The translations under genes were made by a program, and so were the position numbers. Below are positions 1 to 64,000 of a DNA stretch of 64,000 bases, one piece after another (the first letter of the stretch is position 1; each line of letters opens with the position of its first letter). The notes under the pieces are model-generated. The model searched no databases. It was not told the DNA's origin and saw only the letters and a program-made list of their open reading frames with translations. The stretch is from Puccinia triticina. Its lineage: Eukaryota > Basidiomycota > Pucciniomycetes > Pucciniales > Pucciniaceae. The stretch is taken from positions 5,642,001-5,706,000 of the forward strand of contig NC_070561.1 in assembly GCF_026914185.1 (NCBI RefSeq), written 5' to 3'.

Positions 1-774
1 TTCAAAAAACAGTGATGGATTTCCAGCAATTAAACTTCATCCATTTCATTTGCTTGTTTTAATCAACGCACGGCTTTTTAATCTTGTATCAAAACCCCTA
101 ATATTTTTCTTCGCTCATGATTTATTATGAACCCAACTGTGTATCACAAATTATGGCCGATCTCCATCTTGCCTCCAGCTTTTGTCATGTTAGTCAATGT
201 AGAAGAGTCCTTTCCCTGATAGCAAAACCACATTCAATTCCAAAAGACTGGCGTAGTGGTTGTTGAGTGAGATCAAAGAGGGAAGCCCATCCCTACTTGG
301 CTGCAAGAAGATAAGATCAAGCAGAAATGTGTCGAATACCTCAACAGCATTTTTCTGACTTGCTTAATTCAACCCAAGGTCAACCCAAAAATGAAGGAAT
401 CCATATTGTTAATTCTGAGTTTTCTTAGGGACGGTAGAGTCATTGACAATGTAGAGGGTGATCATCCACCACCGTATTAACACTCGTTCTTTCTGCTGTA
501 CACACACACCTACACAGATGGGGTGTTATTTTTCGAAGTTACATTGTCTCACAAACTACAGGAGCGCTACACCCTCTCTTTACACTGTGAGAGGAATGCT
601 AAGCAAGAATGAATGGCAAAACAAAGCAGAGAAAAGAGAACAAAACAAAACAAAAGAGATGCGGGTACTAAGTGAAGTGGGCCCTAATACATCTTGCAGA
701 TGCCAACACCGCTCTCGCGAGCAGGGGCCAAAAAAGAAGCGAACTCTGGCGACGTAACAGCAGAGGCGGGTTTC
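1..774. other. No gene recognised (left edge)
   Basis: AT-rich sequence left of the NUS1 stop codon. Short ORFs at 458-757 and 694-1038 on the plus strand overlap the 3' end of NUS1 and show no domain or family pattern. Part of this stretch is probably the NUS1 3' untranslated region. Nothing else is supported. Confidence 0.5.
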
Positions 775-2022
775 TCAAGTGCCAACACGCTGTTGACAGT
801 TTCCGAAGACTTGCAAAGCTTCGAGATATTCGGTGTATCTCATTTTATAAGGCAAGATACCATACGACCTAGCATGGCTTTCCAAATCAACCATATAAAA
901 AAAAAAAAGGTTCTCTCAGCATTGGGAGGGATGTGTTGGTGGACAGAGGGAGAGACTCAACTATATCTCGGTGAGGGTGAGTTGCCAGGGAGGAAAGCCT
1001 CTGAATCGGAGCGATCTTCCGCCCAAGACGAGGAGTAAATCCGGCAACCCGATCGAAGTAGCTGCACCACGAATTTCAGGTAAGCAAGCTATAAAACTGA
1101 TTAGGTGGATGGGGGGGGGGGGGGGGACATACAGCAGATTTTAGTGCCGATATTTTTGACGTTAAGGTCATCGAGGTTGAGTTTAGTTTGTTTATTCAAA
1201 GCGACGATCTCGACGAGCGCCTTGGTGACTTTGACGAGGTGTTCGTGGCCTTGATGACGGTCGATGAGGTTGATGGTGATCGTGTTCGAGCCGAGCGAGC
1301 CGGCCGAGGCGGTGTTCGCAGACATGAATCCTTTCTTCGCGGACGGGGGGGCCTTGGCGATCGGACGGTAGGAGATCTCGAATTTCGATTGGATCTGCAC
1401 TTCTTCGGTCAGCTTCGGCTCGATCGAGGCCCACATTATGTGCTCGTTTCCACTCGTAAACGTGGGCAATGTCGCGAGATAGTTTATTAGCTCGGTTTTG
1501 TGTGACTTCATCAGTCCTTTGTCGCCATTGATATAGGTAAGTCAGTTTTTTCCCGCTCTTTTCGTTCAGGCTCGATTGAAAAAGGGAGCACGGACCACGT
1601 TCGTCGTAGAAGGTAATTTCTTTGATCCCAGCCTCCATCGACCAGAGGAGGGTTTTAGCAAAGTTTTCTCGCATAGCAACGAGTTCGAGAGATTGCTGAT
1701 GTTTCAATCTCTCTAAGCGACTGAGGCCGATATAGGAGAAGAGATGGGGGATGGCGAAGAAACGATGAAGCTGGTAGTTGATCGGGATCCAGATGATTGC
1801 CAGATGCGCGGGCAGTTTCTTGATCGCCCTGAGATCCTTTCGCACGTCGCGGGTGCGCACCCGACAGGCTATCAAGACCTCGTCTGCTTCGTCGACCAGC
1901 TTCTTGATCACGGAGATCGTCAGTCGGATCCCATGGGAAACCAGGTGAAGAAGGTGCAATAGGACGAAGGTTCCAGCGAGGCTGAAGGCTACTATGGCCC
2001 GGACGGGCTTCGAGGCAGTCAT
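775..2022 (-). CDS. NUS1: Nus1/NgBR-like cis-prenyltransferase subunit (dehydrodolichyl diphosphate synthase complex)
   Basis: Non-catalytic partner of the cis-prenyltransferase that makes dehydrodolichyl diphosphate at the ER for N-glycosylation. Four exons: 2022-1596, 1516-1133, 1061-962 and 877-775; the CDS is 1014 nt, 337 aa. A hydrophobic N-terminal segment (about residues 8-30) is a likely membrane anchor. The family block LPAHLAII follows, then GIKEITFYDERG, whose codons are completed across intron 1. The C-terminal part has GLPDLLLVLGG, GFPPWQLTLTEIY across intron 3, and a final YLEALQVFGNCQQRVGT. The closing RVG (residues 334-336) fits the RxG motif needed for complex activity in this family. 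Donors are GTCCGT, GTATGT and GTTGAGT. Without the last splice the protein would stop at LTEI and lose RxG, so the four-exon model is preferred. A poly-G run lies in intron 2. It is divergent from the next gene, sharing about 340 bp of upstream DNA. Confidence 0.88.
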
Positions 2023-2366
2023 GGCTTGGGCTTCGTCTGGTGGGTGGAAATAAAATCGGGGGCCAAGTCTTGAGCTAGAGGCTGATGGAAGTCGAGGTTA
2101 CAGGTCTCCGCGACTCATCAAGAGCTCATCGATGGAAAAGCGTTGCGGCTGGCACTCCGTCCTTGTTTGCTTGGGAATAACTGTGTGTGCTGGGATTTCC
2201 GTCTTTTCAGTTTGGCATTTTCGTGTGGAGCCGAGTGGAAGCGACCGCAACAGAGTTTCGGCCGAGGGACGGAGAACAGGGTGTCTGGCCCCCCGGGGGG
2301 CACGGGCGGGGACAGAGGGCGACTCGGATCAGCCCATTCCACAACCAACAACGAAAGAAAAGGACG

Positions 2367-3208
2367 ATGAGCGTGAGCAGACTCATCCGAAAGGACAGCG
2401 AAAGAGAACAGAAAAACTGACTCGCGATTGCTATGTGCCCAGGACGATCGATTCACGTATATCCATCTGAGGTCAGAAACCTCGTTGTGGTGCTATGCGG
2501 ATGACCAGGTGGACTGGGCCCTGGAAGACCTTGAAGATCGTATGTCTTTGGATCAAACCACCTCTCTTTTTTGGATGCTCGATCGCTGATGATCGGGTGA
2601 TGGTCCTGCAGGGGTTGACCAATCCGCCTGGGACATGATTCCGCCGTACCAGAACGAGGATGACGAGGGTAAGCTCTCCCAGCCCATCCCCCAACAAAAG
2701 CACGCAAATCGAGGCGCGACGACTGAGTGTTTACGAGCATGAGCCAGGTATCTTGCCGTCCCACTCGCATCCATCCTACCCATTTGGGAACCCGTACGAC
2801 CCGAGCCAGACCCCAGTCCAAGCGCCGCAACTAGCCCGGGTGATCAACCAGCCCTTGGCGGTCGGCTCGGCGCTCCTGCTGCCGTCGGCCAGCGCCGAGC
2901 CAGGCCAGGCGTACTGGGCCGAGCTGGCCACCGACCGCCTCCTGCGCCCCTCCGGCCCCCCCGAGCCGCTCGACGACCTCCATCCCGACGACCTCCCGCC
3001 CGACCAACTCGACCTCCCCCATCACCATCGCTCCACCGATCCCCGCCACCTCGTCCCTCCTCCCAACATCTCCCCTAACCTTGCGACCCCCAATCCTAAC
3101 TCCTATCGCCCCCCTCCTTCCGCTCAGACCGCTGCCGACCAGACTGAGTTTTTCGGATCTGAGGAGGACGACGAGCAGTCCGGCGAAACCGGTGCTATGG
3201 TCGAATAG
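2367..3208 (+). CDS. Acidic, proline-rich protein of unknown function (4 exons)
   Basis: I do not recognise this protein. A consistent model has exons 2367-2372, 2443-2539, 2612-2668 and 2748-3208 (621 nt, 206 aa). Intron 1 (GTGAGC...GCCCAG) contains a good ACTGAC branch site; introns 2 (GTATGT...CTGCAG) and 3 (GTAAGC...GAGCCAG) are also canonical and keep frame. The product begins MSDDRFTYIHL, has a Trp- and acid-rich segment (ADDQVDWALEDLEDR, about residues 21-35), then a long Pro/His/Asp-rich, probably disordered region and an acidic tail (FFGSEEDDEQSGE). No signal peptide or membrane segment is seen. The tiny first exon makes the start uncertain; a longer upstream start using a TTTTCAG acceptor near 2208 is also in frame. 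It is divergently paired with NUS1. Confidence 0.6.
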
Positions 3209-3486
3209 TACCCCCCATCTGTATCCTCCATGTTGTACAAACGCGCCTGTGTTGTATATCTTAAAGCCTGTTGAAAATGTTCATGACATCGTTTTTGACT
3301 CTATATAATATACTACGTACAGCGATTCGCCTTGAGTCTGAGGAATGTCATGAGCAACGGTCATGAGATGAGCAACCGTCGCAGATGAGCCTTGACAAGG
3401 CTCATCCGGAAGACTGGAATCAGAAGACAATGTCACATGGCCCAGCCGAATAGAATGAGCGTAAGAATTGGCCGAGGCTTGCAGAA

Positions 3487-3494
3487 TATAAATA
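3487..3494 (+). promoter_or_regulatory. TATA box for the secreted protein at 3616
   Basis: TATAAATA lies 122 bp upstream of the ATG, and a C-rich, probably untranslated leader follows it. Position and sequence fit a TATA-driven promoter. Confidence 0.6.
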
Positions 3495-3615
3495 GCCACC
3501 CCCCACCCACTTTGGTTGCCTCCTCATCAGCATCAACAGGACATCTCCAGCCCCACCTCCCCGAAGCCCAGCCAACGAATAGATCCCGCCTTAAACACCC
3601 AGTCCACCTTTCGAC

Positions 3616-3909
3616 ATGCGTTTCACCATCGCCGCCGCCCTGTCCCTCGCGCTACTGAACTCGGTCTGCGCCAATTTCCTCGGGGGCGTCCTCCAACCGG
3701 TATCACTTTTGCCAGTCCCATCGATTTTCGGTCAGCAAAACGGCGGGGTTAGCTGTGGCAACCAGGGCAATGCCGCCTTGAACGCAAACATTCTTACCCA
3801 GGTCCAGTGCAGCGGAGGCGACAACGCCCCCCAAATCAGCTGTGGCAACCAAGGTCACGCCGTCGCCAACCTCAATGTGCTCACCAGCATTGACTGCGTC
3901 AGCCAGTGA
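3616..3909 (+). CDS. Small secreted protein with two C-x17-C repeats (candidate effector or surface protein)
   Basis: Single-exon 97-aa ORF with a clear signal peptide (residues 1-19, cleavage probably after VCA). The mature part holds two imperfect repeats, each starting SCGNQG and closing with a cysteine exactly 17 residues later (CGNQGNAALNANILTQVQC and CGNQGHAVANLNVLTSIDC), separated by a Gly/Asn/Asp-rich linker. There are four cysteines, so it is not a hydrophobin (eight). The Asn/Gln-rich alternating pattern resembles short amyloid-like surface proteins such as chaplins, but homology is not claimed. It has a TATA box upstream and a probable 3'UTR intron downstream. Role inferred: cell-surface or effector-like secreted protein. 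Confidence 0.8.
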   Translation: MRFTIAAALSLALLNSVCANFLGGVLQPVSLLPVPSIFGQQNGGVSCGNQGNAALNANILTQVQCSGGDNAPQISCGNQGHAVANLNVLTSIDCVSQ

Positions 3910-3952
3910 GGACAACTTGTCCGGGCCCATCGAACATATTCGATTCCTGGAG

Positions 3953-4024
3953 GTAGGCACGCTTCTTTTGACGCCCAAAAGCGTGCAAACGGCCACTGAC
4001 TTACTTGCATCCTCATTGCTCCAG
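3953..4024 (+). other. Probable intron in the 3'UTR of the secreted-protein gene
   Basis: GTAGGC donor, CTGAC branch site and TTGCTCCAG acceptor define a 72-bp intron starting 43 bp after the stop codon. No coding frame continues through it, so it is read as a 3'UTR intron; alternatively it marks an alternative C-terminal exon. Confidence 0.4.
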
Positions 4025-4940
4025 CCCTCTTCATCGGTTATCGAAGTAGGACTTGCTGCCTGAACAATCGGCTTTACCCATCTGCGCAGGTCCCTCCTGA
4101 AAGATGCTGTTTTTCTTTCTGATAGTTTCACATTTACAGCCATCCATCGCTCTTTACCCACTTGTTTCAACAGCACTTTCTTCACCCATAATTAGTTTGA
4201 GCCTCTTGTACACGCCTTGAAAGTATTCGACATTCGTTTTTTCCACTTGCTTTCGTCCAACCGAGAGATTGGCTCAACCTGGACATTCAACCAGTGACCA
4301 ATGTGATGAATTTTGCGAGATGATTCTGTCCAACGTTTGGTGGGGTCAAATCACCACATAAATACCACCTTAATTAACAGGCCTATCACAGTGCTACTGG
4401 AGGATCAATCGTTCTCAATGCGTGCCCTCGGGTGGACATAGCGCGGCGCGATCTGCCTTGGGACCTTGAAATTTGGTTCTCGCTTACATCGCGAACCTGA
4501 ACGTAGCCTAAACAAAGATCACCAATGTAGATGAGCGCCGAGCGGTACAACCGGCCACGGGGAGGGGGAACACACAACTCCCCTCGATGGCCAGGTTGTT
4601 CCGGTCATTGAGCCTCAATGACTGGTCCGTTCCAGCAGTTAAAGCACCCGCTTCCCGGGGAGGCTACTCGGCATGTCAGTCGCTTTTTTTTGTTGCACTT
4701 TTTTTTGCTGTTGTTGCAAATCCACAACCAAATTATATGTGTCAGCATATATCGGCGATCACGCTTGAGCCGGGTAGCTGGTCCATACACCCCGGGCAAA
4801 CCGGGGTCATGACAGGCATACAGGTTGCACAGTCCTGCATGTCACATAAAAAATTCCCGCGCCCTGTGTCATGCATCATTTGCAGGACAGGCTTTCATGT
4901 ATGTGAGCTGTAGCTGACAGGTCTGTGAAAGCCTCTGCAC
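4025..4940. other. Intergenic repeat-rich DNA, no gene
   Basis: AT-rich intergenic DNA to about 4380, then scattered copies of a CCGGTCATTGAG / CTCAATGGCC repeat word that is also dense at 5340-5700, 16.1-16.9 kb and 45.8-46.2 kb. No coding signal was found. Confidence 0.5.
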
Positions 4941-5206
4941 AGGACCCTGGAACGCGCGGCCAGAACACAGTAACGAAAATCAATTCAAAACCGTGGGATT
5001 CATACATTTTTGAAAGAGGTTTTTCTTCATTTCTTTCAAACTTTTGCCACATGTTTAGGATAAGATGGCAGTACATTATTTTCCCTTTAAGCGTACATGT
5101 GCCCATCTTTTCAGATTGAGTATATCATGTTTAGTTGTGAGCCAAAGTGGCTTGGAACATTCATACATTTTGGTTACTATGTTCTGGCCGCGCGTTCCAG
5201 GGTCCT
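4941..5206. mobile_element. 266-bp non-autonomous hAT-type MITE with 8-bp TSD
   Basis: Terminal inverted repeats of about 38 bp start AGGACCCTGGAACGCGCGG and continue GCCAGAACA; the two arms differ at only a few positions. The element is flanked on both sides by the exact 8-bp duplication CTCTGCAC (4933-4940 and 5207-5214). The interior is AT-rich and noncoding. An 8-bp TSD fits the hAT superfamily; short size and near-perfect TIRs suggest a fairly recent insertion. Confidence 0.85.
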
Positions 5207-5214
5207 CTCTGCAC

Positions 5215-6875
5215 AGTCACTGTGCATGTGACATGTTGGAGATGTGAGCTGCATGTCATGATCCGGACAGCTTGTCATGTATATGTGACAGGACCTGCAT
5301 GACCTGACATGCATACAGGACCATGCAACCTGTACAGCTCTCATGACCCCGATTTGCCCAGGGTGATACCGGTCATCAAGGTAGAACTCTTGATGCCGGG
5401 TGCGTATATCCTACTTTCTCGTACATCCGGCCATCGAAAGGAGTGCGAAATGTCCTCTCAATGGCTGGGGTCATCAAGAGCAACACACTGATAGCCGGCC
5501 ATCAAGAGGGTGTACACACTCCCATCAATGGCCCATCTATTCCAGCCATTGAGGGGAGTGTGAATCTCCTCTTGATCATTGTCAGGTACACACTCCCTTC
5601 GCGACCTGCCATCCGGCCTTCAAGAACAACTCACCAAGCCTTCAATGGCTGACCCCAACCGGTCATCGGGAGGGGATCAAACTACTCCCCTCAATGGACA
5701 TTTTGTTCCGGCCATTCTGGTCCGTTCCAGTAGGACCAATACCCGCGCCGGCAATTGGTATTGACCCGCGCCGGCGATTGGGACCAATACCCGCGCCGGC
5801 GATTGGTATTGGTCATACTGGATGAGATCCTCCCGCGGCTGGGTGGGAGGGTAGGCACCTGAGATGGTCAGCATACGTACTTGACCTTTTTTTTTTGTGT
5901 GTACATAACCATGGTGATTCTACCAAAGCAGAATTGCATAATCCGCTGGGTTGATGTGAGAATTGGAGTTACGTGTTATTACTAAGAGAAAATTACTAAT
6001 GATGACTAAGAATGATATGCGTATTTATGCATGAAAGCTAACTTAATTAGTTTGTTAAGATTCTCGGCCTTCATTTGAATTTCCGATACGAATAACCTTG
6101 GGAATAGGAAATACGGATTCCTTTTATTTTGTGATTAGACTTGTAGCAAGAAATCCAAAAGCAAACGCGCACAGACCTTATTGTAAAATATAAAAGAAGC
6201 TTCCTTTCTTAATTGTACCTTTTCCCCATCGTAATATTTTTGTTCTTTTTGTATCATTATCATCAGCGCAAATCCAATCGTTATCTTATCCAAATCCATA
6301 TCTGAAGAGAGTCCTTATAAGAAATCAATCCTTTATAATTCTGAAGTGTGCCTGTCGTTGTCATTAGCTTGTCTGTAGACATTTGTGAGAAATCATCTCT
6401 GGCCTGTCCAATCTTCAATCGTAATACTCTAGTCATTACAGTCGACCCTGCGGTTGGGGTTTTTTTGGTTCCCTCCTTTCCATTGTGCCTCTTCCCATTT
6501 GTCCTTATCTTTGTCAAGTTGTCAAAACGACAACCCTCCATATTTAGTTTGGCAGCAGGGACTCGCCAATTCTACCTGAGTCCGATGCCCAATTGGATGT
6601 TCTTGAAAGTAAAGACGGCGCCAGCCCCCCGTTAGTCCAGACAGCGCAGAAGCAAACGCGTCTCCGCTGACATAAAGCGCGGCGACAGGACCACCGATGA
6701 CGCGGCAAGTCAGCCACTCCACTGGATAGAGGCCGCTGCAGCGTGGAATGTACTCGGTAATTATACGCTGGGGTTCTGAGGCGGCTCCGCCGCCTGTACC
6801 TAATTCACCTTTGTGATGCTTCCCAATTGCCTGTCTATTTGTTGTTGAAATAGTATATTAAGCCACTATCTATGT
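5215..6875. repeat. Dispersed-repeat region without genes
   Basis: 5215-5340 is rich in CATGTGACATG-type words. 5340-5700 carries degenerate GGTCATCAAGAGGAGT/CTCAATGGCC repeats. 5734-5812 is a short tandem repeat (ACCAATACCCGCGCCGGCGA, about three copies, partly inverted). 5880-6875 is AT-rich with no recognisable coding sequence. Confidence 0.5.
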
Positions 6876-7593
6876 CTAACTTAGCTGATTCCCCCCTCCT
6901 GAGGGGAGCAAAGGGAGCTCCAAAGGAGGGACTTATGCGCTATGTCAACCCTGTAGGAATTCAGGATCAGACCACCCGCAGCAACAAGGAAGCTAGCACG
7001 GTTAGACAGAAACCCAGAAACCCCAGCTGCACAAAGAGGTAAGCCCCCCTCCAGCAGTCCAGACCCAGAACCCTAACCCAACTCTCTAGCTGACAAGCTC
7101 CGCTTGCTCACTTGTAGATACGGCAACCTTAGAGCATCTCCAACAGTCCGGGGGTGGATTGGGTCGCCTCTAGCGGCCCACAACCAGATGTCCCGGACTG
7201 TCACACATCTATCACAACAGTCCAAATAATGGACTGTCCAAACCAAGCTGGGGTGAGTTGGCCTGCCAGGTAGAAACCCGGCAACAAGTGTCATCCGCCG
7301 ACTCAAAAAACATGAATCCTCCATCAATATGGACCCGATTGAGTATAGTACATCAAGCGCGTCTGGGCACATGCCCCAGTCCCGCGCGGCCGAGCGCCAC
7401 CGGGGGTTTGGGGGGTGCCCAGGGGGCTTGATCGGGGAGGTTGGGCGGGCCGCGGATCTTGGCACATGCCCAAGTCTTGCCTGGCCGGCCCCAAGCTCTG
7501 GGCCGATGAGATCACCGGCAGCCGTGCCGGCAACTACACCTCAACCACCCACCACACCCACTCAACAACAACACAAGAACAAAAAATCTTTCC

Positions 7594-7678
7594 AGGTGAG
7601 TAAATTTCTACTACTTAGTGACTGCTGAGTCCATTTTTCTGATTGAGGGTTTTTTTCTTGTTGACCACTTTTTTGTAG
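7594..7678 (+). other. 5' intron of the Tc1/mariner transposase gene
   Basis: GTGAGT donor and TTTTTTGTAG acceptor directly before the ATG at 7679. Most likely a 5'UTR intron. The upstream frame starting at 7329 is open across the donor in phase 0, so a chimeric transcript starting on the Harbinger ATG could extend the transposase N-terminus. Confidence 0.5.
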
Positions 7679-8934
7679 ATGTCCACCTCCGAGGAACTGG
7701 AGCTCAAGGCAAATCAAGAAAAGGCCAAGGCGCTCGTCGAGGATCTGCGGGATGTGAACAAGAAGATTGCTCAACAGGAAGTAATCAAAAAGGCCAAAGC
7801 CAAGATCAATGATAAACGAACCTACGAAAACAATCGACTTGCCCATAAAGAACGAAAACCGAATGCAATGATTAAACCCGAGGTCCGCGAACTCATACGC
7901 GAGAATGTTATTGGAAGCAGTATGAAGGTGGTTGATGCTGAGAAAACCTTCAAAGTATCGCGACGTCAAATTCAGCGTATCAAAGCTGAAGATCCAAACC
8001 TTGTCAAGACGCAAAAAAAACGCCCCAGCAAGTTCACCGACGAGATGAAGACTGAGATCCTCATGCAGCTTGATCAGCGATCCTCGACTACACTTCCAGA
8101 GCTTGCTAAGTTCCTCAAGGACGAGTTCGACGTCAAAATATCGACTCAGGCAATCAGCAACCTGATCCATGATATGGACATATCATGGAAACAGGCTACC
8201 AACATACCGGCGTCGTGGAATCAGCCCTACCTTACTCAGCAACGGGCTAATTTTGTGAATCGCCGTGGGCTTGATCTTGGGCGGAAGGTCGTGTACGTCG
8301 ATGAGGCTGGATTCGATCTTCACTCGGGTCGATCTCACGGATATGCTCCCTCCGGTAGGTGTTTTCTCTTCCTTTCTTTTTTGGTTTCTTGCTGACTTTT
8401 GCGTTGAATCAAGGCCAACCTGCTGTCTTGAGTCTTGTACCCAAGGCGAAGCAGGTGACCTTGATAGGTGCCCTGTCGGAGGAGGGTTTCGTCTATCACG
8501 AACTCCTCAACGCGGACAACACCAAGGCTAAGGGGGTAGGCGCGGATCAGTTCTGCCTCTTCCTTGGGAGCCTTGGTGCTAGGCTTCCTCCCGATTCTAT
8601 AATCATCATTGATAATGCTCCGATCCACCGAGGCGAGCGCTTTGACGAGGTCCGACAATCGCTCAGCACCTCGAAATCGATTCAGATCGAATTCCTTCCG
8701 AAATACTCCCCGTTCCTCAATCCAATCGAGTACAGCTTTCACTCGATTAAAACCTATGTCCGATCAAAAGAGCCGCCCAATCAAACAGCTTTAGTTACCG
8801 AGATCAAGAACGCAATCAACGAAGCAATTACCCCGGAAAAGTCAACCCATTTTTTTTCTCATTGTCGGCGTCTTTACCGCCCATGTTCTGAATACCAGGA
8901 AATCACTGGGCCCATCTTGGCTGCCCCTTCCTAA
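7679..8934 (+). CDS. Tc1/mariner-IS630 family DDE transposase, intact frame
   Basis: Cut-and-paste transposase acting on the TIRs of its own element. Exons 7679-8354 and 8414-8934, with an intron GTAGGT...CTGAC...TCAAG; 398 aa. Residues 1-60 are Lys/Glu-rich and coiled-coil-like. A helix-turn-helix region follows (about 65-160; VSRRQIQRIK and TLPELAKFLKDEF). The DDE_3-type catalytic domain has VVYVDEAGFD (first D), SIIIIDNAPIH (second D) and YSPFLNPIEYSF (E). The second D and the E are separated by 38 residues, longer than the common D34E. No stops or frameshifts. It lies inside the dead Harbinger transposase and shares no decay with it. Confidence 0.88.
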
Positions 8935-11862
8935 AATTAGGTATTCTAATGCTTATTACTATTATTATTATGTATTACACATCGATAAATAAATAAAAAT
9001 AAAAATAAAGATAAAAAATGTATCTAAATAGTAGTAATATACATCTATGTGATATAGCTAGCAATGAATAACCCTAACATGCAAATCTGGAAAGTGATGA
9101 CAGTGAGGAAGGGGTGCGATGACCCCTTCACCATGGAATGGTGAGCTTTAGTGTGCGTGGCACCCTCGTTTGGCCTCGGCCAAGCGGGGCTTTGTGCCGA
9201 ACCCCGCCAACTTGGCCATGTGCCAAGCGGGGGTTTCGGGTGTGCCACGCGCGCTTTGGGCTTGGCCAAGCGGGCTTGGGCTTTTCACCCCCGAACTTGT
9301 GCATGTGCCCAGACGGGCTTGATGCACTATACCTGGAGTGGATCGAAGATGAAACCAAAGAACTAGCTTCACTTCAAGCAACACTCACATTGCTCATTCA
9401 CCAAAGAAATCACGTTATCAAGCAAGGCGGATCTACTTTTGGACAACAGGAAATTCATCGGAACCAACTTCAAGGTCATGAACAGCTCATCAATGATTAT
9501 TTTTCCAAACGGCCAGTATACACACTAGACACGTTCTGTTGGTGTTTCAGGATGAGACAACCTTTGTTTCTGAAGATTGTGGATGCAATTGTCAAGGAGG
9601 ACAATTACTTTGTTCAGAAAAGAGATGCAGCTGGTTGTTTAGGTTTTTCACCCTTACAAAAGGCAACTGCTGCTATTAGGATGCTGGCCTACGGATACAG
9701 TGCTGATTCACTTGATGAATACCTGCGAATAAGTAAGTTTTTTGGCTTTTTTCCTGTTTAAAAAATCTACGTGACCAATGCCTGATTGAGGTATCATGAA
9801 TGATAGGTGAAAGTACTGCTCTCAAGAGTCTCAGGCGATTCTGTCAGGCCATTGTCAAGATTTACGGCAACAAGTACTTGTGAAGTCCAAACGCAGCGGA
9901 TTTGAAACAAATACTGGCGGTTTCAAAAGAGCGCGGATTTCCTGGAATGATTGGCTCGTTGGACTGCATGCACTGGTGCTGGAAAAACTGCCCAAAGGCA
10001 GACCACGGTACATACTTGGGAAAAGAAAAGGAGCCAACAGTCGTGCTTGAGGCGGTAGCAACACACGACTTATGGCTTTGGAACACGTTTTTTGGCCTTC
10101 CAGGAACGCTCAACGACATCAAAATCTTGGATTGATCCCCTCTTTTCCAGAAGGCTCAAGATGACACCGCTCCTGTGGTTTCCTACAAAGTTAATGGAAA
10201 CACGTACAACCTTCTGTATTATCTCACCGATGCAATCTATCCCAAATATTTGACCCTAATACAGTCCATCTCGGCGCCGCAAGGTTAGCAAAACAAGCAT
10301 TTTGCAAAAACGCAGGAAGCGTACCGGAAAGACATTGAGCGTGCATTTGGCTGCTTGCAAGCTCAATATGCTATCATCTGACTTCCCGGCCGTCTTTGGG
10401 ATCACGGCACACTGTGCTTAATCATGAAGACTGTAATAATTCTTCATAACATGACGATTGAGGATGAATCCGGAAGCAAATATGAATACAATCACCGGTA
10501 CAATCAAAATGCTAGGACAGAAGAAGAACTAGCTACTAGCAAGTCCTCTGAAAATGATTTCAATCTGTTTCTTCTGCAATATCAAACCCTCCGAGACATT
10601 GATGCTCACGACCGTCTCAAGAAGGATTTGATTGAACATCTCTGGAAGAAAAAGGGCTTGGAGGCTTGAAATCAATTCCTTGTCATTTCTATTTACTTTT
10701 ATTTCTCTCTCTCTAGTTAAAAACTGTCTCCTCTCCAAAGGTTGTTTTTTACTCATTTCTTGATTGACAATACAAAGATTTTTTTATCATTTTCATCATT
10801 TGAGGAAACAAATTGAAAGACACGTGTATGATTTGTTTGTTGTTTGAGGAAAAGAAGAAAAGGAACAATTTTGTTTCTTCACAATTTCACAGAGGGGAGT
10901 CAGAACAGAAAAAAGGGTTGTGTATAATTACAAGCTACATGTAACAATCAGTAACCTCTTTTTTCTTTTTTTCCCAATAAGCTACTGAGGGACCATCCAA
11001 TCCAGTGAGAATCACGGACATTGTTCGATGCTCCTCTGCTGATTCCATTGCCGCTTTCACCAAAGCCGTTCTTTCTCTAGCAATTTTGACAAGAGATTCT
11101 TGCATCTTGATGACTTTCTCCAACAACGCTTCCTTGTTCCTTTTTCTTTTAGCTGCTTTGCTCCCATCTGGACGGCCCTCATCTCCAAGAACACGTCAAT
11201 CACCAAGGTCGTCCGGAGCAGAAACAGAAGGAGTTGCATTGGATTTGTCCGCAGCCAAGGCCGAGTTGGCATCAGTTGCTGGTCTTGAGGTAGATTCCTT
11301 TGGCGCCTTTGTTTTTTTCAGTTTTGCATCGTACTCTTGTTGTGTTGCTTGCCATTTTGGGGTGTCTTTCAAGATACCCCAACAATGATCGAGGTTGAAG
11401 GTTGAGTTGTATGTGATCTTGTAAAGTTCTTTTGCCTCGGCAAGCTGAAAGATAGAAAGAAACAGATGAGCATCCCCAGCACAGCTCGTAAGCTGAAAAT
11501 GAACACAAACCACATCATTGTGAGTCTTTCCGCTGCCCAATCGGCGTTTGACTTGACTGTAACATCCACAAAAGCGACTACAGGTCTTCATGATATGGCC
11601 ACAGCGACATTTGACGGTGTTTGTTAATTGGAAGGGAATTTCTTTGAAGCCCTTGGTTGTTTTTTTCTCTGTATTGAAATCTTTGATGAGTCTCTTCTGA
11701 TAAGTTGCAACTCTTTCCCAAAAGGTCACTGCTTTTTGCCCCGTTCCGACTATAGCATCCCGGGTGACGTTGAGCCATGCCGTGCAGAGAATTTTATCTT
11801 CTTCAATGGTCCAGCAAGGATTTTGGGTTTTGGTACCCTCTGTAGAGCGAGTAAAAGGAATA

Positions 11863-11935
11863 GTGCGGACAGGGGGAATTGAACCCGCATCTCCCTGATG
11901 CATGCTGGGTTGCTCTACCGTTGAGCTATATGCAC
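11863..11935 (-). ncRNA. tRNA-like core, SINE unit 1
   Basis: 73-nt cloverleaf-like sequence. The D arm is TAGCTCAACGGTAGAGC (A box), and the T arm ends TGCGGGTTCAATTCCCCC (B box). The acceptor strands pair at six of seven positions. The anticodon stem is imperfect and position 33 is not U, so it is not a functional tRNA. Confidence 0.6.
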
Positions 11936-12087
11936 AGGTGTGAGGTGTACCAACATATACTACCTCTACACACCCCCTGTACACCTACACCGGTGACAGA
12001 GCCCACTAATCCTCCCAGAGGCTCATCCCAGGTACGCAGCTGCCTATAGCGCTGGGCTCATAACCTGTAGAGCGAGTAAAAGGAATA

Positions 12088-12160
12088 GTGCGGACAGGGG
12101 GAATTGAACCTGCATCTCCCCAATGCATGCTGGGTTGCTCTACCGTTGAGCTATATCCAC
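12088..12160 (-). ncRNA. tRNA-like core, SINE unit 2
   Basis: A 73-nt copy of unit 1, 225 bp away, with a few substitutions (for example TGCAGGTTCAATTCC in the B box). It has the same A box and the same conserved flank. Confidence 0.6.
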
Positions 12161-12535
12161 AGGTGTGAGGTGTACCAACATATAATACCTCTACACCCTC
12201 TGTTGTTTGGTCTTCAACAGGAGCTGAAAGTTGAGGAGTTGGAGGAGGTGATTCATTGGTGGCACCGGTGGTGTTGTCCATGGTGTGATGAGCCAAGGTT
12301 GTCTGTGGTGAATGGGTGGATATGATTTTGCGGTCAAGCGGTCAATATGTTGGGGAAGTGGTGTCAATGGCGGCTTGCCCAGAGCTGCCAAAAGAGGCAG
12401 CCTCAAGCGGGTTTCATCCACCCCCGCGAACTTTCGAAGCCCTTTTTGCGGGTCCGCTGGAGGCCAAAAATGCCTTCTGGCCCGCCAAAATTGGACTCAG
12501 GTAGCGCTACAGCGGCTCCGTTGGAGATGCTCTTA

Positions 12536-15065
12536 ACGGGACTGCAAGGGAAAAAGGGAAATTAGACTCATCACCCAAGTATGTAACTAGCAGAGATAAA
12601 GTTTGAGCTCAGACAAAGCTGACCAACCTTATACTTATAGAACCCTAGAAGACTGTATTTGCAACCAGACACCAGCCTCCCTACTGGCTAGGATCACGGC
12701 CAGCACCGCACGCGGTGAGTAGACTCATCCTTTAGAGCCAGGATAAAGTCCTAAGATTCCTAAGCTAACTTTATGCAACCTACATTTGGCAATCAGACTT
12801 AGAGAAAGCACACCCATACAGGCAGGATAAGACTAGGCTACTCCAGTGACTAGCTCCTGCAGTGGTAAGCGCAAAACCCAGACCTAGAACAGAACCAGAG
12901 GGACAAAGAAGATTAGCTAACAAAGGCGCATAACACAGATTCACCTTCAGGACTCACAACAAGCATCCTACATCTGCAGAACAAAGAAAGCAACCAAATA
13001 TAACCAAACCTAAGCAAAGCACCCACTCATGCTGCTTTCAGTTAAACATTCAATCTTAACTTCTTCTTTACTTTAATCTAAATATTTTAGATAAAATATA
13101 TAAACATAAATTTCAGTTGCTTGAAATCTTTCAGACCCCGCGGCCTGAGAGAATTTCAACTTTTGGTGGGCACTTTTTTATAACCAACATAGCACATGGG
13201 TCTCTGGACCAAGTTCCTTCTGGTTTTCATTTCTGGGACCACCCAAGCTGTCCCCATCTATGTGAAGAACCCTGATAATCTTTATTTTCAAGAAACTAAA
13301 AGCCAAATATTGAGGACAACAAAGAGTCAGAGATGAACAGGTGATGAATAAAGCATAGGAAAAATAGAGCATACCTGATGATTGAGATTTATGAGATGAC
13401 AAACAACTAGACAGGACAAAAGATAGGACAGAATAAGTACAAGGACAAGGAAAAGAACTGAGGATAGAAAGAGAGAAGGATTAGTGTTTGTTGATAAGGA
13501 AATACAAGAAAGGAAGCCGCCAAGAGATATTCTCGGGTTTCTTCTCACCAAGTTGGAGCAAGGACGAGACGTCCAAGAGAAGAGAGATTGGTCACTTGAT
13601 TGACCAATGAGGTTGAGTCGATTGAGATCAAAGAAGACTGGTGTCTTGAGGCAATGCGTATTGCTGGAGAGTGAGTCGAGGATTTTCGAGGAAGGAGGTA
13701 CGGAAGGGGAAATGGTTGTTGTTGGCGGGTCAAAAGGAAGGGATGACTGAGGAATCCGGAAGCTGAGAGGCGCCGGTTGAGCTTTTTGATTTTTATCAAC
13801 TAGCTGGTTTGCGCTGATGATAAACTGCACACCAGCAGTCCGCAGCTTGAGGTTTCATGGACTGCTACACGCAAATGTTGGGAAGCAACATCGAGTTTCA
13901 ACACTATGTACTATTTCCATCTCCCCCCAGCCCTTTTCTTTGATCTGCAATACCCTTTGTAATATAATTAGTTTTGGATCCTGTACAGTGCAAGATGTGT
14001 AATGAAGGATAAAGCAGACCCAATGGTGGTTATAAAAAAGGAATTTGTGTCAGCCTTAGAGATACATCAAGTATCCTAAAGACTGCAATAACTAAGAAAA
14101 TAATAATAAATGCTAAAACATTATTGCAGATTCCGCCTCCTCATCATAAATTAAGAGGGGTTACCCACTTGAAGTAACCCTTTATTCCTACTCCTCATGG
14201 TACATTAATACAAGAAGAGTAGCATAGAGAGCACGCTACAGAGCGCTACAAATAAAAACCCTTACATAAAAAAATTATTACATAAATATAAAATACATAA
14301 AATTATATTAGAAGAGATATTACATGTACACCGTGAAAAGAGAGCACGGGTGAGAAGTATCCTTTGTATTGTTTATGTTACTTTTCACATATAGCTTTTA
14401 CACATGACAATTGGTTATAAAATGTCACGTGTCAAAGCAAGGGAAGTTAAGTAACATAGTACAAATATTTTCCCCACAGCCAAGGAAGTTAACACGCCAA
14501 GCTGTGGCCAATTCCCATAACCAAAAAGGGACTGTGTAGCGTGCACAGGGTCCCCTCCAATATTTAAAGGAGTCCTCAGGGCCTCTGGAATTAATCCCCT
14601 AGACTATTCACCCACCATAACCCGTAAGTTACTTGTGAATATCCTCCTCCTGCTTCCAGAGCAGTGTACCCCTTATAAAAACCCACTCAGCACGTCAAAA
14701 ATTACTAGAATCTACCCTTTAAAATCAATAAATTCCCTTATAGAGCAATTTTTAGCGTAAATTCTTTAAAAAATAGTTGCAGTAATACTACAGCCTCTGT
14801 CAAGCAGCCAATCAGCTTAAGCTCTTACCAGCTATTTTTTACGCCTCAAACTCCCTGTTATTAATAATTATATATTATTAATAATAAAGTTCTCTGCCTC
14901 TTACATAAGAGAGAAAACCCTTGTAGTGGCTAATTACCACGCAACAAGCTTGGTATTATATTACCAGTTTTTTATTTCAGCACAGTTATAGTGCAAGGGA
15001 CTATTAAACCTTAATTTACATATAAATTTTAAGGTTTTTGGCCCTTAGCTTCATAAACAGAGCTG
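12536..15065. repeat. Interior of the MULE-type element, no intact gene
   Basis: AT-rich DNA. From about 13.9 to 15.07 kb it is an inverted, diverged relative of 54.2-55.3 kb (shared blocks around CACGTGACATT, CCGTAAGTTA and CTTCATAAACAGAGCTG). The minus-strand ORF 13327-13830 has no recognised pattern and is low complexity. Confidence 0.5.
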
Positions 15066-15598
15066 TCAATTTGAGTGCCACTCAAGGCCACAAAAAAATT
15101 GAAAAATATGTAGAAAGATTCTCCATGATCTTCTGCATCTTTTTTTCCCCCAACACCTAATAACCCAATGAGAATTGGTGCTGCACAAAACATCAGAAAA
15201 CAGCATTTTTGAAATTCTCTCAGGCCACTGGGTTGACAGAGTGTATAAGTCCCTCCTTTGAAGGTACCCTGGGGGACAGCGTCCCCCCTCCACCAAGAGA
15301 GGGAATTAGTTAAGTTAGTATCTCTGTATGTTGAAATAAATATTACAAAAATACAATCTTATTCACTAAATTTTACGGACCTACTTCGCGCAGCAGCAAA
15401 AAACTCTTCGCGCACAGAATGGACCGTCCCCCAACATCAAGCCTGCTGTACGCGCAAGCCAAAAAATACTTTGCGCATAGCGACTTCCCCCAAAAGAAGG
15501 AGGGAGTTTGTCTGTATTTTGTTTTAATGGATCAAAAGAGGGGGTCTTGCTTTCCCCCCCCAAAAAAGTCTTGGATTTTTTGGAGGTGTCCTCCATCA

Positions 15599-15928
15599 TG
15601 TAAACCCCCACCCCTTGTAGGGTTTCACAAGTCCTGTCACCCGCTTACATCATCCCCGACTTGCCACAAGTACTTAGACTTGTCTCCTCCCCCTCCTTCC
15701 TAGTCCGGCAGAGAGCTCTCCCTCTCTCCGGTCTAGGTAAGCCAGTCACCCTTTCCCCTTTTCTTTCCTCATTCCTAGTTGTACTTACAGAGAGAGCTCT
15801 CCCTCTCTCCGGTCTAGATACATGCAATGAAGCCCCCCAACAATGGAACCAGAACATTTCATGGTCTTCGTGCCACTTCCCGTGCCCCTTCGACGACGTT
15901 CAGTGAAGGACTCGACAGAGTCCTTACA
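15599..15928. mobile_element. Solo LTR (330 bp, CATCA TSD)
   Basis: Starts TGTAAACCC, ends CCTTACA (TG...CA with inverted TGTAA/TTACA), and is flanked by CATCA at 15594-15598 and 15929-15933. It interrupts the left arm of the foldback element, whose right arm lacks it. Inside, a block GAGAGCTCTCCCTCTCTCCG followed by GTCTAG is present twice (about 15707 and 15790). No internal retrotransposon region remains. Confidence 0.78.
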
Positions 15929-16105
15929 CATCATGTAAATTTTTTTATAATATTAATCCAAGAAATAAGCTCCCCCTGCCCCAATAACCCACCCCAGCAA
16001 ATTTTGACCTGCCAAATCTTAAGCAGTCGGGTATGCAGCCCCTCAAAAATAAAGCTCAAGGGGCAGAAGCTCCAGCTAGCTCCCAGCCGCCGTGCCATGC
16101 CAATT

Positions 16106-16876
16106 GCTGGCACAGGCCATCAAGCGGAGTTACACACTCCCTGATGACCGGCCAGCACAGACTACCGGTCATTGAGGGGATCATGTACTCCTCTCAATGG
16201 CCACTCTGTTCCGGTCATTGAGAGGAGTACAAAATTCCCTCGATGACCAGGTCCGTTCCAGTCACAAGGGGAGTGCTCACTTCTCTCAACAACCAGAGCA
16301 ATGGGGCTGTCAAGGAGAGTACGTAGATACATACTCCTCTTGAGAATGATCAGAACATTCCGGTCATCAAGAGGAATACATCCTTCCCTCAATTACCAAG
16401 TCCGTTCCGGTCATCAAGTGGAGTGTTCACTCATCTTGACAATGTCACCAAGGGGAGTATGTACTGCTCTCAAGAATTACTGGAACACTCTGGTCATTGA
16501 GGGGCGTATTTTACTCCTCTTGATGATCAGAGTAATTGGGTGACTGAGGGGAGGATGTACTCCTCTCAATAATATTCTGATCATCAAGAGGAGTAACACT
16601 CCCCTTGATTCAATGACGGGAATGGACTCGGTCATCAAGGGAAGGATGTATTCCTCTCGATGACCAGAATGTTCCGGTCATTCTTGAGAGGAGTATGTAT
16701 CTATGTACTCCCCTTGACAGCCCAGTTGCTCCGGTTGTCGAGAGGAGTGAACACTCCCCTTGTGACCGGAACGGACCTGGTCATCAAGGGAAGTTTGTAC
16801 CCCTCTCAATGTCCGGAACAGAGTGGCCATTGAGAGAAGTACATGATCCCCTCAATGACCGCTAGTCTGTGCTGGC
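16106..16876. repeat. 770-bp imperfect palindrome built of GGTCATCAAG/GAGGAGT words
   Basis: The first half (from GACCGGCCAGCACAGACTA) is mirrored by the second half (ending TAGTCTGTGCTGGCC), with the centre near 16490. The arms are about 85-90% alike by eye. The arm itself is made of short alternating words (GGTCATTGAGAGGAGTAC, CTCTCAATGGCC), giving secondary small hairpins. Confidence 0.75.
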
Positions 16877-17516
16877 CAGTGTGGTAAGACCAATCAACCA
16901 TCAACTACATCAAATCATAGTATATTTTAATATTAAAGTACAGTACAAACTATATACAAAACATACTTAGTACAAATAACCTCCATATTAAATTTCACTC
17001 AGCTGTCACAATTATTTTCACACCCAGAAAACTAGTAACATTTCTTCACAGAAGTATCAATAATCAGACATGCAACAAATCTTATAGTAACATTCAAGAA
17101 TCACCTCTAAGAAAAAGCTCATAGATGTATTTTCCATACAAGAGTAGATATACAGTAGATACACAGTAGATCTCAGAATATTTTCCACTCTCAGAGTATA
17201 TTCACATTGGATACACCCTTCTGTGAAAAGAAATTCCTACTTATATAGTCAAATACCAAGCCCTTTTGTATTTCACACAGCTATTCTCATCACATAGTAG
17301 AAGAAACCTTCAGCTACATATTTCTAGTCTCAGACAAGTTTATCTACTATACAAGGAGGCCTCTTCTGCCCCTTCCTGTTGTCTTCTTTCCCCATGTTTG
17401 CACTTGATAGTAATATTGTAGATTACTAGCACTCATCACTTGATATAAATAGTTGAATTATAATATTTTGAAATATTAATTGATATATATAACTTGCCCC
17501 CTTGACATAGATAAAT

Positions 17517-17736
17517 TTCATACATATAACAATTCTCTTTACATCACTTACATATAACAATCCTCTTTACATCACCTACACAGAACAATCCTCTTTACAT
17601 CACCTACATATAACATTCCTCTTCTTCATCCCTTACATATAACATTACTCTTTACATCACTTACATATAACATTCCTCTTTACATCTCCTACATACAACA
17701 TTCCTCTTTACATCCCTTAGATATAACATTCCTCAT
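17517..17736. repeat. Minisatellite, about 29-bp unit
   Basis: Seven to eight direct copies of a unit like ACATATAACATTCCTCTTTA followed by CATCACCT, with small substitutions. Copies are contiguous, without spacers. Confidence 0.8.
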
Positions 17737-18420
17737 CTCTTGCGCACTGAAAAAAGGTAACTAGGGTTCAGAGTCAGATAGAATTAAGAATAGTTCTAAA
17801 GATTGTGCCACACTATAAATTCTTAGTGTACATTCTCCCAGAAGCTTATTCAAGGAAGGTAGCCCTTCAAGCACCCGTGTAGTCTGTCATTATCCGTGAC
17901 TCCTACATTTCCCTTCCAAGCTCAGATCACACCTAGCGTAGAAGTTCCACACCAGTCATTGGGGAGTGTGTAACTCCGCTAGATGGCCTGTGCCGGCGAT
18001 TGGCACGGCAAGGCTGCTGGGAGCTAGCCGGAGCTGCTGCCCCTCAAAGTTTCTTTTTGAGGGGCTACATACCTGACCGCTTAAGATTTGGCAGGTCAAA
18101 ATTCCCTGGGGTGGGTTATCGGGGCAGGGGGAGCTTATTTCTTGGATTAATATTATGAAAAAAAATCTTATGATGGAGGACACCTCCAAAGAATCCAAGA
18201 TTTTTTGGAGGGGGCAAGCAAGACCCCCTCTTCTGATCCATCAAAAAAAATCCAGAAAACTCCCTCCTTCTTTTGGGGGAAGTCGCTGTGCGCGAAGAAT
18301 TTTTTGGCTTGCGCGCACAGCAGGCTTGACGTTGGAGGACAGTCCATTTTGTGCGCAAAGATTTTTTTGCTGCTGCGCAAAGTAGGTCTGAAATTTTATT
18401 GTAATATTTTCCAAACTTGA

Positions 18421-20880
18421 TTGAAAACAGAATCTCCTAAGTTTTTGTGGCAAATACAGGCCCAAAAATGTTTCAAAAAAGCCTGGATAGTTATGTACAA
18501 TTATAAACCTGTGGCTAACACAGGTGGAATTACAAATTCCTGGCCAACACAGTCTGTTCCCCCCCCCCCCCCCCCCCCTCCACCCAAACAGTGCTATAAC
18601 CAAAACCGCAAGGCTTCACCCAACAGGCTGACCACACACAACCCCTCCTCCCCTTGAACCCACACCTACCAATATGTATGCCATGTGGCAATTCTGGAGG
18701 GCTGCTTGGGGGCTGGGGGGACGTATCCGCAAGCCAGCTGGTATTGATAGTCAGCTAGGCTTGTTCTGTGGGGTGGGCTGTTTGAAGGATTTATTGCCAT
18801 TGAGTTCTTTTTTGGGAGAGCTGAGATTGGATTGGGTCAGTATGGCAGGATGGATTCCCGTTAGAATTTGGAAATGCTTATGGGGGCTGGGCTGTTGCCA
18901 AATTAACTGCCTGCCGCTGTGTATTGCTGACCAATGGTACAACTTAGGTTGTACCGTTGGATTAGTGCAGTACAGTGTTGGATACATGCACTGTATGCCT
19001 GTAAATTGTTTGGATTTTTTTTTGAAAGTTTTTGCTCCCAAATAACCTCCTCAAGGTCATTTGGGCTATTTTTGAAAAAGTACATAAGAAAAAGTATAGA
19101 TTGGAAAAGTTTTGAATGAATTTTGATTTTTTTTGGATAAAATTTCAACATGCATTTATAATTGGGCCTTAATGGTCCACCACACATTCCAATATATAGA
19201 CTACTACATAGATGCATAGAACAGGTTATACAGATGATCTAGTAGTCAATTTCCAATTCCCGCCAGTTCCCCCCGGTTCTGCTACATCATTTACATGCGG
19301 CCCAACCTCAACTGGCTTGAGACCGCCAGCCAACGGCTGCAAACACAGATTCTCATGCAGTGAGGGACTCCTGTATGTGCTAGAAGGTGGCAGTTGTGTG
19401 AGGGGAATGTGCTGTTGAGCTGCCCTTGGGGTGGTGGTCCGGATGAAAAGCTGATAAGGATCAATGATAGCTTTTGGGTCATGGTTTGGAGACACAAGGG
19501 CAATGTAATCACCCTTGGCGGTTTGGTTTTGCTGGTGGATGACATGGATGGTGGTTGTCTGTTGATGGGGAAGCTGAAATTTTTGGATGATCTGATTGAT
19601 AGGATTTTTTTTGGATGATCTGATTGATAGGATTTGAGGATGGACCGTATTCTGGGGATCAGAATGCCATGCCGCTCCCATCCTCCAAGTTTGACAAACT
19701 TGGAATCAGTGAGATAAACTGTCACATACATTTCATCAAATCCTCCTGCGCGCTATGCACGCACACACACAACAAAACAGCGGAGAGAAAGAAAGGAGAA
19801 AACAAAGAAACCAAAGAAAAAACAACACAAAAGAAAAGAGGAAACAATAGGATGAGATGAGACAGAAAGAGAAAAATCAAAACCTAAGCAGAATAGAGAA
19901 GAGAGAATAAAAATCAAAACAAAATGGAAACCACAACCAACACAGTGAATAAACCCACAGCAGTTGCTGTGTTAGGACCAAGAAAGATGAAAGAAGCGGT
20001 GAATAGGGAAAGTGGAAAAAGATTATAGGAAGAGGGGGAAGAGACTGGACAATAGAAGGGATGGGGAAAGAGAACCTGAGCTCTGAATCTTGAAGTTGAA
20101 GGGTCTTGAGGATCTTGAGGGAGTGAATTCTTGTGGCCTTGAGGATAAAATCTTGAGCATCTTGAAGAATGAGTGTGAAACTTGAGTCTTGATGATCTTG
20201 ATGGCGGTGGTGGTGAAAATTTTCCTGCCTAGATTGTTACAAGCAGGGCCGCCACAGCGGCAGTTGCATCTTGACCATCATTTGACCAGTGCCATCATCT
20301 CCCTCTCACCATCACCATGATCACCATCTATCATCACTGGTACTACTCTCACTCACAGCTCACAGCTTATTCCATCCAATCCATTGCTCTCCTCCACATT
20401 GCGGCCTAAAATTGTAAATCTCCAATCATTCTCAACACTGAAGTGTTCTCTTGTTTTCACCTATCCTCAATCTTCATTTCCCTTTGTCAGTCCTTGCTTC
20501 ATGCTGACACTGATTCCCTTCTTTTTGCAACTAGACTTGCCTGTGCCTTTTCAGAAAGAAAACTGTGCATATCTGTTATCTTGGTGGGTAAACAACCGCT
20601 GTGCCTTCTGAATAACTCAACAGTCAACAGCTTTTTCCACAAATCTTACCCTTTTCTCACATATCCTGGCGCCATGTTTCTTCCTTTGGGTTCTCAACCA
20701 CAGAAAGCCATGCCTCCCCTTGTTCTTCTGACCTGTTCTATCCTTGATGCTTGTGCCCTGTGTTTTCTCCTCGAAATGGTGCTCTCAATATACTTAAGAA
20801 CTTGTTTGGGGCATCATTTGGAGTATTTAAGTTTCAGGAATTGTTGCATCAAGGCAGAACTTTAGCTCAGCCAAAAATTT
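18421..20880. repeat. Degenerate repeat DNA; LTR-like block at 19180-19345
   Basis: A poly-C run lies near 18558-18578. 19180-19345 matches, in inverse orientation, 45120-45290: shared blocks TATAGACTACTACATAG and CGCCAGTTCCC, which looks like a retroelement LTR end plus leader. 19.3-20.4 kb has GA-rich and CTTGA-repeat low complexity. The minus-strand ORF 19226-19681 is Gln/Thr/Pro-rich and may be a gag-like remnant, but no motif proves it. Confidence 0.4.
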
Positions 20881-20889
20881 CTACAGTAA

Positions 20890-21790
20890 ATGCTGTCTCT
20901 CACCGCCAACTTCATTGAAATTCCTCTCTCCCCAAGTGTTGCCCGGTTAATAAAGATGTCACCAGTTACCTTAAATACAGCATTGACTGCACAAATTCCT
21001 GTTCTTACTGGCGTCGATCAACCAGCAAGCAAAAGATCTAACAAAAAACAGAAGATAGAAACAGAGAACCCATCTGACCCTTGTTACCCCATCCCCATCA
21101 AACAAATCAAGATGATGCCAGTGGTGGAGCTTCACAAAGTTTCCCAAGACAACTCAAAAGTAGCTATGTTGGCAGCTGATCAAGCTGCCTTCATTGAATT
21201 TTTTGATGAGCAGGAGCAGGCAATGGCTCTCGAAGCAATTGAAATTCAGGTATCCATGCCAATGGTTTGGGCATTCCTGTAAGTCAAACCCAACACCTTG
21301 CCCTCCAAAAGGAGTACAGACAGCTGAATCAAACCTGTTGCACAGCTGTCAAGGTGTTACCATCTGCGAGGCCGCCTGTTGGAACCACTTCCTCCAGACA
21401 ACTCAAGCCCGTAAGATCTTTCAAGCCAGTGAGGCAGACTCTCTTTTCCTGGCCTCATTTTGCCCTGCTAATACAAATCAATTGGACTTTCCTCTAATTA
21501 ATACAAATCAATTGGACTTTCCTCTAACTCACAGGTGGTTGAGGCGTCAAAAACAAGGACATGATGAAGCGCCTTTCTTCAGCCTACAAGCTGTTGAGCA
21601 AGGATGAAAAGGCTGCACTCATCCAAGACATTGCTGAGGACAGCAATGAAGAAGATGACAAGGGTGATGAATTTGGTGAAGGATTTGAATATAAGTTGGA
21701 CACAGCAACTGCAAACAAACAGCCACACCATATTTTTTGCAGAGGTACTGAGCTTAATGCAGCCAAGTTAGCCTTGGATGAGTTTGTTGA
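20890..21790 (+). pseudogene. Decayed ORF of an unrecognised repeated gene family
   Basis: Pieces in different frames read like one protein: 20890-21249 (basic segment SKRSNKKQKIE, then EFFDEQEQAMALEAIEIQ), 21360-21607 (GVTICEAACWNHFLQTTQA, WLRRQKQG) and 21561-21790 (KRLSSAYKLLSKDEKAALIQ, acidic stretch). Frame changes and a 30-bp tandem duplication (TTAATACAAATCAATTGGAC repeated near 21475-21530) break it. No domain identified; probably a TE-borne or multicopy gene. Confidence 0.4.
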
Positions 21791-21799
21791 ATTTAAGTC

Positions 21800-22890
21800 T
21801 TGTTTCTACTCATCCCTAAAAATCCCTACAATTTATACTCCCACCATTGCTGCCTTTTTATCCTCCTCTATCGGCATGTTTTCAGACCAAAGATATCCAA
21901 CACTTATGAGTCCCCATCCATTCAGGTCTGTCTCTTATTATGGTCATGTATTCTTTCTTACTATCTTGTAGACCTTGATCCCTGATTAGATTATATTTTC
22001 AGTTTTCCATCTTATTGCTTATGCTCTTGTGTGCGCACTCTCTGCTGGGGATATTGATGTACCTTTTGAAATTTCACAATGAGTTTGTGAAGTTTCAAAT
22101 TCATTAACATTTTATTTTGCAGCCTGACTATTTACAAGTGTAACTTTGGTCTTTTGGGCTTGAACTTACATTAATAGCCCGCCTGAAATACTTGTAGCTG
22201 ATGTAATAATCCTGGGCTCCTTTTGTCCCTCTATTCAGGCTGAGGGCAAATGTCCAGCACCAGGAGGAGCTTGTCTCTGGGTCCAATATGAGCCTGCTTT
22301 TTACTGAAGTCTACTTATTGACTATCTTCTGGGGGATGAAGGCTCTGGGGTTAATTTTAGCCTTGGGCTGCATCTGAGACCTGTCAATAATTATGAAGAT
22401 ATGGGATCTGCAAGAATCTACCAAAACAAAAAAAAAAAAAATGAAAGGGTCCAAGCTTCTTGGAAAGCAAGTATACCTGTGCTTGTCCATGTTGTTTCTC
22501 CGTTTTTTTTATGATTGGGCACCCTCGAGGGTGCAGGGAATGTGTATTATGTCATGTGCAACTGTCCCTGGGATTACATGATTACTGCCAATGACATAAA
22601 CCACCCCGCAGCACCACTTTGTTCTTTTTTAACAATGAAATTACACCTGCTAGCCACTAATTAAACTTATTATTGGGAGTTTTTCCCCGTTCTGCCCGAC
22701 CCCAAGGCCCCGGGCCTTGGCAAGGGCCCGGAGTGTCAAGAAGCGCCGGTGGCTGGTGGAGCAAAGGGCTATGTACCTTTTTTTTTCTCAGCAGTCCCAA
22801 AGACCTGATTAATTTTTCGATATTGGAGCACAGTCACGGAAAATGTGTTATATGAATTGAAATCCAAACATCCTGCTGTTGTACATTTTA
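21800..22890. other. No gene recognised
   Basis: AT-rich DNA downstream of the decayed ORF, with a GC-rich patch near 22690-22760. It lies beyond the stop codon of the 16-exon minus-strand gene and probably includes its terminator region. Nothing else supported. Confidence 0.4.
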
Positions 22891-25809
22891 TTACAAAAGA
22901 TCACAACCTAGATACAGTACTGCTTTCCAACTACAGCAATATTGATGCACAAGAAGAACAACAGAAAAAGAGAAAATAAGCAAGAAAGGAAAGATTGAGA
23001 GGTTCAGCCGCCTTGCGGAGACTGGAGCCAGACCATCCTGCCGATAGGAAGTGGGCACTATTTTGCGTCGGACGGGTCCTGGACACAAAACCTCGCGATG
23101 TTTGTCCCACGAAGGGTTGTCATAGGGCCAATCATCCGGGCTTGCGAAGTCCATGTGACCTTGGTGGAACTGCTTGTGCGGAACTTCATACACTAAATGA
23201 AAGAATTGACACGAAGATGATTAGGAAAAGAAAACAAGGAGTGAGAGGTCGTTTGGATGACAAGGGACATACATTTCTAAGGTCGATTTTTACACTTTGC
23301 CTGGTGTTTCACCAGGTCACTTAAATGCTTGTATTCTTTTTCACACTTAGGGAACGTGCATTCATCTGGTACGAGTCAAAAACACAATAAAAATCTTCAG
23401 TGCTGGAATTCTTTTGCCTGCAGAAATGGGTGAATGAGAAAACTTACACGAGGGTCCCGGATCAATTTTGTGCGGACCCCTGAGGTGCCGCCTCAAGTTG
23501 TAGAGATCTTTCCTCTCATACACTTTTGTCACGCCCTTGTTGAGACAGGCAAGGCATTGTAATTTCCCATGCGGCCACTCGAGCACATGCTTATCGACTG
23601 CTGAATCTTCGCCTGAATGCAAAAAGAAGTTAGTTCTGGTTGCTCTTATCTGGGTTTATGATCACGTTTCTGAGAGCTTGGAGGGAAATGAATGAGTTAC
23701 CTAGCATGCAACGTGGCTTCTTGTTTTGTGGTTCGCCTGACTGATCGCCTTCAGTTGGTTCAGCGGCTGAAGGGGAAATCAGAGTTAGTTCTAGTTACTC
23801 TAATTTGTTTTTATTATAAATTTTCTAAGAACGTTGAGCAAAATGGGGATAAGTCACCTCGTTTGCCTTTCGCCCGCACTGTTCTTACCGACTGGGAAAC
23901 CTCGGCAGTCTTTTTGGATGCGCCAACAAATTCCGCTTGGCTGGCAAGGGGAGAGGGGCTGGGCGCAACTATGCCGGCTGCCGCGGCTTGAATACCATTT
24001 ACATGGCGTGGCAGTTGAGGAGCTACGGTTAATTTTTTGAAAATATCATATCAGCCGCAGTGCAGATATTTGTGCAGGAAAATATAATGACCCACCATGT
24101 GAGGACCGGAGCGTTGTCGCCTGGCCGCCATTGGCCAAACTGGGCGCGAACTGACGGGCTGAGGTAGACAGACATTAGAAAAGACATGATTTATCAGGAA
24201 CAATCGAAGATGGATTAATGGGGGCAATCTGGGCCCATCATTCGAAGGGAAATAGAACGAACCATCAAAATGAGCATGTGTACCCATTGCCATCTGCGGA
24301 CTGAATGTAGTAGGGTTTTCGTATTGTGACGATGCTGTGGTCAAGGTTGTGCAGAAAATTGCATCAGCAATGATGGAGGATTGGAAGTAAAAGAAATGAC
24401 TCACCATACGGGGATGGCCTAGAGGCGTCGCGTTGAGGACCCACTGCCACCGGTGCAGCTGACCTGGCCGGGTTGGTCAAAGTCCATGCTACGGGAGAGG
24501 TTTTCCACAGAATCGTATCAGTTATCGGAATTCTGAGTGAAATTGATACGCATATGAATACTCACGATCTGATGCCAAGAAAGGGGGGCAGCCTTCGGCG
24601 AAGTTGGTTGTACGCGGAATGGCTGTGGGAAATGCTGAAGGAACAGAAGCTTATCAGCATTCATGCAGAATTCATGGAGAGAAATAAGAACTGACCATTT
24701 GAAGCCTGAAATTGTTCAAATTCTTCAGGAGTAAGCGCCACGTACGGGATCGGCGCATTTGATCCAGCCGGATTAGTTGATGGCGATGCTACAAAGAGGT
24801 TTTCCACAGGGTAGTTTCAGCTATATTGTATGGATCAGGTGCATGTCAAGGCTTACCATATGATTGCAGTGAGGATGGGGAGCTTTCGTCGACCAGACTG
24901 GGTGTGAAGGATGGGGCTGCAGTAGAGATGATAGTCACAAAGGTGCGTCAAGAAAATGCGGAAATCATCAGCATCATCAACTCACGATTGATTGTGCGCG
25001 AAAAATTTGAATGTTCCTCGAGGGGAAGTTGCTGCTCTGAGATTGGGCCTATTGATCCGGTGAGGATTGCTGGGGCCGATGCTACGTAAAAGTGTTCCCT
25101 CAGCATGCTTTTGTCATACTTCATAAATGTCGATGAATGAGGCTCACAATCTGACTCAAGATATGAAGCATCCAAGCAGGATGCGCCATTGCAATGGCTG
25201 GGTGGAAGAATGTGGCCTGTGATGCGAGCCACAGAAATGAATCAATAACAATGCTAAAATCCCGAAAATATCATCGCCTCACCCTTTAAATTTTGCAACA
25301 AGGATAGATATCCCTCATCGGAAGATGACTGCGGTGCCATTGGCCCCATTGGTTCAGCTGGGCTTGCTGGCGCCGATGCTTCAGATGCGTGGTTCCACGG
25401 CATGTTATCAGTCATGCTGCACAACTCTAGATGAATGTGAAAGCTTACACGGTGAAGCATGTAAGGAGGGTGCTACATTGCCCTGGTTGGGCGCAAGAAA
25501 TTGGGCTAAATTAAAAGTGCAAGTCACAGGAATACATCAGCAACAATACGGAAGTCATGATAAAATTTTGAACCCACCATCTTGAGGCGGAGTGACCTCG
25601 GAATGCAAAGGATCGTTTTCCCCCAAAGTCATTGGCGCAATGGGCACATCCGGGTTTGCTGGTCCTGGTGCAATCACTGGGACGGGTAGTCGCAAATGCT
25701 CGGGGAGAGCAGAGCCCCAGAACTTGCCGTCCTCATCGGATATAGATGCATACCTATCAATATCTGAGGCGCTGCAGGGATATTCTTCAACAAAGCCGGA
25801 GTATTCCAT
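22891..25809 (-). CDS. 16-exon modular protein with C-terminal zinc-finger-like motifs
   Basis: Unknown function. Exons: 25809-25578, 25505-25449, 25378-25283, 25216-25148, 25081-24986, 24916-24857, 24788-24696, 24634-24566, 24488-24405, 24334-24263, 24158-24096, 24022-23858, 23766-23701, 23612-23448, 23365-23294 and 23192-22891; 1761 nt, 586 aa. All 15 introns are phase 1 with canonical ends, and the frame stays open throughout. Exons 2-11 form a tandem array of about 300-bp two-exon modules; odd exons encode variants of SAPASPAEPMGPMAP (others: SAPAILTGSIGPI, SPSTNPAGSNAPI). The low-complexity N-terminal part is followed by a basic segment (KKTAEVSQSVRTVRAKGKR), then CLAC...HLRGPH (C-x2-C-x19-H-x4-H) and YECTFPKC...LVKH. 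Retaining the last intron gives a C2HC finger ending KCKNRP and a stop. The C-terminus is hydrophobic. Possibly a nucleic-acid-binding regulator. Confidence 0.72.
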
Positions 25810-26030
25810 TGAGTGATTGAGAGTGGGATCGGATGGGTTTATCAAAGGGTATGAAGGATGAGTTTATGGAAGGGTAGGAAAGACGAGTTTCTGGAAGGCT
25901 AGGAAGGATGAGCTTATGGAAGGGGAGGAAGGATATGGCTTTGAGCGTCTGTGGAAGAGGGAATGATGTGGCTTTGAGTGTCTGTGGAAGAGGTGGTTTG
26001 GGAGAATCTGATTGCCAGCGTGTCTGTACC

Positions 26031-26039
26031 TCTTTTATA
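26031..26039 (-). promoter_or_regulatory. TATA box of the 16-exon gene
   Basis: TATAAAAGA on the minus strand, about 225 bp upstream of the ATG at 25809. Between them the leader has a duplicated block (CTTCCACAGACGCTCAAAGC, twice near 25935-25990). Confidence 0.5.
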
Positions 26040-26059
26040 GACGAGGACACGATAACCAT

Positions 26060-27790
26060 CTGCCCTCAGCCTCATGGCTTCTCTCATTTGGCCGGTAGAG
26101 TTTAGTTATTTTTCTTTGGCACCGGAGAGTTGTTAACCCCTGACTCTCTCTCCGTCCAGCCTAGAGAAGAATTCTGTGGTGGTGACCATCAGCACCTTTG
26201 TTCTGGGGAGAGTATTCAGTTTTCTTTCTAGCCGATCAGAAGTCCCCGGCTCTAACTCCACCCAAACTGCCTTACTTCCCTGAGGTAAATAGATACAGCG
26301 CTGGTTACCACCTGTTCAACATCTATTGATCGCTGGTGGAAAAAATTCTGGAGGCAGGACAATCGAATTCGGTGACTCGCCCTACTTTTTATTGCTCCGT
26401 CCTAAGGGGATCTGCCATAAAGTGCATGGAAGGTGGCATATACTTTGCTGAACTTGAACATCTCATGGATCCTTTTTACTTACGCAATGCCCCACTCACC
26501 CCTAGACCCGATATTGTTGAGGAGAGAATACCAACATACAGCAGCCAGCTCAGAGGCGTGACTTTTCGAGCGATGAATTTTAGCCTAGGACTCCCCTGGG
26601 CTTGGCCAGAGCTGAGGTGCTGTAGAGTATTGCAATAGGCATCGATATACCCTGTGGACCTAAGGAAAGATATGGCCAGGTCATGTAAGCAGTCTGTTTG
26701 GGGAGAAATGGTGTCCGGCTACCTGTGGCCGCCACAATAGTACGAGTCTAAACTTTATTTAAAACCAGAAAAACATACGAACTCGGCCATGGCACTAGCT
26801 TGCAAACATCTACCCGCCGCCAATTCAGAGGAATGAGAAGGCAGGATACCCTGATCTCGTTGCTATGGAAGGTTGTTTTTGGTTGCGTGAAGCGCGGCCA
26901 GTTTTTTTTATTGTTATTTTTTTGTTGGAGGTGACTGAGTTGGAAAAAAAGTTCAAATTCTATTGGGCATTGTATTTGGCAGGTTTACAAACTTTCTACG
27001 AGAAGTATTTACAAACAGTCAGTGATAAAAAAAAAGTACAAATGATTTGATGAAAAAGTCCACTCCCTGCACAAGTCCATGCAATATTACGACAGATTGT
27101 GGTTCATGATTGAAATGATGATGGTTTGTTTGTGGTGCTTTATCCGTGTGTCCTCGATGAAGTGTCTTTTGCAGTGACGGCGGTCAAAATGGCCACGGCA
27201 AGTAGCGCCGGTGGCGGTAATGCAGCACATTTCCATCCCTCTAAACTTGGGGTCTGGGGATCAAAGACCTGATGAGGTGTAGAAATGCAGTAGTCAGTCC
27301 ATGACGGTATTTGTGCCGCGGTGAAGACAGACTAACATACGATCACAGAAATGCGCCAACCAAGTCTGCAGCCACGAGCAAAGCTCGCAATGTCATTCAG
27401 ACATATATTGTCATTTGCATTTGTATGGTGAGGCGCTTATATTTTTCTACGCCGGAGAAACCAACGAGCTCCCGGTCTCCCGAAAAAAGCTGCAGGGTGG
27501 AAGTCAACGATCTAGTGGGGTGAGGTTCTGGGGGTCACCGATCTAGTGGGGTCTAAAGGGGAAGCAGTCAGTCCATGCCGCGAGGGGGTTAATACATTAA
27601 GATCACAGACGTGCGGGAACCGAGGTCTCACCACGACCAACTTACACAGTCACAACCACATCCATCTCCGGGGCCGGCGCAACCATTCAGACAACGTCCT
27701 TATTGATGTTGCTACAATGTTCGCTAAGCCCCCCCGGAAAACAGACAAAGAAATTTTCAGATTTCCGAATGGCTCAGCGTCCGGTAATGC
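26060..27790. other. No gene recognised; weak internal duplication
   Basis: Short ORFs (for example 26336-26638) show no family pattern. 27270-27400 and 27550-27680 share diverged blocks (CAGTCAGTCCATG, GATCACAGA), suggesting an old local duplication that may belong to the kinesin-like remnant next to it. Confidence 0.35.
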
Positions 27791-27792
27791 AT

Positions 27793-28160
27793 CTACACTG
27801 GAAGGGAAGAAATGACAAAACAACTCGACTCTACCCAGCTTATTTGAATGGCGGCTTTGGTTATCATCTTGATTTCCCCGCTCTGGGTTTGATATCGAGA
27901 CACCTGTTCCTCTGGCGAGAGACTGGCATCACAGGTGTCTCGGCTATGACCTTCCGTGGTCCGAGGCCGCAGAGTATCGACTTCTTCCTTCAATTGTCCG
28001 ACCAGTCTAGCATTAGGGTCCTCATTCACGACCGCCTTGTCCCAGATCTTCTTCGCTTGATTGGCATATCGTAGGTTGGATTCTCAATTGGCCGGACTGA
28101 TGGTAATAATCCTAGTCCCACCAAGACTGTCTTTCAACCGAGGGAGACGAAGCTTGGAGT
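27793..28160 (-). pseudogene. Kinesin motor-domain fragment, copy 1 (kinesin-3-like)
   Basis: On the minus strand: SKLRLPRLKDSLGG, then ITISPAN, a stop codon, and [38 protein letters not shown] (continuous). This matches the end of the kinesin motor (LLKDSLGG...SPA...TLRYA) and the neck of kinesin-3 proteins (VNEDPNAKLIRELKEE). The family glutamates around the stop are lost and no upstream motor exons are recognisable, so this is a fragment of a gene, not a working motor. Confidence 0.6.
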
Positions 28161-28242
28161 CCGAGGCTTGGGACATTGTCGGACCTTACCTCGCGCACGC
28201 TGGCCATTCCCTTCCAGTCTCCGGGGCGAAAAGCTTCTGAAC

Positions 28243-28830
28243 TTACGATTTTGATATCCCCATTCCTGGTATGACGTTCACAGATTTGTGTTCGGGTGGC
28301 AGACTGACATAATCGGTATCGTGGTCATGGCATCCGTTCATCCGACAACGCCGAGTATCACGGGTTTCCTTCAATTGCCGGATCAGATTGGCTTCGGGGT
28401 TCTCATGTGTCCCTGTCCTGTTCTTATAGGCATGTTGCAAGACCAAAGGGAATTTGTTTTCTTTGTAAAGCAATTTACCTTCGTATTTCCCCTCATCATC
28501 TGGTGTGTTTGCAGATGACGCGGGCTCGGTTTGAGTGACTTGGGGCCTTTCGACACGAACAAGACGAAGCTTGGCTTTGAGGATCGTCAGACCTTCACGC
28601 CAGACACAATCTCTCACTACACGGCCAAATTGAAAGAAAACATACTGAACTTCAACGAAGAAGATTTTGTGGGCAAATCCAATTGACTCGCAACAGCTCC
28701 TCAGGCGCGAAACACTAAAATCTCTTACAATAGGGCCAAATTGAAAGAAAAGGAGCCTAATTTCAATTAAATGGCACGGTATGGGGAAATTGGATTCACT
28801 GGCGACAGCTCCTGAGGCGCAAAACATGAG
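28243..28830 (-). pseudogene. Kinesin-like fragment, copy 2 (more decayed)
   Basis: The minus-strand frame contains AKLRLVRVERPQ and, downstream, GTHENPEANLIRQLKETRDT, aligning with SKLRLPRLKDSLGG and [20 protein letters not shown] of copy 1. The following Asp/His-rich and PPEHKSVNV segments also align with copy 1 (SPEEQVSRY). It is a tandem, diverged duplicate about 0.5 kb away. Confidence 0.45.
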
Positions 28831-31000
28831 TTCAGTTCATTTTTATAATGTTTTTCATTTCATTTCATTGATTTCACTTAAGTGGAGGCTATCCACAGCT
28901 GAACAAGATTCACACTGACATGATTCATCCTCGATGTCCTGACTCCAGATACTCTTTGCTGACTCTTTTACATTGCTCCCCATGGATTACTATGGTATGC
29001 GGTAACAGCTTAAGGCGCCCAAATTTCCTTACTTCGTGGTATTAGTAGGCCGCGGTGGAATCATCTTCCATAGAGCGATGTGAAAGCTCGGTAGCGCCTC
29101 GACTCAATCGACAATCACTTTTGCGCCGTTTGGGTGAATGAATGTGAACGGGTATGTGCATAGAGTATGACCTGGAAAACAGAAAGACATTTAAGGTGAG
29201 CCACATGTTTTACAATGTGACTTTTTGGGGTTCTATGTTGAACCGAGAAACCTTACACTGTGCTTTGTGGCAACATCCTTTTGAGCCACCCGCCTGCAGA
29301 TGAAATCATCTACGTGGAGGTCTAGCGACATTTCGCTCGCCTCGCAGCTTGGGCCGGCCGGCCTGAGGAGCTAGGGATTTTGCAAGCAAGTGTCCACAAG
29401 CGCTCGTCTGATCAGCGGTCGATGGGTCCTGATGCATGCACAGCAGGAAAAGAAATTTATGTTAGGATCCCTAGGAAAAGCCTTTTGCAGGATGGTATAA
29501 CTTGGTATGTGTGGTGTTAAGCTCACGTATCGAACACAGTAGTAGCGATGGGCAGAAGGGAGTTGGATTTGGATCGAGGATCCCGAAAGATTCGCGGAAT
29601 TTCTGGCCGAATCTGGCCACGTCATACTCCGGAGAAGGGTCCACACATTTCCTCATCTAAGGCCACCTGATGGGTTTGAGCCTTGGGGGTCGAACGGAGG
29701 TAAGCGGACTGTGGTAGCACGATTCCATTCTTTACGTTGCGCCCGAGTTAATTTGGGATCGGCGAGAAAGACAGGATGGTCAGTTCAGAATGCAACAAAA
29801 AAAAAGCTCGCCTGAAGAAATAGCAGGCAACTGAGCGATGACTTACCTGTATCCACTCATGAAGGATCCTTATCCTTGACCTTCAGCTCGAGATTTGTTC
29901 AGATGAGGGGATCCTCCCCCCGGTGCGTCATCTCGGGTACCCGAGACTGCATGACACCTGCATGGCACAATAAACTCGCCGGCATCCGGATGCCACAGAA
30001 CGTCGCCCAACATCAACGCGCTCCGGCTCAATCTGGCTCAATAATTCATCATTGAACCTCTTACTCAGTCAACACTCAAGGTTCTCGGATCCTCCGTGGC
30101 GGTGCACGCGCCCCGGGAGAAGGGTCAGAAGTAAGACTGTGAGACCACCTTCCCCCATAGGCAAGGATTAGACCCGAGAAGTCGGGTCCGGTACCAGGTA
30201 TGCGGTATGCCGACATGAGACCGTCGTACCCGGTGCCCGGCGCCGGAATGTTTCCCATTTTGGGCATGGCCATCAATCGGCGTCCTCGTTTCAACCTCCA
30301 CCCGCCCGGGACTGCACAACTCCCACCCTCAACCACGCCTCTAAAGTTGATCCCTCACATTGTGATTGATGAACAAAACTGACAGTACACTAGAGGCTGG
30401 AGCACATGCCAAGCTCCAGAATCTTGTGCGGACGGATGCCCGACACGGGTCAGATGTGCTCGCGCGGATGCCTGGCCCGACACCCGACCGGGTATCTCCG
30501 GGTCTACAGGATCCGGATACCCGTAGACTCCGGTTCCAGGCTGTGGCCCATAGTTCTCTCAAAGTTGCTGTTCGTTGTCCTACGTCAGTTAAGCGCCAAG
30601 CCCAGTTATTTCGTTGTTAGCCTCGAGGGCAAACCGAGGAGATGATGGACAAGGTCGGAGCTCTTTCCCGACAAGTCGTGAGGAGAGCACACCCTCGACA
30701 ACATCTATGGGGCCGGTGTGCTCCCTCATCAGCGAATACGGCGAATCTTGCGGTCTCCGCTCACAGTGCACACCCACCATAGCTATCGCTCGAGTGAGAA
30801 GAGATAGCACAATCAGCCACGATGAGAGAAAATCAAGTGATTCCTGCAGTTCTCTTAAGGAAACGTGTAGATTGACTGTAAACCTTTCCCAGTGATGGAG
30901 TCGATGTTCTCCAAACATTGTACATGAGCCCTGCAATCAGCTGGGTGCGAAGAAGAATTCTTCCACCGCAGGAGTGAAGACTCTTCGAGCGTAGTCGTCC
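28831..31000. other. No intact gene; possible exon remnants
   Basis: 29520-29650 on the minus strand reads PSPEYDVARFGQKFRESFG before a GTGAGC donor and could be an exon of a lost gene. 29.9-30.6 kb has GGGTACCCG-type palindromic words. 30.6-31.0 kb is the upstream region of the secreted-protein gene. Confidence 0.35.
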
Positions 31001-31006
31001 ATGGAA

Positions 31007-31013
31007 TATAAAA
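31007..31013 (+). promoter_or_regulatory. TATA box for the secreted protein at 31141
   Basis: TATAAAA 134 bp upstream of the ATG, with a C/A-rich leader after it. The spacing resembles that of the 3616 gene. Confidence 0.6.
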
Positions 31014-31140
31014 CCAGGCTGATCTAGCACTCTTTTTACTCTCATCATCAGCAATCCAGCAGTACTTCCTTTCATCCAATCAAATCCCTCCAACAACACT
31101 ATCTCCCACTCCCCAACACCATCAACACCAAGCCATCACC

Positions 31141-31591
31141 ATGCACTTTGCTCTCGCCAGCTTACTCGTTCTCGCCCTCCTCCAGGGCAGCCTTGGCGCT
31201 CCAAGCGGTCCAGTGACGCCGCCCTCGCTGGAAAAAACCGAGGAACCAAATATGCTTCTGCAGAAACGTCAATTTTTCAATAACGCGCTCAGCGGCTACG
31301 GCGGCTATGGCTTCCCCAGTGGCGCCTATTCCAGCAGCTCGAACGGATACAGCACGCAAAACTACCGGAACGCCGCGACCACCTACTCGCCCTTCGGCGT
31401 GTCTAACAGCTTCAATGCCGGAAGTAGCGCTACCGGCTACTCCAACAACTATATGGGCTATTATGCTAAGGACGCAGACGCCAAAAAACCTACCAATGTC
31501 AGTCTCTTTTCTCTTCGCCACAATTGCCTTCTCATTCTTAATGTGACCTCTTATTGACCCATCAACCCTTGATGCTTCGCAGGACTCGTAA
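31141..31591 (+). CDS. Secreted Gly/Tyr/Ser/Asn-rich protein with Kex2-like site
   Basis: Exon 1 is 31141-31497, exon 2 is 31583-31591 (Asp-Ser-stop), with a phase-0 intron GTCAGT...TTCGCAG; 121 aa. The signal peptide is residues 1-19 (LLVLALLQGSLGA). A propeptide follows (PSLEKTEEPNMLL) ending in a Lys-Arg dibasic site typical of Kex2 processing. The mature segment begins QFFNNALSGYGGYGFPSG and is rich in Gly, Tyr, Ser and Asn, without cysteines, ending with a charged KDADAKKPTNDS tail. Likely a cell-wall or effector-like secreted peptide. If the intron is retained, the frame runs on to 31557 with a hydrophobic tail. Confidence 0.75.
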
Positions 31592-31599
31592 CCATGGTT

Positions 31600-32280
31600 T
31601 TCTCCCCAAGTCTCCTCATCCTGCGATCTGTGTCTCCCTGGCGGTTTCCCTTGTACCTCTAATCAGTTTTTAATGTCGTTGTTCGCGTGTATATATTGTC
31701 CAGGAAGCCTATCCACCTTCCTCCTCCTTCAACACAACCTATGCGACCACTTATGTATGACGCCTCTTATCTCCTATAGATCTCAAGCAGTATCCTGAAT
31801 TTCAATATTTAATTTATGACCAAACTTTCAACCTCATCAATTTAAACATAAAATGATGATCCGCGCATGTTCATTTGGTCATCCCAACATTGCAAGCCTC
31901 CTGTATGCGTCTCTCAAAACACCAGAGAATGACCTGTCAGACGGTGATTTTTAGGCCAATTTTTTCCGGTGTTTCTTCCTTGAAATGCAATGAGAGCTCA
32001 ACAAAGGCCATCAAACAACAATCATGGACCCCAGCAGGGAGGGTTGGCATATCAGGTTACATTCAAGCTAGTAAACAAAACTAGCTACACCATGGCTGCA
32101 AGGAAAATTTCTTGAGTGGTATTTGAAATCACTCAAGAAAGTTTTCAATAGAATTCAGACTGGACGTCAGGTCCCGTTTGCAGCGGAAACCAAGTTGAGA
32201 TGTTTCCCAAGACTTATTTCAAATATTTCACATTTGGTAAACATTTGGTTTCTATTCCAGAAAAAGTCATGAGTTGGTTG
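31600..32280. other. 3' flank of secreted gene and intergenic DNA
   Basis: Contains the probable 3'UTR (to about 31800, with a possible further intron ending TTGTCCAG near 31703) and AT-rich intergenic DNA. No coding signal. Confidence 0.4.
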
Positions 32281-32284
32281 GGTA

Positions 32285-33795
32285 AACTTTTTCTCACACC
32301 AGGGGAGATATTTTCCCACTTCCCAGGGAGTACTCCCCAGGGAGTGTCCTACCGTAAATTTTTTCCATAACTGTGCTGGAGGCCTTTAGTAAATAAAAAT
32401 TGGATAGGTATGAAAAAGACTGGAAGTCAGCTGTGGAAATCAGTTGGAAATCATCCTGAAATAAACCATAACTTGCCAAGAAATCATCCAGAACTAATCT
32501 ACAATTCATCCAGAACTCATCCAGAATATAGGCCTTTCTTGGCTCCATGACCAGTGTTTCCTTTTCATGGATACGTGAAAGGCCCAGCCTGTGATATTGT
32601 CCCCCTCATGTACTCGCGTACATCAGGGGGAAAATTGGTGTCTCAACACAAAGATTTTACTTTTCATGTGGCCCTGAAAGCCCCATCCTGTCAACAGTGG
32701 GCCACTACGCTGCGCTAGAAATGAGTTAACTGACAATTACAGCGGCGCAGCTGGCATCACGATTTTCCAAAATCCCTGAATTGTGCAGTCCTAATTGACT
32801 GATCCCTCATGGAGGCTTATAGTTCAAGGCAAGCAGTTGAATGCTGCAAAACAGAACATGTTAGCTGAACTGTCCTCAAAATGGAATTTTGGCTCTGCAT
32901 CTGGTAACCAGGATGTCCTGACTCCCTGATGCAATGGTCCTACTGGACCATTTTGATCAGGGAGGCTCCTAGAATATTCTAACCAGTTTAAGTGGTTCAA
33001 TGCTGCGGAAAGGGCCGCATAATTCGCTGTTAGCTCATTTTTTGGCGTAGCGTAGCAGCCCACCGTTGATTGTGTGATATTTCCACATCAATGTACGCGC
33101 GTATATCAGGGTGACTATTAGCAAAGTGTGAAAAAGTTTACTTGCATGTGCACATGTGAATTTTGGAAAGCAAAAAAAAGCAAAAATCACCAGATCATTT
33201 TTGTGAGGAGGCAAGAATGTCTGGCCAAACTGGAGTGGCACCGTAGTCCAACGTTGACTTAACTCAGACTTTCAACCTATGGAAAAAGTGTTTCACCATT
33301 TTTTTACCCAAACTCAAATGAATTCCCACATTTCCAAGAAAATGGGTTTCCCCAATTTTACTGCAACATTACCAAATTCCAAAATTCTGAAACCAATAGT
33401 ACCAAGTTTAATTTTACTTTAATTTTGTACATGAGGGCATATAATTTGAATTACAAGAAACCCATTTTTCAGAGGAATCACATTTGAGAATGTCAATTTT
33501 GCTTTGCTATCCTTCAGCATCAGTAAACAGGAGCAATTGATGAGTTGGATTTGGGTGAAATATCATTTCATCATATTTTTTCCTACAGTTGTACCTAGAA
33601 AACAAGAGAATTCTCCACAACATTGTGTTGAGTTCCAAATCAATTCTGACTGACTTTTGAATCACTACTTCATCTACTTTACAATAATTTAGGGATGAGT
33701 TACTAATCCACATCAGGCCCACATCCAAACAAGACTCACCTAAAATTCAGCTCTGGCACTCCCTGGGGAGTGGGAACATATCTCTCCTGGTGTCA
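32285..33795. mobile_element. Candidate element with CACTCCCTGGGGAG-type inverted ends
   Basis: Left ACACCAGGGGAGATATTTTC followed by CCACTTCCCAGGGAGT, and right the inverse (ACTCCCTGGGGAGTGG...GATATCTCTCCTGGTGT) form inverted repeats of about 50 bp. The outer limits are unclear because similar A/T-rich flanks continue. It carries no coding sequence and contains the 7-bp-TSD element at 32692-33068. Confidence 0.5.
32692..33068. mobile_element. CAACGGTG-family MITE, copy 1 (377 bp)
   Basis: Left end CAACAGTGGGCCACTACGC, right end (inverse) CAACGGTGGGCTGCTACGC, with TIR about 25 bp. Flanks ATCCTGT (32685-32691) and ATTGTGT (33069-33075) form a 7-bp duplication with two mismatches, so this is an old copy. 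Noncoding interior with GTAGCG-type words near both ends. Confidence 0.65.
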
Positions 33796-33799
33796 GCGG

Positions 33800-34422
33800 A
33801 AAAAACTTTTTGCCAACCATGAAAACTCTTTGAACTGTATTGAAAAACTTTTTCAGAACTGCAAAAGTTTTGAGATACTTTTGCAACTCAATTGAAAAAG
33901 TTCCCATAACGTACAAAAGTTTATGGATTTTTTTTAAACCTGCAAACTGAACTGGAAAAGTTTGCAGTTTAAGAGGAAGTTCTGTGAAACTTCCTCTTAA
34001 GCCGCCTAAAACTTTCTTGGTAGCTCATTAAGAATGGTAAAACGTTTTGATTGGCTCGAAGCGTTTTACAAATCATCACCAGTTGTTTTTAGAAAACGTT
34101 GCCATGATTGCGGCATCACATCATGCAATGCAATCCCATATCAAGTTCAATCTGGTTAATCATTTGCATTCCTTTAACATAACTAACTATGGCAGCATTT
34201 ATATAAGGAATCTGATCTCTTTCCCCAACTGCAAATTGCGTACTTTTGGGACTGACATGGCGGTATTGTCTATTGATGGAGGCTTGCAGGGCCAGATCTC
34301 TCAGAGCCTTCTCCGCAGTACATATCCAAAAAGTGGAACAAACAAACAAATCTGATTATTAGGGAGTGGTACAAATATCAATCAATAGGAAATAGTGATG
34401 GTATCTAACATGCAACCAACAG
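33800..34422. other. No gene recognised
   Basis: AT-rich. A local hairpin (AGAGGAAGTT...AACTTCCTCTT, 33970-34000) is present. The ORF 34047-34355 shows no family pattern. Confidence 0.35.
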
Positions 34423-34563
34423 ATCCTGGCCAAGGGCGCTGAGGTTGGCGCGTTCTCCTTTGAAAGCACCATCATCCTTGTCTTCAAGGCCCCCAAACAG
34501 TTCCAGTTCTCTGTGAAGGAAGGAGAGCCTGTTCGGGTTGGTCAGGTTATCAGTAACATCTAG
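34423..34563 (+). pseudogene. Phosphatidylserine-decarboxylase-like C-terminal exon fragment
   Basis: After a CCAACAG acceptor, 46 codons read ILAKGAEVGAFSFESTIILV and continue with a VRVGQVISNI end and a stop. This resembles the end of phosphatidylserine decarboxylases (…GxEMGxFxLGST…VxxGxxIG), the ER/mitochondrial enzymes making phosphatidylethanolamine. The self-cleavage LGST site reads FEST here, which would abolish processing. No upstream exons of the enzyme were found, so it is probably a stranded fragment. Family call is tentative. Confidence 0.45.
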
Positions 34564-35568
34564 AACCCTCTTCTCCCCCATTTCTTGGTCAGTGTATCTC
34601 TATAAAGAAGAACACTTGCCCACTTGTTGGGGAGAGCGTTGAATCATCAGTCTCGGACAAATTGGAGAGACAAGGGTGAAGGTGGAAGGGAGGCTAACAA
34701 GTACAAGATTCTGATGCTTTTCAAGCTGCCTGCTGGGCCTCCTTGGAAAACAAAGCCGTGAAAACAGCTAACAGCAATTGCAGCCAACAGAATCCCATCA
34801 AGTGTGATGTGTGCGATTTGGATAGGGTCCTTGGGATTGGGCATATGAATCTCCTTCACCCTACCAAACTGGATCCCATCACTCATATCCAGCATCCAGT
34901 CTTGTGCTTAGGGCAATAGCACAGGCACCACCTACCCGACAGAACAATGTCCACAGGTCTCACCATGGGAGTTTGCTTGGCACTTGCACAATATTGTTTA
35001 AGAACCCTGTTAGATATATCCTGGAACTTGAGCCTCAATGTATGCTGAATTCATGATGAATTTATGTTTAACTTATGCTCAATTGAGCTGAAGGCACTTT
35101 GGAAAGGAGTTGAATTTGATTGAAAACCAGCTCCAACTTGACTCTAGTTATTACTGGAACTATTTTAGAACACATTTTCAACTAACTTGCAAAGCAATAT
35201 CAAATACTTGGCAGAAACAAGGTATTTACCACTGGAATCATATATTTCTAAAGCTGACCCCTATCATCTGTTGGAGGGTACTTGGCACCCGCGGGTGGGT
35301 ACCTGTGGAAGTGCACAATTATCCGCCGGGTGCAAGTGCGGTTGTCCAGTCTGGACCCAAATTCAGGCAGGTACCTGCGCACAAATTGTCATTCTGCACA
35401 GCTCTGCTTGCCCCTAGTGCCCATTGGCGGGTACTACGTACCTGTGGGTGGGTAACCGTGGAAGTACACAGCTGCAGGTGTCCATTCTGGGACTGGGTCA
35501 AAATTCAGGAAGGTACCTGCACCCGCTGCCGGTACCCAGGTGCAAAGTGCCAGCTCTAGGCCCCGTTT

Positions 35569-35718
35569 GGTTGCCACATTATATGTGATCAATGGGCTTA
35601 TTTATCATGTGCAACCCCCGGGGGGTCAAAATTTTTGGTGGAGACAGGGGGCAAACTTTGGGTTGCGCGTGATAAATTTGCACATCCACCACGTATAATG
35701 CGGCAGCCAAACGGGGCC
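35569..35718. mobile_element. 150-bp MITE with GGCCCCGTTTGG termini
   Basis: Left GGCCCCGTTTGGTTGCCAC, right inverse GGCCCCGTTTGGCTGCCGC; TIR about 25 bp. Flanked by CTA at 35566-35568 and 35719-35721, a 3-bp TSD. The 3-bp duplication and terminal motif suggest a PIF/Harbinger (Tourist-like) derivative. Confidence 0.75.
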
Positions 35719-36447
35719 CTATATTGTTCATTCTATCATGTGTTTATCATAAATCCCTAAAAGATCAAGATATGTTAGTGATACAAAAAAAGATACACCT
35801 GTAAGTTTGTGTGACACATTCTTTACTTGCTGAATTTTTCCACAAAATATTTCAAGTTCTGGGAAAAGTCCAGCGGAAAACACATCATATTAATCAGGAG
35901 TTGTGTACGACTTCAGAACATGTCCCCATAGTCATTTGTGTACATATGGTTGAACGTTATGAACAATTTTTGAAGGGTCCACCAAAGCCCCTGGCTCTGC
36001 ATGAGCACTAATTAGGTTGGCATCACTTGGCTCAGTGATGAAAAATGTGACACACCAGCACACATGTGTAGATTTTTGTGACACATTCTTCAGGCGCTAA
36101 ATTTAGTCCCAAGGGAGTTAGAATTCTGGGACAAGTCCAGGGGAGCCTCACATTACCCAGGGTTTGTGAATGAATTCAGAAAATCTCCTCAACAGGATTT
36201 CTGTACTGATGGATGAAAGTAAGATACAATTATTAAAAGATTCAGCTAATTTGCCCCTGGGATTGCAGGGCACTTGTCTTGGCATGATATGGCTGGGTGA
36301 TTGTCTACGTGTCACACAAAGGTGCGCGCGTATGTTTGTGTGACACAATGTGTCACAGAAACCCGCACAGGTTACATGGTTTTGTGACAGTTGGCCCCAC
36401 AGCACCAAAGTCAAACCATAGTACCAGAGCAAAATCAGACCTCCCAC

Positions 36448-36736
36448 CAACGGTGAAACTGATACAATATGTGTATTTGTATCTGTATTGGCAATACATA
36501 GTTTTGGAAAAGTGTGTATTGTATCTTATATCAGATACGTCACAAATACATGTTTTTCAATACAATACAGCATGTATTTCCCCTGATACATGCTGTATTG
36601 TATTGTATTGGGCACCCAAATACACAGTTTTGGAAAACCATGTATTGTGTCTGATAACCAATACATCCAAAATACATCTATTTTGATACAATACACGCAC
36701 AATACTGATACTTGTAAAGTATCAGTTTCATCGTTG
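36448..36736. mobile_element. CAACGGTG-family MITE, copy 2 (289 bp, 7-bp TSD)
   Basis: Left CAACGGTGAAACTGATAC, right inverse CAACGATGAAACTGATAC; flanked by the exact 7-bp TSD CTCCCAC (36441-36447 and 36737-36743). The interior is low complexity: repeated AATACAATAC/TGTATTG words that fold on themselves. Confidence 0.82.
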
Positions 36737-36970
36737 CTCCCACTAGAGCTGACACTTTGCACCCGGGTGCAGGTACCTTCCTGAATTTTGACCCAGAATG
36801 GACACCCGTACCTGCTGGCTGCTACCTGCGTACTTACACAGGTACCCACCCACAGGTACCTAGTACTCGCCAATGGGCACTAGGGGAAAGCAGAGCTGTG
36901 CAGAATGGCGATTTGTGCGCAGGTACCTGCATGAATTTGGACCCAGACTAGAAACCTGCACCCGCTGTGG

Positions 36971-37643
36971 TGACAAATACGGGCGCGGGGTGCCAGAGCG
37001 GCCGGCAGGGTTTCCGGGTGTACGGTGCTGCGGAGAAAAGGGGCTACTGATGCCCTGGGACGTCGCAGGACTTTCTTTAGCGGAGCGGCAGAGCTGCGGA
37101 GACGGGGCGCAGAGGTCAGGCGCGGAGCGTGCGGTCAAAGGCGGCAGAGCTGCGGCGTGCGGAGCAGAGCGGAATTTTTAGTAGCGGCGCGGTGGTTGGG
37201 GGAAGCCGTGGCAGCCAGAGCAGGTCACAACAGTGGGCGTGGCTGGGGCCAAGGCGGCGAGTGGGATCCCAACACCAGAGGCTAGACAGGGGCGTGGATG
37301 ATGGATGATCAAGGGCTGGTGGCTGTCTACGGCGAGTGGCGGAGGCGCACATGACGGTGTGGGAGCGGAGGCAGGCGGTGTGCGTGGGATGGGAGGAGGA
37401 GTTCCTTTTCTGTTGGTTATTTGTTATTTCCATTTCTATTGGGTTATGAGATCCTGTGGGAGTTTTCTCATGGGGGGGAGTTTCTTTGTACGATGGAGGG
37501 AGGAGGAGTTTTTCTTTCTCACATGGTTTTTCCTTTTTATGTACGGAGAGCTTTCCCCCATGAGCATCATCAGAGGATTTGGTTATATTTTGACTGACCT
37601 TTTTACGGACTTTTACTTCTTCTTGATTGTTAGGGATGCGGAG
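36971..37643. other. GC-rich then AT-rich DNA without recognised gene
   Basis: 36971-37300 is GC-rich (GCGGAG words) and resembles 47.9-48.35 kb in composition and in the block GGCTAGACAG. ORFs on both strands are open because of composition. No domain or splice pattern was found. Confidence 0.35.
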
Positions 37644-38082
37644 CAACGGTGGGCCAGCTAGGCTAACCGTAGCGTAGCAGAATTCCGCTAAATTTCAGCG
37701 TAGCGTTACCGGAATTGCACCTTCTCTGCGCTAACGCTACGCGCAAAGGGTGCGCAGCTAATTTAGCTGTTAGCGTAGCGTTAGCGCAGATGCGCGCAAT
37801 TGCGCTAACGCTACACACGCAGGGCGCAAAAGAGCGCGTGCTACGGTGCGCCACAGTGCTTTTAGCTGAAAAAAGGCCTTTTTTCCGCTAAAAGCGCTGT
37901 AGCGCAGCGTAGCGTAGCGTAGTGACTGTAGCGGCGCGCTAACACTAACAAACAATTGGCGCGCTGTTAGCGCCGCTGAAACGTAGCGCAGCGTAGCGGC
38001 GCTAACGCTACTCAAAATGGGCGGGCGCTTTTTGCCGCTACGCTAACGCTAAGTGGCCCTGTAGCGTAGCGGCCCACCGTTG
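37644..38082. mobile_element. CAACGGTG-family MITE, copy 3 (439 bp, 7-bp TSD)
   Basis: Left CAACGGTGGGCCAGCTAGGC, right inverse CAACGGTGGGCCGCTACGC; flanked by TGCGGAG on both sides (37637-37643, 38083-38089). The interior is almost wholly built from TAGCGTAGCG/CGCTAACGCTA words, so nearly any part can pair with another. Confidence 0.85.
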
Positions 38083-38505
38083 TGCGGAGGATGTTATTGT
38101 TATTATTTAGGGTGTTATTGATATGTTTATTGGCTTTTACTGGATTACTCTCTTTGCTATTCTCATTGGTTTTCTTGCGGCTTTCATCTTGAGCAATCTT
38201 TCCAGGAGTACTTTTACGCCACCGAGTTTGGAGAACCCTTGATACACTCGGGAATCTTGCGGGAGGAATGGCGCTGTGTTCATTATGTGACAGAGCACCA
38301 CTTTCTTCTACCACACCGCACCCAGCAGATACCTGCGCACTTCCACAGGTACCCGCCAACGGGTACTAGGGACCAGCTCTACCTCCCACAGTATCACTAA
38401 ACTCCATACAAAGTTTTAACCATGTGTAATAGAAACAACTTAAAAAGAACTGGCAGCTTTTTGGTGTGTGCCCTGAGAATAAATACAAAAACCGTTTCAG
38501 AGTTT

Positions 38506-38898
38506 TAGACAAGCAATGAGTGTGAGCCAACAGACTTGGAGCACACGGAGCGAGACAAACAAACAGCCAACCTTTTAGACGAGCGATGAGTGTGAGCCAA
38601 CAGACTTGGAGCACACGGAGCGAGACAAACAAACAGCCAACCTGAGACACAAGGTATTGTGGATCAGTTGAGTGTTGAAGACTGAGTGATTGAATTGATT
38701 ACTTCAAGCACACCTTTTAGACAAGCAATGAGTGTGAGCCAACAGACTTGGAGCACACGGAGCGAGACAAACAAACAGCCAACCTAAGACAAGAACAATG
38801 AGCAAGGAAACTTAAGGGATGACAAAAACAGTGAAAGACAAACCTGAGACACAAGGTATTGTGGATCAGTTGAGTGTTGAAGACTGAGTGATTGAATG
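38506..38898. repeat. Interleaved direct repeats
   Basis: A roughly 65-bp block (GAGTGTGAGCCAACAGACTT...ACAAACAGCCAACCT) occurs three times (about 38515, 38584, 38725). A second block of about 50 bp (CACAAGGTATTGTGGATCAG) occurs twice (about 38646, 38850) in an interleaved order. ORFs here are products of the repeat. Confidence 0.8.
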
Positions 38899-39299
38899 AA
38901 GAGAAAAGGGAAACCGGTACAAGGTTGCCCTTAGGCTCTAGATGTATGTACAATCACTTAGGGTTCAAACGACTGCGGCGGAGTAGAGATGAAGCTATCA
39001 CAAGATGACAAAAGAAACCGGATGATAGTTCAATACAGAGTACTGGCTATGGGTTTCCAAAAGAGGTCAAAAATCATGATAATTGAAATATGAGGAACTT
39101 TGGTCAAGCTTGACGTCAAGTAAACCTTATCATTAAATTGGCCTGGTTTTCAGCATAGGTATGGAATAAATTTTACACAGACATTGCACAACACATTTGG
39201 TATTGTGTTTTGAAGAATCCTTGGACGGATTTGTAGGATCTTCCCCCAAAGTTCAAGGCTGTTCAGGTATCTTTTTACTCATATTTTTACTCCTCAAAG

Positions 39300-40171
39300 G
39301 CCATGATGTCTTCATCAACAATCATGTTGGCCACAGCAGCAAGTATTCCAGTGCACCTGGGCCCCACCACAGCAGCATTTCTCCCCCCACCACCGTCAAA
39401 TGTCAAGATTTTGGATTGATATTTTGGGTAGGGAAACCCCTCCGCCGGGATACTTCTCTGCTAGCGAGCTCTGGCCCATTTGTCAGATTGGCCCAGAACC
39501 AGCTCAACTCAATGTGAGTTGAGCATTTTATCCTTTCCAACGGTGCTGATTTTTCTCTCTTTTTTTGCTGCACGTAGGCGCAGGTAATCCACTGCAAGAC
39601 GATGTTCAAGCTTTTCTTTTGTAAGCCAGGTCATAAACAGGCATACAACATGATCCAACCCAAGAAGTGTTTTGATGTCTCAATTTCAGCAGGCTCGATG
39701 AACCGTCAAGAGTTCCGGAGGATTGTTGCAGCTGAATGCAACAAGATCTACAATGGGGCTGGAGAGCTGATTCTTAACCCTGTCGCCTTGGGATTTTCTG
39801 AATTGAACATTGACTGGAACATATTGATGGGTCTGAAGACTACCCCCAAATGCAAAAAATCTGCAAAACAGAATATGAACGACGACAAAACATTCATCCA
39901 ATGGATGAGGTACGTTGTGGACCTTGGCATGGACCACACCTCTGCAGCTTTGGAGATCTCAATGCAGAACCCAGCCACAAAAGCCAAACAACGGAAAGTC
40001 GCTGCTGCATTCCAAAACCACATGCTAACGCAGCAAGCTGCAATCCAGGCTAGCGGATCCAGTTCACAAGGATCAAATGATGTCCCTCCTGTCCGAGATC
40101 TTGTCCCTGGCAATTTTCAAGCCCAAAATGTGGTCATGAACCAAATCTACGCTAACCACCTGCTGTGGTGA
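39300..40171 (+). pseudogene. Decayed gene of an unrecognised multicopy family, N-terminal part
   Basis: The reading starts at 39303 (MMSSSTIMLATAAS...PPPPSNVKILD), hits TGA/TAG near 39417-39432, then resumes in another frame (LASSGPFVRLAQNQLNS). An intron GTGAGT...TGCACGTAG (39512-39577) leads to FKLFFCKPGHKQAYNM...FRRIVAAECNKIY and an open frame to 40171 ending IYANHLLW. Conserved-looking sequence with at least one frame break indicates a pseudogene. Function unknown; probably the same family as 41.5-42.2 kb. Confidence 0.5.
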
Positions 40172-41290
40172 CCATACTCGTGGCGCCGCAGGCGCGTGGA
40201 ATATCCGGCGGGACTTCAAACTTAGCAAGACCTCAAGATCTCATCAAGGCGTATCAGGATCAAGAAACATCACATGTCTTCCTTCTTGTTGTTTTTTTAG
40301 GCCTTGTTATGCGGAGGGTTGGTTTTGTTTCTGTTTTGTGTCAGGTTTTTTTTTTTTGTTGGCTTGTTTCTCTCTCTTCCTCTCTCCTCTTTGTTGTTGC
40401 GCGCGTGTGCGCGCAGTTGTATGATGACTTGTCCACAGCATGTAACAACCCCGGAGTCTGAGTTCATTTCTAACTCAGACGATGGGGCGGCATGTGAAAG
40501 ATTTCAGAAAACTAAAAGTATTATTTTCATTTTATAAGTATAAAGTGTGCTAAGAATACAATGAGAAAGAATGAAAATATCTTTATACCTAAAAGGCAGA
40601 TAAAATCTGCTGGCTATTTGTTATTTAATAGTATATAAAGAAAAATATTCTTGAGATAAAAAAGGCTGAGTAATAATCTTATGACTGAGAAACAAAGATA
40701 ATACTCGTTAGCACACAACAGTTTTGATTGTGAATCAGTTTTAAAGTGTTATTACTTTTGTTCAATAAAGTCGTACAAGATTTAGGGAAATCTGTTAGGC
40801 CTTTTCTTCGAGATCAATAACTAATAGTTCAGACAGTTTATTATAAACTGTTTATTAGTTTCCTTTCATCTCAATAGAATGTTCCTTTTAATAATCATTT
40901 AACTCACCACCAGGTGAAGTTATTCGATTTATCAACTTATTGTTGGTTTTGATTTTAGATAGCTTTATTCTTGAGTTCAATATCAAGAAGAATTAATTAG
41001 TTTCTTGTTGACCGTTGAACAGGATTAGAATCATTAACTCACCTTTAGTTTGATGATTCTCAATCTTCGCTATCAATGACATCATAGTCTTTGATCATCA
41101 AGCATACTTCTCTTTTGCCAATTGGCTGTTCCATCAGGGAACAGTTTGAATCTGCACATGAAAGAAAAATCTTTCAGTTTTTTAACTTCCATGAGTACAT
41201 GTGAAACACATGTCGCTCACCAGGAATTTTTCTCTTTTGAGAGTTTGCTTCATAAGACAAATTCCAAAAGCATGGACTTGGTCTGAACCA
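40172..41290. other. AT-rich DNA between two pseudogene parts
   Basis: A T-rich stretch with TGTGCGCGCA-type words (40.30-40.43 kb), then very AT-rich DNA with no ORF. It may be an insertion that split the family gene, but no TSD or TIR was located. Confidence 0.35.
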
Positions 41291-41506
41291 TAAAAATTTG
41301 TCTCAGATCATCCATCAGTCAGAAGAATTCCGAATCTTAATTCTATTGATCCTCTTGTTTGCCAATATACTCGCGGAGCTTCTGAGTTTCTCCTCTCAGC
41401 CCCGCGCCAATCCTCTTCCAGATCCCCTCCCTTTAGATCACTTTTCTCCGGCTAAGTTCGCCGGCTTTTCTTTTCCCTCAGACTCACAACATCAAAACCA
41501 CCGCCA

Positions 41507-42234
41507 ATGGAAATCTACTTTCCGTCGTCTCTCAAAAATCCCCCTTCCCAAACGCTACCCCCTTCGAATCCCAGAATCCTCAGTTTTTCCCGGACCACCG
41601 TGAAGGCAGCGCAACAGCGCAACATCCCTTCCAGTAACTGCCGACGGCCCAGCACCGGTTGGAGTTCCACACCGCCCAATAAAAATTACGAGGATTGAAT
41701 GCCGGTCTACATTGATCTGAAGGATCCTACTCGTTATATTCCATTGACCAGCGGGTTGGTCACAAAGTGGGCTCAAGCCATAGTGAGTGGCTTTGAATGA
41801 TCCCATTCTCAAATTCTCAAACTAATATTTGTTCCATTGTTTTTAGATGGAAAAAACCGAGGGGGTGAATGTTTGTGCACCCCCTGGGTGACCTTAAATT
41901 CGAGAAACTATCTTCCAGTAAAAAAAGAAAGCTAAAAAATTCCAATGTTGATAATGGTCATCGCCACCGCAGCTCATCAGCAGATTCTATTGCTTTGGTC
42001 ATTGAACCCAACAAACAACTGCTTTGCAAATATGTTGATTTTGTCAAGATTTGTCCGAATAAGCAAGATCAGGTCCTCGCAGTGCTTGATGAGAAAGATA
42101 TCACTCATCCAAGAATGTTCCTTTCAAAGAGCATCACCGCGGACAAGATGAATCAGTGGGGCTTGAGTGATGGCATTGTTGCTCAGCTTTGCAACAATGT
42201 ATTGAAATTTCAACACCACTTAAATTCTCAATAG
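41507..42234 (+). pseudogene. Decayed C-terminal part of the same unrecognised family
   Basis: The frame reads NKNYED, TGA, MPVYIDLKDPTRYIPLTSGL to a GTGAGT donor at 41781, then MEKTEGVNVCAPPG, where the frame breaks, and HPLGDLKFEKLSSSKKRKL in the next frame to a stop at 42234 (tail WGLSDGIVAQLCNNVLKFQ). The TGA sits where Trp (TGG) would be expected. A basic stretch SSKKRKLKNS could be a nuclear signal. Function unknown. Confidence 0.45.
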
Positions 42235-42950
42235 TAAATCTAGACACCACTCAAGTCCTCAATATTCAATCTAGCCCCTTATTTCACTCAAGTATTCCTT
42301 TGTGCATAATATCCAAAGCTTTAGCCCAACTTGTGACTCTTGTATAATCTTATCATCATCCTCTCATGTTATTATCCAAATTTATCACATATAATAGTTC
42401 ATCATTACCATACCCAGTGCTTGTACAATCTTTCCTTGTAGACTCCGCCACTTAGCTGAATTATTCAATGCAGATTTGCAGCAGTTGTAGTGCCCATTTC
42501 TTAGGCACATCTTAACACACACTTAGCCTTAAATGTACTCACAGATCAAATTTTGGCCATTCCAAGCCTTGAATGAATGCATATCTGCATTTTTCCTTTA
42601 AAGACAAGCTTGAAAAAAATTTCTCAGATCAACTGTTTGATTATTTTGGCCCGGTGTGGGCCTTGACAGGAGCAAAGGGCCCAAAGAGAGACTTTCAAGT
42701 CTGGATGATAAGATAGCCTTGGCCTGATGCATTCTGTAAGATTTCAATACATTCAAGGATGAGGTACAGGTCTGGTAGGGTTAGACTAGAGGCTGCAGAC
42801 TAACTTTGGATTGAGAGATGTTAGAAAAATATCAACAAGAAATCTTTTTGTGGGTCAAGGACCTTGATACAAATAATTGATGAAATTAGAGGGATGGGAC
42901 ACAATATCCACAATGCGTGGTGCAGTCAGTTCTTGAGTAACAACTTGAAC
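42235..42950. other. No gene recognised
   Basis: AT-rich DNA downstream of the pseudogene. No ORF of note, and no TIR or tandem repeat seen. Confidence 0.4.
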
Positions 42951-43163
42951 TGTAGAGACTTTAAGATGAAGATGTGTCTGGTGACAGTCAAACTCACAAC
43001 CTCAGCTATGCTGAGACACATACTAGAGTGCTGCCTTTACCAACTAGGCTACAGATGCTTGTGGCTGCCAGATGGGTGGTTGGTTGGTAGTGCTCATGGG
43101 TTGATCCAACAGCCCTCCATACTGTGGTGATACATCATGGTAGCAGAATAATAGACAACTCAA
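42951..43163 (-). mobile_element. Class II tRNA-derived SINE copy A
   Basis: A 213-bp unit repeated exactly 430 bp away. On the minus strand, 43058-42971 is an 88-nt tRNA-like sequence: D arm TAGCCTAGTTGGTAAAGGC, a variable arm hairpin CTCAGC-ATA-GCTGAG and T arm GTGAGTTTGACTGTCAC. The long variable arm marks a Leu/Ser-type origin (loop TCTAGTA, possible UAG anticodon). The rest is a non-tRNA tail ending near a C-run. Confidence 0.65.
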
Positions 43164-43380
43164 CCCCCCCCCCCCCCCCCGTGCTACATGATGGGAGGTG
43201 GGGATTGACCCCAAGAGAGAGTGGGAATGAGACCCAGGAAAGATGATCAGTGTAGGGATTGAACCCGTGATCTAGATGTAGGCTTATAGGGGTTTGTGTG
43301 GTCTTACAAGTAAGCATTCACAAATTCATCAAGTCTCTATTGTAAGCAAGTAGTGCTCAGGTAGCTCTGGGCTCATAACC
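43164..43380. repeat. Spacer between SINE copies with poly-C and a third tRNA-like block
   Basis: A C-run (43167-43184) is followed by GGATTGACCCC and GGGATTGAACCCGTGATCTA words resembling tRNA T arms on the minus strand. It ends with GCTCTGGGCTCATAACCTGT, which also occurs in the linker of the 12-kb SINE. Confidence 0.5.
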
Positions 43381-43593
43381 TGTAGAGACTGTAAAATGAA
43401 GATGTGTCTGGTGAGAGTCAAACTCACAACCTCAGCTATGCTGAGACACATACTAGAGTGCTGCATTTACCAACTAGGCTACAGACGCTTGTGGCTGCCA
43501 GCTGGGTGGTTGGTTGGTAGTGCTCATGGGTTGATCCAAAAGCCCTCCATACTGTGGTGATACATCATGGTAGCAGACTAACAGACAACTGAA
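43381..43593 (-). mobile_element. Class II tRNA-derived SINE copy B
   Basis: Same 213-bp unit as copy A with about a dozen substitutions and the same length. It abuts the C-terminal end of the decayed DDE transposase. Confidence 0.65.
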
Positions 43594-44640
43594 CATGAAC
43601 AATGTCCCACCTGGGGTTGTCCGAGCAAGTCAATACTTGCAAGGCTTGCAACTCTTGCTTGATTGCTCCAAATCCAAGTTTGATGGGGTTCAGCTCTGGG
43701 AAATACGTTGGCAGATACATCAGTTGAACTCCAGCAGCATTGCACAAGGCTTCAACTTGGTCACCTCAATGGTAAGAAGCATTATCACATACAAGGACCA
43801 AGTTCACGTCTGGGTAGCAATTCATTTGAGGGAGCTTGACATGTGTGGGATATCAGTGGACACCCTGTTGACACTGACAGCAGCACAACTCACCAAGTTG
43901 AATTCCAAAAAGTGCTCAAATTGGCGACTGGTGAATGTCTCAAATGTTGTGGTGAGGGTCACTAGTCCTTTGATTGAGATCACTGGCAGAAGGCTGAGCT
44001 GGGCTGCATTCTGATTGACAAGGAATTGCTCCAAGGGGGTGCCTTCTGGTGACGTGGCAAGTGATCAGAGTAGATCTTTGTTGCAGAAGGAACTTTCATC
44101 TAGAAAGAATCAAAAAGGGTCAGCTTTGGGACCAAAAAGACACAGTTTGGATGTACACACCTGTAAAAACTAAGAACTTGGCTGGATAAAACTCCAGGAG
44201 CTCCATGAACACATATTTAGCCACCAAACATTTCCAAATGTTTTTGGTTTCAGGTTTTTTCAGGGTGATTGCCAAACATTCAATGAGGTTACGGTGAATG
44301 CCTGCAGTGGTGAGCAGGACTTTGGTCAAGTTGTATAGCTTCTCACAAATCTTGTGCAGAAACGATCCGGGTTTGAGCCATAAAAGCTCAATCATAAAGG
44401 CACATTTGTCTTGAGAGAGGGCCACCGGTTGGCCGCGGGTTTTGTAAGATCCAGGTCCCTGATCACACACCAAGTTTCTTGGTAAAGATCCAGCAATTGA
44501 GCAAATGACTGCCCCAAAATTGAACATCCAAGAAGCTGTTGAATGTCTGAAAACAATAGGCCCTCAAGGGCCATTTGAACAGCATGAACTTTGGTGTCCG
44601 GGCATAGGGCCGGAAGCCCATTGTAAGATTTGGATTCCTG
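43594..44640 (-). pseudogene. DDE_3 (IS630/Tc1-type) transposase, second family, decayed
   Basis: Minus-strand pieces in order: HTH part VHAVQMALEGLLFSDIQQLL, PVALSQDKCAFMIELLWLKPG, IHRNLIECLAITLKK, FPAKFLVFTG-like block, SLLPVISIKGLVTLTTTFET, LVLVCDNASYH, then a TGA (43766-43768), and YLPTYFPELNPIKLGFGAIK. The first catalytic D is replaced (VFTG instead of VFTD/E), the catalytic E reads K (codon 43679-43681), and there are frame shifts. It is clearly different from the 7.7-kb transposase. Confidence 0.7.
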
Positions 44641-44649
44641 TGAGTTGCT

Positions 44650-45561
44650 GAGAGGATAGACCAACCAAAGACTGCAGGAAAGGGCGCCGTGGTCGTGATT
44701 GGATGAGGTGGGACGCCTGCCAATGCTTGATCACAGCAAGGCATGTGATATGACAACTTGCCGCTGTGGGTGGCAAAAACCAAAGGCAAAAAGTGCTGCT
44801 GTGCAGCAGTAAGGACATAACTCTAAGTCATTGAGTTGCTTGTTTGTCCAAGAGTTCATCAAAACACAATATGATTCCAGTTCTTATAAACTTACTTTGT
44901 TGCAGACATGAAATAGCCTTCCAACCAGCATCTAACTGAGATCCAACCAAATCTATGACTGATTTCAGAGATGGCACTTGCACACAAGTGCCAGGGAAAC
45001 TCCCATGGTGTATGAGGTTGGTATTAAGGGTGAGTTTTCAATGACATATTGTTGGGATCACTATTCTTCCAACTGCAGGTACTTGGGATGCAGCTTCTGC
45101 GCGAGGAGCTGCGGGCGCAGCCACTGGCTGGGGGTCTCAAGTTGGTGAAGGTTGGGCCACATGTAAATATGTGGCAATGCAGCAGAACCACAGGGAACTG
45201 GCGGGAATCAGAAATTGACTAATAGATCATCTTTATAACCCGGTCTATGCAGCTATGTAGTAGTCTATATATAGGAATGTGTTGTTTAATGGTCATAGCA
45301 AAGGCCAGGGCTACAGGAAATCAATACCTATAAGAAAAACTTTTGACAGAAGAATCACCCTTGTGCAAAAGAGTAATTTTTGGGATTTGACCTCTTTCCC
45401 TTGAGCGGACCAGTTAGCATTCAACTGCACAAAGTGTTCCAATTGACTTTCAATAGAACTAAAATGGTACCATTGCACAGACCATCATCAATGCTCAGGT
45501 TGCGCAACAGCCCCACCGTCACCCCTGACTTGAGTTTCAACAGGTGTTCTGGAAAACCTGA
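44650..45561. repeat. Repeat DNA including an LTR-like block
   Basis: 45120-45290 is the inverse of 19180-19345 (blocks GGCGGGAAT, CTATGTAGTAGTCTATATAT), probably a retroelement terminal region. No coding sequence was recognised in the remainder. Confidence 0.45.
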
Positions 45562-46371
45562 GGCCCCATTTGGCACCGATATAATCAGTGAAATAATCAC
45601 AAGCAATATAATCTGTGACATGCTGATTATTACACCCAAAATAAAAATTAAATTAATATATTGCTAGCGTTTGTCATTACATGCGGAATAATTATTATGT
45701 ACACTTCACCCCGGTCCGACGCAGATTGTACACCTTTGGGATGACCATTCCAAAAAGTCATCCCTGCCAGGAACTTCTCCCTCTTGATGACCGCTCAACC
45801 GGTTGTCGAAAACAAAAACGAAAACAGGAAACTTGACCTCTTTAAACTGGTCTCTGGTGGATTTCACCCTTTCGATGACCGGTCAACCAGTCATCAAAAG
45901 GTTGAAGTCCTCTTGATCAATCTTGATGACCGGTCAACAAGATCAACCGGTCAATCTCTGTGACCGGTCAAACAAGCCATCAAGAGGCTTTGGGATGGCC
46001 TGTTCAAACGGTCATCCAGAGGAACCCAACCTCTTGATCTGGTCATCAAGAAGGAATATACAACACCTGGATGACTTGTGTGACCTGTCATCTATTAGAA
46101 AGTGTATGTATCCTCCTTCTCAATGACCGGTCGACTGGTCATTGAGATCATCGAGAGGTGGTGTACACATTGAGCACCGGTCAATCCTCTCCATGACCGG
46201 TGGAGAGGGTGTATGATATGTATGTGTGTGCCGGGTCTGAGCTGCCAATATATTGAGGGGTAGTAATGTAATTACAGGAAATTGGATATATTGCTCCGCC
46301 AAACACCATTGGTATTTCACCAATATAATCTGTGAAATATATTGCTGATTATATCTGTGCCAAACAGGGCC
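45562..46371. mobile_element. 810-bp MITE with GGCCC(C/T)(A/G)TTTGG termini
   Basis: Left GGCCCCATTTGGCACCGATA, right inverse GGCCCTGTTTGGCACAGATA, continuing TAATCAG; flanked by TGA at 45559-45561 and 46372-46374. The interior (45780-46200) is a cluster of GACCGGTCATCAAG-type words. Related by its ends to the 150-bp element at 35569. Confidence 0.7.
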
Positions 46372-46374
46372 TGA

Positions 46375-48351
46375 AAAATTGATCTTGGCCAAGCCCTTGG
46401 GCTGCAATGTGTCCGTAGACTCTTTGTTTGTCCTATCAACTGATATGGACTTGATTTCTTTGCCATGGACCACCCTAAGAATTTGAGTGTTGATTGATCT
46501 GAAGTGGGCATTTAAGGGTGTGAGAACACACCGCTCTGGTAATCACCATACGTCCCAACATCCAATTTGGTGTTGATATTTTCAAAACACGACTCCATGC
46601 CTTGCCTTGTACATTGTCGAAGTTGCATGCTTCCATGTTGAGGCCTCGCAAATTTATCCAACTGACATCTTTTCCTTGATCCAATCTCTTGCCAATACAC
46701 AGTAAGTTAAGGGCAAACACTCTGTTTCTACTAAAATGGAGAACTGAATCAAGCCCCAAGCGCACGTTGTCCTTCAAAGAAAATGCAGTGATGTGTTCCC
46801 ATAAGGCAGAACTCTTGAGTTTTGAAAATCCAGAGACTGAACTCTCAATTTAATGAGAGGAATCATGGTTTAAGACTCAAAAGTGGTTGTGAAACCCTTT
46901 TGCTGAATGGAGAAGGGGATGATGGAGGTGCAAACTCTGCCCTTCTATACTATCAGATAACAAGACCCACCAAGCTAAGCTTGGCAAGTTTTAATCAAGT
47001 GATAGGTCTGGTCTGATTCCAGATGAAGTTGTTTGAAGACAGGTATGTGAGATTTGAGAGTGAGTTCAGTGGTTATTTGCAAATATAAGGGTTGTAGTGA
47101 TTTATGGTGGTGATGGTAAGTATGAAGGTGGTGTGTAAATAACTGGTGCGTACTGAGCTGGAGAGCTGACAACTGGGAAGGGAGAGAGCTCCTTACATAG
47201 ACAAATGTGAGGGATTTTAGCTACAAGGGGACCTCTGGTTGAGGTATTTTGGCTGGCCTGAACAGGGGTCTGAGGGATTTTAGCTAGTGGGAGTAGATAC
47301 AAGTGATGTCATGATATGTCAGGGGTACATAAACAATGTCAGAAGAATGCAGTAGGGCCCCAGGAGGGCTGCGTGAAGTGACAGTAGACTTCATAAGTTG
47401 ACAGGTGGATGCAGGGGGTGCATAAATGCAGTCTGAGGCTGCAGAGTCAGTGTGGGATGATGTCTAATATGAAAATAGAAGAGTATTTGATAATATTTAA
47501 TGACTGTAGTCTGATGGGGAGATGTATGCTTGTATCCTGTGATGTGTATAAGCATAATTCTGTGATCCTTGACTTGAGGCTTGTGACAGGTTGGTGACTG
47601 GGTATGATGAACGTGTGATGGGTGTCCAGTGTCCAAAGAAGTGTAGGTTCCAATCCAGAGCGGCTCCAGTGACGCCTCCAGTGGTGACTAGGGGTAAGAT
47701 TGGCCTTAGAATCCATTCATGAGGTCCATTTGGTGGTATCTTGAGGCCCAGTATGGGTAATTATATGTATTTAGAAAAAACGTTTGATTTTTCACTTTCC
47801 CGTCTACCACAACGGTATCTGACGAACAAATATTGTAACATTGTGGTGATTTATATAGACAAGCGTGGTAGAATGTCCACTCGGGGATAGTGCGGGTGGG
47901 AATGCACAGAGAGGCTCAGGCAGAGTGCATTCCGGTGACATAAGTACTGAGGATGATGTCAGGAAAGCGCGCTAAGAAAGCTTACGGAAAGTCACGCGCG
48001 GACCGGGAATGCACGGATTGCGGATTGCGGATTTTGGATTGGGTATTTGGATTGGAGTGGAAAAGACAGGGCTGGACTGCGGTGGATTACACACCTGGAC
48101 TGGTAGCAGCGGCGCGTCAGTGGGTGAGCCACGACAGCCAAAGCGGGTTCCACCAGCGGGTGGAACCGGGGTGGAGGCGGTGACGAGAGACCGACTGGCG
48201 GGGGCTAGACAGAGGACGGTGAGAGATCAAGCGTCGGAGAGGAGCGGAGTCTGGGAAAGTGACGCGCGGAATAGCGGGCGGAGCTGGGGGGACTAGTGCG
48301 GGAAAGTGTCAGGCGTGCAGGATCGGGTGGGAACGGCAATGTGCGTGGAGG
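46375..48351. other. No gene recognised
   Basis: ORFs in 46.4-47.7 kb have no family pattern. 47.9-48.35 kb is GC-rich with a composition like 37.0-37.3 kb. No TIR pair was identified for the region as a whole. Confidence 0.35.
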
Positions 48352-48793
48352 AAAGGGTGAAAGCGCTGCGCTTCAAAAAGCGCAGCGGTTTTGGTGGCCG
48401 CTGCGCTGTGCTGAAAGTAGCGGCCCCGCCCGCTGCGCTACCGCTTTTTGGGTCTGGCAAGAAGCAGGGACCCGCTACTTTCAGCGGTAGCGCAGCGGAA
48501 CCATCGCTGTGCTACCGCTTTTTGAGCTGGCCGCGTAGCGCTTCCCCGCTGCCAGCCAAAAAAGCGCAGCGTAGCGCAAAGCGCAGCTGTTCTGGTGGCC
48601 GCTGCGCGGCGCTGAAAGGAGTGGCCCCGCCCGCTGCGCTACCGCTTTTTGGGTCGGGAAAAAAGCGGGACCCCGCTATTTTCAGCGGGACTGGCGCTGC
48701 GCTACCGCTCTTTGGGCTGACCGCGCAGCGGTTCCCCGCTGCGCTGCGCTAAAAGACCGCTTTTTTGTAGCGCAGCGCAGCGTTTCAGCCTTG
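48352..48793. mobile_element. CAACGGTG-family MITE, copy 4 (442 bp, 7-bp TSD)
   Basis: Left AAAGGGTGAAAGCGCTGCGC, right inverse CAAGGCTGAAACGCTGCGC; flanked by GTGGAGG (48345-48351, 48794-48800). The interior is a dense array of GCGCAGCG/CGCTGCGCTACCGC words, analogous to copy 3. Confidence 0.75.
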
Positions 48794-48800
48794 GTGGAGG

Positions 48801-50277
48801 GAAGGACGGAAAACGGGGGGCTCACGGATTTCTCTTCCTTCCTCATATCATTATCCTATCATCTTAGGGATTATGGAGTATTGCACTTACACCTACAGAC
48901 ATACTAGAGTTATTGGAAGACTATTTGTGACCCTATCTTTCTTACACAAGTATTTGCGGATTCTGTGCTTACAAAGTGCGGAGCTTTATTCACTTGCGGA
49001 TTATTACGCTGTAGATCAGGCTCAGAGAGGAGCGCTGAAGGCTAGCGGATAGTAGCAGTGCGGAGCCAAGTTACCAACAATCACACAGCCCGGACACTAA
49101 TATTCTTCAAGGAGGCGGTCAGCGGACATTTTCACCGACTAACCAGCTTTCATTCTCACAACGTGTAGCATGATGGAAGAAACATTCAAAGAGGGAGGAT
49201 GTGCTTTTGAAGGGGTGCCCACAAAAGAGCAGCATATTTTGAAAACTCTGGGTGTGGCAACACATTTGTCAGCATTGATGGACATGAACATACCACCAAG
49301 CTTTTGATGGATGAGTTAAGCATTAAAGCAAAAAGCACAATAGGCAAAACAGGGATTGTTACACCGGCGGTATCCATATGATTACTTTTTGCAGACCAAT
49401 CAACCAAAGGCATAGCAGCGTCAAAAAGGAGATTGCTTGGGGAAACAATGCAATATCACAATTTTGTACACACCAAAAATAGCAGTCGCTTCTTGTAAAA
49501 GCGCAACAAAGGATCCAGCTGAGCTATGCACCGCAGCAAACGGTGCAGCCGTGCAGGTTGTGAGTTTTGAGTGCTATTATTGAGACTATAAAAAGAGGGG
49601 CAGATGTGATCCGGTTGATTCTCCCTTTGCAGACCAAGTGAGGATCAGTGGTCCTCACACGTTGGTCTTGCACAAACTCCGCACCATTTTTTTATGATTG
49701 GCAGAGGTTTGTCCCTTAAGGTTCTACCAGGAATGATATTTTTCACAAGTGACCTGCCTGGGGTGCTGCCAGCCCTGACTAGGGGGGGGGGGCCTTGAAA
49801 ATGCACAACTCTTTCTTCTAAACAAAGGGAGTCCTCCTTAACTGATTGGACAACTTCTTGTCAAATCACCCACCCTGGAAGACATCAATATAGACCCCAA
49901 AAAGTCTAGATTCTTGACGCACAGGCCAATCCAGTTTTTGCAGCTCTAAATCAATTCTGTGGGGCTCGCAGATCACAATGGGAAGTCACCCAGTGTCTCA
50001 ACGTGTGCTTGTTGTGTTTTCTAGGCACAGTTTATCCACCCGCCTTTTCGTTTTTTGTTGGTGACCAATTACATAAAATATCAGCAAGGCCCGGGGCCGC
50101 TTCTTGTGTATACATTTCTTTTCCAGAATTCACCAACCACGATATTTGTACATCTTTCTTTTTGTCTATTGTGATTTTCCTAGGTAGTGGAAGAAGAAGG
50201 GGAACAGAGCGAGGACGTACAGAAAACAAAGAGGGGAAAAGGGGGGGTATATGAATATGAGTTAGGGCGAAGGAGCA
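48801..50277. other. Intergenic; no gene recognised
   Basis: The minus-strand ORF 49186-49413 has no recognised motif. A G-run lies near 49783-49792. The last 250 bp is probably the 3'UTR of the HERP-like gene. Confidence 0.4.
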
Positions 50278-53200
50278 CTAGAAGAGCAGCATGCCAGCCT
50301 CTTCGTTTTCAGCGCCGATGATTTCCTCGTCGTCCGTGTCGTCCAAGCCGCCGACAACCTGAGGGGCGTCCAAGGGAGTGAGAGGGGAGGGGATGGAGCC
50401 GGTATCGATCGGGTGGTTGACCTGGGCTTCTTGTGGCAGATCAGTGTTTGGGGCGGATGGACCGGGGACCGAGGCAGATGAAGAGGCGGCAGGGGCGTCT
50501 GCAGGGCCCGGCTCATCGAGGGCCGTTCTGGCAGGGGCGTGTGAGCCGGAAGGTTGCTCGTCTGCCTCAGTGGATGCGGCTCGCTGTAAGGAACTCGAGC
50601 CCACACCGGACTCGCTGGACTGGGAGACACTTAAGTGTGGCCGGCGCTGAGATAAGGTCTGCTCGGAGCTCGCCGAGCCCACCCGTTCGAGGGCCGTCGC
50701 TGCAAGCGCCCGAGGAGTCTGTTGGTTCTCTTGCCCTTCTCCACCGGCCGCCGTGTTACTACCCGGAGTCTCGGAGCCCGTAGCCTGAGCGGCGCTCGTT
50801 GCCGGCAGTGCGGGAGGGGCGGTAGCGCTGCCATTGTTGGTCTCCGCTGCCGGCGTCGCAACCCTCGGCTGTGGTGGTTGTGGTTGTGGTTGTGGGTTTC
50901 TGTTCTGGTTGTCGGTGTCTCGGGCCGCATCAGCAATGACCAAATTCAAGATCCTAGCCCGCTTCTCGAGCGCCTTCCGTCGCTTCTTCTCGATCTCCGG
51001 CAAGAGGGTGCCGACGAACAGGACGAGCCCAGTCTTCAGATTCCGCAGGTAGCGGTACCATCGAGGGTACTCCAGATTCGACGCCCCCATCGCTCGTTCG
51101 CCGATCGAATGCAGACCCAGTTCCCGGTATTCTGACGCTAGTCCAACAACCGCAATCGAGTTGAACCAATACTTTGGCGAGAGTGCAGACGTGCTTCGGA
51201 ACGGTCGGACTTCTGTACCTGGAGGGAATGCACCCCCTCGGGCCCGGATATCAGCAGCAGCAGCTCGTAATCCACCACGCCCTGCATTTCTACGAGGAGC
51301 AGGAGCAGGTGGGGGGTTGGCCGCAGGGGCTTCAGCCGCCGGAGGAGGACCAGCGGGTTGGGCTGGTTGGCCAGGAGCAGCTACCGGGGCAGGCTGAGGG
51401 TTGTTCGGCGCCGCAGCTCCTCCTTCGGGGTTTTCAATGCCGAGGATACCGTCGACCCGTTGACGCTGATCTCTTAGGACCTGCTGGAGTCTTTCACGTT
51501 GTTGTGCACGTCGTCTGCCTCGGTCCAAGACTGCTTGAACCGGGTCGGCGGCTGGGGCAGCTGCACCGGCTGGTGCACCCGGAGCTTGCTGGCCTCTTTG
51601 CAAGCGGTTTTGTCTCCTGGCTTGGGCCTCGTGCCGCTGATGGATAGTGTACGCCTCCCAGATCACCCAGCCCAGTGCTATCATGACCAGAATGACGAGC
51701 TTGCCGTAGCTGGCATGCCGGCCGAAGATGTAGAGGAGCACAGAGAGCTTCAGGGAGAGCCAGAGGAGCGGGGCCATGTAGCGTCGGATGGCATCCAGAT
51801 TGATCGTAAACTCGTACCGGCGAACTCGGGCCATCGGGTGTTGCCACAAGGGCGCAGGGGGGTTCATAAAATTGTTGGGCGGATGGAGTCCGTCAGCAGC
51901 AGGCCCTAATCCCAAGCCGAGTCCCAAGGCAGGCCCGCCACCGTTGGCGACTGGAGGACGGGGGAATGGGAAAGCGTTGTGCGGGAAGAGGCCGTCAAAC
52001 ATTCGCTGCACTTGCTGGGCTTCCCGATCATGACCTGGAGTGTCGTGAGGTCGGAGACCGGCAGCGAGAATGTCGTCCAACTGGTTCAAGCTGGCTTGGG
52101 TCTTCTGGGCCTGTAAGATTAAGAACTGGACCTGAGCCTCCAGACGCAAGGTGCGGTTAAGGTCTCTCTGGAGTAATTTGTACTCCTTTAGAGACGAGCT
52201 TATCTCGGTTGATCCCTCCTTTTGGGATTGCTGGCTGAAACTCTCTGGGATGTAGAGCAGATAAGGCAGGCCCCTGTTGAATAGAAGAATGTCGCCAGTA
52301 AGCTAATCAGGTTGGTGATTGATCAGAGAAAGAGAAGGAGCTTACGCGATCTCAACTCGCTTGAACTCGTTGCACTCATCGGGTAACAATGGATCGACTT
52401 GTGTCGGTAGTTGTTCAGAATTGGCCGAATCAGCATGGCCTGAATACGGGGGCGGGAACTTTAGTTCGGTCAAGAGCTTGATCAGTTTCCCTTCAATCAT
52501 TCTCCACTCGTTCTCATTTCTGTCTGACTGGTTAGGATCGGAGACGACGTTTGAATTTTTCAATGGATGACTGATCCCGAGTAGCTTGAGATGTTGATTA
52601 TGGAGTTGACGACGAAGAAAGTCTAGGCGTTCGACAATCTTGAACTGAGCCTGAAAGATGTTCTGGATAAAGCTATACCGACCGTAGGCAGTTAGACCGG
52701 AGAAGTAAGTGTTGAATAACACCCCAGGTGAGTTGGTGGCCGATGTAGATCGGTTGGGGATCGGGGAAAAGCTTGTGCGAGAGAGTGGGAAAAGGGGAGG
52801 CTCATTCTCTCCCGGGGCGTTGGTGGGGGTGGAAAGATTAGCAAAGGACTGAGAGACGGATCTGAAGCTGGATGGTAGTGGACTCGTTGGGACTGGGAGA
52901 TTGGTAGTCGGTGCTGGAGGGGCCGAAACGGGTCTGATGGGTGGTAGTTTCTCAGTCCAGGAATTCGGACGGATGACGACATGAACTGGATGGGTGGACA
53001 ATGGATCCTCCGGCTGACAGGTGGAGAAAGCAGATAAGGCTGCAGTCAGCCAAATATTTTGTCATGATATTGCAGGTATGAATTTGAGAACTCCTGGAAT
53101 CGCACCGATTTGGCCAGTGCCTCGCCGACTGATTCCGGATCGTTCAAGATCCTCCCACGAGCAATCAGTCTGATCCCATCGGCCTTTGGTTTGCCTCTCC

Positions 53201-53459
53201 AAGTGGAAGAGATGTGAGTCTTGAGATCCTGAACTCTAGTCTTGCTGATATGGACCCGAATGAGCTGATCGGACTGTGGAGAGTCGGCTGGTCCGATGGC
53301 CGCTTCCATCATCGAAGGCTTAATGAGTGAGACTTGGATCGAGTTCGATGGTGAGAGTTGTTCGCCATGGTTGATTTCGATGGCTGGCGGGTCAGCTTTC
53401 TGTTCTGGCGGGTCGCTAGTGGGGGTCTTGCTGGCGGTCTCCTGGGCTATGTCCTGCAT
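50278..53459 (-). CDS. HERP/Usa1-like ER membrane protein with ubiquitin-like domain (ERAD scaffold)
   Basis: Proteins of this type sit in the ER membrane and organise the Hrd1 ubiquitin-ligase complex. Three exons: 53459-53106, 53013-52346 and 52273-50278 (3018 nt, 1005 aa). Intron 1 (GTGCGA...CTGTCAG) is phase 0 and splits the UBL; intron 2 (GTAAGC...CAACAG) is phase 2. The ubiquitin-like fold covers about residues 41-134 (IQVSLIKPS, VQDLKTHI, IRLIARGRIL, then HPVHVVIRP in exon 2). A helical region GRYSFIQNIFQAQFKIVERL follows. Two adjacent membrane segments lie at about 507-525 and 530-549, then a long Ala/Pro/Gln-rich disordered part interrupted by a conserved-looking YWFNSIAVVGLASEYRELGL block, and an acidic C-terminus. 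The high GC of exon 3 opens many antisense ORFs. Family inferred from architecture. Confidence 0.72.
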
Positions 53460-53997
53460 GGTCGATGTTTGCTGAGGCTGTTGTTATTTTCCTGTGTGAG
53501 TGTTGTTGTTGGTCAAGTGGCGGGCGACAGCTGGAGGGAACTCTCGAGAAAGTCGATGACAACAGTCTCCTTGTCTGATTATGTCAGCACCGGTCACACC
53601 GGGGGCCGGGCTCCCGGTCAACCGGCGCACAGCCCGATACCAACACCCCGGATGACCCGACGGAGCTGTGAGCACACGCCATTAATGTGGGACTGGGGGC
53701 ATTTTAGGGCATTTTTGTTGTAACCCAGTGAGGTTACAGTGAGTTTCTCTCTTAGACCCCTTTTGTGCTTAGATAATTGCATGTACATCAATAGTCTTCC
53801 TTTTTATATATATGAAATTATCCATCCTACCGTGAACCACATTCTGGGTTCCTTTAATTTTTATGTATTCCAGGCTGCGCATGTGTTCATAGTGACGATG
53901 GACAAGGGTGGAATAGATCATCTATCAGCTTGCAATTGGCTGATGGATTCATCCACGTCCCTCAACTTCTTTCCCAGAAATGTTGAGCAAACAATAG
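53460..53997. other. Upstream region of the HERP-like gene
   Basis: Probable promoter/leader of the minus-strand HERP-like gene up to about 53730. AT-rich DNA after that, without coding signal. Confidence 0.4.
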
Positions 53998-54100
53998 CTA
54001 ACTTAGCTAATTCCCTCCTTGGGGGAGCGAAGCAACCTCTTTCCGGAGGGTCCCTGCGGGATGGCGTCCCCCCTCCAATAGAGGCAATTGGTTAAGTTAG
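53998..54100. mobile_element. 103-bp Mutator-type MITE (9-bp TSD)
   Basis: Left CTAACTTAGCTAATTCCCTC, right inverse CTAACTTAACCAATTGCCTC; flanked by the exact 9-bp TSD AAACAATAG (53989-53997 and 54101-54109). Its ends match the termini of the 6.9-15.3 kb element, so it is a tiny internal-deletion relative. Confidence 0.85.
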
Positions 54101-54135
54101 AAACAATAGGGGGTTTCAAAGTTGGCCAGTTGCAA

Positions 54136-54205
54136 CTTGCATGCACTTTTGCAAGTTGGTGTTCAAGTTCTTTCTTGAACACCAACTTGCAAAAGTGCAT
54201 GCAAG
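54136..54205. repeat. Perfect 32-bp inverted repeat with 6-nt loop
   Basis: Arms CTTGCATGCACTTTTGCAAG + TTGGTGTTCAAG (54136-54167) and the exact inverse (54174-54205) are separated by TTCTTT. If transcribed it would form a perfect hairpin. Confidence 0.9.
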
Positions 54206-54209
54206 CCAC

Positions 54210-55400
54210 ACTGTGCTACACCCCCTATGTCAGCTATGTTTATGAAACTTAGGGTAAAAACCCGTCAGAAATAAGGGTTTTTGCCCTAGTACTATAACTG
54301 TACTGAAATAAAACACTGGCAATAATGTGCCAAACTTGCTACGTGGTATGTAACCACTACAAGGGTTTAAACACTCTTATGTAAGAGGAAGATATTTGTA
54401 ATTAATAAGGTTTACTTATTAAGAACAGGGATATATAAGGTTTCTGACGTAGAAATAGCTGGTAAGCGCTTAAACTGATTGGCTGCGCATCAGAGGCGGA
54501 GGTCTTACAGCAAATATTTATAAAGATATAACTGTAATAAATGCTTATAAGGGATGTTGGCAATTTTAGAGTTAAGATCTAGTGGATTTCGTACCAGGAG
54601 GGCAGAAATAAAGGAAGTAGTGGCTTTAATAAGCCAGAGGAGAATTTTCACGAGTTAACTTACAGGTTAATGGGTGGTGAAATGTCTGGGGGGACAATTC
54701 CAGTGGCTCAATTACCTCCTTAAATACTGGGGAGGTCTTTGAGGGCGCTGAAATGTTCCCATTAGTTTTGGCTATGGGTAAATGCCAAGAGTAGACGTGT
54801 AATCTGCCTTAGTTATGGGTATTCTATTTGTACAATATTACACAACTTCCCTTACTCCCACACGTGACATTTGTATAACCAATTGTCACGTGAAAATAGC
54901 TTAATATGAAGTGTAATATCAATTTGTACTAAGTGTTGCTCTCACCTGTGGATCCTGTTTCACGGGGGAAAGGAAATTTACTAATTAATATAATTTTATG
55001 TATTTTAATTTATGTAAAGATTTTTTATGTAGTTTTCCTGCTCTTTGGAGCGCTTCATGGCTATATGTACATATATGAAAGAATGTGTGAAGGAGTAGGA
55101 ATGAGGGGTTACTTTGAGTAGGTGACCCCCCTTAATTTAACACAAGGATTCTGAATATTCAATAATATTTCAGGATTTGTAAGTGGTTTACCAGTTTTTG
55201 CAGACTTTTAGGATACTTGTTGTATCTCTAAGGCTGACACCCTAAGCCTGCTTGAATGTTTTTTTTGAAATTTGGTGTTCAACTAGAGGCCAAGGCGGCT
55301 GCGCCGCTGCAGGGTTTAAAACCCTGGAGACCAAAACCATCACATTCTATTATTCCTTTTGAGTAAAAGTTGAGTTAGGGGCCAGATGGAGGTGATAGGA
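54210..55400. repeat. Inverted, diverged relative of the 13.9-15.07 kb repeat
   Basis: Blocks such as TAACCAATTGTCACGTG, AACTTACAGGTTAATGGGTG and GTTTATGAAACTTAGGG correspond, in reverse order and orientation, to the 14-15 kb sequence. AT-rich and noncoding. Probably two copies of one TE interior. Confidence 0.65.
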
Positions 55401-56084
55401 AGGGTAATTTTCAGTTAACGTGAGGCAAGAATTGTTGATTCAGTGTTGTGCAGTTTGAACATGAATTGGGTAGTTTTGTCTTGTGATTTGTAACAAGTGA
55501 AACATGGATTGTGGATTTTGATCTGAAGAAATTCAATCTAGATAGCAAGCAGATAAAACATTAACACATCCATTAGTGGATCAGTCAGACTTACATTTGG
55601 TATGGGAAGGGGCAAAGTATAGACACCAATTAATGACCATTGCCTCTCATTTAAGTTCCTATGTGGAAAGGTTAATGAATGGGTTTTCACAGTATGCAAA
55701 AGTGATTTATGGAGGTTTTCCATACAAGAATCATCAGTTAAATGGAATTTCTGTCAATATTAAACCCCAGGCTCTAGACGCCAAGAATCATTTGTCTCTG
55801 GTTCAAGCATCTGTGTGTTAAGTCCCCCAATCAGTGCCATCATGTGAGCCCATGTACAATCTTCATGAGAAATTTCTTCTTCATGGAATTGCCAGTTGTC
55901 CTGTTGCTGAGTTGGATCAGGCTCCCAAGGGGGTACCCTTGACCTCCTCAATTCATTGCGCTGTTGGACATTGTTCTTGTGTGCGGCATTTTTGACATGC
56001 TGTTGCCAGTCCTTTTCTTGCTTGGGGAAATACATAGTATGTAACACTCTCTTCGTGGGTTTAGTCTTTTGACAAGGAGGAATA
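55401..56084. other. Possible host ORF pieces left of the hAT insertion
   Basis: The minus-strand frame here reads LHTMYFPKQEKDWQQHVKNA and PPWEPDPTQQQDNWQFHEEE and looks coding; it continues upstream to IPPCQKTKPTKR exactly at the hAT border, so the hAT element may have split a larger ORF. 55576-55821 on the plus strand (VWEGAKYRHQLMTIASHL) is a weaker candidate. Confidence 0.4.
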
Positions 56085-59000
56085 TAGAGATGGCCCCGCC
56101 GCAACCAGGTATCCGTTTTGGTGCGGGTACCCGGTGCTTTTTTTTGATATTTTGGACACACGCACCCGCACCCGCACCCGCTGGGTGGTTCAGAGCGGGT
56201 TCGTGCGGGTATCCGCCCGGGTTCATGCGGGTACCCGCCCGGGTTCATGCGGGTACCTGCTACTCACAAGGTGTTACAAAGCCAGAAAATCATTCTTATT
56301 TTGTTATATAGTCTCAATAAATTCCTATGGTGACAGCAGGGTGGCTAAAAGTCACTCCATTATCACCACATTGCCATCGGCACCACTTTTGCTCCTTTCC
56401 TTACCCTTACTCTTAGACTTGTTCTTCTCCTTTTCCATGTATTTGTGGAGGGCCAGAGGTTTGATCTTGTCATTCTTTGAATAGAACAACAGGGCCATTC
56501 CTCTATTCACTGATTTGGCATTGAGATTGTGTCTCCTGACAGAGACATAGTCTTGGCCAAAGCTGAAAGTGCGTTTGACATCAACCGTTGTAGCTATATA
56601 TGCATAAATTGAGAACGGATAAGTATTTGATCTTAAGATGAAGAAAACTTCTGATCTAATCTTACCTGGGCAACAAAGAATGTCAAGAGCCATCTGGCAG
56701 AGACCGTCGAAATTGTTTCCGCCCTGTTTCTGCCCGGCCCACCACTTCAGGGCATTGATTGGCTCGCCATCGTCCAAAAATAGGCCACCCGAGAGCCAAA
56801 TGTCCAATGGATCTGACACAGGTTTGGCTGATCTGGCTAAAGCAGCCGCACCTAGACCAGCAAGAACACCCGTTTGTACCTGAATAAAAAATGTGATGAG
56901 CTTATGCTGAGCGGATAGCAACATTGATTGTAAGAACCTAGTAAATTTACCTTTGGTGGGCCTTGTTTGGGTAATCTAGGTACTGCAGTCACGGTTGGCT
57001 TGTACCCCTTATTATACATATTGCGAGTGAGTCTGATTGCCTTGTCGATCCACTCCCTGGGCCACTTGGCAAGCTTAAAGTGTTTGTCTTTGAAAGACGG
57101 ATGGAGAACTGGGAGGCCAATTTTCTTAGTAAAATTCTATTGCAATAGGAAAGGAATTTAGAAGTGAAAAATATACTCACTCATTGCAATTCTGTATATT
57201 GGCGAACAGTCTGTGAGCAAATAATATTTGTTTGTGATGGCCAGACCAGCTCGGCATGCGTTTTGTAAAGCAGCAGGGTAATCACCATCCTTGTTTGCAA
57301 TCGCCGCTGAAAGAGTTGAGGTGATTTGATTGATCAAGACGACAACCTTGGCAACCCAAGCGGAGGACAATGTTGAGATTTGAAGGGTGATTTCATAAAA
57401 CGGCTTGAGAACGTTCACTTAGTCCGCCGCCAAGTCAAAGTCTTCCTGATTAACATGAATGCTGCAATGGGTGCCAAACTGCTTATCTCTTTGCCAGATG
57501 ATACTGACATGTAATTTTAGTCAGTTTCATTCACCACCTTCATTAGTATGATCCAATTGGTACTTACATAGCGTCCTTGCATTGAACAACGCTCAAAAGC
57601 TGCAAGTAAGTTGAGTTCCATTGTGTTGGGACATCTTGCTTGATGTTATGAGGCTTCTTGCAGTTCTTTTCTTGACAAATCTCTATGAACTTTGCCTTGG
57701 AGTTCGGGGACTTGTTGAGTTTGGTTGTGATTCCACAAAACTGGAGACAACAATTTGGTGTTGATTTGAGTTTTAATTTGATCGAGAATCAAATGAGAAC
57801 TGACCTTGGCAAGGGATCGGCAAAACAATTCCAAAGTATAACTATCATCAATGCTCTCCTCTTCAATGTCTTCGAGGTCAGCCAGGTTCAGCTCATTGTC
57901 ATTGCCAAGTTCACCATTGGTATGATGAGGAAGATCGTGGCCGCCCTCTTCATCATTGGAGTCACCGATGTCATTGTCAGGTTTTTGGAAGCTAAAAATT
58001 TAGAGACAGAATAACGGTTCATCATCAGCCATTTTTCATTAGCATTGTACATAGTCAGAAACTCAAATCCCTTTCAATTAAATCACAGGCCTCTTCTTTG
58101 TCATCGGAAGCATCAATCTCCGGAACTCCGGGAGTGTTTTTTTGGCGTGCAAAATGTCGAAGTATCGCCTGGACGATGAGATTGAGGGTGTGTGCAAAGC
58201 ACCTGATCCATTGGGGCTCACCTTGGAATCACTTCCATTTGAGTTTCGCCAACTCTTCAATCATCACTCCGTTGTTTGCGGAATTATCAGAAACAATCCC
58301 ACAGATCTATGGGGAGTCAAGGAGTATCAAAAAGCTGAGCAGGGAATAAAACAACACTAAAAAGAAAGTGTACATACTCGATTTTCCAATTCAAATTTCT
58401 CAACTATGTATTGGACAACGCGAGCCAAGTAGCTACCAGTATGCCTTTCTTTGAGCTGCACAAAATCCAGCGGCATCGCATTCAAAACAAGATTACTGGT
58501 CCCATCCTCCAAGAGTCGGTAGACAACTGCACCTATAATATTGTATTGATTTGGTGTCTGCCATGCGTCGACACCCAAGTACAGTGCCCCATGGTGGACC
58601 TGAGAGCAAGTTGAAAGTTTGGAGGCGGTCAATAGAAGGTCTAATCAATCTGAAGAAATGAAAAACTATTAGCTTACCTTCAACTCCTCCAGGAGTTTCT
58701 CCTGAACACTCAAGTATAGCTTATGAATTGCAATTGATACGGCCTTGCGAGTCGGAAGATGCTTTAAGATTGTTGGGTGGAGAACCCTCTTGAGGCTGAT
58801 TTCCTCCAAGGCCAAAAAGGGTTTTGCTCCTTCAGCGCACCATATAGCACATTGCTGCAAAACCTAGAGCCGGAGAATTTGGATGAGAAGGCAATAGAAA
58901 TACTTGAACTTATAAATCTCACCTCCTGCGGGTCTATGTCACCCGTTCCTGCTATTCCACATGATGCAAGCGACTTGTTCTTTGGAGCATTTTGTTGCTT

Positions 59001-59779
59001 CCTCAGGCATTGACCCGCATGTGTCAGAAGATTGCTGCAAGACAAGTCGTATGCCGGGCAATTGATTTTTTTAGTACAGCTAGTGAGAAGAAAAGATTCA
59101 GTTTCTGTTAATATTGTGTATTCTTCTCCAAAATAAGAAAAACATACATACATCTTACATTGCCATGCGATCATGCGGCGATTGAACTTATCCAACTGAT
59201 CCAACAATGTGGGTCTTTTGTAAGAAGCGTATGCCGAGCTTACTTGATTCTGGGAAAGTTTGGTTGCATGTTCTACAGGTTCAATGCTGGTGAGCTGATT
59301 TATTCATAAGAATTTATATGACAAAAGAAGTGATTTACCTATTTGCTGCTGATTGGTTGTTTCAGGTCCATTAGATACATTTGCACCGGCTGAGTCAAGA
59401 TCTTCTTTGGGATAGTCTTCATCATTGTTTTCATTGTTTGACTGGACGGTGGTTCTGTCGGTGTTGTCTTCTGACCTTTGTCGGGGTTGCTTGCGTGTTT
59501 GGGCCATCATGTAGGAGTTGCCGGGTATGGTTGAGGGAGGGGGATATGATCGGCGGCGCAGGAAGCCGGGTCGGGGATCCTGGTGCACAGCTGCGGCGCA
59601 CATATGTACAGCTGTGCGCGGGTGTGGCCAAAAAATACCCGGGTACCCAACAGGATTTCCCCAGAATTTCAGACATCCGCACCCAAACACGCACACACCA
59701 GCGGGTATCCGCTGACCCCCAGCGGGTACCTGCCAGCGGATAGCAGGTACCCGCAACGGGTTTGTCGGGGCCATCTCTA
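56085..59779 (-). mobile_element. hAT transposon (3695 bp, 8-bp TSD)
   Basis: Perfect 14-bp TIR TAGAGATGGCCCCG at both ends, flanked by the exact 8-bp duplication GAGGAATA (56077-56084, 59780-59787). Subterminal regions carry GCGGGTACCCGC-type palindromic words (56110-56260 and 59630-59760), likely transposase-binding arrays. Encodes one minus-strand transposase. Confidence 0.9.
56352..59510 (-). pseudogene. hAT transposase, multi-exon, one clear nonsense codon
   Basis: The minus-strand gene starts at 59510 (MMAQTRKQPRQRSEDN). Successive exons give KRPTLLDQLDKFNRRMIAW, AYDLSCSNLLTHAGQCLRKQ, SCGIAGTGDIDPQEV, the RNase H-like core (YLGVDAWQTPNQYNIIGAVV, IVSDNSANNGVMIEELAKLK, IRCFAHTLNLIVQAILRHFA), VPTQWNSTYLQLL, the all-alpha insert (VLKPFYEITLQIS, SPIYRIAM) and the hAT dimerisation end (TVDVKRTFSFGQDYVSVRRH...MALLFYSKND) to a stop at 56352. 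A TGA at 58229-58231 falls between KWK and FQGEPQ, where relatives have Arg. The rest is open and spliceable, so the break is recent. Confidence 0.78.
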
Positions 59780-59787
59780 GAGGAATA

Positions 59788-61052
59788 TGTGAGCCTGTGT
59801 GTCACAAACAACTGAAGTAGTGGAGAAAAGGCATACCTGGCTCATCAGTGGGGCCCATATCAGCCGCAGATTGATGATCTTGTGGTCCTGCGCGGGTGAA
59901 TTTGTGAAGTGGGGTCTGAGTGGGTTGTTTTGGATGAGAAGCGGATCTTGGCTGGGGCAGAAAGTGTTTATGGTTTCACCTCACTAAGTGCTGGGGAAGG
60001 AAGTGTTAAAGTTTCACCTTGCCTCACCTCTGAGGTGAAACCAAGGGTCTCTTCAAGGTGTTTCTGGGGGTTGTTGAATGCAAGCGCCCTCCGCCCGCAT
60101 CCCACACCCCTCGGGGCTGCCCTCATGGCTCGCCCGACCCAGCTCGAAGGCTCCGATGGGGCCTCTCTGGGCCTACGCCTCAACAGGGCGGCGGTACGGC
60201 CGTGGAGGCATGTGGCCGACTCTCGGGCGACCCCGGGGCCATACTCATCCCAAGGCGCCCCCCGCCCTGCCTGCGGCCAGCCTCGGCGACGCCATGATTG
60301 ACCCGCGGGGCGCCCCCCCTGCCGAGGCGGCGTAGGGGTGCCAAATGGGGGCGTCCCTGGGGCGCGCAGGTCAATGGCAATCCCATGTTGCACATGAGGG
60401 CGTCACCTCAACCGGTGGCGCCCCGGTTCATGACAGGGGGCGTCACGATGACGGTGTGTCCTCATGAGCCCCAGTGGCGCCAATTTGGCGCCTGCACTGC
60501 TGGTGCGCCGGCTGGGCGCCCCGACTCTGCCCCGCTGTGTAGCGAATGAAATGCGCGAGGCAAGCGGAGTGGGTGGCGCGGCATGTAGCAACCATCGTGG
60601 CAAACCTTTGTAGTAGGGGCAACCCGCTGCCTTGGAGCATAGTGACTGGTACAGCCAGTACTCAACCCTCCATGGTACACACAACATACAGCATGGAGGG
60701 CAACGCCACCGCCACGCTGCTGCCTCGCGACTGCCCACACAGTTCTTGTAAACATACATACCCAAAATCTCAAGGTGGGTGAGTTGGTTGGGGTATATAA
60801 ACCTGGGGTTTGGATTTTTCTAACCCCAGGACGTTCTCTGCCACTGCACTTCCAGCTGGCAGCTTGTCCTCAACCCCTCCGCTGTTGCACTTGCGCAGTT
60901 TGAGGGTTATTTCTCAATGACCCCCCTTTGCAATTGCCTTAAATGCGGTGCGCTGGGGGTTATCTGCCCAATACTTGCAACCTCTCTAGAAGAGGATGGG
61001 TATTGGTTCTGGTGTTGTTGTTTGACTTTCTTTTTTATTCTTGTTATTATTT
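59788..61052. repeat. GC-rich repeat DNA without recognised gene
   Basis: 60040-60560 is GC-rich with many GGCGCC/GGGCGTCACC words that recur at 62.95-63.3 kb. All three frames are open on both strands, so the ORFs have little meaning. A TATATAAA near 60794 precedes pyrimidine-rich DNA and could be a promoter of an unrecognised transcript. Confidence 0.4.
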
Positions 61053-61156
61053 TGTAGGGGAAACCCTTGATCTTTGTTTTTGTGATTGTCTGTCTTTAAT
61101 CCAAGTATATTAAAGTCTCAGGTTTGTAGAAAAAAAAATCAAGGGTTTCCCCTACA
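61053..61156. repeat. Short element with perfect 19-bp inverted ends
   Basis: TGTAGGGGAAACCCTTGAT (61053-61071) is exactly inverted at 61138-61156. A third, partial copy of the inverted word follows near 61180-61203. No TSD was identified. Confidence 0.6.
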
Positions 61157-61625
61157 ACTTGACAAATTACAAAAAAAAAAATCAGAGGTTTTCCCCCCTA
61201 CAAAACAAGCAACAACCAAACCGCAACAGCCACAGTAAAAAAAAACCACAAAAAAAAGCGCACAAAATTACAAGTGTCACACTAGAGGGAAAAAAAAAAC
61301 CGCGCTGTAGGACTCCAGGGATGGATGGGTAATCGAAGTTCCTTTGAGGGGGAAATAGATTGTATGAATAGGTTGAAAGGCTATTACAATCTACGGGTGG
61401 TTTGAAAGACCTGCCCCTCTAATAGTACTATGCAAATAACCAAGAGTCTTGTAATCAATATTTAAGAAAAATGTGGCAGATTCCAAGATAGCTCTTACTT
61501 TTATATAGTAATCTCTATCAGACCTAAATATCTAATTCAATGTGTTTTTCAGACCGGTTATAACTAAGGATAACGTGGTTTGTTATGGTGAAGTTCCTCT
61601 ACTGTTGTTGATGTTATGAGTTGTA

Positions 61626-61743
61626 CCACTACTTCTACTACTACTACTACTACTACTAATATGCTAATAAGGAGAATGGGTTGTTGGTTGGTTGGTTGGT
61701 TGGTTGTTGGTTGGTTGGTTGGTTGGTTGGTTGGTTGGTTGTT
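61626..61743. repeat. Microsatellites (CTA)n and (TTGG)n
   Basis: CTACTACTA runs at 61626-61659, then TTGG tetranucleotide runs at 61681-61743 with two phase slips. Simple repeats. Confidence 0.9.
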
Positions 61744-63598
61744 GATTGTTGGTTCTACTACTGCACTAACACTCTACTGACTGACTGACTCTACGCTACT
61801 CAATACTACTACTGCTAAACTACTACTAAACTACTACTGTGACCAAACCTCTGTAGGCTGATGATCAAAAAAGAGAAATTATGGGGGGGAGAAGAGCTCC
61901 TTTTATAATGAAGAGTGAGGGATTTTAGCTCCAGGGGAATGTGTTTGAGAGAATTTAGCTGCAGGGGATCTCAGTTGCACAGCATATGTACACCTGTACT
62001 GCACAGCCACCCAAACAATGAGGGAATTATGCTGCAGTGACACTATTCGTACACCTTATCTGCCTGCATATATTGCGCTGCCTGATGTCATGCGTTGCTA
62101 TGTACCCAAGCCACCTTCCATATCCTTCAGAATATGTTGCTATGTAACCAAGCCACCTTCCATGCACGCTGCACCCAACTAGAATACTCCTCCTTTCCAC
62201 GATTTGGGGGTCAAAGCCTCTCTCTGGTCCTCCTTCCTTCCTCCTCCCTCGTCCTCGTATCCACGTCGTGTATTCTTCCGTCCAATCCGCCGCGGTGACC
62301 AAAGGGTGTATGTATGTAAATGTTGTAACTGTTGTGTAAGATTATCTCCTCCTCTTGTAATGGGTTCCACCTGTATGTAACTGTACTATCCCAATACCTT
62401 TGCATATGTCCTTTTGGCATTGCAACAGGCACAGAACACCACAGCGCCCAGCCACCTAACGCAGCAAGCTGACGCATCGTGGCCCTCCGCCCTTCCCTGT
62501 CTAGCAGGGCCAAAAGCGTCGGGAGGAAGGCCCCCAGCCCTAAGGCACAAGGGGGGCCCACAAGCATCCCCCGCCGGACTGCGCAATTGCAACAGCGGAC
62601 GGGGGTGAGACGACCCCCGAGCTGGAATTACAGCTCGTGAGTCGCCTGAGGAAAACTACCCTCATCCCCCCCCCTTGTTTTATAGACCACGCCAATCCTT
62701 TGATACCCTCCACGCACACTACCCACCCCCCCAAGCCACGGACACCAAACACCGCCGTATCTAGCTACCACACCGCAACCGTACTAACGGCCGCTACGCC
62801 ACACGACCACGGCGGCCTTGACAACAGAGTCACATCACCTTGCCCCGCCACACGCCACTCAGACCAGCCACAGGGACTCGCCTCGTCTTGAGCACCAAGC
62901 GAACCCTCAGGCGGCCAATACTCTGAGTCAAAGCTCAGTCTACGCTATACACACCCGGACGAATCGGGCAAAGCCGCGGCGCCATGAGGACGCCAGGGCC
63001 GTACAGGCGCCCGGTGGGCGCTACATGACGCCATCTTGACCCGGAGTCCAGTGTGGCGTCACTGATAGGGGGCGGGGCGCCTAAGGCCAGGTGGCGTCAC
63101 GAACCACCTCAGTTTGCTGTATGCCAGCCTGGGCGCCTGCTGGTCGTCCGTCCCGCAGGCCAACCTGTCGGGATGGTCGGGCAGGCGTCAATCACCTGCG
63201 CAGCCTTGGCGCCACTAGGGGCCGCCACCGGGTTGGCCGGGTCAGGTAGGCGGCATGCAAGGCCCGCATCAGGGGGCCGCCCCCACGCTGCCTACATGCC
63301 CCGGTCGCCTGTGTGGCGACCCACTGAGGCGTCTGGCCCCACCGCGCGGGCGAGGCGGCCCCTCAGCGACCTGATGACGCTGGCCATCGACCTGAGCATG
63401 CCCCCTGTTTCAGGCTGGCGACCCTTACAGGCAATGATACCATACTGGGGAGGAAACACCCCCTGCCGAGGGACCTGGCTTCTCTGCTCGAGTGGGGTGT
63501 TGCAGCACCCGTTGATTCCCATTCATACCGCTCCGGCCCTCGATCCATCACCACAGATCCATCACCCCCACAACCTCTCTCCGACCACGCAACTGAAA
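61744..63598. other. Repeat DNA upstream of the zinc-finger ORF
   Basis: AT-rich to about 62400, then GC-rich with GGCGCC and GGTGGCGTCA words shared with 60.0-60.6 kb. No reliable coding region. Confidence 0.4.
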
Positions 63599-64000
63599 AT
63601 GAACCCCAACCTTGACTTCACCTACTCTGACAACACATACTACTGCAAGCTCTGTCCCCTAGCGAGGGGGACAACGCATTGGAGTCGCCATGTCCGTTCT
63701 GCGGCCCACCAACGGAACGTCGAGCGGCTCAAGACCGCTGGCCAGCCAATTTCTCCTCCGAGGCCGATTTCTCCGGACCCCATCGCGGCAGCAAGAGCTC
63801 CGCCCGCGCAAGCAGAAGATGCTGTCTTCCACGTTGGCGGCCCGGGCTTATTTGAACTCAACAAAGACCCCCCCATCTCTGCCCCTTATGTCCAGGGATT
63901 CATTGCCGCCCTCGCGGCGGACCATGTACATGCTCGCGCGATTGAGGCGGCGACTGCCCATCAGAGACCCGTTGCCCAGGCCTACTACTCACAGCTCCGT
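63599..64000 (+). CDS. Zinc-finger protein, 5' part (runs off the window)
   Basis: Open frame of 134 codons from the ATG at 63599 to the right edge, no stop. Residues 14-41 read TYYCKLCPLARGTTHWSRHV followed by RSAAHQRN, a C-x2-C-x12/13-H-x5-H finger of U1/BED type. A Pro/Ala-rich linker follows, then PISAPYVQGFIAALAADH. Such N-terminal fingers are common at the start of fungal transposases, and the GC-rich repetitive upstream DNA fits that, but the catalytic region lies outside the window. Confidence 0.6.
   Translation, partial: MNPNLDFTYSDNTYYCKLCPLARGTTHWSRHVRSAAHQRNVERLKTAGQPISPPRPISPDPIAAARAPPAQAEDAVFHVGGPGLFELNKDPPISAPYVQGFIAALAADHVHARAIEAATAHQRPVAQAYYSQLR

What the first reader, a model, noticed from the sequence alone, without database searches (positions are those of the whole stretch)
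22891..25809. Gene built from a tandem array of two-exon modules, every intron phase 1
Sixteen exons give a 586-aa frame with 15 phase-1 introns. Odd-exon starts fall at 25378, 25081, 24788 and 24488 (steps 297, 293, 300) and even-exon starts at 25505, 25216, 24916, 24634 and 24334 (289, 300, 282, 300). Exons 3 and 5 are both 96 nt. Module exons start CATCG and encode S-x-P-x-x-x-P-A/T; introns also share blocks such as CTGTGGAAAACCTCT. So genomic units of exon+intron+exon+intron were duplicated in tandem. Symmetric phase-1 exons can be gained, lost or skipped without breaking the frame, which could generate length variants upstream of the zinc-finger-like end.
Basis: partly seen in the sequence, partly recalled or inferred. 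Interest (0 to 1): 0.87.

Follow-up and report, generated by a model that had tools for sequence, protein, structure and literature searches.

The report
Accordion zinc-finger gene in leaf rust
A predicted zinc-finger gene of the wheat leaf rust fungus has its front half built from repeated two-exon units whose predicted introns all interrupt the code at the same codon position, and related genes in the same genome carry about three, four, five or six such units, so whole units were likely gained or lost without spoiling the protein's reading frame.

Summary
The finding is real; its details need correcting. The window is Puccinia triticina Pt15 haplotype A, chromosome 4. On the minus strand, 25809-23277, lies a predicted gene with 15 coding exons, 491 aa and 14 phase-1 introns; a public race 1 model aligns with it without a gap. 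The two-exon module array is confirmed (neighbouring modules score 40-115; their shuffles reach at most 39). It starts inside exon 1, and exon 10 is odd-type, so the order is OEOEOEOEOOE.

The strongest evidence came from relatives in the same genome. Two near copies (98%, 89%) keep the structure. A distant pair has 4 modules. A third pair, 84-90% alike, has 5 and 3: the arrays differ by exactly two modules, with the break in or next to a same-class intron, and the shorter gene also has an in-frame duplication that made a chimeric exon. All introns modelled in these genes are phase 1 (splice sites partly chosen by analogy).

Likely mechanism: recombination between homologous phase-1 introns changes the length of a predicted disordered tail on a predicted C2H2 protein. 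No transcripts were examined; splicing-based length variants are untested.

The parts
25578..25809 (-). Exon 1: ATG; its last ~110 nt are an odd-type module half (M0)
   Evidence: (M0-M1 115, shuffle max 30)
25449..25505 (-). Exon 2, even type
25283..25378 (-). Exon 3, odd type
25148..25216 (-). Exon 4, even type
24986..25081 (-). Exon 5, odd type
24857..24916 (-). Exon 6, even type
24696..24788 (-). Exon 7, odd type
24566..24634 (-). Exon 8, even type
   Evidence: weak in 61: 0.00 odd vs 0.05 even
24405..24488 (-). Exon 9, odd type, without an even partner
   Evidence: 1.60 vs 0.02
24263..24334 (-).
   Evidence: 1.04 vs -0.10; starts CATCG
24096..24158 (-). Exon 11, even type; end of the module array
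   Evidence: -0.16 vs 1.88
23858..24022 (-). Exon 12, linker
   Evidence: matches exon 9 of paralogue E
23701..23766 (-). Exon 13, basic linker; flanking introns 12 and 13 are themselves a repeat (63 nt, 75%)
23448..23612 (-). Exon 14, predicted first zinc finger
23273..23365 (-). Exon 15, predicted second zinc finger, stop TAG, then four 3'UTR bases
24096..25687 (-). Module array O E O E O E O E O O E; introns 1-8 alternate between two classes, introns 9-11 could not be assigned
22891..23192 (-).
22887..22892 (-). AATAAA, possible polyadenylation signal
   Evidence: sequence
26033..26039 (-). TATAAAA, possible core promoter; a TATA-like stretch also stands upstream of the ATG in paralogues E, K and K2
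   Evidence: sequences; upstream conservation
22117..30120 (.). 8-kb duplicated block: an inverted copy 95% alike stands on the same chromosome

Best explanation
The gene at 25809-23277 (minus) is a predicted C2H2 zinc-finger gene of Puccinia triticina whose front half is a tandem array of homologous two-exon units, all 14 predicted introns of the coding part being phase 1, and the array likely changes length by recombination between same-class introns. Shown: the units are homologous in exons and introns; two exon classes and, for introns 1-8, two intron classes alternate; paralogues differ in unit number; the arrays of K and K2 differ by exactly two units, with the break in or next to a post-even intron. 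Inferred: such exchanges keep the frame because every unit is bounded by phase-1 introns; K2 probably lost the two units, because K's own units are less alike (62-72%) than the K-K2 counterparts (89-90%). Predicted, untested: the array encodes a disordered tail of tunable length in front of a nuclear DNA-binding part, so unit number would tune contacts with partners rather than DNA recognition.
For: Module homology at DNA level: M0-M1 115, M1-M2 95, M2-M3 76, M0-M2 66, M0-M3 61, M3-M4 43, M4-M5 40, each above all 60 shuffles of its pair (7 of 15 module pairs); 15 of 15 pairs with a flanking control stretch and 6 of 6 with the exon 13-14 tail lie within their shuffles. The true odd/even labelling is the best of 35 distinct 4+4 splits in each of four sets: A introns 1-8, E introns 1-8, A exons 1-8, E exons 1-8 (2 of 70 with mirrors). 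Public models: PTTG_26504, 491 aa, no gap at any junction; PTTG_12680 starts at an internal Met of my E model and follows it without a gap, 99% identical, up to its last residues. A-C indels: 1 in exons, length 3; 10 in introns (6,3,1,2,1,1,1,4,1,1). A-C dN 0.096, dS 0.222. Phase 1 at 14 of 14 introns in A, 12 of 12 in E, 14 of 14 in K and 12 of 12 in K2. K-K2: 11 of 11 paired exons differ by 0 or a multiple of 3, while 3 of 9 intron pairs outside the break differ by 2, 1 and 1 nt (K exons 3-6 and K2 exons 7-8 have no partner in that table); the alignments K2 6192-5421 to K 6388-5605 and K2 5509-4827 to K 5139-4457 overlap over K2's intron 2. Fingers: Pfam zf-C2H2 in K 35.4 bits, cut-off 25.2; the A1 profile finds GLI, E 8.2e-5.
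Against: No transcript was examined. I chose splice sites by hand; for K and K2 no public model was compared, so uniform phase 1 there rests partly on analogy; no Pt15 model of the window's own copy was seen. Seven of 15 module pairs are not significant (M1-M3 35, M1-M4 26, M2-M4 29, M0-M4 29, M1-M5 33, M2-M5 22, M0-M5 33) and M3-M5 32 tops its shuffle maximum of 31 by one. Introns 9-11 fit neither class clearly. The module tree is unresolved between subfamilies. The public model PTTG_04351 reads exons 5, 6 and part of 12 in another frame, and the Pt15 model of C, PtA15_4A727, has two more residues at the exon 11-12 junction. Constraint is weak: K-K2 dN 0.130, dS 0.137; A-B 22 replacement to 5 synonymous changes. 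The third-position excess (81 vs 45 and 43) is not a clean sign of coding, since my intron control gave 24, 23, 41. In A itself Pfam zf-C2H2 is below cut-off (18.5 vs 25.2). The fold model is poor (mean pLDDT 37.9, 4 sequences), so 'disordered' is weakly supported.
Confidence: 0.8

Rival explanations
1. The array exists mainly for alternative splicing: symmetric exons are skipped to make protein length variants, as reported for schistosome micro-exon genes.
For: Exons 2-14 (13 of 13) have lengths divisible by three and phase-1 ends, so any skip would keep the frame. The public models of C and of an A-like gene use different sites or frames near exons 11-12.
Against: No transcripts were available; the public models aligned contain all the array exons downstream of their start. 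The property follows automatically from duplication of one phase-1 unit.
Confidence: 0.2
2. Decaying repeats: the array is a relic in a degenerating gene family, with no function for the modules.
For: dN/dS near 1 in K-K2; apparently degraded head-to-head copies on C5 and C11; exon 9 without an even partner; two fingers in A where E has three, which could be a loss.
Against: Seven gene copies keep open frames over 12-15 exons (A, B, C; E; E', first 12 exons only; K, K2); exon 1 of A-C has dN 0.020 against dS 0.177; exon indels keep the frame.
Confidence: 0.2
3. A transposable element or pack-type unit spread the gene together with captured host fragments.
For: The gene sits in a duplicated block of about 8 kb found in both orientations, and the block holds a kinesin-3-like fragment.
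Against: No transposase was recognised by eye among the frames listed, but Pfam was run on only two frames of the block outside the gene. The copy ends differ (22117-30120 for A-B, 22806-30372 for A-C), as in segmental duplication. Ends were not tested for terminal repeats.
Confidence: 0.1

Closest known systems
Aphid bicycle and megacycle genes (PMC9168663, passages read)
   Same: Many small exons of one phase: almost all internal exons start at codon position 2, the same as here; the megacycle protein appears to have evolved by internal tandem duplications that share intron positions; fast evolving.
   Different: Aphid; putative effectors; micro-exons, about 17 exons on average. Here: a fungus, no hydrophobic N-terminus by eye, predicted zinc fingers, and a two-exon unit with two intron classes.
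Schistosome micro-exon genes (PMC5825161, passages read)
   Same: Symmetric exons; internal duplication of an exon pattern (MEG-26).
   Different: Exons of 6-36 bp, secreted or membrane-anchored proteins, protein variants confirmed by proteomics. Here array exons after exon 1 are 45-159 nt and no variant is shown.
SP7-like effectors of arbuscular mycorrhizal fungi (PMC11333574, passages read)
   Same: Fungal family with 6-11 imperfect repeat units and a bipartite nuclear localisation signal.
   Different: The passages describe one conserved intron before the first repeat; here introns lie inside every repeat unit. Zinc fingers are not mentioned in the passages I saw.
C2H2 zinc-finger transcription factors (GLI, SWI5, YY1)
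   Same: C-terminal fingers resemble these by sequence.
   Different: Only 2 (A), 3 (E) or 4 (K) fingers by eye, each on its own phase-1 exon, behind a modular tail.

Membership tests
Tandem exon-module duplication with symmetric exons | Repeat unit includes exon and intron and is homologous at DNA level | tested here: met
Tandem exon-module duplication with symmetric exons | Unit boundaries in introns of one phase | tested here: met
   (predicted splice sites)
Tandem exon-module duplication with symmetric exons | Unit number varies between related genes in whole units | tested here: met
   K 5, K2 3; E 4, A six odd and five even exons; but A, B and C do not vary
Tandem exon-module duplication with symmetric exons | Junctions used in mature transcripts | not testable with these tools
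   no reads; public race 1 models, whose gene set incorporated RNA-Seq (PMC5295586 passages), agree for a B-like and an E-type gene, one A-like model differs in frame
C2H2 zinc-finger protein | Pfam zf-C2H2 above curated cut-off | tested here: inconclusive
   K 35.4 vs 25.2: met; A 18.5 vs 25.2 and E 15.0 vs 25.2: not met
C2H2 zinc-finger protein | Binds DNA | not tested
   sequence likeness to GLI and SWI5 only
Secreted effector (bicycle or MEG type) | Signal peptide | not tested
   no signal-peptide program was run; the N-termini (MEYSGFVEEYPC, MNHSGYVEHYHC, MSSPFFDTVNER) show no hydrophobic stretch by eye

The most novel reading that the evidence does not exclude
An accordion gene family in a fungus: zinc-finger proteins whose tail length changes in whole two-exon steps, because each unit carries its own pair of homologous phase-1 introns that serve as recombination sites, so that introns act as frame-safe hinges for protein-length evolution within one genome.
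Probability: 0.55. Interest if true: 0.72.

Novelty: new variant of a known kind. Interest (0 to 1): 0.62.

Why it matters
Exon-shuffling theory (recalled) says symmetric introns let modules come and go without frame damage; many same-phase, like-sized exons are called rare in most genomes (PMC9168663 passage). Here one fungal genome holds 3-, 4-, 5- and about 6-unit versions, and in one close pair the region of the break can be read. That makes module turnover directly testable in isolates and sister species, starting from a genome published as phased and gapless (PMC9927501).

Tried and rejected
Rejected: the 16-exon, 586-aa model. Rejected: 'exons diverge faster than introns, hence positive selection': exon 0.114 vs intron 0.087 (P 0.037), but 0.088 vs 0.080 (P 0.52) once CpG sites are removed. 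Rejected as clean evidence: third-position excess, since the intron control also deviates. Led nowhere: a tree of modules across subfamilies (low support); structure prediction (mean pLDDT 37.9; no fold search made on it); homeobox search to place the mating locus (two hits, on C1 and C3, although PMC10627818, passages, puts the b locus on chromosome 4, so the search probably missed it); relatives outside P. triticina (only four P. triticina proteins, by a word-based search that scored 7,995, 5,625 and 7,994 candidates). Loci L035 and L036: in L035 I read one stretch, with only a short finger-exon scrap; L036 was fetched and not read. L013 and L016 were compared by blastn only. Literature searches for this family or for tandem exon modules in fungi (title and abstract listings) showed no paper on it; two searches looked for the genome papers.

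Full report
Where it is. The window is G000:C4:5642001-5706000 of a genome of 122,823,596 bases in 18 contigs. That is exactly the size given for Pt15 haplotype A of Puccinia triticina (PMC9927501, Table 1 seen as a passage). The four proteins of this family found in the public set all carry P. triticina names.

The gene. On the minus strand an ATG at 25809 opens 15 coding exons ending in a TAG in exon 15 (coding part 25809-23277): 491 aa, 14 introns of 61-104 nt, all phase 1. Exon 1 is 232 nt; exons 2-14 (13 of 13) have lengths divisible by three. I prefer the 491-aa model for three reasons. The public race 1 protein PTTG_26504 has 491 aa and aligns without a gap at any junction. The stop and last Cys are kept in A, B and C. 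The frame of 'exon 16' shows 2 synonymous to 7 replacement codon changes between A and B and 2 to 14 between A and C, codons gapped in C left out. The gene set behind PTTG names incorporated RNA-Seq (PMC5295586, passages), so that agreement is indirect support from transcripts, not a test. I saw no Pt15 model of the window's own copy.

The array. DNA units cut at odd-exon starts were aligned pairwise with 60 dinucleotide shuffles each (there M4 is exons 9-10 and M5 exons 11-12). Of 15 module pairs, 7 exceed all their shuffles: M0-M1 115, M1-M2 95, M2-M3 76, M0-M2 66, M0-M3 61, M3-M4 43, M4-M5 40. One is marginal: M3-M5 32, shuffle maximum 31. Seven lie within shuffles: M1-M3 35, M1-M4 26, M2-M4 29, M0-M4 29, M1-M5 33, M2-M5 22, M0-M5 33. 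All 15 pairs with a flanking control stretch and all 6 with the exon 13-14 tail stay within shuffles. So neighbours are clearly homologous and far ones have drifted. Introns 1-8 fall into two classes, after odd and after even exons: for introns 1-8 and exons 1-8 of both A and E, the true alternating labels are the best of 35 distinct splits. Introns 9-11 of A could not be assigned (1.88 vs 1.82, 1.37 vs 0.15, 1.26 vs 1.09). By peptide, exon 9 and exon 10 are both odd-type and exon 11 is even-type (leave-one-out 14 of 16 correct; the two errors are even exons 4 and 8 of E). The order is therefore O E O E O E O E O O E. Modules are 52-60% alike within A, while the same module in A and C is 85-95% alike, so the array is older than the A-C split.

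Near copies. B (C4:5579410-5581719, 98%) and C (C4:6656553-6658862, 89%) carry the same exons and frames, 491 and 490 aa (read with A's borders). The Pt15 model of C, PtA15_4A727, has 492 aa, two more residues at the exon 11-12 junction. A-C exon indels: one, of 3 nt; intron indels: ten, of 6,3,1,2,1,1,1,4,1,1 nt. A-C dN 0.096, dS 0.222; exon 1 is most constrained (0.020 vs 0.177), exons 2-11 less so (0.108 vs 0.212). A-B has 22 replacement to 5 synonymous changes. A and B lie in an 8-kb block copied in inverted orientation, window 22117-30120 = C4:5583092-5575140 at 95%.

Distant copies and unit number. E (L014 minus from 5069; inverted copy E' in L015) reads as 13 exons, 498 aa, 12 of 12 introns phase 1, with 4 modules, then linker and three finger exons. 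The public PTTG_12680 starts at an internal Met of this model and follows it without a gap, 99% identical, up to its last residues. E' differs at 13 of 1498 exon bases. K (L017 minus from 6063) reads as 15 exons, 540 aa, 14 of 14 phase 1, with 5 modules; a 112-nt stretch recurs five times in it at spacings 280, 271, 279, 286; four fingers by eye. K2 (L034 minus from 5869) reads as 13 exons, 504 aa, 12 of 12 phase 1, with 3 modules. One genome search with the K protein found K, K2 and weak matches to the E-type genes, and one with K2 DNA found only K and K2. For K and K2 I chose sites by analogy and had no public model; K2 intron 3 starts with GC.

The natural experiment. K and K2 match at 84% through exon 2 (K2 6192-5421 to K 6388-5605) and then at 87% from K's post-even intron 6 and exon 7 on (K2 5509-4827 to K 5139-4457); the two alignments overlap over K2's whole intron 2 and a few bases on either side. 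By eye (sequences printed) K2's intron 2 is K-intron-2-like almost to its 3' end, so the break lies there or just beyond. K's exons 3-6, two modules, have no counterpart in K2: module identities are K_M1-K2_M1 0.89, K_M4-K2_M2 0.90, K_M5-K2_M3 0.89, while K_M2 and K_M3 reach only 0.61-0.72 to any of the other modules compared. Within K the modules are 0.62-0.72 alike, so they are older than the split, and loss in K2 is the simpler reading (inference). K2 also has a duplication of about 350 bp (K 4653-4303: even exon, linker, start of the finger exon) that fused a finger-exon start to an even exon in frame. In 11 of 11 paired exons the lengths differ by 0 or a multiple of 3 (five differ), while 3 of 9 intron pairs outside the break differ by 2, 1 and 1 nt (K exons 3-6 and K2 exons 7-8 were left out as unpaired). 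Against strong constraint: dN 0.130 and dS 0.137.

What it likely does. The C-terminal part resembles C2H2 fingers: Pfam zf-C2H2 35.4 bits in K (cut-off 25.2), below cut-off in A (18.5) and E (15.0; zf-BED 20.1 vs 20.6), and the family profile finds GLI at 8.2e-5 and SWI5 at 4.7e-4. Basic stretches (KGKR, NKKPR, LKRRK) by eye suggest nuclear import. The array is predicted to be unstructured (pLDDT below 50 over residues 1-222 and 230-408), from a poor model with four sequences. I infer a nuclear DNA-binding protein with a flexible tail whose length is set by unit number. Function is not shown.

Chance. Fourteen same-phase introns would be rare if independent (about a third each, recalled), but the introns are copies; counting post-odd, post-even, the intron 12/13 class and intron 14 as separate origins leaves only four or so, so phase uniformity alone is modest evidence. 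Module homology and the K-K2 difference carry the case.

Evidence against, in one place: no transcripts; hand-chosen splice sites; weak constraint; a public model, PTTG_04351, that reads exons 5, 6 and part of 12 in another frame, in an assembly using 454 reads, where indel errors may explain it (inference); seven of 15 module pairs not significant; introns 9-11 unassigned; an unresolved module tree; no unit-number change among A, B and C.

Noticed in passing
window 27796-28083 (-), and weaker at 28246-28836 (-): A kinesin-3-like fragment (Pfam Kinesin_assoc 31.3 bits, cut-off 29.5; KIF13B chains E 5.6e-9) upstream of the gene, inside the duplicated block; the second stretch looks like a degenerate repeat of it by eye, without a Pfam kinesin match.
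   Followed up: partly
window 22117-30120 and C4:5575140-5583092; C4:6655918-6663391: About 8-kb segmental duplications of the gene block, one inverted with about 81 kb between the two blocks; their ends do not coincide.
   Followed up: partly
window 24100-25599 vs L009: A-B divergence is patchy: 0 of 500 bases at 25100-25599 but 24 of 500 at 24100-24599; race 1 protein PTTG_26504 mixes A-like and B-like residues. This suggests gene conversion.
   Followed up: partly
L012 about 3600-5930 (C11) and L013 about 3460-5420 (C5): Head-to-head half copies matching only exons 12-15, exon 14 apparently duplicated in tandem, apparently degraded (one stretch of L012 read). Described only.
   Followed up: partly
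L016 about 3980-6445 (C4:7.255 Mb): A third E-like copy broken into pieces in opposite orientations.
   Followed up: no
L017 3641-3760: A 24-bp unit repeated in tandem inside K exon 14 (GEMVPRSS-like); K2 is 96 nt (4 x 24) shorter in that exon.
   Followed up: partly
L034 5367: K2 intron 3 begins with GC instead of GT in my model.
   Followed up: no
window 23628-23690 and 23783-23845: Introns 12 and 13 are 75% alike over 63 nt and match introns 9 and 10 of E: a second, older exon duplication outside the array.
   Followed up: partly
window 25831-25934 and 25927-25993: Tandem repeats of 25 and 33 bp between the TATA-like site and the ATG.
   Followed up: no
window 7679-8934 (+): Adjacent frames look like a DDE-type transposase by eye (recalled motif; not searched).
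   Followed up: no
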